Below are positions 1 to 64,000 of a stretch of 64,000 nt of DNA, one piece after another. A model generated the notes under the pieces. The model saw only the letters and a program-made list of their open reading frames with translations. It did not search any database and was not told where the DNA came from. Source of the stretch: Bacteroidota bacterium. Lineage in GTDB: Bacteria > Bacteroidota > Bacteroidia > Flavobacteriales_E > Vicingaceae. The DNA lies in the NCBI GenBank assembly GCA_013112545.1, contig JABFGJ010000002.1:310001-374000 (forward strand), given 5' to 3'. The translations under genes were made by a program, and so were the position numbers. How positions within the stretch are numbered: the first letter of the stretch is position 1; each line of letters opens with the position of its first letter.

Positions 1-72
1 GGCAAAAAATAGACGTACTGAATTTGTAATTCTCTCAAAATAACAAACCTGCATTTATTTTTAAAATTTAAA

Positions 73-80
73 TATATTTG
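73..80 (+). promoter_or_regulatory. Candidate -7 promoter box (TATATTTG)
   Basis: TATATTTG is a perfect match to the Bacteroidota -7 consensus TAnnTTTG and lies 15 bases before the ATG of the DUF4920 lipoprotein gene. No clear TTTG -33 element is seen at the expected distance. Confidence 0.4.
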
Positions 81-94
81 CAAAAATTTATAAA

Positions 95-622
95 ATGAAA
101 AAAAGCTATTTATTAATCGCAATTGCAGGATTTACATTTTCTTGCAGTCAACCTGCTAAAGAAGTTGAGGCAGAGCCTGTTGAAGAAATACAAGAACAAG
201 TTGAAGCTACTGTGGAGATGGCAGCTGAAGGAGATAGCACTCACTTTGGTGCCTTAATCAATGATGAAGGTGCTGTATCTACAGATGAGTTTTTAGCCAT
301 GATGGAAGGTAAAGACTCTTTAGAAATAAAATTAGCGGCTGTTGCAACAGAAGTTTGTCAAAAGAAAGGCTGCTGGATGAAGGTTGAAACTGCTGAGGGT
401 GAAACCATGAGAATTAGATTTAAGGATTATGGCTTTTTTGTACCAAAAGACCTTGCTGGAAAAGAGGTTGTATTTAGCGGAAAAGCTTATAAAGAAACTG
501 TATCTGTAGAAGATTTAAAACATTATGCTGAAGATGGCGGTGAGTCAGAAGAAGAAATTGCAGCGATTACAGAGCCTGAAACAAGCATTACCTTTATGGC
601 TGACGGTGTTTTGATTAGATAA
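95..622 (+). CDS. DUF4920 domain lipoprotein
   Basis: A 175-residue lipoprotein. The signal peptide ends in a lipobox with Cys17 (FTFSC), so the mature protein is probably lipid-anchored in the envelope. A Glu-rich linker (residues 20-45) precedes a DUF4920-like domain (about 48-150) with the pattern EVCQKKGCWM (Cys88, Cys93), a cysteine pair seen in this family that could bind metal or form a disulfide. DUF4920 has no established function. The gene is preceded by a good -7 box and followed by a hairpin terminator shared with the convergent glycosyltransferase gene. The family call rests on the cysteine motif and overall layout. Confidence 0.8.
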   Translation: MKKSYLLIAIAGFTFSCSQPAKEVEAEPVEEIQEQVEATVEMAAEGDSTHFGALINDEGAVSTDEFLAMMEGKDSLEIKLAAVATEVCQKKGCWMKVETAEGETMRIRFKDYGFFVPKDLAGKEVVFSGKAYKETVSVEDLKHYAEDGGESEEEIAAITEPETSITFMADGVLIR

Positions 623-643
623 AACACCATCATAAAAGAATTG

Positions 644-672
644 AAAACCTCGAGTATTGCTCGGGGTTTTTT
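644..672. terminator. Intrinsic terminator between convergent genes
   Basis: The arms AAAACCTCGAG and CTCGGGGTTTT pair with one G-U pair around a 5-base loop. A T run follows on the + strand and an A run precedes, so it can stop transcription from both convergent genes. Confidence 0.8.
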
Positions 673-1721
673 TATACCATTTTTTGATAAAGTGCTATGT
701 ACCTTGATATGCATTTTTCCCAATTAAACCCTTGGGCATAGTTCTTCGTCTCTTTTGAAAAATTGGGATTTTTTTCAACTTCCTTCAATTTAGTTTGAAT
801 CAATTCTGCCATTTTTTCGGCTTCAAAACTTTCAAAATAAAACGCTTGTTTGCCACCAATCTCTGGCAGTGAGGTTTCTTGACTAAGAAAAACAGGTTTG
901 CCCGCCATCATGGCTTCTATAGGAGGTATTCCAAAACCTTCGGCTAATGATGGAAACAAAAAGGCTTCACAATTAGCATATAGGCTGAGTTTTTCAGTTT
1001 CACTTACTTTACCTAGCAAATGAACCCGACTTTCTAAATGATGCCGCTTAATCTCTTTTTTTACAAATTCGCCATAAGCTGTTTCGTGATTTCCTGCAAG
1101 CACCAATTGAGTTTCTGGAAAGAAGTTTAAAACTGGAATTAGGCTGTGGAAATTCTTTTTAAAGTTGAAAATTCCGATCGAAAAGAAGTATTTCTTTCCA
1201 TTAAGAAAAGCAGGTTTATTGAGAACTTGGTCAAAATTGGCTTCAACTCCATTATAAATAACTTCAATTTTTTTATTTCCTAAATCAAAATTTTGCTCAA
1301 CCATTGTTTTGGTGAATTTTGAAATACAAGTTATTGCATCAGCTCTCCGAATATTTTTTTGCAAGCGATTGCGATATTTTGTTTTCTTAATATCATTTTT
1401 CTCAATTAAAAAATTAAGGTCGTGAATGGTCAGTATTTGTTTGCAGTTTTTAGGTGGTAGATGCGAGGGAAACTGATGCAAGCTATGCCATAAATCAAAC
1501 TTGTTAGGATAGTTTGATATAAATCTCCTAAGAGTATTGGCCTTGTGAAACTGAAAATTATCAGCGTTTAAATCAAATTCAGCGGATTGTTTATACAGTA
1601 AATGGATAGAAATATCCTGTGGATTTCGCTCTAAAATTGCTTTGGCAAAATTCAAGGAAAATTGACCTAATCCTGAATAAAGATTATTCGTTTTGTATAT
1701 GTCAATGAGGATATTTCTCAT
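672..1721 (-). CDS. Glycosyltransferase family 4 (GT-B)
   Basis: A 349-residue GT-B glycosyltransferase of the GT4/RfaG type. The N-terminal acceptor domain (about 1-165) begins with ILIDIYKTNNLYSGLGQ. The C-terminal nucleotide-sugar domain (about 175-349) carries the classic E-x7-E signature, Glu261 and Glu269, in SLAEGFGIPPIEAMMAGKP. It probably transfers a sugar from an NDP-sugar onto a cell-surface glycan or lipid; donor and acceptor cannot be read from the sequence. No membrane segment is evident. It lies 25 bases downstream of the LtaS/MdoB-like gene on the same strand, so both may be co-transcribed for envelope glycan work. Confidence 0.85.
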   Translation of the reverse strand: MRNILIDIYKTNNLYSGLGQFSLNFAKAILERNPQDISIHLLYKQSAEFDLNADNFQFHKANTLRRFISNYPNKFDLWHSLHQFPSHLPPKNCKQILTIHDLNFLIEKNDIKKTKYRNRLQKNIRRADAITCISKFTKTMVEQNFDLGNKKIEVIYNGVEANFDQVLNKPAFLNGKKYFFSIGIFNFKKNFHSLIPVLNFFPETQLVLAGNHETAYGEFVKKEIKRHHLESRVHLLGKVSETEKLSLYANCEAFLFPSLAEGFGIPPIEAMMAGKPVFLSQETSLPEIGGKQAFYFESFEAEKMAELIQTKLKEVEKNPNFSKETKNYAQGFNWEKCISRYIALYQKMV

Positions 1722-1746
1722 GCTGATTATAAGAATCTAAATTAAA

Positions 1747-3687
1747 TCATTTATCTGTTGTTGCTTCTTCAAAGAGCAAGTTATTCTTCAACAGGTATTG
1801 ATATACCTGCAAGTTGGCTTTGCCATAATTTTCCATTTCTTGCACTTTTTCTTTTTGCTCATTTGCGTAGTTTGTTTTGTCAAGCTTTGCATAGTTAAAA
1901 AGTAAAGGCTCTGAATTTTTTTCTTGCCTTAAAATCAGGAGCATGCTGGTATCTAATACACCTAACTTATCGTCGCCATTGATAAAAATATAAGGGCGCT
2001 TTTCTTTGTTTAAATCTATTCCTAAGGTATTGTTGATGTAGCTCAAATTCAATTTACCCATAATGCTTGGGAATACATCTATTTGTCCGCCAATGTTGCT
2101 GTTTATGCTCGCGCTCGTATCTCCAGGTTGAAAGAAAATTAGTGGACTGTGAAAGTAATTTAAGGGGATTTCATAAGAGACATTCATGGATGCACCATGG
2201 TCGGCTATTAAAACAAACAAGGTGTTTTTGTACCAATTGGTTTTAGCAGCCATCTTAAAAAACTTTTGAATCGACCAATCGGCATACTCCACAATTTGGT
2301 CTTTAATGTCTTCATTTTTTGCCTTAAAATAGTCGGGAATATAATATGGGCCGTGGTCGCTTGCGGTCATTATGGTAGCGAAAAACGGCCCTTTTTTACT
2401 TTTTTCATTGAGAATTGGAATTGCAAATTCGAACATAAAATCATCGGGTACACCTAAAGTCGTTTTTACGGCAGATAAGGGATAATCTTTTTGAGAAATA
2501 ACATCTTGAAAATCATTAGCCATTAAAAAGCCACCGACATTGTCAAATTGTTCATCATGGGTACAGAAATATATGTTGTGATAGCCGTGTTTTTTCAATT
2601 CGGAACTGATGCCATTGTGATGTTGAATTTGCTTCATAGCATGTCTTCGATAAAGCGCAGGAAATGAAAACAGTGTGCTGAATATTCCATTGAAGGTATG
2701 AGTGCCAGCCGTATAAATGTGATTGAAATACTGTGCGTTCTGCGATAAACTATCTAAAAACGGAGTGAGGTTCTTCTGGTTGCCATGCCTTGTCATTTTT
2801 GCAGCACTCATGCTTTCCATAAGGATTAAAACCACATTTTGTTTGGGTTTTGAAATGCTGTCTGCTTCTATAAGTCGAGCTATCGGTGACTTAAAAGTGC
2901 TTTCAGGAACATTCAAGGATTTTTTGACTAGGTCAATTGCCTTATTTTCGTCCATTAAATTCAGCGTTTTGTTGCTCTCTTTCTGGCTATCTAAATAACT
3001 TCGCAATAGGGTGAAAACTGGATTCAAGCCCAATTGGTTGAGAAAAGCATCATTCGAAAAATAAGCTGTACCGACTCGGATGGGAGATTTTGTGCTAAAG
3101 CGGCCTCTAATCCCAAAAAAGATAAGCGTCAAACAAAGCAAGTAAACAATGCCTTTCAGATAGACTGGAAAGGTTTTTTCAATTTCTTTAAGGTTTAATA
3201 TGTGCTTTAATATTCTGTAGAATAGATAGATGAGAATAATGAAAGGAATAAGAATGCCTATGTATTTGGGTTCCTGTAGTATCATACTAAATACAAAACT
3301 GGCATTGTCGAGCCATTCAAAAGCCGTGATTGAAAAACGTGTGAAGAATTGTCCGAAGTAGGGGATGTCGGCTGCAGCAATTAAATAAGCCAAGGTGAAA
3401 AGGATGAAAATCCAATAGAAAAGGAAGGTTTTGAGTTTTCTTTTATTGAGATTAAAACTATCGAATACAAACAAAAGCAAGGCAGGAAGAGCCAATAGAT
3501 AACTCGAAATCACCAAATCGAAACGCAAGCCCATCAATAATGCGCTAAAAATATCACTGGTTTGTACTTCATTGAAATTGATTCGAGAACGCTCTACAAA
3601 AAGTAAAACCAATCTAAAAGCAGTGAATAGGCTTAAAACAAGCAAATAGATTTGGATGAGAATTTTAAGAACCGAAAACCGTTGCAT
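1747..3687 (-). CDS. LtaS/MdoB-like membrane sulfatase-fold transferase
   Basis: A 646-residue inner-membrane protein with about five hydrophobic segments in residues 8-195, then an extracytoplasmic alkaline-phosphatase-superfamily domain (about 280-630). Seen in the sequence: the metal-site strand NVVLILMESMS (Glu291), a THTFNG motif with a candidate Thr nucleophile near residue 331, SDHGPYY, and LIADHG with metal-binding Asp/His. In this family (LtaS, MdoB, EptA-like) such enzymes move phosphoglycerol or phosphoethanolamine from phospholipid to surface glycans. Substrate is not known here. The first codons (to about residue 19) also exist as a second copy at 4346-4402 because of the 81-bp duplication around the toxin-antitoxin pair. 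Confidence 0.85.
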   Translation of the reverse strand: MQRFSVLKILIQIYLLVLSLFTAFRLVLLFVERSRINFNEVQTSDIFSALLMGLRFDLVISSYLLALPALLLFVFDSFNLNKRKLKTFLFYWIFILFTLAYLIAAADIPYFGQFFTRFSITAFEWLDNASFVFSMILQEPKYIGILIPFIILIYLFYRILKHILNLKEIEKTFPVYLKGIVYLLCLTLIFFGIRGRFSTKSPIRVGTAYFSNDAFLNQLGLNPVFTLLRSYLDSQKESNKTLNLMDENKAIDLVKKSLNVPESTFKSPIARLIEADSISKPKQNVVLILMESMSAAKMTRHGNQKNLTPFLDSLSQNAQYFNHIYTAGTHTFNGIFSTLFSFPALYRRHAMKQIQHHNGISSELKKHGYHNIYFCTHDEQFDNVGGFLMANDFQDVISQKDYPLSAVKTTLGVPDDFMFEFAIPILNEKSKKGPFFATIMTASDHGPYYIPDYFKAKNEDIKDQIVEYADWSIQKFFKMAAKTNWYKNTLFVLIADHGASMNVSYEIPLNYFHSPLIFFQPGDTSASINSNIGGQIDVFPSIMGKLNLSYINNTLGIDLNKEKRPYIFINGDDKLGVLDTSMLLILRQEKNSEPLLFNYAKLDKTNYANEQKEKVQEMENYGKANLQVYQYLLKNNLLFEEATTDK

Positions 3688-3711
3688 GTTTTAAATTAAA
3701 GAGTTTGTATC
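3631..3711. repeat. 81-bp direct repeat, copy 1
   Basis: This copy spans the first 57 bases of the LtaS/MdoB-like gene and 24 bases upstream. It matches 4346-4426 in 80 of 81 positions; the only difference is C at 3680 versus T at 4395. The two copies start 715 bp apart and bracket the toxin-antitoxin pair. Confidence 0.97.
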
Positions 3712-3786
3712 GCTATGCGATTGAGGTTTTACGCTTGAATTATTGTTTATCCTATGTTTTGAATTTACAACATTAAAGTGAAATTG

Positions 3787-4089
3787 TTATACTTCTTTAT
3801 CTAATTTATTCGGATGTTGCCGACTGTCAAAAATTGTGATAATATTTATTCGTTTAGAATTAAAGCGATAATATAGACTAGTCTGTTTTGTAATTACACA
3901 TTTTCTTAAACCTTTTCCTTTTTTTGACTCGGGGAAGATTTCAGGTTGATTTTTAATTATTTCTATTGATGATTCTAGTTTTACTACAAAATCTTTTTTT
4001 ACACCAATAGACCAATTTTGGATTAGATAATCAAAAAGATTATCTAATTTCTTTTCAGCTGTTTTTGAAATAACAACAATTCTATTCAA
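3787..4089 (-). CDS. RelE/ParE family toxin
   Basis: A 100-residue protein with the layout of the ParE/RelE plasmid-stabilisation fold: helical N-terminus (KTAEKKLDNLFDYLIQNW), then IIKNQPEIFPES, KGLRKCVI and the strand pair TSLYYRF and NIITIFDSRQHPNK at the C-terminus. RelE members cut mRNA on the ribosome and ParE members poison gyrase; the sequence does not decide between them. Translation appears to start at TTG directly after the antitoxin TAG stop, which suggests coupled translation. The pair lies inside an inserted segment bounded by 81-bp direct repeats. Confidence 0.87.
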   Translation of the reverse strand: MNRIVVISKTAEKKLDNLFDYLIQNWSIGVKKDFVVKLESSIEIIKNQPEIFPESKKGKGLRKCVITKQTSLYYRFNSKRINIITIFDSRQHPNKLDKEV

Positions 4090-4311
4090 CTATCTGTGTT
4101 TTTGGATAAAAGTCTCATAGTCTGTTACTTCTTGGTTTTCTATTTCAATAGAAGCTTTTTCAATTTCTTGTTTTTGTTGCATGGTTAAATCATCCCAAAA
4201 ATCAGCTGTTTTTTCTCTTTTGAAAATATTTTTAATGGATTCGATAATTCTTGGGTTTTCAGTATCCAAAAGCATTTTTACCAATTCTATTTTTTCAGCT
4301 TGAATATTCAT
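4090..4311 (-). CDS. Antitoxin of RelE/ParE-type module
   Basis: A 73-residue, charged, mostly helical protein directly upstream of the toxin gene, with zero bases between its stop and the toxin start. Layout and size fit the small Bacteroidota antitoxins that pair with ParE/RelE toxins: an N-terminal helix (IELVKMLLDTENPRIIESI), a DFWDDLTMQQKQEIEKA segment, and an acidic tail (EVTDYETFIQKHR) likely to wrap the toxin. It probably also represses its own promoter, as most such antitoxins do, but no operator was identified. Confidence 0.82.
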   Translation of the reverse strand: MNIQAEKIELVKMLLDTENPRIIESIKNIFKREKTADFWDDLTMQQKQEIEKASIEIENQEVTDYETFIQKHR

Positions 4312-4345
4312 CGAATTTTATTTAGTATCAAAAATAATAAATTAA

Positions 4346-4426
4346 GCTTAAAACAAGCAAATAGATTTGGATGAGAATTTTAAGAACCGAAAACTGTTGC
4401 ATGTTTTAAATTAAAGAGTTTGTATC
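4346..4426. repeat. 81-bp direct repeat, copy 2 (dead ltaS-like 5' end)
   Basis: Second copy of the repeat at 3631-3711. It holds the last six codons and stop of the monooxygenase-like gene (4406-4426) plus the start codon (4400-4402) and first codons of the LtaS/MdoB-like gene, which here run into unrelated sequence and are a dead fragment. The pre-insertion junction, a 3-base gap between the two genes, can be read directly. Confidence 0.97.
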
Positions 4427-4726
4427 TTGAGCAAGGTAATCTTCTAACATTTCTAATTTATAAATGGTTTCTGATTGAATACAAGCATCTCGCATGTTTA
4501 AACTATGTGTTTTTGCTACTAATGGTAGTTTGTTGCCAAAGGTTTCCCACTTTTCTCTATTTGGCCATTGGGCATAAGCGATGTAGATGTTTTTTTCTTG
4601 GTGGTGTAATCGAGAGCCTAGACTTCCTTCATACTTATAAATTAATTTTGTCATTTCTGACCAAGCATGAATGAATTTTTGATCGCAATTCTCTTTGACT
4701 TCAAAACGGTAAATGACTGCAAACAT
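4406..4726 (-). CDS. Antibiotic biosynthesis monooxygenase (ABM) family protein
   Basis: A 106-residue ABM-type dimeric alpha-beta barrel. It begins with the family's typical strand (MFAVIYRFEVKENCDQKFIHAW), then YEGSLGSRLHH, IYIAYAQWPNREKWE and a helical C-terminus. ABM folds act as small cofactor-free monooxygenases or haem/quinol-handling proteins, so a precise role cannot be given. Its final codons lie in copy 2 of the 81-bp repeat. Before the toxin-antitoxin insertion its stop codon was only 3 bases from the ATG of the LtaS/MdoB-like gene, so the two were probably one transcript. Confidence 0.82.
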   Translation of the reverse strand: MFAVIYRFEVKENCDQKFIHAWSEMTKLIYKYEGSLGSRLHHQEKNIYIAYAQWPNREKWETFGNKLPLVAKTHSLNMRDACIQSETIYKLEMLEDYLAQDTNSLI

Positions 4727-4753
4727 TGAGTTTTATAATAAAATCGTTAAAAA

Positions 4754-4792
4754 ATTGAGGCCATGAACTTATATCAAATTCATGGCCTCAAT
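4754..4792 (-). terminator. Intrinsic terminator of the alcohol dehydrogenase gene
   Basis: A perfect 14-bp stem (ATTGAGGCCATGAA with its complement) around an 11-base loop. On the minus strand it is followed by a T run, placing it just after the dehydrogenase stop. Confidence 0.85.
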
Positions 4793-4807
4793 TTAGTTAA
4801 ATCTGAA

Positions 4808-5968
4808 TTAATATGCAGCCTCTACAATTTTTAAAACATCTTCAGGTTTTACAATACCTCGTTCTCCAATTGCAGTTTGGCCTCTACTAACTAGTCGCCT
4901 TTTAACTTCTTCAGCAGTTCCTTTATAATCTGGAGTGTATTCTGAGAGTTTTGTTTTGATTCCTAAACTATGGAAAAACGCTACAGTTTTTTCTATCCCT
5001 TTTTTTGCTTTTTCATCCAAACTTCCTTCTTGCACATTCCAAACTCGAGTGGCGTATTGGGCTAATTTATCTTTCTTTGCTTCAAAATTATGACTGTAAT
5101 GGCTTCCAGTTAAAATGGCTAGAGTTCTAGCGTGGTCTATGCCGTATAGAGCAGTTAATTCATGTCCCATAACATGAATCGCCCAGTCCGAAGGGACACC
5201 CTTTTGGATGAGTCCATTTAAAGCCATGGTGCAATTCCACATAAAGTTGGCCGCTGCATTATAATTGCTTGGATCTTTTAGTATTATCGGAGCTATTTCA
5301 ACGATGCTTTGCATAATACCTTCGGCAATTCTGTCTTGCAATAATGCACCAACGGGATAGGTCATGTACTGTTCTAATACATGCGTAAAAGAATCTGCAA
5401 GTCCATTGGCGATTTGTCTTGGTGGAATCGAATGAACAACCTGTGGATCTAAAATCGAGAATTGAGGAAATAAACCTGGGCCACCCATGCCTAATTTTTC
5501 TTTTGTTTCTGCTCTGGTTACAACAGCGCTAGAATTCATTTCCGAACCAGTTGCAGGTAAAGTAAGTACCGTTCCAAAAGGCATCCCTTTATAAGTCCGG
5601 ATGTGTTGAGTTAAAATATCCCAAGGTTCTTTACCTGTGAATAAAGCAGCTGAAGACAAAAACTTTGTTCCATCAATGACAGAACCACCGCCAACTGCTA
5701 ACAAAAAGGTGATGTTTTCTTTTTTTATCAGCTCAAGAGCATCCATCAATATGGCATATTCTGGGTTTGCTGGAATTCCTCCAAACTCGATAAGTTCAAA
5801 ATCGGCTAATGCATTTTTAACCTGATCGTAAACACCGTTTTTCTTAATACTTCCACCGCCGTAAAGCAATAAAACTTTTGCGCCAGATGGTATTTCTGTA
5901 GTTAATTTCTGGATGCTGTCTTTTCCAAAAATAATTTTTGTTGGATTGTGAAATTCGAAGTTGTTCAT
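4808..5968 (-). CDS. yqhD: YqhD-type iron-containing alcohol dehydrogenase
   Basis: A 386-residue group III alcohol dehydrogenase, the usual length for the YqhD/BDH subgroup. Residues 1-185 form the nucleotide domain with AVGGGSVIDGTKF and LTLPATGSEMN. The helical domain carries the metal ligands in ANGLADSFTHVLEQY, HVMGHELTALYG and DHARTLAI. E. coli YqhD is NADPH-dependent and reduces toxic short-chain aldehydes such as those from lipid peroxidation; the strong end-to-end resemblance supports the same role here. It is a single gene with its own terminator. Confidence 0.9.
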   Translation of the reverse strand: MNNFEFHNPTKIIFGKDSIQKLTTEIPSGAKVLLLYGGGSIKKNGVYDQVKNALADFELIEFGGIPANPEYAILMDALELIKKENITFLLAVGGGSVIDGTKFLSSAALFTGKEPWDILTQHIRTYKGMPFGTVLTLPATGSEMNSSAVVTRAETKEKLGMGGPGLFPQFSILDPQVVHSIPPRQIANGLADSFTHVLEQYMTYPVGALLQDRIAEGIMQSIVEIAPIILKDPSNYNAAANFMWNCTMALNGLIQKGVPSDWAIHVMGHELTALYGIDHARTLAILTGSHYSHNFEAKKDKLAQYATRVWNVQEGSLDEKAKKGIEKTVAFFHSLGIKTKLSEYTPDYKGTAEEVKRRLVSRGQTAIGERGIVKPEDVLKIVEAAY

Positions 5969-6041
5969 GGGTTTTATTTATCTAGCAGAATAACGATTGA
6001 AGGCTTGGTTTTGTTTAGGTTTTGATTCACTTTAAAAGCTC

Positions 6042-7028
6042 CTAGATGCTATTACTATGGTCATTTTCTTCACTCCTCCTTTTAATGATAGCTAAGATAT
6101 TTTCTTGAATGTCTTTCATTATCAGTTTACTCCAAAACCCGCTATAAAAATTAAAACTTGTAGAGAGCCTAAATTGGGATGTTAAATGTAAAACCACTTT
6201 CTTTTCATTTATTTTTTCAATTACATACTTTCCTTCTAATACATCAAAGTATTTCCCTCCAACTAATACGTGTTCGTCTAATGCTTTTGGAGGAATCGAT
6301 TCTGGATCAGCAATAATGTTAAATGCCAATATTCTATTAATCTGCATTTGGGTAATTGTTTCTGTAAAAAAAAGTCCTCTATCAAAGATTGCTTTTCTAA
6401 CCCCTCCGATTGCAATTGTATCAAGTTGTGCTTCAATCGGCCTGGGAAAGCCCATAAACTGGAATAGAGTATTGTTGTTTTCAAACTCAGAAATTTCCTT
6501 TACTCTTGTAATATTATCCCAAACAGTCTTGTCTGAAGCGTTTATTTCAACTGTAGTATGTTCTGTAAATATTTTATCAGTTAGTCCAATTAAGTTCTCT
6601 ATTGGTGCAAATAGGAATGGGAGTAATATAAAAAATGAGACATACAGTTTGTTATTGGGTTTATTTCTTTTAAAAATCCGAACTCCTATAAAACCACCAA
6701 GTAATGCCATGAATAAGAATACTGGCAAAGCCATTAATGCACAAATAATTCCCTCTTTTCCTGATAAGACCGAAATACTAATCAAACCCAAAATAGCAAA
6801 AAATGGCATAGTAATAAATACTATTTTCCTAGAGCTTGTAATTTTGTCGTTATGGTATGCTGTTATCAACCCAATAACAAAAGGAACTATGAACATAAAT
6901 GACATTGTCATCAAACCATAGGTAGGAAACAATGCATTACCTCTAAAATCTTCTAATGCAAATATTGATCGAGAAACAAGGCCATAGGTAGTTCCATACA
7001 ATAGACCTTTCCATTTTTCTATGTTCAT
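6042..7028 (-). CDS. Polytopic membrane protein with C-terminal SRPBCC-like domain
   Basis: A 328-residue protein of unknown function. Residues 1-150 hold about four hydrophobic segments (for example SFMFIVPFVIGLITAY, MPFFAILGLISISVL, MALPVFLFMALLGGFIG, FFILLPFLFAPIENLIG). Residues about 165-315 look like an SRPBCC/polyketide-cyclase fold: VEINASDKTVWDNITRVKEIS, then TETITQMQINRILAFNI, and a long C-terminal helix. SRPBCC domains bind hydrophobic ligands, so a lipid-binding or sensing role is possible but is inference. It stands alone between the dehydrogenase and the M42 peptidase genes. Confidence 0.65.
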   Translation of the reverse strand: MNIEKWKGLLYGTTYGLVSRSIFALEDFRGNALFPTYGLMTMSFMFIVPFVIGLITAYHNDKITSSRKIVFITMPFFAILGLISISVLSGKEGIICALMALPVFLFMALLGGFIGVRIFKRNKPNNKLYVSFFILLPFLFAPIENLIGLTDKIFTEHTTVEINASDKTVWDNITRVKEISEFENNNTLFQFMGFPRPIEAQLDTIAIGGVRKAIFDRGLFFTETITQMQINRILAFNIIADPESIPPKALDEHVLVGGKYFDVLEGKYVIEKINEKKVVLHLTSQFRLSTSFNFYSGFWSKLIMKDIQENILAIIKRRSEENDHSNSI

Positions 7029-7059
7029 TTGTTTGTTATCAATTTAAATGTTTCAACCC

Positions 7060-8160
7060 CTACTTAATATACCTAAAATCATGGCCATCTTCTATTTTTA
7101 ACAAACAAGCATAAATCAATCGGATAACATTTTCTACATCTACTTTGTGCACCATTTCTACAGTGGTGTGCATATACCTCAAGGGTAAAGAAATTAAAGC
7201 CGAAGCAACTCCGCCAGTGGCATAAGCAAAGGCATCGGTATCAGTGCCTGTTATTCTAGATGCTGCATAACGTTGAAACTCGATTTTCTCCTTCTCAGCA
7301 GTTTCGATGATTAATTCTCTTAAATTATTTTGCACCGCTGGGCCATAAGCAATTACAGGGCCTTTCCCAGCCGTAAAATCTCCTTGCTCAATCTTATTTA
7401 TCATCGGGGTTTGTGTGTCGTGACAAACATCGGTTACTATGGCTACGTCTGGTTTTATTTTTTCTACAATCATTTCAGCACCACGCAAGCCAACTTCTTC
7501 TTGCACAGCATTGGTAATGTATAAACCAAAAGGCAATTTTTGTTTGTTTTCTTTTAACAAACGGGCAACTTCTGCAATCATAAAGCCACCAATGCGATTA
7601 TCTAAAGCACGACCAACATAGTATTTTTTGTTCATGCACATTAATTCATCGGGATAGGTAATGACACAACCCACATGAACACCCAATTTTTCTACTTCTT
7701 CTTTGCTTGTGCAACCGCAGTCTAAAAAGATATTATTCATCTTTGGAGTTTCTTCAGCTTTGCCCGATATACTATTTCGAGTATGTATCGCCGGCCATCC
7801 AAAAACGGCAGGTACTATCCCTTTTTTGGTGTGTATATTTACCCTTTTCGAAGGTGCAATCATGTGGTCTGAGCCACCATTTCTACGCACATAAATAAAT
7901 CCATCTTTGGTTATATAATGCACATACCAGCTAATTTCATCGGCATGTGCTTCAATAACTACTTTGTATTTTGCTTTAGGATTGATAACTGCTACAGCTG
8001 TTCCATAAGTATCAACAAAGGTTTCGTCCACATAAGGCTTTATGTGTTTTAACCATATTTTTTGGCCTTCACTTTCATAACCTGTTGGCGAAGCATTGTT
8101 GAGGTATTGATATAAAAATTTTTCGGATTCTTTGGTAATTATTGTTTTTTTCTTCGCCAT
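7060..8160 (-). CDS. M42 family metallopeptidase (aminopeptidase)
   Basis: A 366-residue M42 peptidase, the co-catalytic zinc aminopeptidase family often misnamed endoglucanase M. Family elements are visible in order: the first metal-binding strand VVIEAHADEISWYV, the PDZ-like insertion (DHMIAPSKRVNIHTKKG), the bridging Asp in GRALDNRIGG, the catalytic Glu pair in AVQEEVGLRGAEM, and VTDVCHDT. A late His is in LRYMHTTVEMVHK. It is expected to be a cytosolic oligomer trimming N-terminal residues from peptides. No signal peptide. Confidence 0.92.
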   Translation of the reverse strand: MAKKKTIITKESEKFLYQYLNNASPTGYESEGQKIWLKHIKPYVDETFVDTYGTAVAVINPKAKYKVVIEAHADEISWYVHYITKDGFIYVRRNGGSDHMIAPSKRVNIHTKKGIVPAVFGWPAIHTRNSISGKAEETPKMNNIFLDCGCTSKEEVEKLGVHVGCVITYPDELMCMNKKYYVGRALDNRIGGFMIAEVARLLKENKQKLPFGLYITNAVQEEVGLRGAEMIVEKIKPDVAIVTDVCHDTQTPMINKIEQGDFTAGKGPVIAYGPAVQNNLRELIIETAEKEKIEFQRYAASRITGTDTDAFAYATGGVASALISLPLRYMHTTVEMVHKVDVENVIRLIYACLLKIEDGHDFRYIK

Positions 8161-8493
8161 AGGGATTGTAAAGTTTAGTGTTTATTATGATGAATAAACG
8201 TAGGATTTTTTTTAAAGAACTAAAAATTCAAAAAAAGTATTCAAATTCAAATTTTGCTTTTCAAAACTTTAATACGCTTAGGCTGTTTTAATACCGAAAT
8301 GAACAAATATTCAGTCTAATTTTGGCTGAATCTTCATTGAACAGTTAATTGTATTCAACAGCATATACCACTGTATGAATACAAATTTTAGACTATTTTT
8401 TTATTCACATTGGTATAATTTGCGAATCAGTACATCAATTATATAAAATTGAATCTAATTTCGCCTTGCTTTCTAAATTGATTGCCCATTAAT
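8161..8493. other. AT-rich divergent intergenic region
   Basis: About 330 bases between the divergent M42 peptidase and the uncharacterised two-gene unit. It presumably holds both promoters, but no box matches TAnnTTTG perfectly on the + strand near the start. No gene, RNA or clear hairpin was found. Confidence 0.5.
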
Positions 8494-9093
8494 ATGACAT
8501 TTTTTAATAAACTTTTTCAAGAAATACTTGGCTGCAACAAGAAATCCAATTTTGAGGATAAAGGATTATTATTAAAAGAAAATATAAAACACAGCCAAAT
8601 CTTTTTAAATAACTATAATGAATGGTTAGGAAAAGAAATGCACCATGATATATTGCAATATTTTTATCAATTGTGGGCGCAAAAGTTGAAACATAAAGCA
8701 GCAGAGGTGAACTTGTATTTACATGAGTCTAACCTTTCAAATGGTTTCTATTTTAGAGCGGAAACACGTTGGAATTCTGAGGATTATTGTTTTTTTATTC
8801 ATTATATAACAGAGAAATTACAAGCTAGAAACTATACCTTAAATCATGCAACAAGAGAGGTAATAGAAGAGGGAGGCTTACTGAAAACAATTGAACTATT
8901 TTATCTAAAACCAAGTTTAGAATTTCGCAAAACAGCTCCATTTGAACAGTTTTTTGGAAATATAGAAATTCAACATCGTATGGTAAATGGTGAAACTACC
9001 ATTGTAAAGTTAGTAGCAAATACCTATTCTGACCGTCGATATAAGAAAGCTTATGATTTTGAAGATTTAATGAATTTTATTTTCGTACTTTGA
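8494..9093 (+). CDS. Uncharacterised protein paired with a kinase-like gene
   Basis: Not recognised. ATG at 8494 is preferred over an in-frame TTG at 8482, giving about 199 residues. It has no signal peptide or membrane segment, so it is probably cytosolic. It is rich in aromatic residues and His (for example EMHHDILQYFYQLWAQKL, FYFRAETRWNSEDYCFFIHYI) and ends with a predicted alternating strand/helix region (IEIQHRMVNGETTIVKLVANTY). The next gene begins 4 bases after its stop, so the two products are likely made together and may act together, perhaps as regulator or substrate of the kinase-like protein. That partnership is inferred from layout only. Confidence 0.6.
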   Translation: MTFFNKLFQEILGCNKKSNFEDKGLLLKENIKHSQIFLNNYNEWLGKEMHHDILQYFYQLWAQKLKHKAAEVNLYLHESNLSNGFYFRAETRWNSEDYCFFIHYITEKLQARNYTLNHATREVIEEGGLLKTIELFYLKPSLEFRKTAPFEQFFGNIEIQHRMVNGETTIVKLVANTYSDRRYKKAYDFEDLMNFIFVL

Positions 9094-9097
9094 GTAT

Positions 9098-10144
9098 ATG
9101 AATGATATTTCGAAAAAGAAGAATTATTACAAGATTGGGACTGAACTTAGAAAATACCTCAAGCGCTATTCTCGTGAATTTGATTTACCTATAAGCTATA
9201 GCGATTTAAATCATTATGAAAATTCAGTTTCCTTGTACGACAAAGCTGGGAAAGATACTTTATGGGAAACGGTCTTTTATACCCAAACGGAGATGGAGGA
9301 GATTAACAATAGCTTATGTTATGTATATGCCTTGTTGAAAACAGAAGGAGACATGACCGTTATGGAACACCTTTATGTAAACCGTATTGACTATTGCCCT
9401 TTTGGAAATTCAAAACCATTTAGAATAAGAATTACTAATAAGTTTAACGACAACTATGATTATTTCTACGTAAAAACAGCCGATGCTTCGCGCATATATG
9501 GCTTGGAATTAGAACATATTTTATCGCCCAATCGAATCTCTTACATTGTGGATGGCTCTACGATTATAGAAGAGCATATAGCAGGAATTCCTGGAGATGT
9601 TTTTATTAAAGATTGGTTAGATACGGACATTACCTTGAATAGAACACGTTTAGCAAAGGAATTTGTAAAATTTAATGAGCGCTGTTTTGTACGGCTTTTA
9701 GGCGATATGCGTTCCTATAACTATGTGATTGATGTAACACCCGATTTCGATGATGTGCAGTATCGAATCAAAGCCATTGACTTTGACCAACAAACCTATG
9801 AAGGACGAAAAACCATGTATTTACCTCAATATTTTAAAGACAACAATCCCATTGTGGAGTTTTGCTCTAACTTTTTAAACACTGAAACCATACGACAATA
9901 TCAAAAAGAAGAGCGCACGATGATTGCCAACCGAGTTAAAGTTTCTAGGTATAGACTGAAAGATTTAGGAGACTGCATGGAAAACGACACGATAAGTACT
10001 CCCGAAAAAATAGACCAATTAAAACACGAACTCGCGGAGCATTTTGATGAACCTGCTTTTTTAGATTGCAAAAATATGGGGGAAATTTTAAAAACCAGGC
10101 TGTATATTTTAATCTATGCCAACAAACAGGTTTTTACGGCTTAG
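9098..10144 (+). CDS. Putative divergent protein-kinase-like/APH-fold phosphotransferase
   Basis: A 348-residue protein with no named family that I recognise. Its central region shows the elements of the protein-kinase-like fold in the right order and spacing: a candidate ATP-binding Lys126 (YFYVK), a following helix Glu (137 or 139), a hinge-like IIEEHIAGIPGD (about 156-167), a Brenner-type catalytic loop LGDMRSYN (Asp203, Asn208) matching HGDxxxxN of aminoglycoside phosphotransferases, and a metal-binding DFD (Asp228). It may phosphorylate a protein or small molecule. The first His of HGD is Leu here. It shares an operon with the preceding uncharacterised gene. The fold is inferred by eye, not by search. 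Confidence 0.6.
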   Translation: MNDISKKKNYYKIGTELRKYLKRYSREFDLPISYSDLNHYENSVSLYDKAGKDTLWETVFYTQTEMEEINNSLCYVYALLKTEGDMTVMEHLYVNRIDYCPFGNSKPFRIRITNKFNDNYDYFYVKTADASRIYGLELEHILSPNRISYIVDGSTIIEEHIAGIPGDVFIKDWLDTDITLNRTRLAKEFVKFNERCFVRLLGDMRSYNYVIDVTPDFDDVQYRIKAIDFDQQTYEGRKTMYLPQYFKDNNPIVEFCSNFLNTETIRQYQKEERTMIANRVKVSRYRLKDLGDCMENDTISTPEKIDQLKHELAEHFDEPAFLDCKNMGEILKTRLYILIYANKQVFTA

Positions 10145-10150
10145 TTGATT

Positions 10151-10213
10151 TTACTTAAAAATATCCGCTTTTTTTCTAGGTCTCAAATGAATTAACCACT
10201 TAAACCCTTTGTA
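10151..10213 (-). pseudogene. Remnant of an OstA-like gene 3' end
   Basis: Read on the minus strand this encodes 20 codons plus stop, YKGFKWLIHLRPRKKADIFK, matching 17 of the last 20 residues of the intact OstA-like protein at 11374-12912. About 52 of 63 bases match, and most differences are silent, so it is a diverged copy rather than a fresh duplication. Homology ends about 5 bases before the 29-nt palindrome at 10220. Confidence 0.85.
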
Positions 10214-10217
10214 ATCG

Positions 10218-10250
10218 AACCCTTCCAAAGTTTCAAACTTTGGAAGGGTT
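10218..10250. repeat. Palindromic repeat, family CCCT-N8-GTTT-N-AAAC-N8-AGGG
   Basis: A perfect 16-bp inverted repeat with one central base. The core from CCC to GGG is 29 nt. A second element with identical length, centre and ends but different arm sequence lies at 49507-49535. It could also act as a terminator for the convergent genes, but no T run follows it. Confidence 0.8.
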
Positions 10251-10298
10251 GAGCTACAATTAGTAATTAACACATTAGAAATTGTTAATTCTTTAAAA

Positions 10299-11270
10299 TC
10301 ATTCTTTCACCATCTTAAAACTCGCTTGCTCTTTTCCATCAATTACTTGCAACCAATACATGCCTTTAGGAATATCTTTAGGTTGAATCAAATAATTGTT
10401 TCCTTGCTTTTGTAATCTAAAATCTATTTGCTGGCCTAAACTGTTGTATAAACTAAATTGTAATGTTTGATTTTGTTTAGAACGAATTATAAAATAGTGT
10501 ACAAACGGATTCGGATAAACACTCAATTTGCTTTGTAAACTATGCGTTTTAATGCCTATTAAACTATCGGGCAAACTATCGCAATGGCTTAACCATACAT
10601 CATCGATGTAGTAATAACTTGCTTCCATCCAATATTGATCGCCACCTCCTGGAACAAAAGTAGTGTCTATATAGTTAGTATCATTAAAATTCCCAATCGT
10701 TATGTATTCTTCTCCTCCCAATGCTTTGTATTGCATATTCACTTCTACCCAATTTTGTCTATCGGTAATAAAGGTGTTTGGAGAAAGGGTAATTTGCGGG
10801 GTATATGGCAAATAATTAGTATTATTCGCTCCTATAGCATTAGCTGAGAAATAAACACCTAACATATTCTTAGAAGCAAATTGAATAGAATCGGCTAAAC
10901 TCATAAAAAGCTGAAAACAATAGGTGGAGTCAAATTTTAATACCCTTTTCAATTTAACTTGCATATATTCACGTCTTGGGTTCCTCTGAATATTCCATAA
11001 ATTATATAAGTTTATACCTGCATAAGATTGACCTGTTTTTGCTTTTTGATACCCACCTATATTGCTTGGTGCAGTCCAATCAGGCGCAAATTTATTATAA
11101 GGTGTAAAATAATTCCATCCTTCATTAGTAGGAGCATCCCAATATTTTGGTAAATACAACGGCGTATCTTTTACATCAACTGTATCCTCAAAACTGTAAT
11201 TAGGTACTAAATTTTGCCCAATGAAAATCATCGGGCAAAAAAGTAATAATATGATTTGCAGTATTCTCAT
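10299..11270 (-). CDS. Secreted protein with T9SS type A sorting domain
   Basis: A 323-residue exported protein. It starts with a Sec signal peptide (MRILQIILLLFCPMIFIGQ). The middle part (NLVPNYSFEDT, YAGINLYNLW, YYYIDDVWLSHCD) resembles a jelly-roll carbohydrate-binding-like domain common in Bacteroidota exoproteins. The C-terminus (about 245-323) is a type A sorting domain: SVYPNPFVHYFII, LYNSLGQQI, IPKGMYWLQVIDG, SFKMVKE. It is expected to cross the outer membrane through the type IX system. Its ATG directly abuts the TAG of a T9SS-tail remnant upstream. Confidence 0.83.
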   Translation of the reverse strand: MRILQIILLLFCPMIFIGQNLVPNYSFEDTVDVKDTPLYLPKYWDAPTNEGWNYFTPYNKFAPDWTAPSNIGGYQKAKTGQSYAGINLYNLWNIQRNPRREYMQVKLKRVLKFDSTYCFQLFMSLADSIQFASKNMLGVYFSANAIGANNTNYLPYTPQITLSPNTFITDRQNWVEVNMQYKALGGEEYITIGNFNDTNYIDTTFVPGGGDQYWMEASYYYIDDVWLSHCDSLPDSLIGIKTHSLQSKLSVYPNPFVHYFIIRSKQNQTLQFSLYNSLGQQIDFRLQKQGNNYLIQPKDIPKGMYWLQVIDGKEQASFKMVKE

Positions 11271-11381
11271 CTATTGAATAACCAGTTTTCCATCTTTAAT
11301 TGAATTTCCTTCTTTAATTAGACGATAAAAGAAAATACCTGAATGCATGGCGTCTATTTTTATTCGATGTTTCTTAGTTAA
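11271..11381 (-). pseudogene. Remnant of a T9SS C-terminal tail
   Basis: Between the OstA-like gene and the T9SS gene, the minus strand encodes about 36 codons ending in SGIFFYRLIKEGN, then SIKDGKLVIQ and stop. This is the typical last part of a type A sorting domain (SGIYFYRL...GKLVIQ). There is no start codon or signal peptide, and the frame runs into the 3' end of the OstA-like gene. Its TAG is immediately followed by the ATG of the next gene. It looks like the tail left after deletion of a longer cargo gene. Confidence 0.78.
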
Positions 11382-12912
11382 ATATATCTGCTTTCTTTCT
11401 AGGCCTTAAATGATTAAGCCATTGAAACCCTTTGTATCTTAACTCAGTTTTAGGGTCTAATTCGTCCATGGGATACATGGTTGCTGTCGGCATGTTGATA
11501 TAAGTAATGGTGTTGATTGCATTATCTTTCAAGGTAATGTCTAATCCGCTGCTTTCTGCCACATTCACACCAATAAACTTTCCTTCTTCATCTTGCCCAA
11601 AATAGGTGGTTTCTCCGTTTCCTCTCACTTTAATTTTGCTGAGTTTAGAGTCTTTAAAAAAGCCAGTCATTTCTTTCCCTTTGATTTGATTGTATTTTAC
11701 GGAGTCAACTTCAGAAATAATAAAGGCATCTTCATCTAAAAAAATAGAATGAATTTGTTTGTTTTTCATTTTTAAGTCAATACGTATGGCAGTCAGTTGA
11801 TTGCTATCTGACCACAAAATGGGATCGCGATGCAACTCAATGGTAGAATCAGATAAGGCATACGCAATGGAGTCGCATTTGCCTTGTAAGTCAGATTTGA
11901 AGATTTTTACATGGTGATATGCAAACAGATATCGTTTTAAACTAGAATCGCTAAAAAACTTGAAGGTATCGGCGTGCATAAACAAAGAATCTCCATCTAT
12001 AATTTGAGTTAAAACTGGGTCTTTACTAACCACTGCACTGTCTTTATGCTCATAAATTTCACCGTGATTTCCGGCAATTAAAATTAAGTTGGCTGTGTCC
12101 GTTATTAGCATGTTTCCATTTGCTTGCCCAAAACCCAGTTTACGATCATAGTACAAGGTGTCGCCTTCTAATTTTCTACCGTCAGTTATAATATAAGCAT
12201 TATCAAAATACCTTGATTGGTCTTTCTTAGTGTTGTACCAACCTGTTTCACAATAAATTAAATTTGAATCTCCGGTAATGGTTGTCGGGCCTAAAAAATT
12301 AACCATTTCTGTATTCGAAAAATACTTCAAGGTATCTGAATGCATGATGAAATTAGGATTGGTCAACACCACATTTTTTTTAAACGTGAATAATTGTGTA
12401 TTGGTAAAATAATGACCAATCTTACTGACTAAAACATTACTGTCGTTTTTGCTTTCTATAATAGCACCAGTGTAATAATCAGCAGTATTGTTTTTTCTGT
12501 CGAATATCAGCTTGTCGGTCAGTAAATTAAAATTGGGATTAACCAATCTAACTTCTTTTCCAGTAACAGTTGCAACCTTTGTATTTCCATCGTAATTCAG
12601 AAAATCACCATATAAATTTAGGGTGTCTCCTTGGTTTATACGAACATTTCCAAAAGCTTCAATCGAATTCTTTTTTCGATAGAAATAAGCACTATCACAA
12701 AACATTAAAGCCTCCTGATGTTTAAATCGAGCATTGCCTATTAATTTCTGAACATCTTCGCCATTAATTTTGGTGCCACGTAAATCATCTGCTCCTAAAA
12801 TTTCAATTTGTGATTTGTTTTGTGCAAAGGCAAATTGACAAAATCCCAATAAAGAAATTAAAAAAACAAAACTGGAATGCTTTATTGCAGGTATGAATTT
12901 ATGCCAATTCAC
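11374..12912 (-). CDS. OstA-like (LptA/LptD N-domain) envelope protein
   Basis: A 512-residue exported protein with an N-terminal signal peptide (hydrophobic to about residue 30, AFAQ). The body is a long run of short beta-strand repeats built on D-x-L/Y (GDTLNLYGDFLNYDG, LLTDKLIFDRK, HSDTLKYFS, EGDTLYYDRK), the OstA beta-jellyroll typical of LptA and the periplasmic domain of LptD, in the Bacteroidota-specific OstA-like group. A role in moving LPS across the periplasm is likely. The start overlaps the purA stop by 14 bases, so it is the last gene of the RelA/SpoT operon. A diverged copy of its last 20 codons is at 10151-10213. Confidence 0.83.
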   Translation of the reverse strand: MNWHKFIPAIKHSSFVFLISLLGFCQFAFAQNKSQIEILGADDLRGTKINGEDVQKLIGNARFKHQEALMFCDSAYFYRKKNSIEAFGNVRINQGDTLNLYGDFLNYDGNTKVATVTGKEVRLVNPNFNLLTDKLIFDRKNNTADYYTGAIIESKNDSNVLVSKIGHYFTNTQLFTFKKNVVLTNPNFIMHSDTLKYFSNTEMVNFLGPTTITGDSNLIYCETGWYNTKKDQSRYFDNAYIITDGRKLEGDTLYYDRKLGFGQANGNMLITDTANLILIAGNHGEIYEHKDSAVVSKDPVLTQIIDGDSLFMHADTFKFFSDSSLKRYLFAYHHVKIFKSDLQGKCDSIAYALSDSTIELHRDPILWSDSNQLTAIRIDLKMKNKQIHSIFLDEDAFIISEVDSVKYNQIKGKEMTGFFKDSKLSKIKVRGNGETTYFGQDEEGKFIGVNVAESSGLDITLKDNAINTITYINMPTATMYPMDELDPKTELRYKGFQWLNHLRPRKKADIFN

Positions 12913-14179
12913 TTTTTCGCATCAAAGTTTGTTTTCGATCAGGGCCAATAGAAACAATCGTAATGGGAGTTTCTAATTGCTTTTCTAGGTATTCAATGTA
13001 ATTGTTTAATGAACTTGGAATTTGATCAATAGAACTTAAATTAGTCAAGTCTTCTTTCCATCCTGGTAGTTCTTCATAAACTGGCTTCATATCATCTGAT
13101 AAAACATCAAACGGTAGATAGTCGATTTCTTCTCCGCGGTGTATGTATTTAGTGCACACTTTGATATTTCCAAACTCACTTAAAACATCGGCCTTAGTCA
13201 TAATTAATTGAGTAACTCCGTTAATCATAATGGCATATTTAAGAGCTGGGATATCAATCCATCCGCATCTTCTTGGTCTTCCAGTGGTAGCACCAAACTC
13301 ATTGCCAGCTTTTCGCATTCTATCGCCAACTTCATCGTGCAACTCTGATGGGAATGGCCCAGAGCCAACTCGAGTACAGTAAGCTTTGAAAATGCCATAT
13401 ACTTCACCTATTTGATTTGGCGCAACACCTAAACCAGTGCAAGCACCCGCAGTAATTGTGTTCGATGAAGTTACAAAAGGATAAGAACCAAAATCAATAT
13501 CTAATAATGTTCCTTGAGCTCCTTCTGCAAGAATTTTTTTGCCCGCTTTTCTCTCATTGTTGATTAAATGTTCGCTGTCGATTAAGCTGAACTGTTTCAA
13601 TCGCTCAATGCAAGCTAACCACTCGGTTTCCATTTCTGTCAAATCGTATTCAAAATCAAATTGAGCTAAAATTTGTTCGTGCTTGCGTTTAAGATTATCA
13701 TATTTGGTTTTAAAATCTGGAGTTTCTATATCGCCAACTCGCAAACCATTTCTTCCGGTTTTATCCATGTAAGTTGGACCAATTCCTTTTAAAGTAGAAC
13801 CGATTTTTTGCTTACCCTTTGCTTGTTCAGAAGCTGCATCTAATAAACGGTGGCTTGGTAAAATCAAGTGTGCTTTTCTAGAAATAACCAAACGATCGTT
13901 GATGTTGTCAACCATTTTAACCAAAGCGTCAATTTCTTTCATAAAAATAATGGGGTCTATAACCACACCATTTCCAACAACATTTAGTTTGTTGCTGTGA
14001 AAAATTCCTGAAGGAATTGTGTGCAAAACGTGTTTAATGCCATCGAATTCTAGCGTATGTCCTGCATTTGGCCCACCTTGAAAACGAGCAATAACATCAT
14101 ATTTTGGCGTTAATACATCAACAACTTTTCCTTTTCCTTCGTCTCCCCATTGAAGACCAAGTAATACATCTACTTTCAT
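12899..14179 (-). CDS. purA: Adenylosuccinate synthase
   Basis: A 426-residue PurA of normal length that makes adenylosuccinate from IMP, aspartate and GTP, the first step from IMP to AMP. Seen: the GTP-binding loop GLQWGDEGKGKVVD near the N-terminus, FQGGPNAGHT, GNGVVIDP, KGIGPTYMDKTGRNGLRVGD, and the signature TTGRPRRCGWID. It lies 12 bases after the STAS gene and overlaps the OstA-like gene, within the same operon as RelA/SpoT. This is notable because PurA is a known ppGpp-inhibited enzyme in other bacteria. Confidence 0.98.
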   Translation of the reverse strand: MKVDVLLGLQWGDEGKGKVVDVLTPKYDVIARFQGGPNAGHTLEFDGIKHVLHTIPSGIFHSNKLNVVGNGVVIDPIIFMKEIDALVKMVDNINDRLVISRKAHLILPSHRLLDAASEQAKGKQKIGSTLKGIGPTYMDKTGRNGLRVGDIETPDFKTKYDNLKRKHEQILAQFDFEYDLTEMETEWLACIERLKQFSLIDSEHLINNERKAGKKILAEGAQGTLLDIDFGSYPFVTSSNTITAGACTGLGVAPNQIGEVYGIFKAYCTRVGSGPFPSELHDEVGDRMRKAGNEFGATTGRPRRCGWIDIPALKYAIMINGVTQLIMTKADVLSEFGNIKVCTKYIHRGEEIDYLPFDVLSDDMKPVYEELPGWKEDLTNLSSIDQIPSSLNNYIEYLEKQLETPITIVSIGPDRKQTLMRKSELA

Positions 14180-14191
14180 CTTTTAATTTTT

Positions 14192-14539
14192 CTATGATTG
14201 AATTTTTTTGATTGCTTCTTTTAAACTTCCTTCAATTTTAAGTATATTTTCTAGCTTACAAGTTAATATAAGTTTGTGTACTTTTTCTGATACATTGCAT
14301 AAGCAAAAACGACCATTATTTTCTTTCGTTTTGTTTAAAAGTGAAATCAAAACGCTTAATCCCGAGCTATTTATATAATCGATTTTATTAAAATCTAGAA
14401 TAAAACGATTTTCTCCATCCATCATTAAGCCATCAATTTCATTTTGCAAAGTATTGGCTTCACTCTTATCAAGAATCGTCCCATCAAAAAGAATGATGGT
14501 GCAGTTTTCAATTTTATTTAATTGATAGCTAAACTTCAT
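14192..14539 (-). CDS. STAS domain anti-anti-sigma-like protein
   Basis: A 115-residue single STAS domain of the SpoIIAA/RsbV type. The key loop [12 protein letters not shown] contains Ser58/Ser59, the position normally phosphorylated by a partner kinase in partner-switch systems; strands [11 protein letters not shown] and [10 protein letters not shown] precede it. Its start overlaps the end of the Fur-like gene by 4 bases. No anti-sigma kinase lies next to it, so its partner must be elsewhere; the SpoIIE-type phosphatase at the window end is one possible phosphatase. Regulatory role inferred from the family. Confidence 0.85.
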
Positions 14540-15027
14540 TGTTTTTTGTTTTTTAGTTCTATGTTTTCACAAGAACTGCAAATTCCGTATAAATTTAATG
14601 AATGGTGCAAAATTTTAAAGTCGAGCAATTCACCAACAGTTGATTTTATGTTTTGAATACGTGGATCACAGAATTCGATGACTTTGTTGCATTTGGTACA
14701 AACCAAATGGTCGTGTTGCTTAAATTCATACGACCGTTCAAATTGTGCAATGTTGTTTCCAAATTGATGCTTACGCACTAAATTGCAGGCCAATAATAAA
14801 TCGATGGTATTGTATAAGGTAGCACGGCTAACTCGATACTTCTTATTTTTCATAGAAACATACAAGCCTTCAATGTCAAAATGACTTTTTTGGCTGTAAA
14901 TTTCATTGAGTATGGCGAAGCGTTCAGGAGTTTTTCTGTGACCGTTCTTTTCTAAATAGGTAGAAAAGATCTCGTTTACTTTTTCAATTGTTTCAGGACT
15001 TGAAGCCATGTTTTTCTTAAATGACAA
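14536..15027 (-). CDS. Fur family transcriptional regulator
   Basis: A 163-residue Fur-family repressor. The winged helix occupies about residues 15-95 ([32 protein letters not shown]). The dimer/metal domain has HDH (105-107) and two Cys pairs, Cys110-x2-Cys113 and Cys150-x2-Cys153, the structural zinc site. Fur, Zur and PerR cannot be separated safely from this alone. It is translationally coupled to the STAS gene and lies 34 bases downstream of the RelA/SpoT gene. Confidence 0.9.
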
Positions 15028-15061
15028 AGATATATTAAATTAAGAATTAAGACAACTTGTT

Positions 15062-17251
15062 TTAGCCATCAATTCGAATAACATTTATTACGCCTTCAAC
15101 TGATTTTAGCTTAGCCATCAATTTAGTTAAATGTTTTGTGTCATGCACATATACCATGATTTTTCCTTCGAAAATACCATCGTCAGAATCAAAGCTAATG
15201 GATCGCATGTTGACATTTAGTTCACCAGAAATTAGCATGGTGATTTTATTTACCAATCCCACTTCATCAATTCCAGTCACTTTTATGCCAGCCAAAAAGG
15301 CGATTTCATGTTGGCTTGTCCACCTGGCCTTTACAATTCTATAAGCGTAATGCGACATTAAATCAACTGCATTTGGACAGTTAATTTTATGAATTTTTAT
15401 TCCGTCGCTAATGGTGATAAAACCGAAAACTTCATCTCCTGGTATGGGGTTGCAGCAAGGCGATATTTTATAATCAAAGTGATCCATTTTTTCACCAATA
15501 ACTAGCATCTCCTCTGATTTACCTCGTTTTTTTAAGGTTTCTTCAAGTTTGTTGTTGGCTTTCTTTTCTTTAGCCTTGCCAATGATTTTTCCGCCTTCAA
15601 TTTTTAAATTTTTAATGCGGTCAAGGTTTAATCGCTCTAATTCAAACTTAATATATAGTTCATGTGGTGATGCTTCGCGATACAAAGCCTGAATGTGTTT
15701 TAAATTTTCTTCCGTGTTTTTTAAACCAATTTTTTTAAGCCATTTCTCAAATTTAATTTGGCCTTCCTCAGCTAATAATTTTTTATCTTCTCTTAATGCA
15801 GCTTTTATTTTAGACTTGGCTTTTCCTGTAATGACATAATCAAGCCAGCTTTCATTTGGCTTTTGTTTTTTAGAAGTGATGATTTCAACTTGGTCGCCAC
15901 TTTTTAGTTCGGTACTTAGTGGAACTAACTTATGATTCACTTTTGCTCCCATGCAATGAGAACCTACCTCAGAATGAATTTCAAAAGCAAAGTCCAATGC
16001 TGATGAACCCTTAGGCAAATTTCTAATTTCACCTTTTGGTGTAAAAATGAAAATCTCTTCTGAAAATAAATTCAATTTAAAATCATCAATAAAATCGATT
16101 GCGTCAGAATCTGGATTTTCTAATAAGTCTCTGATTTTATTAATCCAAGCGTCAAAGTGCGACTCTTCACCTCCTTCTTTATATTTCCAATGAGCGGCAT
16201 AACCTTTTTCAGCAATATCATCCATTCGTTTTGATCGAATTTGAACTTCAACCCATTTTCCTCCTGGACTCATTACGGTTGTGTGCAAGGATTCATATCC
16301 ATTTGCTCGAGGAGTTGACAACCAATCGCGCAAACGATCGGGATTAGGTTGATAAAAATCAGTAACAATAGAGTAGGTGTTCCAACATTCTGTTTTCTCT
16401 CTTTCAGGCTTAGTATCTAAAATAATTCGAATAGCAAATACATCATAAACCTCTTCAAAGGTGACATTCTTATTTTTGATTTTATTGTAAATCGAATAAA
16501 TGGACTTGGTTCTTGCTTTAACTTCAAACTTTAAACCTTGTCGTTCCAATTCTTGTTTTATCGGAATTGAAAACTGGTTGACAAATCGAGTTCTAACTGC
16601 CTGTGTTTTTTTTAGTTTCGCTGTAATTTCATCATAAATTTGTGGTTCAGTATATTTTAATGATAGGTCTTCTAGTTCAGTTTTAAGTGCATACAATCCC
16701 AATCGATGAGCCAATGGAGCGTATAAAAATAGTGTTTCCGAAGCTATTTTTAATTGCTTATCTCTACTCATGGCATTGAGCGTCCGCATATTGTGTAAAC
16801 GATCTGCGAGTTTTATTATAATAACGCGAACATCGTCAGAAAGAGTCAATAATATTTTTCTGAAGTTCTCAGCTTGCATAGAAGCTGTGTAATCAACAAC
16901 TTCAGAAATTTTAGTTAGTCCATCGATGATTATGCGCTCTTTATGACTAAACATTCTTTCGATGTCATCCAAGTTGAGGTCGGTGTCCTCTACTGTGTCG
17001 TGAAGCAAAGCACAAATAATAGAAGTAGTGCCTAAACCTATTTCTTCTGCAACTATTCTAGCGACTTCAATCGGATGATAAATGTAAGGCTCACCGCTTT
17101 TTCGACGCATGTGTTTATGTGCATCTACAGCAACATCAAACGCCTTTCTAACTTTAGCTTTGTCGGCTTTGCTTTTTACTTTAGTGCTGACCTTTAGTAA
17201 ATTGCGATATCGTCTGGCTAGTTCTTTTTTTTCTGCTTCTTCGTCTATCAA
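15062..17251 (-). CDS. Bifunctional (p)ppGpp synthase/hydrolase
   Basis: A 729-residue long RelA/SpoT homologue. The order is hydrolase HD domain (about 25-200, with HDTVEDTD at His84-Asp85), synthetase domain (about 240-355, with YESLHTTVMSPGG and EVQIRSKRMD), TGS domain (about 400-465, IFTPKGEIRNLPKGSSALDFAF), a zinc-finger-like segment (KISPCCNPIPGDEV) and a C-terminal ACT domain (about 655-729). An intact HD motif implies hydrolysis as well as synthesis, as expected for the single Rel of Bacteroidota. It is the first gene of the operon with Fur, STAS, PurA and OstA-like protein. Confidence 0.96.
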   Translation of the reverse strand: MIDEEAEKKELARRYRNLLKVSTKVKSKADKAKVRKAFDVAVDAHKHMRRKSGEPYIYHPIEVARIVAEEIGLGTTSIICALLHDTVEDTDLNLDDIERMFSHKERIIIDGLTKISEVVDYTASMQAENFRKILLTLSDDVRVIIIKLADRLHNMRTLNAMSRDKQLKIASETLFLYAPLAHRLGLYALKTELEDLSLKYTEPQIYDEITAKLKKTQAVRTRFVNQFSIPIKQELERQGLKFEVKARTKSIYSIYNKIKNKNVTFEEVYDVFAIRIILDTKPEREKTECWNTYSIVTDFYQPNPDRLRDWLSTPRANGYESLHTTVMSPGGKWVEVQIRSKRMDDIAEKGYAAHWKYKEGGEESHFDAWINKIRDLLENPDSDAIDFIDDFKLNLFSEEIFIFTPKGEIRNLPKGSSALDFAFEIHSEVGSHCMGAKVNHKLVPLSTELKSGDQVEIITSKKQKPNESWLDYVITGKAKSKIKAALREDKKLLAEEGQIKFEKWLKKIGLKNTEENLKHIQALYREASPHELYIKFELERLNLDRIKNLKIEGGKIIGKAKEKKANNKLEETLKKRGKSEEMLVIGEKMDHFDYKISPCCNPIPGDEVFGFITISDGIKIHKINCPNAVDLMSHYAYRIVKARWTSQHEIAFLAGIKVTGIDEVGLVNKITMLISGELNVNMRSISFDSDDGIFEGKIMVYVHDTKHLTKLMAKLKSVEGVINVIRIDG

Positions 17252-17351
17252 TTTTATTCTATTTTGAACTAAAAGTACTAATTGTCCTTTGAATTATTTC
17301 CGAAATATAAGATAGAATGTAGTATTTTCGTAGCTTACAATAAAATTTAAT

Positions 17352-18422
17352 ATGAATTTAGAAGAATTATTGTTGTCAGACTTTCCTCGAGTTTCGGATG
17401 AGAAATGGAAAGATGTAGTAATTAAAGACTTACGAGGTAAGGACTTTGAAGAAACCTTAGTTTGGAAAGATGAAAATGGCATTGACCATCACCCTTATTA
17501 TCGCAAATCGGACACCTTTGACTCTAGCTTAATTGTAGCCATTCAAAATGCTCAAAGAACAGATAATGATTGGATTATTTTAGAGCATAAACCAAAAATG
17601 AATGATGAGATAACACAATTTGTAAATCAAAATAAAGTTGAGAAGATAAACAATTTAGATGGCAATATAAAGCTAGATTTAAGCATCTATAAAAGTAAAG
17701 GAGCAAACACAGTTCATGAATTAGCTTTGGCTTTGCACCATGTTTTAGAATATATGGATGTGCTAACAAAAAATGGATATTCCGCTGCAAAAGCGAGCCA
17801 AAAACTAGTTTATGTTTTGGCTTTTGGTAATTCATATTTTACTGAAATCGCCAAAGGAAGAGCATTCCGCTATCTGTTAAGTCAACTGTTTTTAGCGTAT
17901 GATATTCAACCCGAACTAAAAATTATCGGTTTAGGAAGCGATTATTATCTAGCACATCAAGATGCGCATACCAATTTATTGCGAACCACAACTCAAGCCA
18001 TGTCTGCTGTGTTGGCAGGCTGCGATGAGATTTATATTCCTGCTTTTGATGAAAATGCTAATACTTCAGAATTGGGTAAAAGAATGGCTCGAAATATCCA
18101 ATTGATTTTAAAGGAAGAGTCACATTTTGGAAAAATTACAGATGCTGCTTCAGGTTCGTATTATATAGAATCCTTGACGAAAACCCTATCTGAAAAAGCT
18201 TGGGATTTGTTTCTTGAAATAGAAAGTAAAGGAGGTTTATTCCAACTCATAGCAAATGGAGAATTGAAAGAAATGTTGCATAAGGATAAAACCGAAAGAA
18301 TTGCAAAATACAAATCTGGAGAACGTCTTATTTTGGGTGTAAATCGATATAAAAACCCAGAAGGGCTTGATTTAGAATTAAAAGAAGGAATAGAAATGCT
18401 AGCAAAGGAGGTAGAAAAATGA
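17352..18422 (+). CDS. mutA: Methylmalonyl-CoA mutase small subunit (short form)
   Basis: A 356-residue MutA-type subunit, the non-catalytic partner of MutB. It shows the mutase barrel features ([62 protein letters not shown]) but lacks the C-terminal B12-binding domain. It is clearly shorter than the usual small subunit of about 450 residues or more, so it is a strongly reduced form. It overlaps mutB by 4 bases (ATGA), which fits a coupled heterodimer. A near-consensus -7 box (TATTTTCG) lies at 17323-17330. Confidence 0.9.
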
Positions 18423-20539
18423 GACCAAAATTTGAGAAAATAGCAGCAAATACGGAGAAGAATAAATCCATAAAAGCGCAAGAAAATTGGATAACTGCTG
18501 AGCAAATTAAATTACAATCGGCCTATTTTGAAATCGACACAGCTCATTTAGTTCAAGTTGATTATGCCGCAGGAATACCACCTTATTTAAGAGGGCCTTA
18601 TTCTACTATGTATGTAATGCGCCCTTGGACAATTCGGCAATATGCTGGTTTTTCAACAGCCCAAGAATCAAATGCTTTTTATAGAAGAAACTTAAAAGCC
18701 GGCCAAAAAGGGTTGTCCGTAGCTTTCGATTTAGCAACTCATCGAGGTTATGATTCTGATCATCCGCGTGTAGTTGGCGATGTTGGAAAAGCTGGTGTAG
18801 CAATAGATTCTGTGGAAGACATGAAAATACTATTCGACCAAATCCCTTTGGATCAAATGTCTGTTTCTATGACAATGAATGGCGCTGTGATACCAATTTT
18901 GGCATTTTATATTGTAGCTGCAGAAGAACAAGGCGTAAAACCGGAGCAGTTGAGCGGAACCATACAAAATGATATTTTAAAAGAGTTTATGGTGCGGAAT
19001 ACATACATTTATCCGCCTCAGCCATCCATGCGAATCATTGCAGATATCTTTAAATATACTTCTGCCAATATGCCGAAATACAACTCCATAAGTATTTCAG
19101 GTTATCACATGCACGAAGCAGGAGCAAGTGCCGATATAGAACTTGCTTATACCTTAGCCGATGGATTAGAGTATTTAAAAACTGGAATAGCTACAGGCTT
19201 AGATATTGATGATTTTGCACCTCGTTTGTCCTTCTTTTGGGGAATTGGAATGAATCATTTTATGGAAATTGCCAAAATGCGAGCAGCTAGAATGTTGTGG
19301 GCAAAAATTGTGAAAAGATTTAATCCAAAGAATGAAAAATCGATGGCATTAAGAACGCATAGCCAAACCTCTGGTTACAGCTTAACAGAGCAAGATCCTT
19401 TTAATAATGTTGCTAGAACAACCATTGAAGCAATGGCTGCAGCCTTAGGAGGTACACAATCTTTACACACCAATGCCTTGGATGAAGCCATCGCTTTACC
19501 AACAGATTTTTCTGCTAGAATTGCTAGAAATACGCAACTGTATTTGCAAGAAGAAACAGACATCACCAAAGTGGTTGACCCTTGGGCAGGTTCTTATTAT
19601 GTGGAATACCTGACCAATGAAATAGCTTTGAAAGCTTGGAAACTGATTGAAGAAGTGGAAGAATTAGGCGGCATGGCTAAAGCGATAGAAGAAGGTTTGC
19701 CCAAATTGAGAATAGAGGAATCCGCCGCTAGAAAACAAGCACGTATTGATGCAGGGAAAGACATTATAGTTGGGGTAAATGATTATCTATCAGACGAAAA
19801 GGCAGATATAGATGTGTTGGACATTGATAATGTAAAGGTGCGCAAAGAGCAGATTGAAAGGCTGCAAGATATTCGTGAAAAAAGAGATTCCAATAAAGTA
19901 AAATCCGCATTAGAAGAGTTAACAAAAGCTGCCGCAAACCAAACAGGGAATTTATTAGAATTGGCTGTGATAGCTGCAAGAGAAAGAGCAACTTTGGGAG
20001 AAATTTCAGATGCGATGGAAGCTAGTTTTGGAAGGTATCAAGCTAAGATTAGATCAATTTCTGGTGTATATTCGCAAGAAGCTATGGAAGATAAAGACTT
20101 TTTAGAATCGATAAGATTGGCAGATACATTTGCCGCCAAAGAGGGTAGAAGGCCTCGTATTATGGTAGTAAAAATGGGTCAAGATGGCCATGATCGTGGA
20201 GCTAAAGTAATTGCTACATCTTTTGCCGATATAGGTTTTGATGTTGATATTGGGCCTTTGTTTCAAACTCCAGAAGAAGCGGCAAAACAAGCGATTGAAA
20301 ATGATGTACACATCGTAGGTGTTTCTTCTTTAGCCGCAGGGCATAAAACTTTAGTGCCTCAAGTGATGGAAGCTTTAAAAAACTATGGCAGAGAAGATAT
20401 TCTCGTTGTTGTTGGCGGTGTAATTCCAGAACAAGACTATGATTACTTATGGAACATAGGAGTAGCAGGGATTTTCGGTCCAGGAACTAAAATATCTAAA
20501 GCAGCACAGGATATTTTGAAGATTATGTTAGAGGATTAA
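18419..20539 (+). CDS. mutB: Methylmalonyl-CoA mutase large subunit
   Basis: A 706-residue catalytic subunit that interconverts methylmalonyl-CoA and succinyl-CoA with adenosylcobalamin. The barrel domain includes [38 protein letters not shown] and the substrate loop [16 protein letters not shown]. The C-terminal B12 domain (about 575-706) has the [11 protein letters not shown] motif with the cobalt-ligand His near residue 591, then GVSSLAAGH and VVVGGVIP. It would feed propionate or branched-chain/odd-chain acyl-CoA carbon into the TCA cycle, consistent with the beta-oxidation operon in this window. Its stop shares the palindrome TTAA with the stop of the convergent aminotransferase. Confidence 0.97.
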
Positions 20540-21435
20540 AAAGGCAACACTTCCCCTTCTTTTTTGGTTAATGCCGCATAATACTGTTGCATTTGTTCAA
20601 GCATAGATTGTCCAAATTTATTCTCTACTTTTCGTTGGTCAATGGTATGAACTCGCGTTAGTTCTCCCATTGTTCCAGAAGTAAAAACTTCATCGGCATT
20701 GTACAATTCACTTACAGAAATATTGCGTTCTATGATTGTTATGTTGTTTTCTTTAGCCAAGCGGATGATGTTCATTCTGGTAACCCCAGGCAAGCAAGCA
20801 TCGGCATGAGGCGTAAATAATTTCCCATTTTTAAAATGAAAAATATTGGTAGCATTGGTTTCTGAAACAAAACCATAGTTATCGAGCATAATGGCATCAT
20901 CAGCACCAGCTAAATTGCCTTCTATTTTTGCCAAAATATTATTAATAAGGTTGTTGTGGTGTATTTTAGAATCTAAGTTTTGAGGAGAGTTTCTCCGAGT
21001 ACTTGCAGTTGCCAAAGAAATTCCTTCAATAGGATAAATGGGTGGTTTCCATTCTGCAACAACAATTAAAGTACAACCAAATTGATTTAATCGAGGGTCC
21101 ATACCTGAAGTGGTTTTTAATCCTCTGGTTAATGTTAATCGTATGTGGGTTTCGTCTTTTTGCCCATTTGCTTCCAAGGTTTTGAATATGGCAGCCCTAA
21201 CTTCTTCTTTACTGGGCACATTTTCAAAAAACATGGTTTTTGCCGATTCTTGCATGCGGTTTAAATGTTCTTCTAAACAGAATATTTTACCATCATAAAC
21301 TCGAATGCCTTCCCAAACTCCGTCACCACCTTGAACAATGGAATCGAAAACCGAGACTTTCGCTTCAGCTCTTGGATATAATCGATCTCCTACATAAATT
21401 TGAATGTTGTCGTTTCTTTTGTCGTATTGTTGCAT
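20536..21435 (-). CDS. Class IV aminotransferase (BCAT/D-amino acid transaminase-like)
   Basis: A 299-residue PLP enzyme of fold type IV. Features: [26 protein letters not shown] near the N-terminus, the likely PLP lysine Lys157 in LDSKIHHNN, and the phosphate-binding region [20 protein letters not shown] followed by [13 protein letters not shown]. The family contains branched-chain and D-amino acid transaminases and aminodeoxychorismate lyase; the sequence does not decide between them. It ends tail to tail with mutB and is divergent from the beta-barrel gene. Confidence 0.85.
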
Positions 21436-21487
21436 AAAAAATTGCGTTTATTTATCAAATAAAGTTAAATTTTATTATTATTACTTT

Positions 21488-22210
21488 ATGAGGCTATATT
21501 ATTTAATATGGTGTTTTTTGTTTCCAAGTTTATTGTTTAGTCAAGGTGTTGAAGATAAATTAATTAGGCATCAAGTTTTACCAGGATTTGGATTTGTTTT
21601 GCCTGTTGGAAAATTTAGTCAAATAGATCCTGAGAGCAATAAATCGGGTTATGCTACTTTAGGTGCCACGTTTTCACTTAAATATCGATATCTATTAAAT
21701 GAGAATTATGGACTTAGTGCTGAGGTAGGGGCAAATCTTATCCTGCGTAGATCATCAGAAAAATATAAATCTATTGATGGTTCTATTCTTGAATTTGAAA
21801 CTTTTGGTTCAGGTATTAATAGTGAAATGTTTTCTTTTTTAGTTGGTTTTTTAAGGCACTTTCATCATAATCAATTTACTTTTACTGTTGAACCTAAGCT
21901 AGGTGTTTGTAAGCTAAATACAAGAGAATTTGAAATATACCATCAGGCCTATTATAATTTTGAATGGCAACAATTTGGGCCTTATGATTCTGAATTAGCA
22001 TTTATTTCAGGACTAGATTTAAGTGCAGATTACAATATAATAGAAAACCTAAAGGGAGGTGTTCGCTTATTTTATTTGTATTCTGTAGTTGATTTGAATC
22101 CAGAAGTAACCATATATAAAAATAGGAAGTTAGTATTTGATGATCGAATGCATCGAAAACAACCTGTTGCACTAATTGGGCTAAACATACAAGTAGCCTT
22201 TAAATTCTAA
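21488..22210 (+). CDS. Outer-membrane beta-barrel (porin-like) protein
   Basis: A 240-residue exported protein when started at ATG 21488, which gives a proper signal peptide (MRLYYLIWCFLFPSLLFSQ); the frame is open further upstream but that would place 28 odd residues before it. The mature part alternates aromatic/hydrophobic strands with Gly-rich turns (GFGFVLPVGKF, GATFSLKYRYLLNENYGLSAEVG) and ends in VAFKF, an aromatic terminal residue typical of outer-membrane barrels. Function unknown. It is convergent with the next lipoprotein gene, overlapping by 4 bases. Confidence 0.72.
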   Translation: MRLYYLIWCFLFPSLLFSQGVEDKLIRHQVLPGFGFVLPVGKFSQIDPESNKSGYATLGATFSLKYRYLLNENYGLSAEVGANLILRRSSEKYKSIDGSILEFETFGSGINSEMFSFLVGFLRHFHHNQFTFTVEPKLGVCKLNTREFEIYHQAYYNFEWQQFGPYDSELAFISGLDLSADYNIIENLKGGVRLFYLYSVVDLNPEVTIYKNRKLVFDDRMHRKQPVALIGLNIQVAFKF

Positions 22211-22875
22211 TTAATTACAATGGTGTCTTGTGCTGGAATGCAGTAAGAGTCACTTTTAAACTCGACAATTCCATTTTGCGAATTATAGTTATGAGTAGAA
22301 GTTAATTCAAAATTAGCTCTGTTTAAACCCCAATTAAAATTGTATTTGATGTATTTATTTCGACCCTGAAAGTAAGGGGTATTTAGCGAATCTTTTGGTA
22401 TTAAACTAATCTTAATTTCCTGATTGGTAGTAAATGGTCCAGGAATTAAAGTTTCCTTAAACAGGTATGAATGACCAAAAAACAAAGTGTCAAGTTCGGT
22501 AAAAGGAGTGCTTGGTTTTATAATTACACTAAGCGATTGGGTTTTATCTTGAAAAAATTTCACTTGTAATTTGGTATCGAAACCATAACGATATTTATTT
22601 AATTTCTCATCTAAGATTATAATAGACTCATATAATTTTTTTGTATCATAATTTAAAAAGAAATGACCCGATTCATCTGTTAGTGCATTACCATGAAAAT
22701 ACATATCAGAGCTTTTGAATACTGTAGATCCTGTATATCCATATATCGAAAATTGTTTGTTTTTAATTGGGGCTTGACTGCAATTCTCAAGCAAATAACC
22801 TTCAACAACACCTGATTCTGATTTGTAGCAAGAAACCAGAAGGATAGTTAAAAATAGGAGGTAATACTTTTTCAT
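22207..22875 (-). CDS. Predicted lipoprotein of unknown function
   Basis: A 222-residue protein with a lipoprotein signal (MKKYYLLFLTILLVSCY; lipid-attached Cys16). After it, GVVEGYLLENCSQAPIKNKQFSIYGY followed by LTDESGHFFLNYDT resembles the start of a carboxypeptidase-regulatory (CarboxypepD_reg-like) beta-sandwich. The remainder is beta-rich with no catalytic motif seen. It probably sits in the periplasm or on the outer membrane. Not recognised further. Confidence 0.68.
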   Translation of the reverse strand: MKKYYLLFLTILLVSCYKSESGVVEGYLLENCSQAPIKNKQFSIYGYTGSTVFKSSDMYFHGNALTDESGHFFLNYDTKKLYESIIILDEKLNKYRYGFDTKLQVKFFQDKTQSLSVIIKPSTPFTELDTLFFGHSYLFKETLIPGPFTTNQEIKISLIPKDSLNTPYFQGRNKYIKYNFNWGLNRANFELTSTHNYNSQNGIVEFKSDSYCIPAQDTIVIN

Positions 22876-22919
22876 TGATGTAAATATAACCCATTAAAAA
22901 AAAGAATTTTAGCAATCAC

Positions 22920-23633
22920 TTAAGCTTTTTCTTTTATCTTCTCATAATAGAATAGACATTCTTGATATAAGTCTTCAAACCTTTCTTCTAAAACTTCTTT
23001 TCTTTTCTGATAGGGACTAAAACCTGTTGATTGATGTACATTGTTATACCAATGTGGCGACCACACACCATCTTCTGGTCGCTTGCCTGCTTTCCATTGC
23101 AGCATCTTTTCATCAAATGGAATAGCTAGCTTTTCACAAACTAAGCTCAATACTTTTTTAGGGTTTTTAAGCAATTCATTGGAATCAATAACAATTGGGC
23201 TTTGACCTTTATCGATTAAATATTGAAAAATCTCATAGCTTTGTTTGATACCCAAATCGTTCAATTTCGGTGAATCAATTACTTTGGAAAAGCTAATGAT
23301 CATTTCTTTCGGTTCTCGAATTAAAATAATGTTTTTGCAGTCGAGCAAGAAATCTTTGGGATGACTTAACAAATGATGGCTCATTTGTTTGAAAAATACA
23401 TTCTCAGAAGGATAAGTTCTTTGAATAACCTCTTTTAAAACAGCATTGAATTTCTGATTCTGAGAAGCCAAAATTTCATCCTGTCCTGGATGAATTATTC
23501 CCGTTGATTTTAAATAAGCTGCATAAAAAGGTTCATCTATAACTATAGTGTCTTTCCGCTGAGCGAAAGAGTACATTATAGCTGTGCTGATGTTTCTAGG
23601 GCTTGCCCACAGATTGATTTTGTTTGTTTTCAT
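22920..23633 (-). CDS. Sulfotransferase-like protein
   Basis: A 237-residue cytosolic protein of the sulfotransferase-like P-loop fold. The N-terminal INLWASPRNISTAIMYSFAQR takes the place of the PAPS 5'-phosphosulfate loop, IILIREPKEMIISF is the typical 3'-phosphate-binding strand (Arg-x-Pro), and the C-terminal helix is highly charged. The family includes poorly defined enzymes, and no substrate can be named. It lies after a terminator for the upstream SRPBCC gene, so it is probably transcribed separately. Confidence 0.75.
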   Translation of the reverse strand: MKTNKINLWASPRNISTAIMYSFAQRKDTIVIDEPFYAAYLKSTGIIHPGQDEILASQNQKFNAVLKEVIQRTYPSENVFFKQMSHHLLSHPKDFLLDCKNIILIREPKEMIISFSKVIDSPKLNDLGIKQSYEIFQYLIDKGQSPIVIDSNELLKNPKKVLSLVCEKLAIPFDEKMLQWKAGKRPEDGVWSPHWYNNVHQSTGFSPYQKRKEVLEERFEDLYQECLFYYEKIKEKA

Positions 23634-23641
23634 AATAAAAA

Positions 23642-23671
23642 AATGCCTGCTTTAAATTTAAAACAGGCATT
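23642..23671 (-). terminator. Intrinsic terminator of the SRPBCC/GyrI gene
   Basis: Arms AATGCCTG and CAGGCATT close a second, AT-only inner stem. On the minus strand a run of seven T bases follows. Confidence 0.8.
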
Positions 23672-23691
23672 AAAATTAAGCTAAATCTAAT

Positions 23692-24699
23692 TTATTTTAT
23701 CGGATAAAAAACTTGAGTCTCTAGAGATTCAGGGTTTACTTCTGATGCATTATTCATATAGACTTCCCAGCAAGGGCCAATATATTCTATATCGCTTTCC
23801 GTCATGTATTTTTCAATTGCTTCATGAATATCTCCTGAAGTTTCATAGCTTCCATAATGAATTCCTTTTATAACCTTACCAGAAGGAGTTTGTTTGACTA
23901 CAACTCTACCGTCATTTTTTGCCTTTCCACTATATGGAATAGCGGCTTCTAAAATTACTTTGTCAGGAGAATAAAAGTGATAAAGAGCCAATTCCTTTCC
24001 ATTAGCTTTTACATCTTTATGCATTTCTAAATAGATAGATAGTTCGGTGTATAATTCCATTAGTTTCTTAGAAATTTGCCCTGCGGTTGTAGAGTCTTTA
24101 ATTGAAAGTATGTTTTGTGGTTCAACCTCTACAATTTCTAAATTTTTTGGGTTTTCAACAACCGTTTCTAAACTTTCCATATAAGATTTCATATTTACCA
24201 AACCATCCTTATAGTTTTGGGCTAACATCGTTTCAATAAATCCATTGGTGAAGTTTAAATAAAAAGGAGTTTCACTACCTTCATAAGTCCAAGTAACTGT
24301 AGTTACACCTTCTTGTTCTTTTAAAATAAATTCGGCATATTTAGTTCCAGGCCAATCTGCAAAATTCATTTGTAGTTTCATGTATTCATTCTCTCTTAAT
24401 TCTACAACTTCTTGTTTTCCTGAACCAACATTTGGGTTTTCACTTGTCCATTCACTTGAAGATCCAACTTCTCCCATTTTTTCTGAATAAACATTTTTCA
24501 TATCGGGATCCATTTTAGACCAAACTGACCAGTTTCCCCAGTTTGGAAAGTTAACGAGTTCTTGGTAAATAACTTTGGCGGGTTTATTTATTTCTATTGA
24601 CTCACTGACAATGGCCTTGTTAGGCTGAGTAGAAGAATAAACCAAAAAGATTGCAATAATTGCAACTAGGACAATAAGTATCCATTTTAAAATTTTCAT
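23692..24699 (-). CDS. Membrane-anchored SRPBCC plus GyrI-like domain protein
   Basis: A 335-residue protein with one N-terminal membrane anchor (WILIVLVAIIAIFLVY), an SRPBCC/polyketide-cyclase-like domain (about 35-170: ESIEINKPAKVIYQELVNFPNWGNW, SGKQEVVELRENEYM) and a C-terminal GyrI-like effector-binding domain (about 185-335: IVEVEPQNILSIKDSTT, GKVIKGIHYGSYE, VYMNNASEVNPES). Both domains bind hydrophobic or drug-like ligands. The combination is common in Bacteroidota, but the physiological role is unknown. It ends with its own terminator. Confidence 0.82.
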   Translation of the reverse strand: MKILKWILIVLVAIIAIFLVYSSTQPNKAIVSESIEINKPAKVIYQELVNFPNWGNWSVWSKMDPDMKNVYSEKMGEVGSSSEWTSENPNVGSGKQEVVELRENEYMKLQMNFADWPGTKYAEFILKEQEGVTTVTWTYEGSETPFYLNFTNGFIETMLAQNYKDGLVNMKSYMESLETVVENPKNLEIVEVEPQNILSIKDSTTAGQISKKLMELYTELSIYLEMHKDVKANGKELALYHFYSPDKVILEAAIPYSGKAKNDGRVVVKQTPSGKVIKGIHYGSYETSGDIHEAIEKYMTESDIEYIGPCWEVYMNNASEVNPESLETQVFYPIK

Positions 24700-24764
24700 A
24701 ATGTGTTGTTTTTGTGCGTTTTGTGTAAATTTTGATGCTAAGGTAGTACATTTTTTTGTTTCTA

Positions 24765-24772
24765 TATATTTG
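24765..24772 (+). promoter_or_regulatory. Candidate -7 promoter box (TATATTTG)
   Basis: A perfect TAnnTTTG match 19 bases before the ATG of the AIM24-like gene, the first gene of a five-gene + strand run. No convincing -33 box. Confidence 0.45.
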
Positions 24773-24790
24773 TAATAGAAAAATTATAAT

Positions 24791-25588
24791 ATGAATGCAC
24801 ACGAAATTGATTATCGAATATTTGGCGATGATTTACAATGCGTCGAAATTGAATTGGATACTCAAGAAACAGTAATTGCCGAAGCAGGCGGTATGATGAT
24901 GATGGAAAACTCCATTGAAATGAATACAATTTTTGGTGATGGTTCTAAGAATGATTCAGGGATTGTGAATAAATTATTTTCTGCCGGAAAACGAGTATTG
25001 ACAGGCGAAAGCTTGTTTATGACAACATTCACTCATTTGGGTATGGGAAAAGCAAAAGTAACTTTTGCAGCACCTTATCCGGGGAAAATTATTCCCCTGG
25101 ATTTATCGCTAATGGGCGGAAGAATGATATGTCAAAAAGAAGCTTTCTTATGCGCAGCAAAAGGAGTTGAGATTGGCATTGCATTTCAAAAGCGACTGGG
25201 AGTTGGTTTTTTTGGTGGCGAAGGATTTATTATGCAGAAACTTGAAGGCGATGGCATGGCTTTTCTGCATGCTGGTGGAACTGTTGTTAGAAAGTCATTG
25301 CAAGCTGGTGAAGTGTTGAATGTTGACACAGGATGCTTAGTTGCAATGACAGCAAATGTAGATTACAACATTCGATTGCAAAAAGGAATTAAGAATTCGC
25401 TTTTTGGTGGAGAAGGATTGTTCATTGCGACCCTAACAGGTCCAGGAGAAGTTTGGATTCAATCCATGCCATTGAGTAGGTTGGCCGATCGAATTTATGC
25501 ACATTCGCCAAAAGCAGGCGGGAAAAGAAAAGGGGAAGGAAGCATCCTTGGTGGTATTGGTGATTTATTAGACGGTGATCGTTTTTAA
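24791..25588 (+). CDS. TIGR00266/AIM24 family protein
   Basis: A 265-residue protein of the AIM24 (TIGR00266) family, a beta-rich fold related to the tubby C-terminal domain. Typical parts: [45 protein letters not shown], and two [15 protein letters not shown] repeats. The C-terminus is Gly/Lys-rich. The molecular function of bacterial members is unsettled. It is followed after 9 bases by the M23 peptidase gene and probably heads that operon. Confidence 0.9.
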
Positions 25589-25597
25589 GAAATTTGA

Positions 25598-26599
25598 TTG
25601 AGAATATTTAAATCCATATTGTTTTTATTTGCTTTACTGAGTTTTCAGTATTCATTTGCTGGAGGCGTCAAGAAAGATACTGTTCAAGCGCTTGTAGTTT
25701 CTCAGTCGAGTGCTGAAAACACCATTGACTTGACCAACCTTTCAGGTGGGCAAATTATAGGTTTAATCGATTCGCTACTAGACTTAGAAGCTGTGCCTAC
25801 CGACTTAGTGAAAGAAATAAACGACTATGCCGAAAGTAAGTTGCTCAAACATGATTTTTACATATCATTAACTGGCTTTTACGATAATTCGATGTATCCC
25901 TCAAATTCCATGTATAAAAAATGGGATACCTATAATTTATACCCTTATGAAGAAGCTCTTAGATCAAAAGATGATGAGATTAATCTAATACTTCAAGACA
26001 CTTTAAATTTTTGCAATTTTGTTCCACCTATCAAAGGACTAATCACTTCTAACTTTGGCTATAGAGACGGAAGAAATCATAACGGAATGGATATAGATTT
26101 ACAAGTTTGGGACCCTGTTAAATCTTCATTTGATGGCATGGTTCGTATTTCTAGAATGCATCCTGGTTATGGGCGTGTAGTGGTAATACGACATTATAAT
26201 GGCTTAGAAACTTTGTATGCTCATTTACATCGATTAAAAGTGAAACCAGGCGACATTGTAGAAGCTGGTCAAGTTATTGGCTTAGGAGGTAGTTCAGGCA
26301 GGTCAACTGGAAGCCATTTGCATTTTGAAGTTAGGTTTAAAGGAAAACCAATAAATCCAAGAAGTTTAATTGACTTTAATAATAATAAATTGGTAAGTGA
26401 CTCATTGAAGTTAATTAAGAATAAATGGTCTTATACTGCTGTTCCTTTGGGAATAGAATATCATACAGTAAAGCCTGGGGAGCATCTTTTTGGTATAGCT
26501 AGAAAATACGGCACTAGCATTTCTCACCTGTGCGAATTAAACGGAATTCGAAGAAATAAACCATTAAGGGTTGGCCAAAAATTAAGAATTGGAGCCTGA
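25598..26599 (+). CDS. M23 metallopeptidase with LysM domain
   Basis: A 333-residue exported murein endopeptidase. It starts at TTG with a signal peptide (MRIFKSILFLFALLSFQYSFA). The LytM/M23 domain (about 145-260) has ITSNFGYRDGR, the zinc motif HNGMDID (HxxxD) and the catalytic/metal HLHF motif preceded by YAHLH. A C-terminal LysM (about 290-333: HTVKPGEHLFGIARKYGTS) binds peptidoglycan. It would cut peptide cross-links during cell growth or division. It overlaps the following small gene by one base. Confidence 0.92.
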   Translation: MRIFKSILFLFALLSFQYSFAGGVKKDTVQALVVSQSSAENTIDLTNLSGGQIIGLIDSLLDLEAVPTDLVKEINDYAESKLLKHDFYISLTGFYDNSMYPSNSMYKKWDTYNLYPYEEALRSKDDEINLILQDTLNFCNFVPPIKGLITSNFGYRDGRNHNGMDIDLQVWDPVKSSFDGMVRISRMHPGYGRVVVIRHYNGLETLYAHLHRLKVKPGDIVEAGQVIGLGGSSGRSTGSHLHFEVRFKGKPINPRSLIDFNNNKLVSDSLKLIKNKWSYTAVPLGIEYHTVKPGEHLFGIARKYGTSISHLCELNGIRRNKPLRVGQKLRIGA

Positions 26600-26925
26600 T
26601 GATTTTTGTAAATATTAACGAACACCCAACCAAAAGCAATATAAAGGTCTTCTATTACAAGGATATAGAGCACGCAAATTATTTTGAAAACCTTTTGAAA
26701 ACATCAAAAGTTAATTATGAAAAACAGATTGACGAAGATGGAGATCAGACAATATATTTTGGAATTAATAAAAGTGATTTTGAGCAAGTAAAAAGATTAA
26801 ATTACCTAACAATCGGGCACTTTAGAAAACCTTTTATACCAGATGTTTATTTGAGATATTTTGTTATTTTTTTGTCCATAATTATATTGACAATTGCTTT
26901 TATTGGAGCTTGGTTAAGCAAGTGA
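26599..26925 (+). CDS. Small single-pass membrane protein, unknown function
   Basis: A 108-residue protein. The first 80 residues are soluble, with KVFYYKDIEHANYFENLLK resembling a small ferredoxin-like strand/helix domain, and the C-terminus is one membrane helix (YFVIFLSIIILTIAFIGAW). It begins on the last base of the peptidase stop codon, so it is translationally coupled. Possibly an accessory to the peptidase; this is based on position only. Confidence 0.6.
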   Translation: MIFVNINEHPTKSNIKVFYYKDIEHANYFENLLKTSKVNYEKQIDEDGDQTIYFGINKSDFEQVKRLNYLTIGHFRKPFIPDVYLRYFVIFLSIIILTIAFIGAWLSK

Positions 26926-26945
26926 TTTAATAGTATTTTTGCCGC

Positions 26946-27674
26946 ATGTGGGCTAAAAGATATATTTTACTTTTTATAATTAGTTTTCTAGTTCAGGAGG
27001 TTATTGCTCAAAAAGGAGTTACCACATTTGGCTTGCAAATAAAACCCATAATTAGTTCAGAAATCATAAATACTGGTCCCGAAACAATTAAAGAAGGAGC
27101 AATAAACTTCACTTTAGAGCCTAATCAGGGTTATAGTTTTGGAATGGTTATTCGCAGAGGAATAACTGATCAGATTTCATTTGAATCTGGGATAAATTAT
27201 ACTAAGCGTCATTATAATTTAAATATTACAAATGACACTTTAAACTTTGATGGTAAATCAAACTTTTCTTATGTGATATATGAGATACCTGCTTTGGCAT
27301 TAATCTATGTACAGCTCGGTCAAAAATTATATCTAAATACAGCATTTGGTGCCTCATTAAACTTCTTGCCCTCAAGTTGGGATTCTTATGATACTTATTT
27401 TACACACTTTTCGAAACGGAAATCTTGGATAGTACCAAGTTTGTTAGCAAATGTTGGGTTCGAATATAGAACAAGAAAAGATGGAATCTTTTATCTGGGG
27501 TTTTCATACCATAGGCCATTTTCAAAAATAACAACTGCTGGGGTTGGATATGTAGAAGATAGAATTCAAAAAGAAGCAGCTTTTTTCGATGTAACAGGAA
27601 ATTATTTAACAATAGATTTAAGGTATTTTTTCCATGAAGAACCTTTGTGGAAACAAAAAAGAGAAAGAGAATGA
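26946..27674 (+). CDS. Outer-membrane beta-barrel protein
   Basis: A 242-residue protein with a signal peptide (MWAKRYILLFIISFLVQEVIAQ) and a PorT/porin-family style barrel: alternating strands such as GYSFGMVIRRGITDQISFESGINYT, LALIYVQLGQKLYLNTAFG and YLTIDLRYFF. The last ten residues are charged (KQKRERE), which is unusual for a barrel end. Its stop overlaps the ATG of the channel gene (ATGA). Confidence 0.72.
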   Translation: MWAKRYILLFIISFLVQEVIAQKGVTTFGLQIKPIISSEIINTGPETIKEGAINFTLEPNQGYSFGMVIRRGITDQISFESGINYTKRHYNLNITNDTLNFDGKSNFSYVIYEIPALALIYVQLGQKLYLNTAFGASLNFLPSSWDSYDTYFTHFSKRKSWIVPSLLANVGFEYRTRKDGIFYLGFSYHRPFSKITTAGVGYVEDRIQKEAAFFDVTGNYLTIDLRYFFHEEPLWKQKRERE

Positions 27675-28927
27675 TGAAGTTTTTAAGGCAGTGGCTGATT
27701 GATAAGTTTTTAGGTTTTGGAGTTAATGAGTTTTATAGTGAATTTATAACGGTTGCTATTTTACTAATTGGAGTTTTAATAACTGGAATAATTGTAGATA
27801 AAATTGCTCGAGAGATCTTGTTAAGCACTTTTATTCGAATAGCTAAAAAGAGTAAAACAAAGCTCGATGATATATTAGTAGAGAAGAAAGTATTTGCAGC
27901 AATAGCCCATTTAGCTCCAGTAATTTTTATCTTTTATTTCATTCCTGGCATTTTTGATCATCATGAAGTCATAATAGATTATTCTAGTAGATTGAGTGGA
28001 GTGATTATTATTATAGCCACAATGGTGATAATTTTTAGAGTTTTAGATTCATTACGAACCGTTTTAGAGTTTATACCTAGCTTTAAAGATAAACCGCTTA
28101 GGAGTTATTTTCAGCTAGCCAAAATTGTCATTGGAATAATTTTAGGAATTTTAATATTATCCATTATTGCCAACAAGTCTATCATTTACTTTTTTAGTGC
28201 ATTTGGGGCAATGACGGCTGTTGTTTTATTGGTATTTAAAGATACCTTGTTGGGCTTTATTGCAAGTATTCAATTGTCAGCCAACGACATGATACGAGTA
28301 GGGGATTGGGTGCAAATGGACAAATATGGTGCAGATGGAGATGTAATTGAGATAAACCTTACAACAGTCAAAGTAAGAAATTGGGACAAAACGATTTCAA
28401 CAGTTCCGACCTATTCATTTATTTCAGATTCATTTAAAAACTGGCGAGGTATGGAAGAAACAGGAGCAAGACGTATTGCTCGATCTGTTTATATTAACCA
28501 AAATTCGGTTAGATTCTGTACTGATGAAATGATAAATAGATTCAAAAAAATTCACATTCTTAAGCATTATGTAGAAGAACGACAAGCTGAAATAAAGATA
28601 TATAATGAGGTAAATAAGATAAATACAGAGGAAGTTTCTAATGGCAGAAGAATGACTAATTTAGGTACATTCAGAGCGTATTTGTTAGAGTATATCAAGC
28701 GGCACCCAAAAATAAATAAGGACTTAACAATTTTGGTTAGGCAATTAGCTCCCACAGAAAAGGGAATACCAATTCAGATATATGCTTTTTGTTCAGACAT
28801 TGCATGGGTTAACTATGAAGCAGTACAATCTGATATTTTTGATCATACCTTGGCTGTGATTTCTCAATTTGATTTAGAAATATTCCAAAGTCCTAGTGGT
28901 GGTGACTTTAAACAGTTGTTAAAGTAA
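27671..28927 (+). CDS. MscS-family mechanosensitive channel (YbdG-like)
   Basis: About 418 residues when started at ATG 27671, which overlaps the previous stop as ATGA; the frame is open to 27647. There are about five membrane helices in residues 20-195, then the MscS core: pore-lining helix FSAFGAMTAVVLLVFKDTL, and the beta domain ANDMIRVGDWVQM, DGDVIEINLTTVKVRNWD and TVPTYSFISDSFKNW. Length and C-terminal region fit the E. coli YbdG (MscM) subgroup. It would release solutes on membrane stretch and is the last gene of the run begun by the AIM24-like gene. Confidence 0.9.
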   Translation: MMKFLRQWLIDKFLGFGVNEFYSEFITVAILLIGVLITGIIVDKIAREILLSTFIRIAKKSKTKLDDILVEKKVFAAIAHLAPVIFIFYFIPGIFDHHEVIIDYSSRLSGVIIIIATMVIIFRVLDSLRTVLEFIPSFKDKPLRSYFQLAKIVIGIILGILILSIIANKSIIYFFSAFGAMTAVVLLVFKDTLLGFIASIQLSANDMIRVGDWVQMDKYGADGDVIEINLTTVKVRNWDKTISTVPTYSFISDSFKNWRGMEETGARRIARSVYINQNSVRFCTDEMINRFKKIHILKHYVEERQAEIKIYNEVNKINTEEVSNGRRMTNLGTFRAYLLEYIKRHPKINKDLTILVRQLAPTEKGIPIQIYAFCSDIAWVNYEAVQSDIFDHTLAVISQFDLEIFQSPSGGDFKQLLK

Positions 28928-29115
28928 GGGTGAAGTATTTTTAGTTAAGTATTATTTTTGTATTATTATAAATATTTTAAAAATCAAACCATTTTTAAAT
29001 GAGTTTTTGCCAACCAGTACTAATCATAATGAAAGATGGAATTCAAGTAAATAAGGTTACAGTTGTTTTAAATAAAGTAAACTTAAACATAGACTTTCCT
29101 CCTAGTAGCTTTAAA

Positions 29116-32028
29116 ATGGTTCGTTTTGAGCAATTTAATGCGTATAAGCAAATAAAGTTTTTGCTGATTATTTTGCTTGCATTATGTTTTTTAGATGTAA
29201 AATCACAGGAATGGAAGTCGAAAGCCACAAATAATACAGCCGCTAGGGCTGGGGCACTCTCATTTTCAATGAATGGGAAGGGTTATGTAGGGTGTGGAAC
29301 AAATGGAACTATACTAAAGGATATGTGGGAATATAATTCCACTACAAATTCATGGTCACAAGTTGCGAATTTTATGGGATCCCCTCGAACAGGAGTAAAT
29401 GGTTTTGTAATAGGAAACTTTTTTTATGGGGGACTTGGTTGGGATTTAAATATAAATAATTCTTTATATGATATGTATAGATATAATCCTGCAACAAACT
29501 CATGGACATCGATTGCAAATTATCCTGGCTATGGGGCAAGGGTTAGTTTTGCAACTAGCACACCAACAAGGGGGTATGTAGGGGGAGGGATTAAAGGTAC
29601 AACTACTCCATATGCAAATGATTTTTGGGAATACAACCCTACTACAAACTCATGGAGTTCACTAGGGTTTATACCATTAGGCCCAAGAGCTAGCGGAATA
29701 GCTTTTTCTTATAATGGTTATGTTTATTTTGGTTTGGGGCATAATAATAGTGTCGATTTTAATGATTTGTGGAGATATAACCCAGCTAACAATTCATGGT
29801 TACAAATGGCTAGTTTTCCTGGTACAGGAAGGTTAGGCTCTTTAGTTTTTGAGTTAAATGGGAAGGTTATTGTTGGTGGTGGTCATCGATTAGGTGTTGG
29901 AGTACCACTTAGTGATTATTATGAATATGATATAGTTTCTAACACTTGGAAGCCGATTTGTGGCTTTCAAGTTGGGAATAGAACTGGTTCAAGTAGCTTT
30001 GTAATTGGAAATAAAGGATATGTGACAACTGGCAGAATGGGTTCAGGAAGTTCACAATCTTTTTTATTCGATCTTTGGGAGTTTAATCCTAACCCATATT
30101 ATGTTAACGATACATTATTATGTAGCGGGGACTCAATTACGTTTAACGTAGCTAGTGCAGGTGCTACTTATCTTTGGCATGACGGCTCAAGTCTCCCTAC
30201 ATATAAGACAAAAAATGCTGGAATATTTTGGGTTAATGTTACACAAAATAACTGTACAGTAACTGATACATTTAAGGTAAGGACCAATTCAAGTTTTAAC
30301 CTTGATTTAGGCCCTGATAGTACATTGTGTTTTAGTGACACAATAAGCTTTGACATTACAAATATTGGAGCAAGTTATTTATGGGAAGACAATTCTACAA
30401 ATCCAAAACGAAAAGTATTTCAAACAGGGCTATACTGGGCAGAAGTTACGATAGGTAATTGCACAATACGCGACTCTATTTTTGTCACCGTTCTTCCGGA
30501 TATTACATTAGATTTAGGCCCTGATAGCACATTGTGTTTTAGTGACACAATAAGCTTTGACATTACAAATATTGGAGCAAGTTATTTATGGGAAGACAAT
30601 TCTACAAATCCTAAACGAAAAGTATTTCAAACAGGACTATACTGGGCCGAAGTTACGATAGGTAATTGCACAAAACGCGACTCTATATTTGTAACTGTTC
30701 TTCCGGATATTACATTAGATTTAGGCCCTGATAGCACATTGTGTTTTAGTGACACAATAAGCCTTGACATAACAAATACTGGAGCAAGTTATTTGTGGGA
30801 AGATAATTCTACAAATCCAAAACGAAAAGTATTTCAAACTGGTCTATACTGGGCAGAAATAACAAATGGATATTGTAAGCGAAGAGATTCATTAATCGTT
30901 ACAGTATTACCAGAATTGACATTTAGTTTAGGTAAAGACACAGTATTTTGTGGAACAGTTAATTTAACAATCGATATTACTACACCCGGAGCTAGCTACT
31001 TATGGGAAGATAATTCAATTAGTCCACTAAGAACTATAACTCAACCTGGTTTGTATTGGGTTGAACTTTCAAAAGATGGGTGTAAGAAGCGAGACTCGAT
31101 TAGAATAACAAAAAGTAATACATTAAACCTTTTTATTGGAAATGACACGACTATCTGCTATAATGAATCAATTTTACTAGATCCCAAAATAACTAGTGGA
31201 AGTTTTTTATGGCAAGATGGTAGCGTAAATCAGACTTATACCGCAAAGTTTTCTGGATTGTATTGGGTAGAAGTAAACTCTATGGGCTGCATGAGTAGAG
31301 ATTCTATTCAAGTTACTGTAAACCCAAAAATTGATTTAGAATTAGGCAATGACACCGGATTGTGTGTAGGTGATAATATATTGCTTAGTAATCAATTAGC
31401 AAGCACAGGTACTTTTCTTTGGAATGATGGGTCTAATGGTATCAGTTTATTAGCTTCTAATCCTGGTCTGTATTATGTGCAATTAAATCAAGGGGATTGT
31501 TATGAACGAGACTCTATTAATATTATAGAATATCAATCGCCTCAAATAAACTTACCAATTGATACTTTTATTTGCTTAGATGAAAGTTTTGTTTTGGATG
31601 CTTTTTTCGAAGGAGCAAGTTACCTCTGGAATACAGGCTCTATTAGCTCTAAGCTAGTTGTTTTAGATTCAGGACTGTATTCTGTTTCAGTTACAAATGC
31701 TTGCGGAACCATTAAGGATAGCATTTATATTGATGGAAAAGATTGCAACTGTAGGATTTACTTGCCAAATGTAATTACACCTAATAATGATGGATTAAAC
31801 GATGAGTTTATTCCTGTTTACCAATGTGAAATTGCTGAATATGAATTATTAATTTTTAATCGCTGGGGCAATTTGCTCTTTACTTCAACAAATGTAGATT
31901 TAGGGTGGGACGGTAGGTTTCAAGGTGAAAATGCATCGCTAGGCTCTTATGTATATACTATAAAGTTTAAAGTAGAATCAGAAAATAAATACCGCAGATA
32001 CTTGGGTTCTTTTACCATTCTAAAATAA
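29116..32028 (+). CDS. Large adhesin-like protein: Kelch repeats, Ig-like repeats, type B T9SS domain
   Basis: About 970 residues from ATG 29116, which provides a signal peptide (FLLIILLALCFLDVKSQ); an in-frame ATG at 28999 would add 39 unlikely residues. Residues about 20-330 are Kelch/beta-propeller repeats (WEYNSTTNSW, YRYNPATNSW, WEYNPTTNSW). From about residue 396 come seven Ig-like repeats of about 69 residues; the first three are nearly identical. The C-terminus (about 880-970: LPNVITPNNDGLNDEFIP, LLIFNRWGNLLF, GSYVYTIKF) is the gliding-motility-associated CHU_C type B sorting domain. It is expected to be exported by T9SS and displayed at the surface. Confidence 0.9.
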   Translation: MVRFEQFNAYKQIKFLLIILLALCFLDVKSQEWKSKATNNTAARAGALSFSMNGKGYVGCGTNGTILKDMWEYNSTTNSWSQVANFMGSPRTGVNGFVIGNFFYGGLGWDLNINNSLYDMYRYNPATNSWTSIANYPGYGARVSFATSTPTRGYVGGGIKGTTTPYANDFWEYNPTTNSWSSLGFIPLGPRASGIAFSYNGYVYFGLGHNNSVDFNDLWRYNPANNSWLQMASFPGTGRLGSLVFELNGKVIVGGGHRLGVGVPLSDYYEYDIVSNTWKPICGFQVGNRTGSSSFVIGNKGYVTTGRMGSGSSQSFLFDLWEFNPNPYYVNDTLLCSGDSITFNVASAGATYLWHDGSSLPTYKTKNAGIFWVNVTQNNCTVTDTFKVRTNSSFNLDLGPDSTLCFSDTISFDITNIGASYLWEDNSTNPKRKVFQTGLYWAEVTIGNCTIRDSIFVTVLPDITLDLGPDSTLCFSDTISFDITNIGASYLWEDNSTNPKRKVFQTGLYWAEVTIGNCTKRDSIFVTVLPDITLDLGPDSTLCFSDTISLDITNTGASYLWEDNSTNPKRKVFQTGLYWAEITNGYCKRRDSLIVTVLPELTFSLGKDTVFCGTVNLTIDITTPGASYLWEDNSISPLRTITQPGLYWVELSKDGCKKRDSIRITKSNTLNLFIGNDTTICYNESILLDPKITSGSFLWQDGSVNQTYTAKFSGLYWVEVNSMGCMSRDSIQVTVNPKIDLELGNDTGLCVGDNILLSNQLASTGTFLWNDGSNGISLLASNPGLYYVQLNQGDCYERDSINIIEYQSPQINLPIDTFICLDESFVLDAFFEGASYLWNTGSISSKLVVLDSGLYSVSVTNACGTIKDSIYIDGKDCNCRIYLPNVITPNNDGLNDEFIPVYQCEIAEYELLIFNRWGNLLFTSTNVDLGWDGRFQGENASLGSYVYTIKFKVESENKYRRYLGSFTILK
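30301..31545 (+). repeat. Tandem 207-bp repeat array inside the adhesin gene
   Basis: Units start at 30301, 30508, 30715, 30922, 31129 and 31336, all exactly 207 bp (69 codons) apart; a seventh, diverged unit begins near 31546. Units 1-3 are almost identical in DNA (LDLGPDSTLCFSDTIS), while units 4-7 keep only the pattern LxLGxDTxxC...YLWxDxS...GLYWVExxxxxCxxRDS. The first three therefore arose or were homogenised recently. Confidence 0.95.
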
Positions 32029-32092
32029 ATAAACTAAAGTTGGTTAGATTATTTAATCGCTCCTTAAAAACATCATAACCATTTATTTATTA

Positions 32093-32251
32093 ATGAACAA
32101 TACCAGTACGAATGTATCTAATCATTACATTCTAGATACTCAGGATTCGGATTTACTTATCAATATTAGTGGATATACCTCGGGTATTTATTCTGTTTCA
32201 CTTGTCGTAGATGGAGTTTACAGAGATTTTAAGACATTTACGATTTATTAA
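32093..32251 (+). pseudogene. Remnant of a secreted protein C-terminus (T9SS-like tail)
   Basis: A 52-codon open frame ending in the strand pattern INISGYTSGIYSVSLVVDG, then YRDFKTFTIY. This is the usual last part of a Bacteroidota secreted-protein tail (SGIYxVxLVxDGxxxxxKxFxIx). It has no signal peptide and the first residues are Asn/Thr-rich. It lies between two T9SS genes and looks like a 3' fragment of a lost cargo gene. Confidence 0.65.
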
Positions 32252-32262
32252 ACTTGTTTATT

Positions 32263-32910
32263 ATGAAAAAAATAACACTTCTTTTTTTAGTTTTAATTAG
32301 TATTGGTCAAATCAGAGCTCAGCAAATAACGAATACCTTCCCTGATTCAATTCATATTCAAACAAATATGGAATTTGAAATTCTGACAACCTTTCCATGG
32401 AATGTAGGTCCTCCGCCTCATTTTTGTGGAGATATTTTTGGAGTAAGCGATAGCTTAATAGGGAATACGATTATTTATGATTTTTATTTTGAGATTTCTG
32501 GAGTAAAAAGTTTCGGGTCTTCATGCGCTAGATGGGATACAATTAATCATGGAGTATTAAGTCCGGGTAATTATACTTTAATTGGATTTTGGAATTATCG
32601 TGACTCAATTGTTTCTCCTGATACTACTTTTAGGTATGCATCAGACACCATAAGTATTTATGTATCTAACACTACTTCTATAGAAAAGAAAGCAAGAAAT
32701 TCCCTCTCTATATCTCCTAACCCGATTAAATATAAATTTAAAATTTGGAATAAGGATGACCAGCGAATAGAGAAAATAGAAATTTGGGATTTAACAGGAA
32801 AACTTATTAAAAGCATACCCTATGACTTAAATGAAATAGATGTTTCTATTCTACCGAACGGGATTTATGTATTAAAAATAATTTCTACTGATGGAAGCAT
32901 CACAATTTAA
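32263..32910 (+). CDS. Small T9SS type A cargo protein with shortened tail
   Basis: About 215 residues from ATG 32263 (an in-frame TTG is at 32254). Signal peptide MKKITLLFLVLISIGQIRAQ, a short beta-rich domain (about 21-135), then a type A sorting domain (SLSISPNPIKYKFKIW, IEIWDLTGKLIKSIP, LPNGIYVLKI). The reading frame stops at GSITI; the same frame continues past the TAA as KIVKSN and stop. Changing TAA to AAA would restore a normal basic end (TIKKIVKSN). The gene may have lost the last residues needed for T9SS recognition. Confidence 0.75.
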   Translation: MKKITLLFLVLISIGQIRAQQITNTFPDSIHIQTNMEFEILTTFPWNVGPPPHFCGDIFGVSDSLIGNTIIYDFYFEISGVKSFGSSCARWDTINHGVLSPGNYTLIGFWNYRDSIVSPDTTFRYASDTISIYVSNTTSIEKKARNSLSISPNPIKYKFKIWNKDDQRIEKIEIWDLTGKLIKSIPYDLNEIDVSILPNGIYVLKIISTDGSITI

Positions 32911-32936
32911 AAAATTGTGAAATCGAATTAAATAAA

Positions 32937-32977
32937 AAAATGGCATTAGAGTTTAAATAAATTTCTAAGGCCATTTT
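32937..32977 (+). terminator. Likely terminator after the small T9SS gene
   Basis: Arms AAAATGGCATTAGA and TCTAAGGCCATTTT pair with one mismatch around a 13-base AT-rich loop. It lies between two convergent genes and could serve both. Confidence 0.6.
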
Positions 32978-33055
32978 CGATGTTAAACAATTGCATAATA
33001 AAACAGTAGTATTTCTGCCTTTTTCTTATCTACTTAGTCAACCTTTAAAAAGTAT

Positions 33056-33784
33056 TTACTCTACAGTGATGTTTTCTAAATTTATACGTGAAAGCTCTTG
33101 AAGCTGATTTGATTCAAGGTCGTGACCGAGTGACTCTAACGGTGAATTCTTTTCAACAGGCTCGTAATTGATATAATCTACAAATCGAATTCCACCCACA
33201 AAACGTTCGTTTATTGCCTTGCGAAACCGAAGTCCACCATCATTTACTTGAAAAGAGTATGCTAGATAATCTATACTAAAATCATTGGTATCAAACCAAT
33301 AAATATATTTGTCTTGATAGTCTTCACCTCCTCCTTCTTTCTTAAAGCTAATCCTTAGCTTATGGTATGCATGACCTTCAATTTCCTCTTCACCTAAATA
33401 TTCTTTTATCACTGCTTCGTCATTGAGCTTGTATGGTAATAATGCAAAATAAAATACGGAGTTTATTGATTCTATGTATTTAAAAGCCATACTGTCTTCC
33501 ACAGGAAAGTGATTGTTATTTACTAATCTTTCAAATCCGTTGTTCGTATATATGTCTTCTATTTCTTGTTCTTTATCAATGAATAAACGACTCATTTTCC
33601 AGCTATCTTTTTTGCGAATAACTTCATAGTGTTTATCTCTAAAATCAAAAGTGATTTTCGCATTATTATACTTGCCATTTCCCGAATACCTTATGGATTC
33701 TTCAATGATTTTATCTGCGTCTGGTTTGCTTGTGCAGGAAACTAGTGTTATGCTTAAAAAGCAAATAGAAATAAATTTTAACAT
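33056..33784 (-). CDS. DUF6503-like lipoprotein
   Basis: A 242-residue lipoprotein from ATG at 33784, with signal MLKFISICFLSITLVSC and the lipid-attached Cys17; the frame is open to 33853, but the terminator of the neighbouring operon lies in that stretch. The sequence (ADKIIEESIRYSG, KITFDFRDKHYEVIRK, FALLPYKLNDEAV, GLRFRKAINERFVGGIRFVDYINY) fits the DUF6503 group of Bacteroidota lipoproteins, which resemble outer-membrane lipoprotein-sorting folds (LolA/LolB-like). No function is established. Confidence 0.75.
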   Translation of the reverse strand: MLKFISICFLSITLVSCTSKPDADKIIEESIRYSGNGKYNNAKITFDFRDKHYEVIRKKDSWKMSRLFIDKEQEIEDIYTNNGFERLVNNNHFPVEDSMAFKYIESINSVFYFALLPYKLNDEAVIKEYLGEEEIEGHAYHKLRISFKKEGGGEDYQDKYIYWFDTNDFSIDYLAYSFQVNDGGLRFRKAINERFVGGIRFVDYINYEPVEKNSPLESLGHDLESNQLQELSRINLENITVE

Positions 33785-33801
33785 TGTGAGAATAATAAAA
33801 A

Positions 33802-33824
33802 AAAGTCCCGAAACTCGGGACTTT
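33802..33824 (-). terminator. Terminator of the fatty-acid oxidation operon
   Basis: A perfect 10-bp stem AAAGTCCCGA / TCGGGACTTT with a 3-base loop, followed by a T run on the minus strand, 20 bases after the acyl-CoA dehydrogenase stop. Confidence 0.88.
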
Positions 33825-33843
33825 AAAATAATTGATAATTTGC

Positions 33844-35616
33844 TTAATAACAATATTTATTTTCTGCTATCATCTTTTCTGCAATTTTTCTTCTTGCTTC
33901 TTTGGTGTTATATGGGTCCACTTTTGAGAATCGTTTTATTCCCATTAACATGGCTCTTTGTTCATCTCCCTCAGCAAATGAATTAATTGCTTCCTTTCCC
34001 CAAATAAAAACTCGATCTGCAGCATCATATAAGTAACACTCAAGCATTTCTTTTTGCAAGGAATATTCTTTGTTTAGAATTTTCATCTTTTCTATACGAA
34101 GTAACATCGACTCACAAATATATGCTTCCATAGCAATATCGGCGACATTCATTAAAATTTCTTGCTCTTTGGCTAATGAAGTAGTAAATTCTTTTGCAGC
34201 TGCCCCAGCAGTCAATAAAACCGCTTTTTTCATATTCTCAACCGTTCTTTTGGCTTTAGAAAACTCTGTGCTATCGTCAAAGTCGAAGTCAGGAATTTCT
34301 AACAATGATTCACCAACTGCTTGTGCCGGACCTAAAATATCTAGTTCTCCTTGCATGGCTCTTTTTAGGATAATATCAACCGTTAGCATACGGTTAATTT
34401 CATTTGTCCCTTCAAAAATCCGATTAATTCTAGCATCTCGATAAGCTCTTTCCATATCGGCTTCAGCTGAATAACCCATGCCGCCATATACCTGAACTCC
34501 TTCGTCAACTACATAATCTAATGTTTCAGAACCATGAACTTTTAAGATAGCGCATTCTGCTGCATATTCTCTCAACCCTCCTAGTGTTGCCTCTTGTTTA
34601 TCTTTCCCCTCCGCAATTAAGGCATTGATTTTATCATCTATATTTTGACTCAAACGGTATAGAGCAGATTCAGTTGCAAAACATTTTATAGCTTGCTCAG
34701 CCAACTTGTATTTAATAGCGCCATACTTTGAGATAGGTCGTCCAAACTGCTCTCTTTCGTTGGCATAATTGACTGTTCTTGAGGTAGCTGCTTTAGAAGC
34801 ACCTAGAGCTGCTCCAGCTAATTTCGCTCTACCAATATTTAAGATGTTTAATGCAATTTTAAAACCCTCGTTTCTTTTTCCCAATAAATTTTCGACTGGA
34901 ACTTTTACATCATTAAAAAAGATTTGACGTGTGGAAGATCCTTTAATACCCATTTTAGCTTCTTCTGGATTCATTGTAATTCCAGGCATATCGGCTTCTA
35001 AAATAAAAGCGCTTAAATTTTCATCATCTCCAATTTTTGCAAATACCGTTAAAACATGGGCAAATCCACCATTGGTAATCCACATTTTCTGACCATTTAA
35101 GATGTAATGCTTGCCGTCTTCAGTAAGTATTGCTTTAGTTTTTCCTGAGTTAGCATCAGAACCTGAGCCTGGCTCTGTTAAACAATAACATCCTTTCCAC
35201 TCACCACTTGCTAATTTTGGAATAAATTTTTGCTTTTGCGCCTCAGTTCCATAATACAAGATTGGTAGCGTTCCAATGCCTGTGTGTGCTGAAAGTGCAA
35301 CGGCAAAAGAATATCCTGCACCTGTTACTTCTGCGGTAAGCATAGAAGTAACAAAGTTCTTCCCAAAGCCACCGTATTCCTCTGGTATAGAAATTCCACA
35401 AAGTCCTAATTCACCAGCTTTAGTGATCAACCCTGGCATTAAACCTTCTTCCATTTTGTCGATTCTATCGATAACTGGATACACTTCTTGGTCTAAAAAA
35501 TCTTGACAGCTTTGAGCAATCATTCTTTGCTCTTCGTCAAATTGCTCTGGAATGAAAATGTCATTCGCGTCAGTTTCTATTATTAAAAACTCACCACCTT
35601 TAATTGATTTACTCAT
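33844..35616 (-). CDS. Acyl-CoA dehydrogenase (long form)
   Basis: A 590-residue FAD enzyme for the first step of beta-oxidation. N-terminal helical domain, middle beta domain with YCLTEPGSGSDANS and WITNGGFAH, and C-terminal helical domain with REQFGRPISKYGAIKYKLAEQ and the catalytic Glu402 in RIFEGTNEINR. The extra C-terminal region (about 430-590) is typical of VLCAD/FadE-type proteins in Bacteroidota and Bacillus. It is the last gene of the operon, 11 bases after the thiolase gene, and is followed by a strong terminator. Confidence 0.95.
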   Translation of the reverse strand: MSKSIKGGEFLIIETDANDIFIPEQFDEEQRMIAQSCQDFLDQEVYPVIDRIDKMEEGLMPGLITKAGELGLCGISIPEEYGGFGKNFVTSMLTAEVTGAGYSFAVALSAHTGIGTLPILYYGTEAQKQKFIPKLASGEWKGCYCLTEPGSGSDANSGKTKAILTEDGKHYILNGQKMWITNGGFAHVLTVFAKIGDDENLSAFILEADMPGITMNPEEAKMGIKGSSTRQIFFNDVKVPVENLLGKRNEGFKIALNILNIGRAKLAGAALGASKAATSRTVNYANEREQFGRPISKYGAIKYKLAEQAIKCFATESALYRLSQNIDDKINALIAEGKDKQEATLGGLREYAAECAILKVHGSETLDYVVDEGVQVYGGMGYSAEADMERAYRDARINRIFEGTNEINRMLTVDIILKRAMQGELDILGPAQAVGESLLEIPDFDFDDSTEFSKAKRTVENMKKAVLLTAGAAAKEFTTSLAKEQEILMNVADIAMEAYICESMLLRIEKMKILNKEYSLQKEMLECYLYDAADRVFIWGKEAINSFAEGDEQRAMLMGIKRFSKVDPYNTKEARRKIAEKMIAENKYCY

Positions 35617-35627
35617 ATTCTTATTTT

Positions 35628-36812
35628 TTATAACATTTCAAAAATTCCGGCTGCACCTTGTCCTGTTCCAACACACATGGTTACCATACCGTATTTTTTA
35701 TTTCTTCTTTTTAATTCATTAAACAGTTGAACAGATAATTTTGCTCCTGTGCATCCAAGTGGATGCCCCAGAGATATAGCTCCACCGTTTACGTTTACTA
35801 TCTCAGGATTTAAGCCCAACTCTCTAATAACGGCTAAAGATTGTGAAGCAAAGGCTTCATTCAATTCGATGAGGTCGATATCGGATAACTTCATTCCTGC
35901 TTGTTTTAAAGCTTTTGGAATCGCTTTCACAGGGGCAATTCCCATTACTCTAGGGTCAACACCTGTTGCCGCATAAGTAATTAGTCTAGCGATGGGCTTT
36001 AAATTGTACTTTTTAACCATTTCTTCTGAAGCAACCATAACAAAGGCAGCACCATCTGATGTTTGTGAAGAATTTCCAGCAGTTACAGAACCCCCTTCTG
36101 CAAATACAGGGCGTAATCTGGCTAAAGCTTCTACAGAAGTTCCTTTTCTAGGACCCTCGTCCACAGTGAACATCGATTCGCTTGTTTTCTTTTTACCATC
36201 TTCATCCAAGTAATTTCTTTTGACTAGAATTGGTGCGATATCATCTTTAAAAGTTCCATTTTCTATCGCTTTTAAAGATCTCATGTGCGAATTGTATGAA
36301 AACTCATCCTGATCTTCTCTGCTAACCTTGTAGTCTTTTGCAACAGCTTCTGCTGTAAGACCCATTCCCCAGTAATAAGTTGGATTTTTTTTGGCAACAT
36401 CAGCGTGTGGAACAATTCTCCAGCCTCCCATTGCCATGGTTGACATGGATTCAATTCCACCGGCAAGTATTAAACTACCCATGCCGTTTTTGATTTTAGA
36501 ATCGGCGATAGCAATTGTTTCTAGTCCAGAAGAACAATATCGATTGACTGTCATTCCAGGTACATTAATTTCGTTTAAAGCCATTAAGGCAACTAAACGC
36601 CCGACATTTAAGCCCTGTTCCGCCTCAGGAGTTGCATTTCCTACAATGACATCATCAATTTCTTTAGGATCTATTTGCGAAACATCTTTCATTAGGTGTT
36701 GTATCACTTGAGCTCCAATTTCATCTGGTCTTGTAAATCTCAAAGCTCCTCTTCCTGCTTTTGCAACAGCTGAGCGATACCCTGCTACTATATATGTGTC
36801 CATTTTCTTCAT
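35628..36812 (-). CDS. fadA: Acetyl-CoA acyltransferase (3-ketoacyl-CoA thiolase)
   Basis: A 394-residue thiolase that cleaves 3-ketoacyl-CoA with CoA in the last step of beta-oxidation. The nucleophile Cys93 is in NRYCSSGLETIA, the active-site His350 in GGAISLGHPLGCTGA, and the second Cys380 in MCVGTGQGAAGIFE. The start at 36812 is 4 bases after the FadN-like gene. Together with its neighbours it forms a complete beta-oxidation cassette. Confidence 0.95.
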   Translation of the reverse strand: MKKMDTYIVAGYRSAVAKAGRGALRFTRPDEIGAQVIQHLMKDVSQIDPKEIDDVIVGNATPEAEQGLNVGRLVALMALNEINVPGMTVNRYCSSGLETIAIADSKIKNGMGSLILAGGIESMSTMAMGGWRIVPHADVAKKNPTYYWGMGLTAEAVAKDYKVSREDQDEFSYNSHMRSLKAIENGTFKDDIAPILVKRNYLDEDGKKKTSESMFTVDEGPRKGTSVEALARLRPVFAEGGSVTAGNSSQTSDGAAFVMVASEEMVKKYNLKPIARLITYAATGVDPRVMGIAPVKAIPKALKQAGMKLSDIDLIELNEAFASQSLAVIRELGLNPEIVNVNGGAISLGHPLGCTGAKLSVQLFNELKRRNKKYGMVTMCVGTGQGAAGIFEML

Positions 36813-36816
36813 GCTT

Positions 36817-39225
36817 TTAATTTCTTAATATTTTTCCCTTAGTTACCATGCTTTGCAAACGCTCTAAAGTTTTTCTAGTAGCGCACAATTCAACAAAGGC
36901 TTTTCGTTCTAATTCCAACAAGTAGCTTTCTGAAACTTCAGTGATTTCTGATAAATCTCCACCTGCTAATACATAACCCAGCTTTTCAGAAATCAATTGG
37001 TCATGTTCTGAAATGTAATTTCCAGATTGCATCGAATTTGCTCCGACATAAACAAGGCCTAATGCTTCCTTACCCAATACTTTGATGTCTTTTCGTTCTA
37101 TGGGTTGAGTATAACCTTTGTCAGCCAAGGCAATCGCTGCTGCCTTAGCTCTCGTCAATTGCAACTCTCTACTTATCACAACTTCATCTATTCCTTCTCT
37201 TAGATAGCCTAACTCAAAAGCTTCAAAAGCTGAAGTTGCAACTTTCGCTTGTCCTATTGTTAAAAAGCTTTCTCTAAATGCATTGGTTCTAATGTCTCCA
37301 TCTCTCAAGCTATCAGAAAGCCTAAGTGCAAATTCTTTGCTACCGCCACCGCCTGGAATAACTCCAACACCAAATTCAACTAAACCCATATAGGTCTCAG
37401 CATGTGCAATAACTTTATCGGAGTGCATGGACATTTCGCAACCTCCGCCTAATGCCATTTGATGTGTTGCCACTACAACAGGTATTGCAGAATATCGAAT
37501 ACGCATCATGGTTTTTTGAAACTGCTGTATTGCAAAATACAATTCGTCATACTCCTGTTCTACAGCCATCATAAAGATCATTCCTACATTGGCTCCGGCC
37601 GAAAAATTTTGGCCATTATTATAAATGACTAAACCTTTATATGATTCTTCGGCCAAATCAATGGCTTTGTTAATGGCAACAATCGTGTCACCTCCAATTG
37701 TATTCATTTTAGAATGAAACTCCAAGTTGATAATACCATCACCTAAATCAACTATTGTAGCAGCTTTGTTTTTCCAAACCGTATTTTTTTCTCTGAGGTT
37801 TTCTAATACGACTAAGTCTTCGGTACCTGGAATTGTTTTGTATCCTTTACTAGCTATGTCGTAGAATTGTTTAACTCCACCTTTAATCTGATAAAAAGAA
37901 TTTATCCCATTGTTTAGCATTTCCTCAACCCATGGAGCAGGAGAGTGGCCTGCTTTTTTCATCGCCTCGAAGGTTTCTTTTACACCAACTGCATCCCATG
38001 TTTCAAAAGGTGCTAATTGCCATCCAAAACCTGCCTTCATTCCATCGTCAATTTTATAGAGCTCTTCAGCAATTTCAGGAATACGATTCGAGATATAGTT
38101 AAATAAAGCATAAAAAGTTTTGCGATAAAACTCGCCGCCCTTATCTTGAAAATTGATTAATATTTTTGTTCTTTCTTTTAAATCTTCAATTTCTCTACCC
38201 TTACCAATGGATGAAAATCGGACTTGATCTTGTGATGTATATTCTAAAGTATTGAGGTCTAAAGAAAGAATCTCGCTTTTTCCGTCTTTTCCTTTCACTT
38301 TTTTATAAAAACCTTGACCTGTTTTTGAGCCTAGCCAATTTTCTTCTACCATTTTATTGATATATGAAGGAATCTCAAATTTTGACCTTTCTTCATCTTT
38401 TGGACAGTTCTCTCTAACACCATTGGCTACATGTACCAATGTATCAAGACCAACTACATCACAAGTTCTAAAAGTTGCAGACTTTGGACGACCCAAAACT
38501 GGTCCAGTTAATTTATCCACCTCCTCAACTGTCAGTCCCATTTCTTTTACGGCGTGAAAAAGCGACATGATTGAAAACACACCAATTCGATTAGCAATAA
38601 ATGCTGGAGTGTCTTTACACAAAACGGTTTTCTTTCCTAAATACTTTCTACCATAATCCATAAGAAATTCAATTAAACTTGAATCTGTTTTTGGAGTAGG
38701 TATAATCTCTAATAATTCTAAATACCTAGGTGGATTAAAAAAGTGAGTTCCTAAAAAGTGTCGCTGGAAGTCCTCAGATCGTCCATCAATCATTTTGTGA
38801 ATAGGGATTCCTGAAGTATTAGAAGAAATAATCGTTCCTGGTTTTCGATGTTTCTCGATATTAGCAAAAACTTGCTGTTTAATGTCCAGTCTTTCTATAA
38901 CAACCTCTATAATCCAATCGGCATCGGCTACCAAGTGAAGGTCATCATCAATATTTCCAGTAGTAATTCTTTTTGCAAAGTTCTTACTGTACAAAGGAGC
39001 GGGCTTCATTTTAATAGCTGCATTCAGTGCATCATTAACAATTCGGTTTCTAACCGATTTATTATCAAGGCCTAGTCCACTTGCTTTTTCTTTTTCAGAT
39101 AATTCTCTTGGAACGATATCTAAAAGCAAGGCTTCAACGCCTATATTAGCAAAATGACAAGCAATTTGCGACCCCATTACTCCTGAGCCAATTACGGCTA
39201 CTTTTCTAATTCTTCTTGTTCCCAT
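36817..39225 (-). CDS. fadN: 3-hydroxyacyl-CoA dehydrogenase/enoyl-CoA hydratase, FadN type
   Basis: An 802-residue bifunctional enzyme. Domain order is dehydrogenase first (NAD site AVIGSGVMGSQIACHFANIG at residues 9-28; TSGIPIHKM; HFFNPPRYLELLEIIPT) and crotonase fold last (about 490-700: LGDGIINLEFHSKMNTIGGD, NFSAGANVGMIF, GGGCEMSMHSDKVIAHAETYMGLVEFGVG). This is the reverse of E. coli FadB and matches Bacillus FadN. It hydrates enoyl-CoA and oxidises 3-hydroxyacyl-CoA. Its ATG shares one base with the MarR stop. Confidence 0.94.
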   Translation of the reverse strand: MGTRRIRKVAVIGSGVMGSQIACHFANIGVEALLLDIVPRELSEKEKASGLGLDNKSVRNRIVNDALNAAIKMKPAPLYSKNFAKRITTGNIDDDLHLVADADWIIEVVIERLDIKQQVFANIEKHRKPGTIISSNTSGIPIHKMIDGRSEDFQRHFLGTHFFNPPRYLELLEIIPTPKTDSSLIEFLMDYGRKYLGKKTVLCKDTPAFIANRIGVFSIMSLFHAVKEMGLTVEEVDKLTGPVLGRPKSATFRTCDVVGLDTLVHVANGVRENCPKDEERSKFEIPSYINKMVEENWLGSKTGQGFYKKVKGKDGKSEILSLDLNTLEYTSQDQVRFSSIGKGREIEDLKERTKILINFQDKGGEFYRKTFYALFNYISNRIPEIAEELYKIDDGMKAGFGWQLAPFETWDAVGVKETFEAMKKAGHSPAPWVEEMLNNGINSFYQIKGGVKQFYDIASKGYKTIPGTEDLVVLENLREKNTVWKNKAATIVDLGDGIINLEFHSKMNTIGGDTIVAINKAIDLAEESYKGLVIYNNGQNFSAGANVGMIFMMAVEQEYDELYFAIQQFQKTMMRIRYSAIPVVVATHQMALGGGCEMSMHSDKVIAHAETYMGLVEFGVGVIPGGGGSKEFALRLSDSLRDGDIRTNAFRESFLTIGQAKVATSAFEAFELGYLREGIDEVVISRELQLTRAKAAAIALADKGYTQPIERKDIKVLGKEALGLVYVGANSMQSGNYISEHDQLISEKLGYVLAGGDLSEITEVSESYLLELERKAFVELCATRKTLERLQSMVTKGKILRN

Positions 39226-39665
39226 TAGGATAATTTTTTAATACTATATTCTTCAGTTAGCCGAAGTAGGTCTCCCATAACTTCTCGGTAACAATCAATT
39301 TTTTTTGGATCAATTCGAGCAATTATATATTCGTTAAATTCTCGAACAACTTTTTTTGATATTTTTTGCTTTTGAACACCTAGCTCAGTTAAATAAATTT
39401 TAACTAAGCGACCATCACTATGGTCTTTTTTTCTACAGATTAAACCGTCGATTTCCATGTTTTTTAAAATCCTACTTAATGAAGTAGCTTTCATTCCCAT
39501 TAAAGGAGCAATGCTTGTAGCAGGAGAACCATTTTTATCAATATGTAAAAGCACATATCCAATTGCTTGGGTTAAATTGTATTTCAATGCAATTTGATTG
39601 TATAAATTAACAATTGAATGCCATGTAATTTTAATGTGGTAATCTACAGTTTCTTGAGCTTTCAT
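39225..39665 (-). CDS. MarR family regulator of the beta-oxidation operon
   Basis: A 146-residue winged-helix regulator of the MarR family. DNA-binding part at about 50-110: GSPATSIAPLMGMKATSLSRILKNMEIDGLI with the wing CRKKDHSDGRLVKIYLTELG. As first gene of the operon and overlapping fadN by one base, it probably represses its own operon and responds to an acyl-CoA or similar ligand, as for other fatty-acid-linked MarR and TetR regulators. Two 14-bp palindromes in its promoter region are good operator candidates. Confidence 0.9.
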   Translation of the reverse strand: MKAQETVDYHIKITWHSIVNLYNQIALKYNLTQAIGYVLLHIDKNGSPATSIAPLMGMKATSLSRILKNMEIDGLICRKKDHSDGRLVKIYLTELGVQKQKISKKVVREFNEYIIARIDPKKIDCYREVMGDLLRLTEEYSIKKLS

Positions 39666-39670
39666 ATTTA

Positions 39671-39684
39671 TTATTCGTGCATAA
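39671..39684. promoter_or_regulatory. Candidate MarR operator, site A
   Basis: TTATTCGTGCATAA, a 14-bp palindrome with one mismatch compared with site B (TTATGC-GT-GCATAA). It overlaps the predicted transcription start of the marR operon (just after the -7 box at 39692-39685), so binding would block initiation. Confidence 0.6.
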
Positions 39685-39692
39685 CAAATATA
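39685..39692 (-). promoter_or_regulatory. -7 box of the marR-fad operon
   Basis: On the minus strand this reads TATATTTG, a perfect TAnnTTTG, 20 bases before the marR ATG and between operator candidates A and B. Confidence 0.55.
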
Positions 39693-39711
39693 GTTAAAAT
39701 TATTTCAAAAA

Positions 39712-39725
39712 TTATGCGTGCATAA
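39712..39725. promoter_or_regulatory. Candidate MarR operator, site B
   Basis: TTATGC-GT-GCATAA, a perfect 6-bp inverted repeat with a 2-base spacer. It starts 41 bp from site A (about four helical turns) and lies between the two divergent -7 boxes. Confidence 0.65.
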
Positions 39726-39735
39726 TAAAAATTCG

Positions 39736-39743
39736 TATATTTG
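39736..39743 (+). promoter_or_regulatory. Divergent -7 box (TATATTTG) facing an orphan terminator
   Basis: A perfect TAnnTTTG on the + strand. The predicted start near 39750 would produce a transcript that reaches the terminator at 39789-39819 after about 70 bases. Confidence 0.5.
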
Positions 39744-39749
39744 TGCACA

Positions 39750-39824
39750 CAAGAGGTAGTAGACTTGTAGATTGGTTAGTAATTGAAGAAAAGCCCGTTC
39801 AGATTCTGAACGGGCTTTTTGATT
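39750..39824 (+). ncRNA. Putative short RNA or attenuated leader
   Basis: A region of about 75 bases with a perfect -7 box upstream, a strong intrinsic terminator at the end and no open frame of useful length. It is divergent from marR and shares operator candidate B. It could be a small RNA or a leader controlling the T9SS gene at 39871. Existence is inferred; expression is not known. Confidence 0.35.
39789..39819 (+). terminator. Strong intrinsic terminator without an upstream gene
   Basis: A perfect 14-bp stem AAAAGCCCGTTCAG / CTGAACGGGCTTTT with a 3-base loop followed by T bases on the + strand only. No + strand gene precedes it within the intergenic region. Confidence 0.85.
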
Positions 39825-39904
39825 TTAAAGCAACTTTATTAAAATGGAGCGTCTATTAAAAAAAACACCCATGAAAACACGAATTACTACACTGCTTAAT
39901 TTTT

Positions 39905-41191
39905 TTGAATTTAATAGTTAATGCCACAGCAGATTATGGAGGACAAATCTCTTATAAACATCTTGGAGGGAATAATTTTGAGTTTGAATATCGACAATTC
40001 TATGACAGCCAGGGAGTTGTTCCTAATACAGTTAGTTTAAATTTTATTTCTCCAAACTGCTCAATTAGTAATGCTACTCTAAATAAGGTGAGTGCTCAAG
40101 CAAATTCTAATAATTGTGGACCTAATTTAGCTGGAGTTGCTATCTATAGAGGAATTAAGACTATTCCAAGTACATGTTCTAATTTCCAAATAACATATTC
40201 AACGGGTAGAGGAAACATGTTTAGCAATTTAAATGACGGCCATCTTGGAAAAGTGCAGTTAAATATATATGATTCTATTGGTGGTAATTCTTCTCCTGTA
40301 TTTACGAGCACACCAATTATTAATATTTTTACAGGAGAAACCGCTATATTAAATTTTTCTGCAACAGAGGATGATGGAGATTCTTTGTTTTATCGTTTCT
40401 CAACAGTTCCCGGATCATCGTTTAAGTCTGGTTTTTCATCTATAAGCCAGTTTGGAAACTTTCCTAGTAGTTTAAATAATTTTACAGGAGCATTAAGTGT
40501 AACAGCACCAAATACTCAGGGTTTATATTTAATTGCAATAGAAGTAATGGAGTATAGAGGGAATGTGTTGAAGAGCACCTCACAGCGACAAATAGCAATT
40601 TGGGTAAATACTAATACACAAAATAATCATAACCCTACAATTACTGGAATAAATGCTACTTCAAATTTTAATACATCGCTCTGCCATGGAGCAGTATTGA
40701 ATTTTTATGCTGTCATTAATGATGTAGACAATGACCCAATCATTGCGAGTCTATCATCACCTTCATTTGGTACTACAATGACTAGGTCGAATGATACTCT
40801 CTATTTTAGAAGGGTAATAGATTCTTCATTCGCAAATGTAAAAAATCTGTCTTTAGGAGTTAAACTAGATGACGGAAACTGTGGAATTATAAATCAGGTG
40901 TTCTCAGTTAAAATAAACCCTTGTATTGCTACAGGAATTATAGAGAACAAAGAACAAGAATTGGCTGTTTACCCTAATCCTGCAAATTCTTTCCTTTTAC
41001 TTGAACATACAGCAAGTAATGTAGATGTTCATGTTCTTGATATTACTGGAAAAATTTTAATTAAATCACTTCACTATACATCAAAAGATAAAATTAATCT
41101 AATTAATATTCCAAATGGTATTTACTTTTTAACGATTTTGAATACCAAAAACAATCAGCGAATTACAAAGAAATTTGTTGTAGCTAGATAA
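39905..41191 (+). CDS. T9SS type A cargo protein, signal peptide frameshifted
   Basis: The long open frame begins at TTG 39905 (428 residues) and lacks a complete signal peptide. Upstream, ATG 39871 (or 39844) starts MKTRITTLLN in another frame; removing one T from the T7 run at 39900-39906 joins them as MKTRITTLLNFLNLIVNATA, a normal signal peptide. The mature part is a series of beta-sandwich domains (cadherin/Ig-like: TSTPIINIFTGETAILNFSA) ending in a type A sorting domain (LAVYPNPANSFLLLEH, VLDITGKILI, IPNGIYFLTIL, KKFVVAR). It is either phase-variable, broken, or carries a sequencing error. Confidence 0.72.
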   Translation: MNLIVNATADYGGQISYKHLGGNNFEFEYRQFYDSQGVVPNTVSLNFISPNCSISNATLNKVSAQANSNNCGPNLAGVAIYRGIKTIPSTCSNFQITYSTGRGNMFSNLNDGHLGKVQLNIYDSIGGNSSPVFTSTPIINIFTGETAILNFSATEDDGDSLFYRFSTVPGSSFKSGFSSISQFGNFPSSLNNFTGALSVTAPNTQGLYLIAIEVMEYRGNVLKSTSQRQIAIWVNTNTQNNHNPTITGINATSNFNTSLCHGAVLNFYAVINDVDNDPIIASLSSPSFGTTMTRSNDTLYFRRVIDSSFANVKNLSLGVKLDDGNCGIINQVFSVKINPCIATGIIENKEQELAVYPNPANSFLLLEHTASNVDVHVLDITGKILIKSLHYTSKDKINLINIPNGIYFLTILNTKNNQRITKKFVVAR

Positions 41192-41197
41192 GCAAAC

Positions 41198-42958
41198 TTA
41201 ACCTCTGTAGCAGCTTTCGATTTGATCCTTGTAGTTTTCCATAACAACACGTCGCTTAATTTTCATTGTTGGTGTCATTTCTCCACTATCAACACTCCAA
41301 ACAGTTGGAGTTAGAATAATTTTCTTAACTTGTTCATAGTGTGCAAACCCCTCATTGTACTTGTTGATGTCTTTCATTATTCGATCAATAATGCGTTGGT
41401 TTTTTATCATTTCCGCATCACTTGTATAAGGAATGTTTTTTCGATTACACCATTCTTTTAAGAAGTCAAAAGCTGGTTGTATTATGGCTGATGGATGTTT
41501 TTCTCCTTCACCAATAACCATAATTTGTTCTACAAAATTGGATTCCTTCATTTTGTTTTCCAATAGTTGAGGGGCAATGTATTTTCCTCCAGAGGTTTTG
41601 AAGGTTTCTTTTTTTCTACCTGTTATTTTTAAAAAATCACCATCTACAATTTCTCCAATATCCCCTGTTTTAAACCAACCATCTTCTGTGAAAACCTCTT
41701 TTGTTGCTTCTGGGTTTTTATAATAACCCATCATTACATTAGGCCCTGTTACTTCTATTTCTCCATCACTTGCAATTCGAATCTTTACGTCCTTTATTGG
41801 CCTGCCTACAGTACCTATTCTAACACCATCATTCTCTTGTTCATTGACACAAATAACTGGTGATGTTTCGGTTAAACCATATCCTTCCATAATTGGAATT
41901 TGGGCAGCAAGAAAAACCCTTGCTAACCTCGGCTGAAGAGCAGCGGCACCAGATGCAACTGCTTTAGCATTTCCTCCTAAAGCTTCGCGCCATTTATTAA
42001 AAATAATTTTATTGGCTAATTTGAGTTGAAATTCATACCATGCGCCATTTTTGCCATTTAACTCGTAACGATGCCCGAGTGCTAATGCCCAAAAGAAAAG
42101 AGCTTTTTTAACTCCAGTCAATTCAGATCCTTTTGCAACTATTTTATCATATACTTTTTCTAACAATCTAGGTACTGCAGTAAAAACGTCAGGTTTAACT
42201 TCTTTTAAATTATCGCCTATGGTTTCTAATGACTCTGCATAATAAATTGAAGTGCCAACATAGATATACATATATGTTACCATACGCTCATAGACATGAC
42301 AGAGCGGTAAAAAGCTCAATGATTTTGAGTTGCTTGTAACTGGCAGTCGATCTCTGGAGGTTACAGAATTAGATACTAGGTTTTTATGGCTCAACATAAC
42401 TCCTTTAGGTCTCCCAGTAGTACCTGAAGTATAAATGAGAGTGGCTAAATCTGTTTCTTTAATACCATCCATTATGGTGTCTAAAGTTTTTTTATCCTTG
42501 TCTTTCCCTAAATCTTTAATTGAAGTCCAATGTTCACGATTGGGTAATTTGTCAATGCTATAAATATTAGAAAGTGAAGATACTTGATCAATTATTGAAT
42601 TTACTTTTTGAAACAATTCGTCATCGGCTACAAAACAAAGTTTTGCTTCTGAATCATTTAATATATAGCGATAGTCTTCTTCTGTTATAGTTGGGTATAT
42701 GGGTACGTTAATCATGCCGGCCATGGCAATCCCCAAATCGATGATGTGCCATTCAGGTCGATTGTTTGAAATTAAGGCTACTTTATCGCCTGGGTTTAAA
42801 CCTTTTTCTAACAAACCAAGTCCAAATTGATAAGCTTGGTCAATAAATGATTCTGTTGAAGTGGGAACCCACTCGCCATTAATTTTGGCTGTTAAAGCAT
42901 CTTTTTTTGGGTAGTTTTTTAACTGATGAAAATGTAAATCAAATATTCTGGTAACCAT
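41198..42958 (-). CDS. fadD: Long-chain acyl-CoA synthetase
   Basis: A 586-residue AMP-forming acyl-CoA ligase that activates fatty acids. Motifs: P-loop-like LIYTSGTTGRPKGVMLSHKN, GYGLTETSPV, DGWFKTGDIGEI and ITGRKKETFKTSGGKYIAP, with a late Lys in the C-terminal subdomain (TPTMKIKRR). It belongs to the bacterial long-chain (FAA1-like) group and would supply acyl-CoA to the beta-oxidation operon 2-8 kb away. It has its own upstream region of 185 bases, where no copy of the MarR palindrome was seen. Confidence 0.93.
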   Translation of the reverse strand: MVTRIFDLHFHQLKNYPKKDALTAKINGEWVPTSTESFIDQAYQFGLGLLEKGLNPGDKVALISNNRPEWHIIDLGIAMAGMINVPIYPTITEEDYRYILNDSEAKLCFVADDELFQKVNSIIDQVSSLSNIYSIDKLPNREHWTSIKDLGKDKDKKTLDTIMDGIKETDLATLIYTSGTTGRPKGVMLSHKNLVSNSVTSRDRLPVTSNSKSLSFLPLCHVYERMVTYMYIYVGTSIYYAESLETIGDNLKEVKPDVFTAVPRLLEKVYDKIVAKGSELTGVKKALFFWALALGHRYELNGKNGAWYEFQLKLANKIIFNKWREALGGNAKAVASGAAALQPRLARVFLAAQIPIMEGYGLTETSPVICVNEQENDGVRIGTVGRPIKDVKIRIASDGEIEVTGPNVMMGYYKNPEATKEVFTEDGWFKTGDIGEIVDGDFLKITGRKKETFKTSGGKYIAPQLLENKMKESNFVEQIMVIGEGEKHPSAIIQPAFDFLKEWCNRKNIPYTSDAEMIKNQRIIDRIMKDINKYNEGFAHYEQVKKIILTPTVWSVDSGEMTPTMKIKRRVVMENYKDQIESCYRG

Positions 42959-43143
42959 AATGGATAGATTTTTTGTATTAAAAACTAAAAATAAACAATC
43001 TTTATGATGAAACCATAAAATATGACTTGAGGAATTAGAAAGATTTTAAGAAAACTTAAATGTGTTTAGATTCTCTACTAATAGGGTGATGATAATGTGT
43101 GAAATAGCTGTTTCTGCATTTTTATAAATTATAATTCAAAGAT

Positions 43144-43806
43144 TTGTATGGGTTATTTCGAATTGTATTTATTAATAATAATGACCGCCGAAACTACTTC
43201 TTAAATCAATCATTAATAATATCGAATAAATGGTTATATTTCAGTTTTAAAACAAGGCCTATTTTTCCACATGTCAACATATTAGATTCTAATTCTGAAA
43301 TAAAGTTCAGCGACACTGCGCTTACTTATTTAGGTAATTTAGGTCATGCTGAATCAAATGTTGTTTTGAATAAAATTCTTTCAATTCTGGAAAATCAACT
43401 GAACGTAAATAATAAATCAGTTCTAAAGAGAAGTTTTATTTGCATCACGGAATTAGTGCAAAATATAGCTGAATATAACATTATTAAAAGCACAAGTTTT
43501 CCAAACACAAGCATAGAACTTAAAGTTGAAAGTGAAAAAATATTAATTTCTTGCTGGAATAAAATTGAGAAAGGTGATGAAATGAGCCTAACAACAATTT
43601 TTAATGAATTAGACTCTTTAAGTCGTAATGAATTAGAAATAAGATATAAAAAGGGATTGTTTAGTCGAAAGAGCTTAGGCTTGTTGATGATAAAACTGCT
43701 TGAAAACTCTATTTTTACTTGGAAGATTGAAACCGTAGCCAATGAAAATGAGTATAATTGGTTAAAACTTGAATTAATAATAAACTATGGAGTTATTGCA
43801 CATTGA
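43144..43806 (+). CDS. SiaB-like histidine-kinase-fold protein (DUF6272)
   Basis: A 220-residue open frame whose C-terminal two thirds match the SiaB protein-kinase layout: a helix SNVVLNKILSILENQL, then the N-box ITELVQNIAEYN (Glu103, Asn107), a degenerate ATP-lid region and strand ILISCWNKI, ending FTWKIETVANENEYNWLKLEL. The frame opens with TTG at 43144 and contains no early ATG; the first 50 residues do not look family-like, so the real start is uncertain. In Pseudomonas SiaB phosphorylates SiaC. It overlaps the SiaC-like gene by 20 bases. Confidence 0.72.
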   Translation: MYGLFRIVFINNNDRRNYFLNQSLIISNKWLYFSFKTRPIFPHVNILDSNSEIKFSDTALTYLGNLGHAESNVVLNKILSILENQLNVNNKSVLKRSFICITELVQNIAEYNIIKSTSFPNTSIELKVESEKILISCWNKIEKGDEMSLTTIFNELDSLSRNELEIRYKKGLFSRKSLGLLMIKLLENSIFTWKIETVANENEYNWLKLELIINYGVIAH

Positions 43807-44164
43807 ACCATTTTTACAAACACCAGAGGTTAATTTCGACCCTGAAAGTGGAAGACTTGAGTTAATTGGTAAATCTTATCCGGAAGATGCGGTAGAGTTT
43901 TATGAACCAATTATAACTTGGTGCGATAAATACATTGAGACTCCAGCTGCGAATACTGTCCTATTTTGTGAAGTAGAATATTTGAATTCAGCTTCACAAA
44001 AGCAACTAGTAGATTTAATAGCATGCTTTAAACCACTTCATGATGCTGGTAAAAAATTCATTGTACACTGGAGGTATGAAGAAGGTGACGACGATATCTT
44101 GTCTGTAGGTCAGCTAATTGAACACGAATTAGAATTGCCATTTAAATTTGAAGAATTCAGCTGA
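43787..44164 (+). CDS. SiaC family regulatory phosphoprotein (DUF1987)
   Basis: A 125-residue STAS-like SiaC/DUF1987 protein. Family features: GKSYPEDAVEFYEPIITW and the phosphorylation loop FCEVEYLNSASQKQL. In SiaC of Pseudomonas aeruginosa the site is Thr68; here residue 68 is Ser, still phosphorylatable. The protein would be phosphorylated by the SiaB-like kinase and dephosphorylated by a SiaA-like PP2C phosphatase, in Pseudomonas controlling a diguanylate cyclase. No cyclase is nearby. A SpoIIE-type phosphatase at the window end is a candidate partner. Confidence 0.87.
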   Translation: MELLHIEPFLQTPEVNFDPESGRLELIGKSYPEDAVEFYEPIITWCDKYIETPAANTVLFCEVEYLNSASQKQLVDLIACFKPLHDAGKKFIVHWRYEEGDDDILSVGQLIEHELELPFKFEEFS

Positions 44165-44168
44165 TTTT

Positions 44169-45806
44169 TTATTTTGATTTAAAAACCAACTCACCGTTTA
44201 CATAAGTGCTTATAACTTTAGTTTCTAAAATATTGGCTTCAGGGATTTTCATAATGTCTTGATTTAGAATTATGAAATCCGCGGCCTTTCCAACTTCAAT
44301 ACTTCCTTTTTGTTCCTCTTCGAAATTAGAAATAGCAGCCCAAATGGTTATCCCTCTTAGTGTTTCTTCTCTTGTCAAAGCATTTTCTTTTTGATAGCCA
44401 TCAGTAGGGAAGTTCTCTTTATCTTTTCTTACCACAGCCGCATAAAAAGTTTTTAAAGGGTCTATGTCTTCTATAGGGAAATCAGTTCCTAAGGCAACAA
44501 TACCATTTTGTTTAAGCAAGTCTTTATATGCGTAAGCAGTTTTAACTCTGTCTTCCCCAAGTCTATCTTCAGCCCAGTACATATCTGAAGTAGCATGTGT
44601 AGGCTGAATAGATGGAATAATGGTATAAGTTTTGAATTTTTCTAAGTCATTAGCGTTTACAACCTGGCAGTGTTCGATTCTCCAACGTTTATCGTTAGTT
44701 GTTTTTAATGTATTGCCATAAATATTTAGCATCATTCTATTGGCTGCATCACCAATGCAATGTGTGTTCATTTGAAAACCATTTTTGTAAAGAGCTTCGG
44801 CTTCTTTCGCAAAATAAGTGCTATCATTTAAAAACAATCCAGTATTATGAATGTCATCCGCATAAGGCTCTATCAATTTTGCACCTCTGGAGCCCAAGGC
44901 ACCATCTGCAAAATATTTAAACGAACGAATACTTAGCATCTCCGTTAAATAAGGACCTTTTGATAAAAACTCTTTTTTGTTTTCTTCTGTTGGCATTAGC
45001 ATACCATATACCTTCATTTTTAGCTCACCAGATTTCTGCAATTCATCAATGGTGTGCACCATTTCATTTTCGAGCATAGCATCATCTACTGTGGTTAGGC
45101 CTTTAGCAAAGCACATTTCTTGAGCCTTCAACAAGGCTCTTTTCATTTGTACTTGACTCAATTTGGGCACAGCTTTTTGAACCGTGTCTATCGCGTTGTC
45201 TATTAACAAACCAGTCAGTTTTGATTCAATTTGCTTGTAGATTCCACCATCAATTTTCGTATCTATGGTAATTCCGGCCAAGTCTAAGGCTTTTTGATTG
45301 GCAATAGCGGCATGTCCATCAATTCTTCTTAGCAATACTGCCCTGTCGGGAAACAAGCTGTCCAGTTTAGCTTTAGTTGGAAATTCTTTGACTTTCCAAT
45401 CGTTTTGATCCCAACCTCTTCCTTTAATCCACAAATCGGTGTTGGTTTTAGAGAAAGCAATAGTTTTTTCTATGACTTCATCCCAACTTTTTGTTCCCAC
45501 TAAATCAACTTCAAAAAAAGTATTTCCATACCAAAGAAAATGGCAATGAGCATCGATAAACCCAGGATAGATTGGCCGCATTTTAGCATCAATTTCCACC
45601 TTAGCATTGTAGCGGTTTTTCAGCTCGTTATTTGGCCCAACGTCAATTATTTTACCATCTTTTATGGCCATAGCCTCAGTGATTGTAAAGTTATCATCTA
45701 CAGTATAAATACTCGCATTGTGGATTAATATATCTGCTTCTTCGGTGTAATAACATGAGCTCATAAACAGCGATAATAGTGGGATAAATAAATAGAATCG
45801 TTTCAT
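44169..45806 (-). CDS. Amidohydrolase (YtcJ-like) lipoprotein
   Basis: A 545-residue metal-dependent hydrolase of the amidohydrolase_3/YtcJ group. N-terminal lipoprotein signal FIPLLSLFMSSC (Cys18) followed by the small beta domain (DILIHNASIYTVDD). The metal ligands HxH are in GFIDAHCHFLW; other family pieces are GRGWDQNDW, RRIDGHAAIANQKAL, FADGALGSRGA, NTHCIGDAANR, RIEHCQ and LGTDFPIEDIDP. These enzymes hydrolyse amide or ester bonds in unidentified substrates. It would be attached in the periplasm or outer membrane. It starts 4 bases inside the preceding membrane protein gene. Confidence 0.9.
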   Translation of the reverse strand: MKRFYLFIPLLSLFMSSCYYTEEADILIHNASIYTVDDNFTITEAMAIKDGKIIDVGPNNELKNRYNAKVEIDAKMRPIYPGFIDAHCHFLWYGNTFFEVDLVGTKSWDEVIEKTIAFSKTNTDLWIKGRGWDQNDWKVKEFPTKAKLDSLFPDRAVLLRRIDGHAAIANQKALDLAGITIDTKIDGGIYKQIESKLTGLLIDNAIDTVQKAVPKLSQVQMKRALLKAQEMCFAKGLTTVDDAMLENEMVHTIDELQKSGELKMKVYGMLMPTEENKKEFLSKGPYLTEMLSIRSFKYFADGALGSRGAKLIEPYADDIHNTGLFLNDSTYFAKEAEALYKNGFQMNTHCIGDAANRMMLNIYGNTLKTTNDKRWRIEHCQVVNANDLEKFKTYTIIPSIQPTHATSDMYWAEDRLGEDRVKTAYAYKDLLKQNGIVALGTDFPIEDIDPLKTFYAAVVRKDKENFPTDGYQKENALTREETLRGITIWAAISNFEEEQKGSIEVGKAADFIILNQDIMKIPEANILETKVISTYVNGELVFKSK

Positions 45807-47107
45807 ATAATTTTTTGGATATACGGAATCCGTTTAAAGTCAACAAAAGTAAGTACAGAGATAAGGTAAAATGGTAGGATTGGAATTTTATATCGAACAA
45901 TAGCACCCAAAACTGGAGTAGTTAAACCAATGACTATTCCGAGGATAAAAACAAAAGTAAGGCTAAACAAAACCAAGGTAAGTGCTTTGGGATTGGGTTT
46001 TCGAAAGTAGAAAATCGGCAACAGTAAAATTCCCAATAGAATGACGTTTTCTAATGAAGAAATGAATGTGAAAACGCCTGAAACCTCCCAAATTCCAGGT
46101 CGAAAAAGGGTAGTAAAAAAAGCATTTGGCAAATCCATTAGCATGGCTTTATAGGTGTGATAGGTACTTGTATCGACTAGGCTTCTAGCATTTGAATCTA
46201 TCGCCAATTGTATAAAATCATTTCTTTTTTGGCTGATAATTTCAAATACTTTTTGATGATAATTACTTAAAAACAAGATTGCAATTCCGATGTTTAAAAT
46301 TAAAAATGCAAGAATTTTGTTTTTCCAATTGAATAGGAAGTTTAATCTAAGAAATAATAAACCAGGGATTAAACCTACGAGTATGTAGGTTTTGATGTGA
46401 AACAATAAAAAAGCAAAAACGACAAAAGCAAATAAGTGGGTTATTTTGAATTGCTGCATTAAGTTTTGGAAAAACAATAAAAAGAAACCCAGACAAAAGA
46501 ACAGCCAAGCTTCTTTTAATACCCCTGAATTCCAGAAGATAATTGAGGGGATTAAAAATAAAATAGCAAAAAGTACTTTGGGAGAAATAGCGCTAAATTG
46601 CTTGATAAATTTAAAAAGTGCTACTGACCCTAGAAAAGATAAAAACGAAAAAATTAGGGTGTGTATATGAAACAAACCATTGGAAAAGAGTAAAATAAAC
46701 AGGTTTAGCCGAATGATGACTGGGTTGTCATTAAAGGGTTCGGAAACATTTCTATACCAATGTTGAGTTTGATCCAAAACGGCATGATAATTTTCATCTT
46801 GAAAAACAAATCCACTTAAGAACTGAAATCTCAATAGCCAATTCTCTTTAGTTAAATCAAATATGATAATAGCATCATCGTAGTATTTATAGATATCTGC
46901 TGCAGTCCTATCGGTGTAATAATAGGTGTATATAAACCATAAACCAATGCCCATTAAAAACTTAATGGAAAAGCCAAAAACAAGCCACTTTGAATTTAAG
47001 CTTTCGAGCTGTAGAAAGCGCCATTTGTATATCAAAGCAATGAAAAAGGCGAAGAGAATTGCAAATATAAAATATGATAAAACCATCTGCAGCCAAAAGT
47101 ACATCAT
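45803..47107 (-). CDS. Polytopic membrane protein of unknown function
   Basis: About 434 residues from ATG 47107 (a second ATG follows at once); the frame runs further upstream to 47182, but that would overlap the purL promoter. It has roughly 10-11 hydrophobic helices with a large loop near residues 75-125 (DRTAADIYKYYDDA, ENYHAVLDQTQHWYRNVSEPFNDNPVIIRLN). The layout is like glycosyltransferase-C or O-antigen-polymerase-type membrane proteins (a WYRN loop after helix 2), but no diagnostic motif was recognised. It overlaps the amidohydrolase gene by 4 bases and is divergent from purL. Confidence 0.65.
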   Translation of the reverse strand: MMYFWLQMVLSYFIFAILFAFFIALIYKWRFLQLESLNSKWLVFGFSIKFLMGIGLWFIYTYYYTDRTAADIYKYYDDAIIIFDLTKENWLLRFQFLSGFVFQDENYHAVLDQTQHWYRNVSEPFNDNPVIIRLNLFILLFSNGLFHIHTLIFSFLSFLGSVALFKFIKQFSAISPKVLFAILFLIPSIIFWNSGVLKEAWLFFCLGFFLLFFQNLMQQFKITHLFAFVVFAFLLFHIKTYILVGLIPGLLFLRLNFLFNWKNKILAFLILNIGIAILFLSNYHQKVFEIISQKRNDFIQLAIDSNARSLVDTSTYHTYKAMLMDLPNAFFTTLFRPGIWEVSGVFTFISSLENVILLGILLLPIFYFRKPNPKALTLVLFSLTFVFILGIVIGLTTPVLGAIVRYKIPILPFYLISVLTFVDFKRIPYIQKII

Positions 47108-47166
47108 TCGTGTAAAACTCTTGTGATAAATTGCTAAATTGAGGAAAGAAAACAGTTGAAAAGTTT

Positions 47167-47174
47167 TACTTTTG
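47167..47174 (+). promoter_or_regulatory. Candidate -7 box of purL (TACTTTTG)
   Basis: A perfect TAnnTTTG match. The predicted start near 47181 gives a 23-base leader before the purL ATG. No clear -33 box at 19-21 bases. Confidence 0.45.
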
Positions 47175-47203
47175 CAACACATTAATTTAGCCCCTTATCG
47201 AGC

Positions 47204-49444
47204 ATGGAAAAAATCCAAAAATCTGAAGAAGTTACTGTTGAAACAGCTAAAGAATTAGGCTTATTGGCCGAAGAGTTTGAGAAGATAAAAGAAATTTTAG
47301 GCCGCACTCCCAATTTTACGGAATTAAGTATCTATTCTGTGATGTGGTCGGAGCATTGCTCGTATAAAAACTCGATTAAATGGCTAAAAACCTTACCCAA
47401 AGAAGGACCACACATGTTGGCTGAAGCTGGAGAAGAGAATGCTGGGTTAGTTGATATTGGTGACGGCTTAGCTTGCTGTTTTAAAATTGAATCGCACAAC
47501 CATCCATCAGCACTAGAGCCTTATCAAGGTGCTGCAACTGGAGTTGGTGGAATTAACAGAGATATTTTTACCATGGGAGCAAGACCTATAGCTCAGTTAA
47601 ATTCATTGCGCTTTGGTGATATAAGTTTAGATCGAACAAAGTGGTTGGTTAAAGGGGTTGTAAAAGGGATTGGTAATTATGGGAACTCTTTTGGGATTCC
47701 TGTAGTTGGAGGAGAGGTTTTCTTCGATGAATGTTACAACACAAATCCTTTGGTAAATGCGATGTCAGCTGGAATTATGGATTCTGGAAAAATGATTTCA
47801 GCAACTTCTTATGGTGTTGGAAATCCAGTGTTTATAGTAGGCTCATCTACAGGTAAAGATGGAATACACGGTGCCGCATTTGCATCGAAAGACATAAGTG
47901 AAGATTCTATGGAAGATTTACCAGCTGTACAAGTTGGAGATCCTTTTCAAGAGAAATTATTATTAGAAGCTTCTTTAGAGTTGGCTGAAACAGATGCCAT
48001 CATTGGAATGCAAGATATGGGTGCTGCTGGCATTACCTGTTCTACTTCTGAAATGTCAGGAAAAGAAGGTTTTGGGATGATTATCAATTTAGATGAAGTT
48101 CCTACCAGACAAGAAGGAATGCTGCCTTTTGAGATTTTATTATCAGAGTCTCAAGAAAGAATGTTGGTTGTAGTAAAAAAAGGAAGAGAAGCTGAGGTTG
48201 AGGCCATTTTTGATAAATGGGATTTGAATTGCAAGCAAATTGGAGAAGTTACCGAAGGGGGAAGACTGGAATACTTTATGGGTGGCGAAAAAGTGGCCGA
48301 TGTTCCTGCTGAGTCTTTGATACTTGGAGGTGGAGCACCGGTTTACGAAAGAGAATACAAAGAGCCAGCTTATTATGCAGATAATAAAAAGTTTAAGATC
48401 GATCAAATTAAAGAACCTACTGATTTAAAAGCAGTGGCAAAGTTTTTAATTAATCATCCAAATATTGCATCTAAAAAATGGATTATCGAACAATACGATA
48501 CCATGGTTGGTACTGTAAACATGAGCACTAACAAACCAACTGATGCAGGTGTTGTTAATCTGAAAGGTTTGAATAAAGCATTGGCTTTTACAGTAGATTG
48601 TAATGCGAGATATGTACACGCAGACCCTGAAGTTGGATGCGCCATTGCTGTTGCTGAAGCAGCTCGAAATATCGTTTGCTCAGGTGGAGAACCTTCGGCA
48701 ATTACGAATTGTCTGAATTTTGGAAACCCATACAACCCGGAAGTTTATTGGCAGTTTGTTGGAGCAATAAAAGGAATGAGCACAGCTTGTAGAAAGTTTG
48801 AAACTCCCGTCACTGGTGGAAATGTTAGTTTCTACAACCAGAGTATGCAAGAAGGTGTTGATGTACCTGTTTTCCCTACTCCTACTATTGGTATGATGGG
48901 AATCGTTCAAGATAAAAAGAACATTACTTCTTTAGCATTCCAAAACGAAGGAGATGCGATTTACATGATTGGTGCAGCACAAAATGACATTAACTCTTCT
49001 GAATATTTATATGCTTATCACAAGGTGAAGCAGTCGCCAGTGCCACATTTTAATTTAGAAGAAGAATTTGCCTTGCAAACAACCATTAAAAGTTTAATAA
49101 AAGAAGACTTAATCGAATCGGCACATGATTGCGCCGATGGAGGTTTGTTTATTACTTTGTTTGAAGCGGGAATGGCCAATGGATTTGGTTTTGAAATTGA
49201 TACGGATTCTGATTTTAGAAAAGATGCCTATTTATTTGGTGAAGCACAAAGTAGAGTAGTGGTAAGCGTTTCGGCTGAGCAGCAAGAAGCTTTTGTAGAA
49301 GCCATGACAGCATCTAATGTTCCTTTTACGATGCTTGGAGAAGTGAAAGGCAAAAACATGATTATAGATGGCGAAGATTTTGGAACTATTTTGGAATCTA
49401 AAGCCCAATTTGATTCTGCTTTAGAGAATTATTTGATGAAATAA
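47204..49444 (+). CDS. purL: Phosphoribosylformylglycinamidine synthase subunit PurL
   Basis: A 746-residue small-type PurL (FGAM synthase) for the fourth step of purine synthesis. Motifs include YSVMWSEHCSYKNS, CFKIESHNHPSALEPYQGAATGVGG, RDIFTMGARPIA, GMQDMGAAGITCSTSEM and HDCADGGLFITLFEAGM. It lacks the glutaminase part, so it must work with PurQ and PurS, which are not in this window. Its ATG is preceded by a good -7 box and it ends with a strong terminator, so it appears to be a single-gene transcript. Confidence 0.97.
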   Translation: MEKIQKSEEVTVETAKELGLLAEEFEKIKEILGRTPNFTELSIYSVMWSEHCSYKNSIKWLKTLPKEGPHMLAEAGEENAGLVDIGDGLACCFKIESHNHPSALEPYQGAATGVGGINRDIFTMGARPIAQLNSLRFGDISLDRTKWLVKGVVKGIGNYGNSFGIPVVGGEVFFDECYNTNPLVNAMSAGIMDSGKMISATSYGVGNPVFIVGSSTGKDGIHGAAFASKDISEDSMEDLPAVQVGDPFQEKLLLEASLELAETDAIIGMQDMGAAGITCSTSEMSGKEGFGMIINLDEVPTRQEGMLPFEILLSESQERMLVVVKKGREAEVEAIFDKWDLNCKQIGEVTEGGRLEYFMGGEKVADVPAESLILGGGAPVYEREYKEPAYYADNKKFKIDQIKEPTDLKAVAKFLINHPNIASKKWIIEQYDTMVGTVNMSTNKPTDAGVVNLKGLNKALAFTVDCNARYVHADPEVGCAIAVAEAARNIVCSGGEPSAITNCLNFGNPYNPEVYWQFVGAIKGMSTACRKFETPVTGGNVSFYNQSMQEGVDVPVFPTPTIGMMGIVQDKKNITSLAFQNEGDAIYMIGAAQNDINSSEYLYAYHKVKQSPVPHFNLEEEFALQTTIKSLIKEDLIESAHDCADGGLFITLFEAGMANGFGFEIDTDSDFRKDAYLFGEAQSRVVVSVSAEQQEAFVEAMTASNVPFTMLGEVKGKNMIIDGEDFGTILESKAQFDSALENYLMK

Positions 49445-49460
49445 GAGCGTTTGAATTAGA

Positions 49461-49494
49461 AAAAAAACCGCTAGTTTTTGCTAGCGGTTTTTTT
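49461..49494 (+). terminator. Intrinsic terminator of purL
   Basis: A perfect 10-bp stem AAACCGCTAG / CTAGCGGTTT with a 6-base loop, followed by T bases; the A run in front makes it partly bidirectional. Confidence 0.9.
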
Positions 49495-49506
49495 GTTTGC
49501 AATAAT

Positions 49507-49535
49507 CCCTCAGAGCGTTTTAAACGCACTGAGGG
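49507..49535. repeat. Palindromic repeat, same family as 10218-10250
   Basis: CCCTCAGAGCGTTT and AAACGCACTGAGGG pair with one mismatch around a single T. Length (29 nt), GTTT-N-AAAC centre and CCCT/AGGG ends equal those of the element at 10220-10248, though the rest of the arms differs. Confidence 0.75.
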
Positions 49536-49562
49536 TTAGATATCATATAATGATTATACAAA

Positions 49563-51848
49563 TCAATCAACAATAATTTTCGCTGAACTACTTCCAATAC
49601 GAACAAAATAGATTCCAGAATTCCATTTCGTGGAATTGACCGTCAAGTGCTTGTTTATTTTACTTTGAAAAACCAATTGACCTGTGTTGTTATAAATTGA
49701 TACTACATTGTTGTTTGTTGATGATTTAGAAAGCTCAATAGTAAATGATTCATTAGCAGGATTTGGATAAAGTCCAAATTGAATGGATTGATTATGAATG
49801 GTTTCGATGCCTGTATTTATAATATTCTTAGAAGCGAAAGTTGGATACATCCTTTGGAAGTTTCCAGTTCCATTTGGGTAACGCCCTAAAGATGAATCTG
49901 TCACTTGTGTAGTAAAATTGACAGAGTCAATTATTGTCATGGCCGAATTCGTTAAATAAATTGATTCTCCACTTGCAGACAATTTAAAGTTTGCATGAAA
50001 ACCAGTTTGAGTTGTATCTCCATCAGCCCAAACTACAATAAAACTATCAGCCATTAAATTTGTGCCAATTGGAAAGGTAAAGGCTTTTAGATTATTAATG
50101 TCATCAGATAATGAATAGTTATCTAAACTAACAGTAGTATTTCCTTTATTAAATAATTCTATCCAATCATCAAATTCACCATTTTGATCCGCTACTGTTG
50201 ATGAATTTGAAGCTAAAAACTCATTAATTACTATGTCACCAGTTACTATACTGTGTATCACATTAGCAGAATTAAAAGTTGGATTCATGGTTTGAAAACT
50301 TCCAGTTCCATTTGGATATCTGCCATATGAAGTATCTGTTGATTGACTCGTAAAGCTAATTGAATCAAGAATAGTTAACGAGGAGTCTGTAAGGTAAATG
50401 GTTTCTCCACTAGCAGAGAGTTTAAAGTTTGCGTGAAATCCTGCTTGACTAACATCTTTATCTGCCCATATTACAATGTAATCGTTTGCATTTAAAACTG
50501 TTCCAGCAGGAAAGGAAAATAAATTAAAATTTGATTTATCATCAGATAACCGGAAGCCATCTAAAGAAATGGGAGTAGTTCCATAATTATAGAGTTCAAT
50601 CCAATCATCAAACTCACCGTCTTGGTCAGCTTGTGTTGAGCCATTAGAAGCTAAAAATTCATTGATGGCAATATCATAGCTTACTAAACCCGTTAATGAA
50701 TTTCTTGCACCAATGGTATGAGGCATATCAACGAAATTACCTGTTCCGTTTGGTAATCTGCCAAAAGAGGTATCTGTAATTTGACTGCCATAAGTGATAG
50801 AATCAATTATGACTAAATTGGAATCTGTCAACAAGATTGTTTCACCACCAGCAGATAATTTAAAATTAGCATGGAAACCAGCTTGTGTCAGATTTTTATC
50901 CGCCCAAACTACTAGGTATTCGTTGGGGTTAATTGTTGTACCTAAAGGAAATGAAAACAGACTAAAGTCAGATGCATCATCTGTCAATCTGTAATTGCTT
51001 AGATTAACGGCTGAAGTTCCATTATTGTAAATTTCTATCCAATCATCATATTCCCCATTTTGATCTGTGACTGCAGTATTATTTGAAGCCATAAACTCAT
51101 TGATGACAATATTCCCTAAAGCTTTAGTACGAGAAAATACTGTGTAGAACTCATGCTCTGCATTAGTGGGTGAGAATTTTCCAATGTTACTATTTTCAGC
51201 ATAAATATAATATTCCAAAAAACCGCCATCAATCTTAACTTCAGCCCCGTAAACATTATCGTTTGCAGCCCCGTCTTGATGTAATCCATCATCAAACATC
51301 GTTACTTTTTCAAAAGAAATTCCACCTAATTTTGTTCTGAATCTTAACAAAACGGTTGTTTCGTTTGTAATTGTTGCATTAATGATAAGGGTATCTCCAA
51401 CTGTAGGCATAGAATCAGAAACGGTTACATTGGATATAATTGGTTCAGCAGCAGTGAAGTCACTTTGACTCATTAAATAAGAATACCTTCCGTTCATTAA
51501 ATTAGTGATTCCAGGCTTTGTTCTTGGAGGTCCTCCAGGTCCGCCGCCACCAGTTGATACATCATTTGTTAAGTTAGAAGTAAAGTTTGCGTAGGTATAA
51601 AATTTATTCTGATCTGCTTGAACATGAGATGCGATGGTTGTTTGCATGGCTTGAGCTTGGGTGTAATAAGGGCCGTTGTTGGTGAAATTGTCTTGCAACA
51701 TGGTTTTTACATGAGCCAAATACATTTTTTTGTAAGTTGGAACAGCAAGTAATTTACTTATCAATGGATACGCTGCATCATTCTGATGTAACAAATGTGT
51801 TAGTTGTTGAGCAGCGGTTGTATTATTTAAATTTCCTGAGCCAGTCAT
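49563..51848 (-). CDS. C-terminal part of split CotH/lamin-tail T9SS protein
   Basis: The 761-residue open frame is the second part of a gene that begins at 52718 and is cut by an in-frame TAA at 51921-51923. The frame is shared; the 24 codons between the TAA and this ATG read LYRGNDGRFIPIVWDLNESF, the missing end of the CotH kinase core including its metal-binding Asp. Then come the rest of the CotH domain, a short Ig-like segment (about 140-240), three lamin-tail domains (each starting INEFxASN, with DWIELYN and FGRLPNGTGNF), and a type A sorting domain (FGLYPNPANESFTIEL, NSGIYFVRI). Alone it lacks a signal peptide. Confidence 0.8.
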   Translation of the reverse strand: MTGSGNLNNTTAAQQLTHLLHQNDAAYPLISKLLAVPTYKKMYLAHVKTMLQDNFTNNGPYYTQAQAMQTTIASHVQADQNKFYTYANFTSNLTNDVSTGGGGPGGPPRTKPGITNLMNGRYSYLMSQSDFTAAEPIISNVTVSDSMPTVGDTLIINATITNETTVLLRFRTKLGGISFEKVTMFDDGLHQDGAANDNVYGAEVKIDGGFLEYYIYAENSNIGKFSPTNAEHEFYTVFSRTKALGNIVINEFMASNNTAVTDQNGEYDDWIEIYNNGTSAVNLSNYRLTDDASDFSLFSFPLGTTINPNEYLVVWADKNLTQAGFHANFKLSAGGETILLTDSNLVIIDSITYGSQITDTSFGRLPNGTGNFVDMPHTIGARNSLTGLVSYDIAINEFLASNGSTQADQDGEFDDWIELYNYGTTPISLDGFRLSDDKSNFNLFSFPAGTVLNANDYIVIWADKDVSQAGFHANFKLSASGETIYLTDSSLTILDSISFTSQSTDTSYGRYPNGTGSFQTMNPTFNSANVIHSIVTGDIVINEFLASNSSTVADQNGEFDDWIELFNKGNTTVSLDNYSLSDDINNLKAFTFPIGTNLMADSFIVVWADGDTTQTGFHANFKLSASGESIYLTNSAMTIIDSVNFTTQVTDSSLGRYPNGTGNFQRMYPTFASKNIINTGIETIHNQSIQFGLYPNPANESFTIELSKSSTNNNVVSIYNNTGQLVFQSKINKHLTVNSTKWNSGIYFVRIGSSSAKIIVD

Positions 51849-51920
51849 AGTGAATGAACCAAAAGATTCATTTAAATCCCATACTATTGGAATAAAACGG
51901 CCATCATTTCCTCTGTATAA

Positions 51921-52718
51921 TTAATAATTTTGTGCAAATTCACCAGAGTAACTATCGAGGTTAACCAACACATTATTGAAAGCTAACATCCAAAGAGCTC
52001 TATCAACGTCTAGTATTTTTTCAATAGCTGTTGTGTGGTTATTTAGGGTGTCACACAAATGAATCAATTCATCCCAGCCAAAATCAGATTTTAATTCATA
52101 TTTCGCATAATAGTTTGTACTGTCAGTTCCTAAGTAAACTAAATTAGGATAATCGCTACTGCCTGGTCCTGCACCTGCCGGAGGATTACATTTTATATAA
52201 GTGTTGTCTTTAGATCCAAATCGGCTGTTTGCAAATTTCTTAGAAACAGATTCTGAATTGCTGTATAGCCCTATTAAAGTTCCATTTACATAAACATTGG
52301 CATAATTTGAAAGCGGAGTATCCATGTAATTTCGAAGTACTTTGTAGCTCAATACTTCTCTAACAAAAGAAGGGTCATTATAAACATTCGATAATTTAAT
52401 ATCAGTATAGTTCTCGTGTTTGTGATCTTTATAGGTGTCCAATTCAATGTGCCAAGGGTTTTTTACTTGGTTAGCATTATAAGTGCTATTTCCTTTGTAT
52501 TTTACACCTACACTATCATATACAACTCCATTAATGGAAACTGATGTTGCCATTATGTAATTTTCTGTTGTTGCCTTTTCGGCATCTAATAAGGCATCCC
52601 AATTGTTTTGTGCAAAAGTTATTCTAATATCTTGCACTGTCGATTCATCATAAAAGCTTTGTGAGAAAGTGAGTAAGGAGAAAAGGAATGTGATTGCCGT
52701 AAAAGCTGTTTTTTTCAT
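51921..52718 (-). CDS. N-terminal part of split CotH kinase family protein
   Basis: A 265-residue frame with signal peptide (MKKTAFTAITFLFSLLTFSQ) and the first half of a CotH kinase domain: VQDIRITFAQNNWDALLD, VGVKYKGNSTY, KLSNVYNDPSFVREVLSYKVLRNY, VYVNGTLIGLYSNSESVSKKF, FNNVLVNLDSYSGEFAQNY. It ends at TAA where homologues normally read NYYLYR, so one base (TAT to TAA) would explain the break. CotH proteins are atypical surface protein kinases; this fragment lacks the late catalytic Asp and would be inactive. Together with 49563-51848 it would form a protein of about 1,050 residues. Confidence 0.82.
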   Translation of the reverse strand: MKKTAFTAITFLFSLLTFSQSFYDESTVQDIRITFAQNNWDALLDAEKATTENYIMATSVSINGVVYDSVGVKYKGNSTYNANQVKNPWHIELDTYKDHKHENYTDIKLSNVYNDPSFVREVLSYKVLRNYMDTPLSNYANVYVNGTLIGLYSNSESVSKKFANSRFGSKDNTYIKCNPPAGAGPGSSDYPNLVYLGTDSTNYYAKYELKSDFGWDELIHLCDTLNNHTTAIEKILDVDRALWMLAFNNVLVNLDSYSGEFAQNY

Positions 52719-52781
52719 AATTATAAGATTTATATGAAATCTTAGACGACAACTTATTTAATTTCTTTTACAAGAATTTAT

Positions 52782-53426
52782 TTAGTTTAATTTCCTTTCA
52801 TAATATGCTTTCAATTTTAGATATCTCGAAGAATTAGGAAATATTTTACACATCAATTCGGCATGTGTTTGAGCTTCATTACACGCTTGTTTTTTGAATT
52901 TACACATTCTAAAATAGGCCCTTGCTAAATAATAGTTTGCTGTGGAATCTGTTTGATTGTAACGTAGTGCATTTTTAAAATTTCCGATTGCCAGAAAGTA
53001 CTTCTTCTGTTCAAATTGAGAAATTCCACGAATCATTTTTTCTTCAAAATTTCTTTTGTTTTCCAATTCAATTGATTCATAATTAATTTCTTTGTCGGTT
53101 TGGATAAAATATTCTTGAATAAAAGTAAAGTTGTTATAACTGTAATTTATTAGCACTAAAAAACAAAGCGTAAATATCCAAGTACTCACTATTCGATAAA
53201 AATTAAATCTTTTTCGTTCCTTAATTAATTGAGCTCTAATTACTTTTAATTGTTCTTTTGTTGGTGTTTTGCCTTTCGAAATTGGAGAGGCAGAATCTTT
53301 ATAATACTCTCTTAGTTCAGCATAAGACATCTCTTTTCTAAAAAATTTCCTCCTTCCCCTTAACAACATTTTATTGTTTTTAAGGGTCTGAATCATAGCT
53401 AAGACAGAACCACCATAGCCACCCAT
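52782..53426 (-). CDS. Conserved membrane protein with TPR-like C-terminus
   Basis: A 214-residue protein starting MGGYGGSVLAMIQTLKNNKMLL, a pattern I associate with a conserved small Bacteroidota protein often carried in databases under a misleading enzyme name. Then comes a basic segment, one membrane helix (STWIFTLCFLVLINYSY) and a C-terminal helical hairpin repeat of TPR type (FLAIGNFKNALRYNQTDSTANYYLARAYFRM). Function unknown. Its ATG directly follows the stop of the upstream small gene. Confidence 0.65.
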   Translation of the reverse strand: MGGYGGSVLAMIQTLKNNKMLLRGRRKFFRKEMSYAELREYYKDSASPISKGKTPTKEQLKVIRAQLIKERKRFNFYRIVSTWIFTLCFLVLINYSYNNFTFIQEYFIQTDKEINYESIELENKRNFEEKMIRGISQFEQKKYFLAIGNFKNALRYNQTDSTANYYLARAYFRMCKFKKQACNEAQTHAELMCKIFPNSSRYLKLKAYYERKLN

Positions 53427-53753
53427 TTATATTGACTTATAGTTTAAAATCTCGGGTTTTTTACCACGCACATAAATTAGTTCTATGTTGAGCTTGTCTC
53501 CTCTTTTTTTATTGGAAATGGGAATTTCAAACACAGATTGATTGATTTCTGATTGTATAATTTCTCCATTTACTTTCACTTCTTTTGTAGCTAAACCTGC
53601 AACTCCCTTAGAAGAATGAAATTGATTTCTGAAAAAAATATTTTTGCCATTGTAGTTTGTTTCTATAAGTAAGGTATCATATTGTGATGATGGCTCTTTA
53701 GCGATTGCAAAAAAAGAACAGCAGATGAGTAATACTAGAAATATTTGTTTCAT
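53427..53753 (-). CDS. Small exported protein, unknown function
   Basis: A 108-residue protein with a signal peptide (MKQIFLVLLICCSFFAIA) and a short beta-rich mature part (DTLLIETNYNGKNIFFRN, KEVKVNGEIIQSEINQSVFEIPI). Not recognised. The stop codon is immediately followed by the ATG of the TPR-like membrane protein gene, so the two are one unit. Confidence 0.6.
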   Translation of the reverse strand: MKQIFLVLLICCSFFAIAKEPSSQYDTLLIETNYNGKNIFFRNQFHSSKGVAGLATKEVKVNGEIIQSEINQSVFEIPISNKKRGDKLNIELIYVRGKKPEILNYKSI

Positions 53754-53977
53754 GATGGTTTGTTTTTTCAGTCTTAAAATTAATGTATTTTAAAAGCAAT
53801 AGCTAAAAATAGGTTTTCACAGCAAATTCAAATTGTTCAATTAACTATTTTTTTCATGGCCGATATGTTGTCTCTTTCTTAAAAATTGAGCTACAAATCT
53901 ATTCAAGCTTAAATTCATGCTCAAAAGAGCTTAAAATTATGAATTTTGAGCTGTATTTTTTATATCTTTAATCTCTA

Positions 53978-54673
53978 ATGAATTACGAAAAACGACTAAA
54001 CATAAAATCTTGGGCTGAGGAAGATCGACCACGAGAAAAATTGGCAAGTAAAGGTGCTCGAATGCTCAGTGATGCCGAATTAATAGCCATTTTAATTGGC
54101 TCTGGAAACAGAGAAGAAACTGCAGTGGAGCTTGCAAAACGAATACTTGCTTTTGTTAATTACAACTTGAATGAACTTGGCAAGATGGATATCAATGAGC
54201 TTAAAAAATTCAAAGGAATTGGTGAAGCGAAGGCAATATCAATAGTAGCAGCAATGGAGTTGGGGAGAAGAAGAACAGATTCAGGCTCGGAGATGAAACG
54301 AAAAATTACTTCCAGCAATGATGCATTTCTTGAAATTTCTCCCGTGTTAAGTGACTTGAATCACGAGGAATTCTGGGTAATAATTATGGATCGAGCAAAT
54401 CAAGTGATTGAAAAAAGAAACATCAGTAAAGGAGGTGTAAGTGGAACGGTTGCCGATGCTAGAATGATTTTTAAACCTGCGATTGAACGTTTGGCTTCCT
54501 CTATAATTTTATGCCACAATCACCCCTCTGGAAATATGAAAGCGAGTAATGCCGATATACAACTCACTAAAAAAATGGTAGAAGCTGGAAAAAGTTTGGA
54601 TATTTCTGTGTTCGACCATATAATCGTTGGAAATAATGTGTACTATAGCCTAGCCGATGAAGGTTTGATGTAA
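53978..54673 (+). CDS. radC: RadC family JAB-domain protein
   Basis: A 231-residue RadC. N-terminal helix-hairpin-helix part (about 60-95: LKKFKGIGEAKAISIVAAMELG), then the JAB/MPN metalloprotease-like domain with HNHPSGN (His180, His182) and Asp193, the expected zinc ligands. Despite the name, a DNA-repair role is not established for this family. It is the first gene of a seven-gene + strand run; the deacetylase gene begins 1 base after its stop. Confidence 0.93.
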   Translation: MNYEKRLNIKSWAEEDRPREKLASKGARMLSDAELIAILIGSGNREETAVELAKRILAFVNYNLNELGKMDINELKKFKGIGEAKAISIVAAMELGRRRTDSGSEMKRKITSSNDAFLEISPVLSDLNHEEFWVIIMDRANQVIEKRNISKGGVSGTVADARMIFKPAIERLASSIILCHNHPSGNMKASNADIQLTKKMVEAGKSLDISVFDHIIVGNNVYYSLADEGLM

Positions 54674-54674
54674 T

Positions 54675-55985
54675 ATGCTACTGATTTATATTCCCAAAAT
54701 AACTCCAAGAAATAGATATACCATTAAAACGGTATTTAATCATTTGTTGCAATTGTCTGAATTTCAATTAACATCAGATGTTGACCGTTTTTCAGAATAT
54801 GTAGGAGAAAAATTAACTTATGCCAAAAAACCTCTAGGCGATGAATTGTTTATCTATGCATCAGGACTTCTAGAGAAAAAAGGTATTGACGAACAAAAGA
54901 TTGAATTTGGAGAATTCGATGGATTAATTACTTTGTTTGCCAACAAAACAAAATCGGCTTTGCCTTATGATATTTTTTCTGCGGTTTTTTATATGCTTTC
55001 TAGGTATGAAGAATATTTGCCTCATCGCCGCGATCATTATGACCGATTTATTGCAAAAGAATCCTTGGCTTACAAAATGGGCTTTTTGCAAACAGCTGTT
55101 GTCGATCGTTGGGCTTTACAACTCAAGAAAGTGATACTAGCCAAATTCCCGAATACGGCATTCAAACCACGTACATACAGTTATATCCCTACTATCGACA
55201 TTGATAATGCTTTTGCTTATAAAGAAAAAGGACTCATTAGAACAATGGGTGGTTTTTTCAAAAATTTAATGAAACTTAATTTCAGGCAAATAAAGGATCA
55301 AATATTGGTGCTTTTAGATAGAAAATCAGACCCTTATGATACGTATAATTATCAGAGGAATATTCAGAAAAAATACAATTTACACCCCATTTATTTTATT
55401 TTACTGGGCGATTATGGATTTAATGACAAAAATATTTCTTACGAGAAAAGGAACTTTCAGTCTCTTATAAAAAACTTGGCGGATTATGCCCAAATTGGTA
55501 TTCACCCTTCATTTGGCTCAAATCAAAAAACAGAGAACTTGCATAAAGAAATTTTAAGGCTAGAAGAAATTGTTAAAAGGGACATTACCAAAAGCAGACA
55601 ACATTTTTTAAAATTGAGCATGCCAGAAACCTATCGTAACTTGGTGAAAGAAGATATTTTAGAAGATTACACCATGGGTTTTGCCAATGAGTTGGGTTTT
55701 CGGGCAGGAACATGCAGCCCATATCCATTTTATGATTTAGATGAAGAAGTAGAATGCAAATTGACTGTTTTTCCATTTCAAGTGATGGAATCGACTTTGA
55801 GGTATTATCAAAATATTGGAATCACTGAAAGCATTCGGGCAATAAAAGCAATTATTGATGAAGTGAAAGCAGTTGATGGAACATTTATAAGTCTTTGGCA
55901 CAATGAGAGTTTGGGAGAGAATTCCGATTGGATAGGTTGGACAAAAGTGTATGAAGAAATGATTGCTTATGCATTAATTAAATGA
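54675..55985 (+). CDS. Polysaccharide deacetylase-like family protein
   Basis: A 436-residue protein of the Bacteroidota group annotated as polysaccharide deacetylase family. The N-terminal region (about 1-130) is a separate domain of unknown role; the C-terminal region has the NodB-like pattern with YIPTIDIDNAFAY (catalytic/metal Asp pair), IGIHPSFGSN (metal His) and SLWHNES at the end. The family removes acetyl groups from surface sugars, but activity of this subgroup is not shown. No signal peptide, so it is probably cytosolic. Confidence 0.78.
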   Translation: MLLIYIPKITPRNRYTIKTVFNHLLQLSEFQLTSDVDRFSEYVGEKLTYAKKPLGDELFIYASGLLEKKGIDEQKIEFGEFDGLITLFANKTKSALPYDIFSAVFYMLSRYEEYLPHRRDHYDRFIAKESLAYKMGFLQTAVVDRWALQLKKVILAKFPNTAFKPRTYSYIPTIDIDNAFAYKEKGLIRTMGGFFKNLMKLNFRQIKDQILVLLDRKSDPYDTYNYQRNIQKKYNLHPIYFILLGDYGFNDKNISYEKRNFQSLIKNLADYAQIGIHPSFGSNQKTENLHKEILRLEEIVKRDITKSRQHFLKLSMPETYRNLVKEDILEDYTMGFANELGFRAGTCSPYPFYDLDEEVECKLTVFPFQVMESTLRYYQNIGITESIRAIKAIIDEVKAVDGTFISLWHNESLGENSDWIGWTKVYEEMIAYALIK

Positions 55986-56009
55986 TTTTTTCTACCTGAA
56001 TAAAACAAT

Positions 56010-56017
56010 TAAATTTG
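56010..56017 (+). promoter_or_regulatory. Candidate -7 box before upp (TAAATTTG)
   Basis: A perfect TAnnTTTG match 20 bases before the upp ATG, in the only sizeable gap (51 bases) of the radC-to-59233 run. It may give upp and following genes their own promoter. Confidence 0.4.
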
Positions 56018-56036
56018 ACCTTTAAAATTCACTACT

Positions 56037-56693
56037 ATGAGCCGTGTTCGCATTTTAACTGAAGAGACTAATTCTGTTTTTAATCAATTTATTGCAGAAA
56101 TAAGAGATCACAAAATTCAAAAAGATCGATTGCGTTTCAGACGAAATTTAGAACGAACAGGTGAGCTTTTTGCTTATGAAATTTCTAAAACATTACCCTT
56201 TGTCAAAACTGAAATAACGACTCCCTTGGGTGTGTCAGAAGATCAATTAATAAAGGAGCAGCCTGTATTGATTACCATTTTAAGGGCGGGTTTGCCTTTG
56301 CATCAAGGATTGTTAAATTATTTAGATAAGGCTGATAATGGGTACATATCTGCTTATAGAAAGCATCATAAAGATGGTAGTTTTGATATTGAATTGGAGT
56401 ATTTGGCTTGTCCAACACTAGAAGGAAGAATAGTGATTTTGTCAGACCCTATGTTGGCTACTGGCTCATCTATGATATTGGCTTATAAGGCATTGTTGTC
56501 AAAAGGAAAGCCTAAACATTGTCATATCGTGTCTTTAATTGGAAGTCATGAAGGTTTGGAATATGCTAAGAAAAATTTGCCGACCAACACAACCATTTGG
56601 CTTGGCGCAGTTGATCAAGAAATGACTGCTCAATCGTATATCGTTCCTGGTTTGGGCGATGCAGGTGACTTGGCTTTTGGAACTAAAGAATAA
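56037..56693 (+). CDS. upp: Uracil phosphoribosyltransferase
   Basis: A 218-residue type I phosphoribosyltransferase that makes UMP from uracil and PRPP. Seen: RRNLERTGELFAYEISKTL, LITILRAGLPLHQGLLNYL, the PRPP loop VILSDPMLATGSSMILAYKAL and the uracil-binding C-terminus SYIVPGLGDAGDLAFG. Two bases separate it from the next gene. The YjjG-like nucleotidase two genes on also acts on pyrimidines, so the group may serve nucleotide salvage and cleansing. Confidence 0.95.
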   Translation: MSRVRILTEETNSVFNQFIAEIRDHKIQKDRLRFRRNLERTGELFAYEISKTLPFVKTEITTPLGVSEDQLIKEQPVLITILRAGLPLHQGLLNYLDKADNGYISAYRKHHKDGSFDIELEYLACPTLEGRIVILSDPMLATGSSMILAYKALLSKGKPKHCHIVSLIGSHEGLEYAKKNLPTNTTIWLGAVDQEMTAQSYIVPGLGDAGDLAFGTKE

Positions 56694-56695
56694 GT

Positions 56696-57139
56696 ATGGA
56701 AGAAATTTGGCAAATTGCCGGTTTGTTTCTTTTTAGTGCTGTCCGGTTTTTTTTGGCACCTCCCGCCGCTGTTATTGCAGGTTATGGTTTTTTGTCAACG
56801 GTTATTATCACGTTTAGCGGAGGGTCAATTGGTTTTGTGCTTTATTACAAATTTTGGCAGATTTTAAAAACCAGTTTTGCAAAGCTTTTCAAATTCAAGA
56901 AAAAAGGAAATAAGAAGACCTTTAGCAAAAAAAACAAATTGATTGTTAAGGCTAAATTAAACTATGGTATGATTGGTATAGCACTGTTAACTCCAATTTT
57001 GCTAAGCATTCCATTTGGTGCTATCTTGGCTGCTAACTATTATCCAAATAATAAAAAAGTTATTCCTGTATTTCTAAGTTCTATCTTAATTTGGTCAATC
57101 GGATTGACATACATTTCTCTATATATTAAATTGCCTTGA
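56696..57139 (+). CDS. Small integral membrane protein, unknown function
   Basis: A 147-residue protein with about four membrane helices (AGLFLFSAVRFFLAPPAAVIAGY, STVIITFSGGSIGFVLYYKF, GMIGIALLTPILLSIPFGAILAA, IPVFLSSILIWSIGLTYISLY) and a strongly basic loop at about 58-85 (KKKGNKKTFSKKNK). The motif RFFLAPP and the second half SIPFGAILAANYY are reminiscent of DedA/SNARE-associated small membrane proteins, but I cannot assign it. It overlaps the next gene by 4 bases. Confidence 0.6.
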   Translation: MEEIWQIAGLFLFSAVRFFLAPPAAVIAGYGFLSTVIITFSGGSIGFVLYYKFWQILKTSFAKLFKFKKKGNKKTFSKKNKLIVKAKLNYGMIGIALLTPILLSIPFGAILAANYYPNNKKVIPVFLSSILIWSIGLTYISLYIKLP

Positions 57140-57828
57140 AAAAATATAAACACCTCTTCTTTGACTTAGACAGAACTTTGTGGGATTTTGAAAGAAATTC
57201 TACAGAAACAATTACTGATTTACTCGAGAGTTTAGACTTAAAAAACAAGAACATAGGGAATGCGCATGATTTTTTAAATGTGTATAAATCAAAAAATCAA
57301 GAATTGTGGCTTGCATATAGGCAAGGGAAAATTTCTAAAGATAAACTTAGGCAAGAGCGTTTTCATCAAGCTTTTTTGCATTTTGAATTAAATGATCCAG
57401 AACTAGCTCTACATTTTAATGATAAATATGTAGAAATATGTTCTTCAAAACCGCATTTATTACCTAATGCTAAGGAAGTACTTCGCTACTTAGACGAGCA
57501 TTACATGATGCACATTATCACCAATGGATTTGTGGAAGCACAATATGTGAAAATTAAAAACACTGGTTTAGAGAACTATTTTAAGCAGGTGGTTGTTTCT
57601 GATGGGCTTGGCTATCGCAAGCCGGATAAACGTATTTTTCACCATGCCATGAAACTTGCAGGAGCAAGTCAAAAGGATAGTTTGATGATAGGCGATGATT
57701 ACGATGCAGACATTGTTGGAGCTCGAGCAATTGGTATAGATCAGGTGTATTTTAAGCCCATGCATGAGAAGCCAAAGGAAGCAACTTTCGAGATTACTGA
57801 TTTAAAAGAATTACTTGAATTTCTATAA
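57136..57828 (+). CDS. yjjG: YjjG-type HAD pyrimidine nucleotidase
   Basis: A 230-residue HAD hydrolase. Motif I HLFFDLDRTLWDF, motif II IITNGF, Lys in YRKPDKRIF, and motif IV MIGDDYDADIVGA. Length and LDRTLWDFE fit YjjG, which dephosphorylates non-canonical pyrimidine nucleotides. The start is TTG within the previous stop (TTGA), so translation is coupled. It ends exactly where the DAHP synthase gene begins (TAATG). Confidence 0.88.
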   Translation: MKKYKHLFFDLDRTLWDFERNSTETITDLLESLDLKNKNIGNAHDFLNVYKSKNQELWLAYRQGKISKDKLRQERFHQAFLHFELNDPELALHFNDKYVEICSSKPHLLPNAKEVLRYLDEHYMMHIITNGFVEAQYVKIKNTGLENYFKQVVVSDGLGYRKPDKRIFHHAMKLAGASQKDSLMIGDDYDADIVGARAIGIDQVYFKPMHEKPKEATFEITDLKELLEFL

Positions 57829-58910
57829 TGGTACAAGAATTAAGCACAGCAGACGAAACCTTGTGGTTAGGCAATAAAAAGCCCTATTACTTTTTTGGGC
57901 CATGTAGTGCCGAATCTCGCGAGCAAGTCATGGAAACAGCTAAAGGAATTGCTGCAAATTTCGATCAAGTGATTTTTAGAGCAGGAATTTGGAAACCGAG
58001 AACTCGCCCTGGCACATTTGAAGGAGTAGGAGTGAAAGGATTGGACTGGTTAAAAGAAGTGAAAGAAACTTTTGGATTTAAAATTACAACAGAAGTGGCT
58101 ACTGCCAAACACCTTGAAGCTTGTTTAAAAGCCGAAATGGATGTAGTTTGGATAGGGGCGAGAACAACGGTAAATCCTTTTTCTGTTCAAGAAATTGCCG
58201 ATGCATTGGAAGGGGTGCAAATTCCAGTTTTTGTTAAAAATCCGATTTATCCTGACTTGTCTTTGTGGTTAGGTGCAATAGAACGAATTCAGAAAGCAGG
58301 AATAAAGCAAGTGGGCGTCATTCATCGTGGATTTCAATTGCAAGACAATGGCCCTTATCGCAACAATCCATTCTGGGATTTAGCGATACGTTTACGCTCA
58401 AAATATCCCAATATTCCAATGATTTGTGATGTTAGCCACATTTCGGGAACGCCAGATTTATTAGAGCATGTGGCACAAAAAGCCATTGATTTAGACATGG
58501 ATGGTTTGATGATAGAAACCCATGTATTCCCAGAGAAAGCATTAAGTGATAGTCAGCAACAAGTCAACCCCGAGCTATTGAATCAGATAGTGGCTCAGCT
58601 AACTCCTAAAAATAAAGTATCTACAAATGCTGCATTTAAAACCAATTTAGAGCGTTTAAGAGAGCAAATTGATTTAGTTGACGATGAGTTGTTGGAGAAA
58701 TTGGCTGTTCGAATGCAACTCGCTAAACAAATAGGAATTGACAAAAAGCAGAACAATGTTACCATTCTACAAATAGAACGATGGAAACGCACCCTGGAGC
58801 GCAGTTTAAAAAATGGCACTTCATTGGGTTTAAGCACAAAATTTTTAGAAGGAATGTTGCATTTGATTCACGACGAATCCATACGAAAACAAACAGATAG
58901 CTTAGAATGA
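57828..58910 (+). CDS. Bifunctional DAHP synthase/chorismate mutase
   Basis: A 360-residue fusion. Residues about 15-265 are a KDSA-like class I DAHP synthase (FFGPCSAESREQV, RAGIWKPRTRPGTFEGVG, DVVWIGARTTVNPF, ICDVSHISGTPDL, DGLMIETH), joining PEP and erythrose-4-phosphate. Residues about 275-360 are an AroQ chorismate mutase (LERLREQIDLVDDELLEKLA). In other bacteria such fusions let prephenate control entry into the shikimate pathway. It overlaps both neighbours and is thus part of the operon. Confidence 0.94.
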   Translation: MVQELSTADETLWLGNKKPYYFFGPCSAESREQVMETAKGIAANFDQVIFRAGIWKPRTRPGTFEGVGVKGLDWLKEVKETFGFKITTEVATAKHLEACLKAEMDVVWIGARTTVNPFSVQEIADALEGVQIPVFVKNPIYPDLSLWLGAIERIQKAGIKQVGVIHRGFQLQDNGPYRNNPFWDLAIRLRSKYPNIPMICDVSHISGTPDLLEHVAQKAIDLDMDGLMIETHVFPEKALSDSQQQVNPELLNQIVAQLTPKNKVSTNAAFKTNLERLREQIDLVDDELLEKLAVRMQLAKQIGIDKKQNNVTILQIERWKRTLERSLKNGTSLGLSTKFLEGMLHLIHDESIRKQTDSLE

Positions 58911-59233
58911 ACGAATTTGCAAATACACCCAAACCGCCTTATTATGCGGTTATTTTTTCTTCTACTTTAAAAGTGAATACAAAAGAATACCAAGAAGTTT
59001 CCATTCAAATGGAAGAACTAGCGCTAGAAAATGAAGGGTTTTTAGGTTATGAAGCGGCTCGTGATGGCTTTGGTATTTTTATCTCCTTTTGGAAAGATTT
59101 AGATTCTATAAAAAAGTGGAAAGCCGAAAGCGAACACCAAATAGCCCAAAAGCGTGGACGAGCAGAATGGTATAAGCGCTTTAAAGTTCGAATAGCTAAA
59201 GTAGAACGCGATTATGGCTTTGAATCAGAATAG
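58907..59233 (+). CDS. ABM-like (YqjZ-type) small protein
   Basis: A 108-residue protein of the antibiotic biosynthesis monooxygenase fold: YYAVIFSSTLKVNTKEYQEV, NEGFLGYEAARDGFGIFISFWKDLDSIKKW, and a basic C-terminal helix. The FWKDxxSIxxWK pattern matches the YqjZ-like subgroup, whose function is not clear. It is the last gene of the operon and overlaps the previous stop by 4 bases. A MITE-like element lies immediately downstream. Confidence 0.8.
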   Translation: MNEFANTPKPPYYAVIFSSTLKVNTKEYQEVSIQMEELALENEGFLGYEAARDGFGIFISFWKDLDSIKKWKAESEHQIAQKRGRAEWYKRFKVRIAKVERDYGFESE

Positions 59234-59248
59234 GATTTAGAATCACTG

Positions 59249-59466
59249 GTGTCCGATAAAACTTTTCTTATAATTTTCACACAAGCATAATATACTGTAT
59301 AAATTATTTAAAATTAACAATATACAATAATGTGTTCTGTATTCAACTTGATGTTTTTATTTTGGGACTGCTTTTTGATAAGGGCTGAGTTTTTTGTTTT
59401 ACTTTTTGCTCATCAAAAAGTAAACTAAAACCCAATAGAACATCAAGATTAGAAGTTTGTCGGACA
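59249..59466. mobile_element. MITE-like element with inverted ends and nested palindromes
   Basis: Outer inverted ends TGTCCGATAAAACTT (59250-59264) and AAGTTTGTCGGACA (59453-59466). Inside are nested pairs: CTTGATGTT (59347) with AACATCAAG (59439), and ACTTTTTG (59401-59408) with CAAAAAGT (59414-59421). The 10-bp direct repeat GATTTAGAAT lies outside at 59234-59243 and 59472-59481, 5-6 bases from the inverted ends, like a target duplication. There is no coding capacity. Non-autonomous transposon origin is inferred; the family is unknown. Confidence 0.6.
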
Positions 59467-59524
59467 ATAATGATTTAGAATATCTTTCCAAGTAAAAAAA
59501 TCTATTTTTAGTTGATATCCATAA

Positions 59525-59656
59525 ATGAACCCTCCTTACGAAATAACTCCAGAAATTCTAAAGTTAATTAGTTCTATTTCAGAGAAAATTGGGGAAATAA
59601 ATGCGCTGTTTTTAAACAGGCCTTCTCCAAAAAGGGGAGTATTTATTTTGCCATAG
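59525..59656 (+). pseudogene. N-terminal remnant of a Fic family gene
   Basis: A 43-codon frame starting MNPPYEITPEILKLISSISE and continuing KIGEINALFLNRPSPK, which is the conserved N-terminal helix region of Bacteroidota Fic/DUF4172-type proteins. After SPK, where homologues continue into the inhibitory-helix region, the sequence changes to RGVFILP and stops. The HPFxxGNGR active-site domain is absent. The rest of the gene has been deleted, next to a MITE-like element. Confidence 0.72.
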
Positions 59657-59753
59657 CCATAAGGCCTATACCTTTTTTAAAATCTACACACTTAATGGGA
59701 TACTCTCAGTTTGCTTTAAGCTTGTTTAGTTCTCATTCTGGTAAATATAGCGT

Positions 59754-60101
59754 TTAGTCTTTCCTCCTATATTTAAAAGTCTTTGAAGGTCGATCTTCCA
59801 CCGAATCCTTATTTACTACTGGTTTAGGCTTCTTTTTTTCTTCTGCTCTTTTTTGGGCAACAGAAGTTGGTTTTTCATCCATTGGTCCTCGCTTATGAAT
59901 GATAAGTCCATTCAAGAAATTCCGTAGAATTTGATCTTGCAAAGGCATGTATTTTTCATGGTCTTCTTTTCTGAAAAAAGCACCCAACTCACTTTTGCTA
60001 ATATCATAATCTACCAATTTTAATATTTCGACAATATCCTCATCTTTTAAGCTAAGTGCAACGCGTAATTTTTTAATGATATCGTTATTGTTTAAAGGCA
60101 T
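59754..60101 (-). CDS. DUF1456 (YehS-like) protein, single repeat
   Basis: A 115-residue protein. Residues 1-72 form one DUF1456 helical repeat (NNDIIKKLRVALSLKDEDIVEIL, LGAFFRKEDHEKY, ILRNFLNGLIIHKRG). E. coli YehS and most members have two such repeats in about 150 residues. Here the second is replaced by a Lys/Arg-rich, probably disordered tail (about 75-115). Function unknown; the basic tail could bind nucleic acid, which is inference. Confidence 0.83.
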   Translation of the reverse strand: MPLNNNDIIKKLRVALSLKDEDIVEILKLVDYDISKSELGAFFRKEDHEKYMPLQDQILRNFLNGLIIHKRGPMDEKPTSVAQKRAEEKKKPKPVVNKDSVEDRPSKTFKYRRKD

Positions 60102-60164
60102 AGGATTAGAATTTAGAGGGTAAGATACATTAAATAAAACAAAAGAATTTTGTGCAAACCAAAA

Positions 60165-61595
60165 TTAATATATCAACAGCCTTCCTTCTGTCATTTCATC
60201 CATGGCGTAAGTCAAGCCTTCACGACCCAAACCAGAGTCTTTTACTCCACCGTAAGGCATGTTGTCAATTCTAAATCCTGGAATATTATTGATCATCACT
60301 CCTCCAACTTCTAGTTCTTCAAAAGCCATTTTAAAATGATCTAATCGGTTAGTGAAAACACCTACTTGCAAACCAAATTTTGAATCGTTATTCATGGCAA
60401 TGGCTTCTTCGAAAGTTGAAAATTTTTCTAGAACAGCTACAGGCCCAAATACTTCTTCGCAAGACACTTTCATTGTTGCATCGGTATTGGTTAATAGAGT
60501 GGGTTCAAAAAGATTGTGTTCCTTGCTTGCTATTTTTCCGCCTGTTAAAACAATTGCTCCTGCATTTTTAGCTTCGTTTACCCAAGTTTCAATTCGACCT
60601 AAATGTCCTGCATCTATGATTGGCCCTACCAAAGTATCCCCATCTTGAGGATTTCCAACCTTAAGATTTTGAATGGATTGGATTAGCGCCTTTTCAAAAC
60701 GTTCGTAAACTGCTTGATGTACAAAAATTCGTTGCGTAGAAATACAAATCTGTCCGGCGTATAAATAAGCGCCTTTTGCAACTAAATCTGAAATGGCTTC
60801 CACATCCACATCTTCATCTATAATAACGGAGGCATTTCCACCTAATTCTAAGGTTACTTTCTTTTTGCCGCAAATGCTTTTTAAATACCAGCCCACTTTG
60901 TCGCTACCAGTAAAAGACAGTTTTGCAACACGATTATCACGAACTAATTTCTCAGCAACAGGAATGTCGCAAACCAATACATTGATCACCCCTGCTGGAT
61001 AGCCCACCTCTTGCATTAATTCGGCAAATGCCAAGCAAGACATAGGAGCTTGAGGAGCAGGTTTGATAATGCAAGTACAACCAACTGCTAGGGCTGGGGC
61101 AACCTTATGCATCACCAAGTTTAATGGAAAGTTAAAAGGAGTGATGCATGCAATTACTCCAATGGGATGCCTTTTTGTGAAAGCTGTTTTGCCGGCTCCT
61201 GCTGCAAAATCCATAGGAACTACTTCTCCGCCAAATCGAGTTGCTTCTTCATAAGCCAGCTGCAAAGTAGTTAAGCATCTATCGATTTCATTAGTAGCAT
61301 AAGAACGGGGTTTTCCACCTTCATTGATAATGATGTTGATGAATTTTTCCTTTTGCTCTTCTAGTTTAGTGTGCAACTTTCTCATCATGTCGGCACGTTT
61401 GCCAGCCGACCATTTCTTTGTAATTTGAAATGCTGCATTAGCTCCAACTATAGCGCTTTCCATTTGCGTTTCACTCGCTTGAGGAATTTTGCCAATTTCT
61501 TCACCAGTGTATTTATCTAAGATGCTTAAGTATGAACCACTTCCAGTAGAAAGCCATTCGTTGTTAACAAAATTTTTAGACTCATAATTCTTCAT
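60165..61595 (-). CDS. Aldehyde dehydrogenase family protein
   Basis: A 476-residue NAD(P)-dependent aldehyde dehydrogenase. The Rossmann domain has ITPFNFPLNLVMHK and SFTGSDKVGWYL; the catalytic Glu250 is in LELGGNAS and Cys284 in YAGQICISTQR; EEVFGPVAVLEKF and MPYGGVKDSGLGREG follow. Substrate specificity cannot be read safely; the layout resembles members acting on lactaldehyde, succinate semialdehyde or non-phosphorylated glyceraldehyde phosphate. It is cytosolic and a single gene. Confidence 0.92.
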   Translation of the reverse strand: MKNYESKNFVNNEWLSTGSGSYLSILDKYTGEEIGKIPQASETQMESAIVGANAAFQITKKWSAGKRADMMRKLHTKLEEQKEKFINIIINEGGKPRSYATNEIDRCLTTLQLAYEEATRFGGEVVPMDFAAGAGKTAFTKRHPIGVIACITPFNFPLNLVMHKVAPALAVGCTCIIKPAPQAPMSCLAFAELMQEVGYPAGVINVLVCDIPVAEKLVRDNRVAKLSFTGSDKVGWYLKSICGKKKVTLELGGNASVIIDEDVDVEAISDLVAKGAYLYAGQICISTQRIFVHQAVYERFEKALIQSIQNLKVGNPQDGDTLVGPIIDAGHLGRIETWVNEAKNAGAIVLTGGKIASKEHNLFEPTLLTNTDATMKVSCEEVFGPVAVLEKFSTFEEAIAMNNDSKFGLQVGVFTNRLDHFKMAFEELEVGGVMINNIPGFRIDNMPYGGVKDSGLGREGLTYAMDEMTEGRLLIY

Positions 61596-61719
61596 GGTGC
61601 CTGCGTTTTAGATTATAAATTAGAATTCAAATTACTGTGTAAAATTCAGAAATTTAAAGGCATTACTAAGTATTTTGTAGAAGTATTTTTATGGTAGAAT
61701 TTAAGTCAATTCATCTGAA

Positions 61720-62049
61720 TTATTTTACTTTTCTACCATTGGGAACTAGTCGTTCAGTTTGTAAAAGGACTATATCATCTGCATCATCTTCAATGCCTAA
61801 GACCAAACATTCGGACATAAAATCGGCGATTTGTTTAGGTGGAAAATTGACAACAGCCAATATTTGTTTGCCAATTAAGTCTTTTGCGCTATAGTTAGTC
61901 TTTATTTGGGCACTAGACTTCTTGATACCAAGCTCACCAAAATCGATGATTAGTTTCCATGCAGGCTTTTTGGCCTTTGGAAAATCATGGACTTCTAATA
62001 TAGTTCCAGTACGGATATCAACATTTTCAAAATCATTCCAAGTAATCAT
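61720..62049 (-). CDS. csaA: CsaA-like tRNA-binding/chaperone protein
   Basis: A 109-residue OB-fold protein of the CsaA type: VDIRTGTILEVHDFPKAKKPAWKLIIDFG, KKSSAQIKTNYSAKDLIGKQILAVVNFPPKQI and VPNGRKVK at the end, all typical. Bacillus CsaA has export-chaperone activity and structurally resembles the tRNA-binding domain of methionyl-tRNA synthetase. It overlaps the DinB gene by 4 bases. Confidence 0.92.
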   Translation of the reverse strand: MITWNDFENVDIRTGTILEVHDFPKAKKPAWKLIIDFGELGIKKSSAQIKTNYSAKDLIGKQILAVVNFPPKQIADFMSECLVLGIEDDADDIVLLQTERLVPNGRKVK

Positions 62050-62546
62050 GCATTTAAATATTTCTGTTGAATAACATCCATGTGGTGAATTTCATGGCCG
62101 ATGATGATGTGCATAATTTGTCCAACACTTAATTCATTGCCATTTGCTTGGCCTTTTTTTTCTAACATGTCAACGCTGAAACTGTTAAAAAGGTCAATGG
62201 TGCTTAATCGAAGGCGTTTAAATTCTTCCAAAAGATTTTTAAGGCTTCTATTTTTTGCATTCGCATTTATTACATACGCATTGTGATCATAGCCTAAAAG
62301 TTCGTTTGTTTCTCCTCTGGCAAAACTCAAAGCTCTAAAACAAAAAATTCGTTCGGTATCGATTAAATGCTGTATAATGTCTTTGATACTCCATTTACCT
62401 TCGACATAAGACCAGTTTGCTTTTTCTTCATTAACCATTACCAGGGTTTTAATGCTTTCTTTCAAATTTAATTCGAGCAATAAAATCGGGTCGCCTTTTG
62501 GCACTTTTTCAAAATATTGTTGGTAATAAACTGGTAATGAGGACAT
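62046..62546 (-). CDS. DinB/YfiT-like four-helix bundle protein
   Basis: A 166-residue DinB superfamily protein. Three metal-ligand-type His are visible: His66 or nearby in SIKDIIQHLIDTERIF, and the late pair in GHEIHHMDVIQQKY. DinB-like folds often act as thiol-dependent transferases or damage-inducible metal proteins; the exact reaction is not known. It is translationally coupled to csaA. Confidence 0.85.
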   Translation of the reverse strand: MSSLPVYYQQYFEKVPKGDPILLLELNLKESIKTLVMVNEEKANWSYVEGKWSIKDIIQHLIDTERIFCFRALSFARGETNELLGYDHNAYVINANAKNRSLKNLLEEFKRLRLSTIDLFNSFSVDMLEKKGQANGNELSVGQIMHIIIGHEIHHMDVIQQKYLNA

Positions 62547-62642
62547 AATTAAAAGTTTTTTTAAAGAAATGGAATATAAAATCGGTTAAATATCGAAAAA
62601 AAAATTATCTTGTATGCAAAACCAACTAATAAAAACACAAAC

Positions 62643-64000
62643 ATGAAATGCTTTTACTTAACCTTTTTGTCCATTTTAAGCTTATCATTATTTAGTTATA
62701 ATGATGAAAGTTTAAGTCTTATTAAAGACTCATCAAAAAGTGCAGTAAAAGACACCATTTATTTTGGTTACGATCCTGATTGGAAACCTTTTCAATTTAT
62801 AGATGATTTTGGAAATCACAGAGGAATTATTGAAAAAGTGCTTAAAAAAGTAGAGCAAAGATCAAATTTTGAATTCGTTGCTTTTAAAGGGCTAAACTGG
62901 AGTGAGTCGATAGCCGCTTTAAAAAGCGGTAAGGTAAAGTTAATCCCAATTATAAACGCGACTGATAAGCGAAAAAAATGGATGTATTTTTCCAAATTTG
63001 GTTCAAAATTTCCTGCTGTTATTGTTAGTAGAAAGGAAGATGAATTTATAGAATCTATAGAGGAATTAAAAGGCAAAAATATAGCCTTATCACATGATTA
63101 TGCTATTACAGAGGAGATAGAAACTCGGTACCCTGAAATTAATATAATTTACACCAATACTTTTCAAGAGTCTTTATTGTTGTTAAATGCTAAAAAAGTA
63201 GAAGCAACAATAGAAGCACTGCCTGTTGCAGGTTATTATTTAAGCATAAACGGTTACAAAACTTTAAGAATCAATGGGGATATTCCTGATATAACAATAG
63301 ACTTAAAAACAGCAAGCTTAATTGAAGACAGCTTATTAATTCAGAAAATCGATTCTATTTTTGAGACGATACCAAATCATGAATATTCGGCATTGTTTAA
63401 TGAATGGATAGATGTAAAATATGAACATGGTGTGAACCAACAGAAAGTATTCCGAATTGCTATAATTTCCATCATAATTGTCGTTTTAATTTTATTGACT
63501 GGAATCTATAAGAATAGAGCTCTTATGAGAGAAATATTTAGAAGAAAAATTATAGAGAACTATCTGAAGACCCAAAACCAAGAGGTTAATCTAGAAAATG
63601 AATTGATTAATGCTAAGAAAACTGAGATTTTAGATTCAATATCATACGCAAAACGAATTCAGAACGCTATTTTACCACGAATACAAGAAGTACAAAAGAA
63701 ATTTAAAAAATCATTTATACTCTATAAACCTAAAGACATAGTTGCCGGTGATTTTTACTGGTACAACCATAAATTCAATACAAATTTTAAATGTTTGGCA
63801 GCTGCCGACTGCACAGGTCATGGTGTGCCAGGTGCCATGATTTCGGTGATTTGTAATTCTGCATTAAATAGGGCAGTTAATGAATTCGACCTAATAGAGC
63901 CTGGAGAAATTTTGACCAAAACTCGAGAACTTGTTGTTCGTGAATTTGAAAAATCAGTTGAAAAAGTTAATGATGGAATGGACATCGCTTTATGTACTTT
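62643..64000 (+). CDS. Periplasmic-sensor SpoIIE-type protein phosphatase (3' end outside window)
   Basis: An open frame from ATG 62643 to the window end (452 codons seen, incomplete). Signal peptide (FYLTFLSILSLSLFSYN), a periplasmic SBP_bac_3 solute-binding-like domain (about 36-260: DTIYFGYDPDWKPFQFID, LKSGKVKLIPI), one membrane helix (about 268-290: IISIIIVVLILLTGIY), a coiled-coil linker (SISYAKRIQNAILP), and the PP2C/SpoIIE domain (from about 355: YKPKDIVAGDFYW, AADCTGHGVPGAMIS, with metal-binding Asp). It would dephosphorylate a STAS- or SiaC-like protein in response to a ligand. The SiaC-like and STAS proteins in this window are possible targets. Confidence 0.9.
   Translation, partial: MKCFYLTFLSILSLSLFSYNDESLSLIKDSSKSAVKDTIYFGYDPDWKPFQFIDDFGNHRGIIEKVLKKVEQRSNFEFVAFKGLNWSESIAALKSGKVKLIPIINATDKRKKWMYFSKFGSKFPAVIVSRKEDEFIESIEELKGKNIALSHDYAITEEIETRYPEINIIYTNTFQESLLLLNAKKVEATIEALPVAGYYLSINGYKTLRINGDIPDITIDLKTASLIEDSLLIQKIDSIFETIPNHEYSALFNEWIDVKYEHGVNQQKVFRIAIISIIIVVLILLTGIYKNRALMREIFRRKIIENYLKTQNQEVNLENELINAKKTEILDSISYAKRIQNAILPRIQEVQKKFKKSFILYKPKDIVAGDFYWYNHKFNTNFKCLAAADCTGHGVPGAMISVICNSALNRAVNEFDLIEPGEILTKTRELVVREFEKSVEKVNDGMDIALCT

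Follow-up and report, generated by a model that had tools for sequence, protein, structure and literature searches.

Two closely spaced genes, P1 and P2, in a 64,000-nucleotide stretch of a Bacteroidota genome (hereafter the window, meaning the whole of the DNA analysed) raise the question of what kind of enzyme P2 encodes and whether P1 forms a unit with it. An earlier note had proposed an undescribed two-gene phosphotransfer system in which P2 would be a divergent kinase-fold enzyme. Both open reading frames lie where that note had placed them, with P1 4 bases upstream of P2 (Table 1). The P1 frame opens with an ATG at 8494 and its stop codon ends at 9093; a TTG at 8482 offers an alternative start, and the aligned P1 homologues begin at the ATG, not the TTG. 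The surrounding genes, between roughly 4 and 17 kb, run on the opposite strand, and two plus-strand open reading frames within that interval run antisense over opposite-strand genes. Elsewhere in the window, at 3787-4089 on the minus strand, is a frame of 100 residues with a TTG start whose product, judged by eye, looks like RelE/ParE-type toxins.

Table 1. Positions of P1, P2 and the putative active-site segments of P2 in the window.
Feature	Positions	Strand	Description
P1	8494..9093	+	199 residues, function unassigned; lineage-specific neighbour of the kinase-fold gene P2
P2	9098..10144	+	348 residues; predicted protein-kinase-like-fold enzyme, PI3K/PIKK-like
P2 residues 126-140	9473..9517	+	K126 (putative ATP lysine), then helix with D129, R132, E137, E139
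P2 residues 158-161 (EEHI)	9569..9580	+	presumed hinge between lobes
P2 residues 200-208 (LLGDMRSYN)	9695..9721	+	predicted catalytic loop (D203, N208)
P2 residues 228-231 (DFDQ)	9779..9790	+	putative metal-binding aspartate, DFG position

As had been supposed, P2 resembles no named family by sequence. Pfam, PHROGs and PADLOC gave no match, and the only NCBIfam row is meaningless (E 0.17, scoring 11 bits where the cut-off is 225). A search of the PDB with the P2 sequence found no convincing relative (best E 0.19), and a P2 profile matched a single PDB sequence, that of a protein with a C2H2 domain, over positions 4-84 (E 0.0074). In the literature, where coverage of subscription papers and preprints was thin, we found no description of the P2 family. 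According to the accessible part of its source, KINtaro catalogues 72 families with the protein-kinase-like (PKL) fold, of which 32 carry no PKL association in the established domain databases, and P2 could be among these families (PMC10870513).

The AlphaFold2 model of P2, made from an input alignment of 60 rows, is a two-lobed kinase fold with a pLDDT of 90.8 and a pTM of 0.88. All 26 PDB chains that Foldseek matched to it at E ≤ 0.001 are kinases, headed by Vps34 (2x6h_A, E 4.4e-5) and followed mainly by protein kinases. These superpositions are loose, with TM-scores of 0.23-0.42 by query length and rmsd values of 9.6-20.8 Å over the 26 best chains. Foldseek matches among viral models are likewise mainly protein kinases, with some PI3K-like proteins. 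When Foldseek's top chains were realigned with VIA-align 2, 282 of the 982 aligned chains reached Z ≥ 8, and the top 50 rows all belong to the PI3K/PI4K/PIKK branch (rank 50, Z 11.6). The best match, 2x6j_A (Z 13.3, rmsd 4.7 Å), aligns over 274 of 348 residues, and CtTel1 (6sky_A; Z 13.0, 4.4 Å, 286 aligned) and PI4KB (8q6g; Z 12.8, 4.2 Å, 258 aligned) are close behind; no HipA, APH or kinase from outside the PI3K branch is among those best 50 rows of 982. The fold that the earlier note had anticipated is thus returned by a confident model and by both structural searches.

The putative active site is strongly conserved. An alignment of 147 distinct sequences, comprising P2 and 146 homologues 43-79% identical to it, has 40 invariant columns of 348. 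There is no variation at K126, D129, R132, E139, G202, D203, M204, N208, D228, F229, D230 and Q231, nor at E158 and H160, and position 137 is always acidic (E in 145, D in 2). The Lys/Glu pair, the LGDMRSYN and the DFD singled out beforehand are all present (K126 with E137/E139, L201-GDMRSY-N208 and D228-F-D230). Conservation of K126, D203, N208 and D228, proposed earlier as a check, is complete, an outcome with a probability of about 1.5e-4 for four pre-chosen residues by chance. In the model, K126 sits in strand 119-127, with helix 130-142 coming next, and residues 158-161 lie at the end of strand 155-159. On these strand and helix positions, K126 and E137/E139 are assigned as the counterparts of the ATP lysine (K72 of PKA) and the helix-C acid (E91). 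The equivalents of D166, N171 and D184 are D203, N208 and D228, kept in 147 of 147 sequences. The usual glycine-rich loop (G52) was not found, the hairpin preceding K126 (residues 115-118) reading KFND with no glycine. The first His of HGD, equivalent to H164 of the catalytic loop, is indeed replaced: position 201 is L in 146 sequences and I in one, giving LGD. Loss of this histidine is tolerated in known kinases, and all but one of ten key PKL residues have been lost in some family, as far as the accessible text of PMC1821047 goes.

A pseudokinase, or a kinase fold with other chemistry such as AMPylation as in SelO or service as a binding scaffold, would suit the off-consensus motifs of P2 (GDM, DFD). 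Typical pseudokinases do not keep such a lysine, aspartates and asparagine, whereas the lysine, both aspartates and the asparagine are kept throughout the P2 alignment. PKL proteins with other activities do exist, to judge from part of one survey (PMC10870513), and we nonetheless consider loss or exchange of kinase activity in P2 quite improbable.

The kinase domain of the PI3K/PI4K/PIKK branch (Vps34, PI4KB, Tel1/ATM, SMG1; PF00454) has further traits in common with P2. The K-x2-D-x2-R that follows the ATP lysine in this branch is invariant at P2 residues 126-132, spaced as in the K-HG-D-DL-R of Vps34, and the catalytic loops have the spacing GD-x-[R/H]-x2-N in common. We take the motifs of PF00454 (PI3_PI4_kinase) to be DRHxxN and DFG, which are present in the Vps34 and PI4KB sequences; all 147 sequences of the P2 alignment instead have DM[R/H]xxN and DFD, so that the PF00454 motifs as such were not found. 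The members of the branch also carry large extra domains, whereas P2 is a single bacterial protein without them. The APH/choline kinase family (CAK) presents D-x4-N followed by a D-x-D, an order that P2 shares, but the first position of its HGD is L201 in P2, which has no APH (PF01636) match. The earlier note had ascribed the active-site set to the APH/protein-kinase-like fold and compared its loop with HGDxxxxN. The kinase-fold part of that reading stands, but the APH motif seems less apt than the GDRHxxN of PI3K, because position 205 is H in 43 of the 147 sequences (which read GDMHxxN; R in the other 104) and because the best structural rows are PI3K/PI4K/PIKK.

Sequence comparison gives no corresponding match. 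PF00454 does not match P2 at E ≤ 5, is absent among 25 of the 28 families listed for the 60-row alignment, and exceeds its cut-off in none of 41 genomes, the window's included. Profile comparisons with hhalign are not significant, either against Vps34 (probability 0.3%, P-value 0.17) or against Vps34 and PI4KB together (0.1%, P-value 0.5). The Vps34 alignment, at its probability of 0.3%, pairs GDMRSYN with GDRHLDN and AIDFD with HIDFG; the stretch after AIDFD falls on the Vps34 activation segment. Assignment of P2 to PI3K by sequence was rejected on these non-significant comparisons. Taking them together with the fold matches, we therefore regard the predicted kinase fold as well supported the PI3K-like character as one of structure and motif spacing only, and common descent with PI3K as no more than possible. 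Legionella OpiA/AnkK, MavQ and Lmor_1975 are divergent bacterial PKL kinases placed near PI3K, and P2 can be likened to them by description only, from the accessible part of PMC9758233. PI3K is listed, in the text available, among the eukaryote-specific families (PMC1821047). It is a speculative and unlikely proposal that the PI3K/PIKK branch has a bacterial lineage in P2, which much of Bacteroidota would retain as a minimal kinase of one domain for protein-based signalling and which would be either sister to the eukaryotic PI3K/PIKK kinases or near their ancestor.

Considered together, model and conservation argue for P2 as a soluble, active kinase whose lobes are PI3K/PIKK-like, a reading to which we give a probability of about 0.72; ATP binding, catalysis and solubility are properties that we infer.

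The distribution of P2 bears on what such a kinase might act upon. A scan of GTDB species genomes found at least 573 stretches encoding a P2 relative; the best 80 of these were kept, and from their genome titles we take them to be from Bacteroidota. Carriers include Chitinophaga, Hymenobacter and Pontibacter. Across 395 genomes sampled from the phylum, P2 is found in 99 and was not found in 296; 97 of the 99 have one full-length match and one (G136) has two. One genome has, instead of a whole gene, two short P2-like stretches (G294:C1:3158142-3158407), each with an internal stop codon, perhaps a decayed copy to judge from the sequence. No match occurs in 72,556 plasmid records, and among viral contigs the scan gave 32 pattern matches with no P2 relative confirmed. 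The P2 tree largely follows genus: the nine Pontibacter rows fall into a single clade and those of Hymenobacter, Algoriphagus and Chitinophaga mostly cluster, with exceptions that include two metagenome-assembled genomes (MAGs) titled Chitinophaga pinensis.

P2 is matched in 26 of the 46 genomes from the window's own order, by two types that are about 50% identical to each other (loci L014-L027 and L001-L013), and no genome has both. The window's type occurs in 13 genomes, the other 12 sequences being 73-79% identical to P2; the second type, also in 13 genomes, is 48-52% identical to it. Two second-type genomes (G019, G028) have two matches each, one of those in G019 covering just 46 residues. 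In a FastTree phylogeny the second type groups with six other sequences (support 0.89), and the window's type stands beside Pontibacter, Rufibacter, Hymenobacter and one Flavobacteriales MAG (support 0.64). Replacement or ancient duplication of P2 in this order is possible.

The neighbours of P2 vary from clade to clade and indicate no common pathway or single substrate. A glycosyltransferase gene lies directly upstream of P2 in four of the nine loci examined in other classes of the phylum (L178, L181, L184 and L186, with gaps of 17, 8, 128 and 45 bases; L183 is without a gene list). We presume this glycosyltransferase to be BshA-like, of bacillithiol synthesis. A link of P2 to bacillithiol was considered on this account, but BshC occurs almost throughout the sample, in 384 of 395 genomes and in all 99 with P2, and so does not discriminate. 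At two other loci (L190, L191) P2 begins 6 and 3 bases after what we take to be a flavodoxin-like gene, with RseC-like and RnfB-like genes, so identified on the same presumption, close behind; this arrangement suggests an operon. An inositol-lipid kinase was considered and rejected: inositol-phosphate synthase (PF07994 at E ≤ 1e-10) occurs in 16 of 99 genomes with P2 and in 43 of 296 others, showing no association (Fisher p 0.74), and most P2 genomes are without it. An inositol-lipid role is disfavoured because the synthase is undetected in 83 of the 99, inositol import being a possible way round this.

These data also weigh on whether P2 might be a small-molecule kinase of some metabolic step, acting on a sugar, nucleoside, amine or cofactor precursor, rather than a protein kinase. 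Its mostly single copy and its grouping by genus would fit metabolism, as would the recurrent upstream glycosyltransferase, and many small-molecule kinases have the PKL fold, according to part of PMC1821047. Against this, the closest folds among the best 50 VIA-align 2 rows are lipid and protein kinases, no metabolic neighbour is constant, and three quarters of the sample (296 of 395) gave no P2; we regard a metabolic kinase as a rather unlikely alternative. For the kinase that we favour, our guess is that proteins are more likely substrates than small molecules.

P1 is of no known family, as had been claimed: Pfam, NCBIfam and PADLOC gave no match, and PHROGs gave a weak one to a family of unknown function (E 0.17). 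Its earlier description as aromatic- and His-rich is mildly supported, with P2 alone as the yardstick (F+Y+W 16.6% against 13.5%, His 4.0% against 1.7%). The P1 model, from two sequences, is poor (pLDDT 55.6) and has no Foldseek match at E ≤ 0.001. The two best PDB rows for it, DcrB (6e8a_B; Z 7.8, 3.6 Å, 95 aligned, model residues 61-177) and then SciW (Z 6.4), were judged too weak; both presumably belong to a Mog1/PsbP-like group.

Of the 46 genomes of the window's own order, 15 carry P1. It lies directly upstream of P2 in all 13 genomes with the window's P2 type, the window's included and with one (G034) split over contig ends. In the other two, P1 is away from P2, either on another contig in a genome with a second-type P2 (G029) or in a genome with no P2 (G039). 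Of the 12 own-order loci where an unbroken P1 lies upstream, eight have 4 bases between it and P2, one has 9 and three have 21. Eleven aligned P1 homologues share 30-46% identity with that of the window, against 73-79% between the adjoining P2 proteins and the window's P2, so that P1 changes much faster than P2.

Elsewhere in the phylum the pairing does not hold. P1 occurs in 11 of 296 genomes, namely the window's own, eight others with P2 and two without it, one of these last being a weak match over 60 positions with stop codons. In all eight other genomes with both, P1 is unlinked to P2, on another contig in six and 498 kb and 1.2 Mb away in two. A P1 profile found no homologue among the open reading frames of other P2 loci within the flanks examined (best further match E 0.23). 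Nine P1 loci away from P2 were read, in one of which the rule for calling open reading frames had missed P1. Four (L156-L159) have P1, in conserved order, between what we take to be RecQ-like and Nudix-like genes; in two it is by presumed Obg-like and CvpA-like genes, and in two it is beside other genes. Because P1 is elsewhere absent or unlinked to P2, it is not a constant partner of P2, and their adjacency is an arrangement conserved within a single lineage. Co-occurrence of the two genes across Bacteroidota, which had been proposed as a check, is constant only for the window's P2 type, and we find no support for a two-gene phosphotransfer system as a general unit.

A toxin-antitoxin pair of the HipBA kind, in which P2 would be the kinase toxin, would fit a short gene lying 4 bases ahead of one that encodes a kinase fold. 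The two hallmarks of HipA toxin kinases, a HipA_C domain and an upstream HipB-type antitoxin, were not found here: HipA_C is absent for P2 and among 25 of the 28 families listed for its 60-row alignment, and no helix-turn-helix family appears for P1 or its 11 homologues (five of five families listed). With P1 homologues not beside P2 outside the window's lineage within the flanks examined, with no P2 in the plasmid records and none confirmed in viral contigs, and with a tree largely by genus, such a pair is very improbable indeed.

Our preferred reading, then, is that P2 would be a stand-alone cytosolic PKL-fold enzyme whose two lobes resemble those of the PI3K/PI4K/PIKK branch. MgATP would be held between the lobes by K126, a helix acid (E137 or E139), N208 and D228, and D203 would help to pass the gamma phosphate to the substrate. 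That substrate is likeliest to be a protein, which is a guess, and P2 may thus be a regulatory Ser/Thr-type kinase. In the window's lineage P1 is probably co-transcribed with P2 and may modulate it, P1 presumably not being required for P2 elsewhere.

P2 thus represents an unannotated, strongly conserved family of predicted kinase fold in a quarter of the sampled phylum genomes (99 of 395). If active, it would add a family to the PKL superfamily, as a signalling or metabolic enzyme, and its predicted PI3K-like lobes would bear on the origin of the PI3K/PIKK branch, which has been described as eukaryote-specific.
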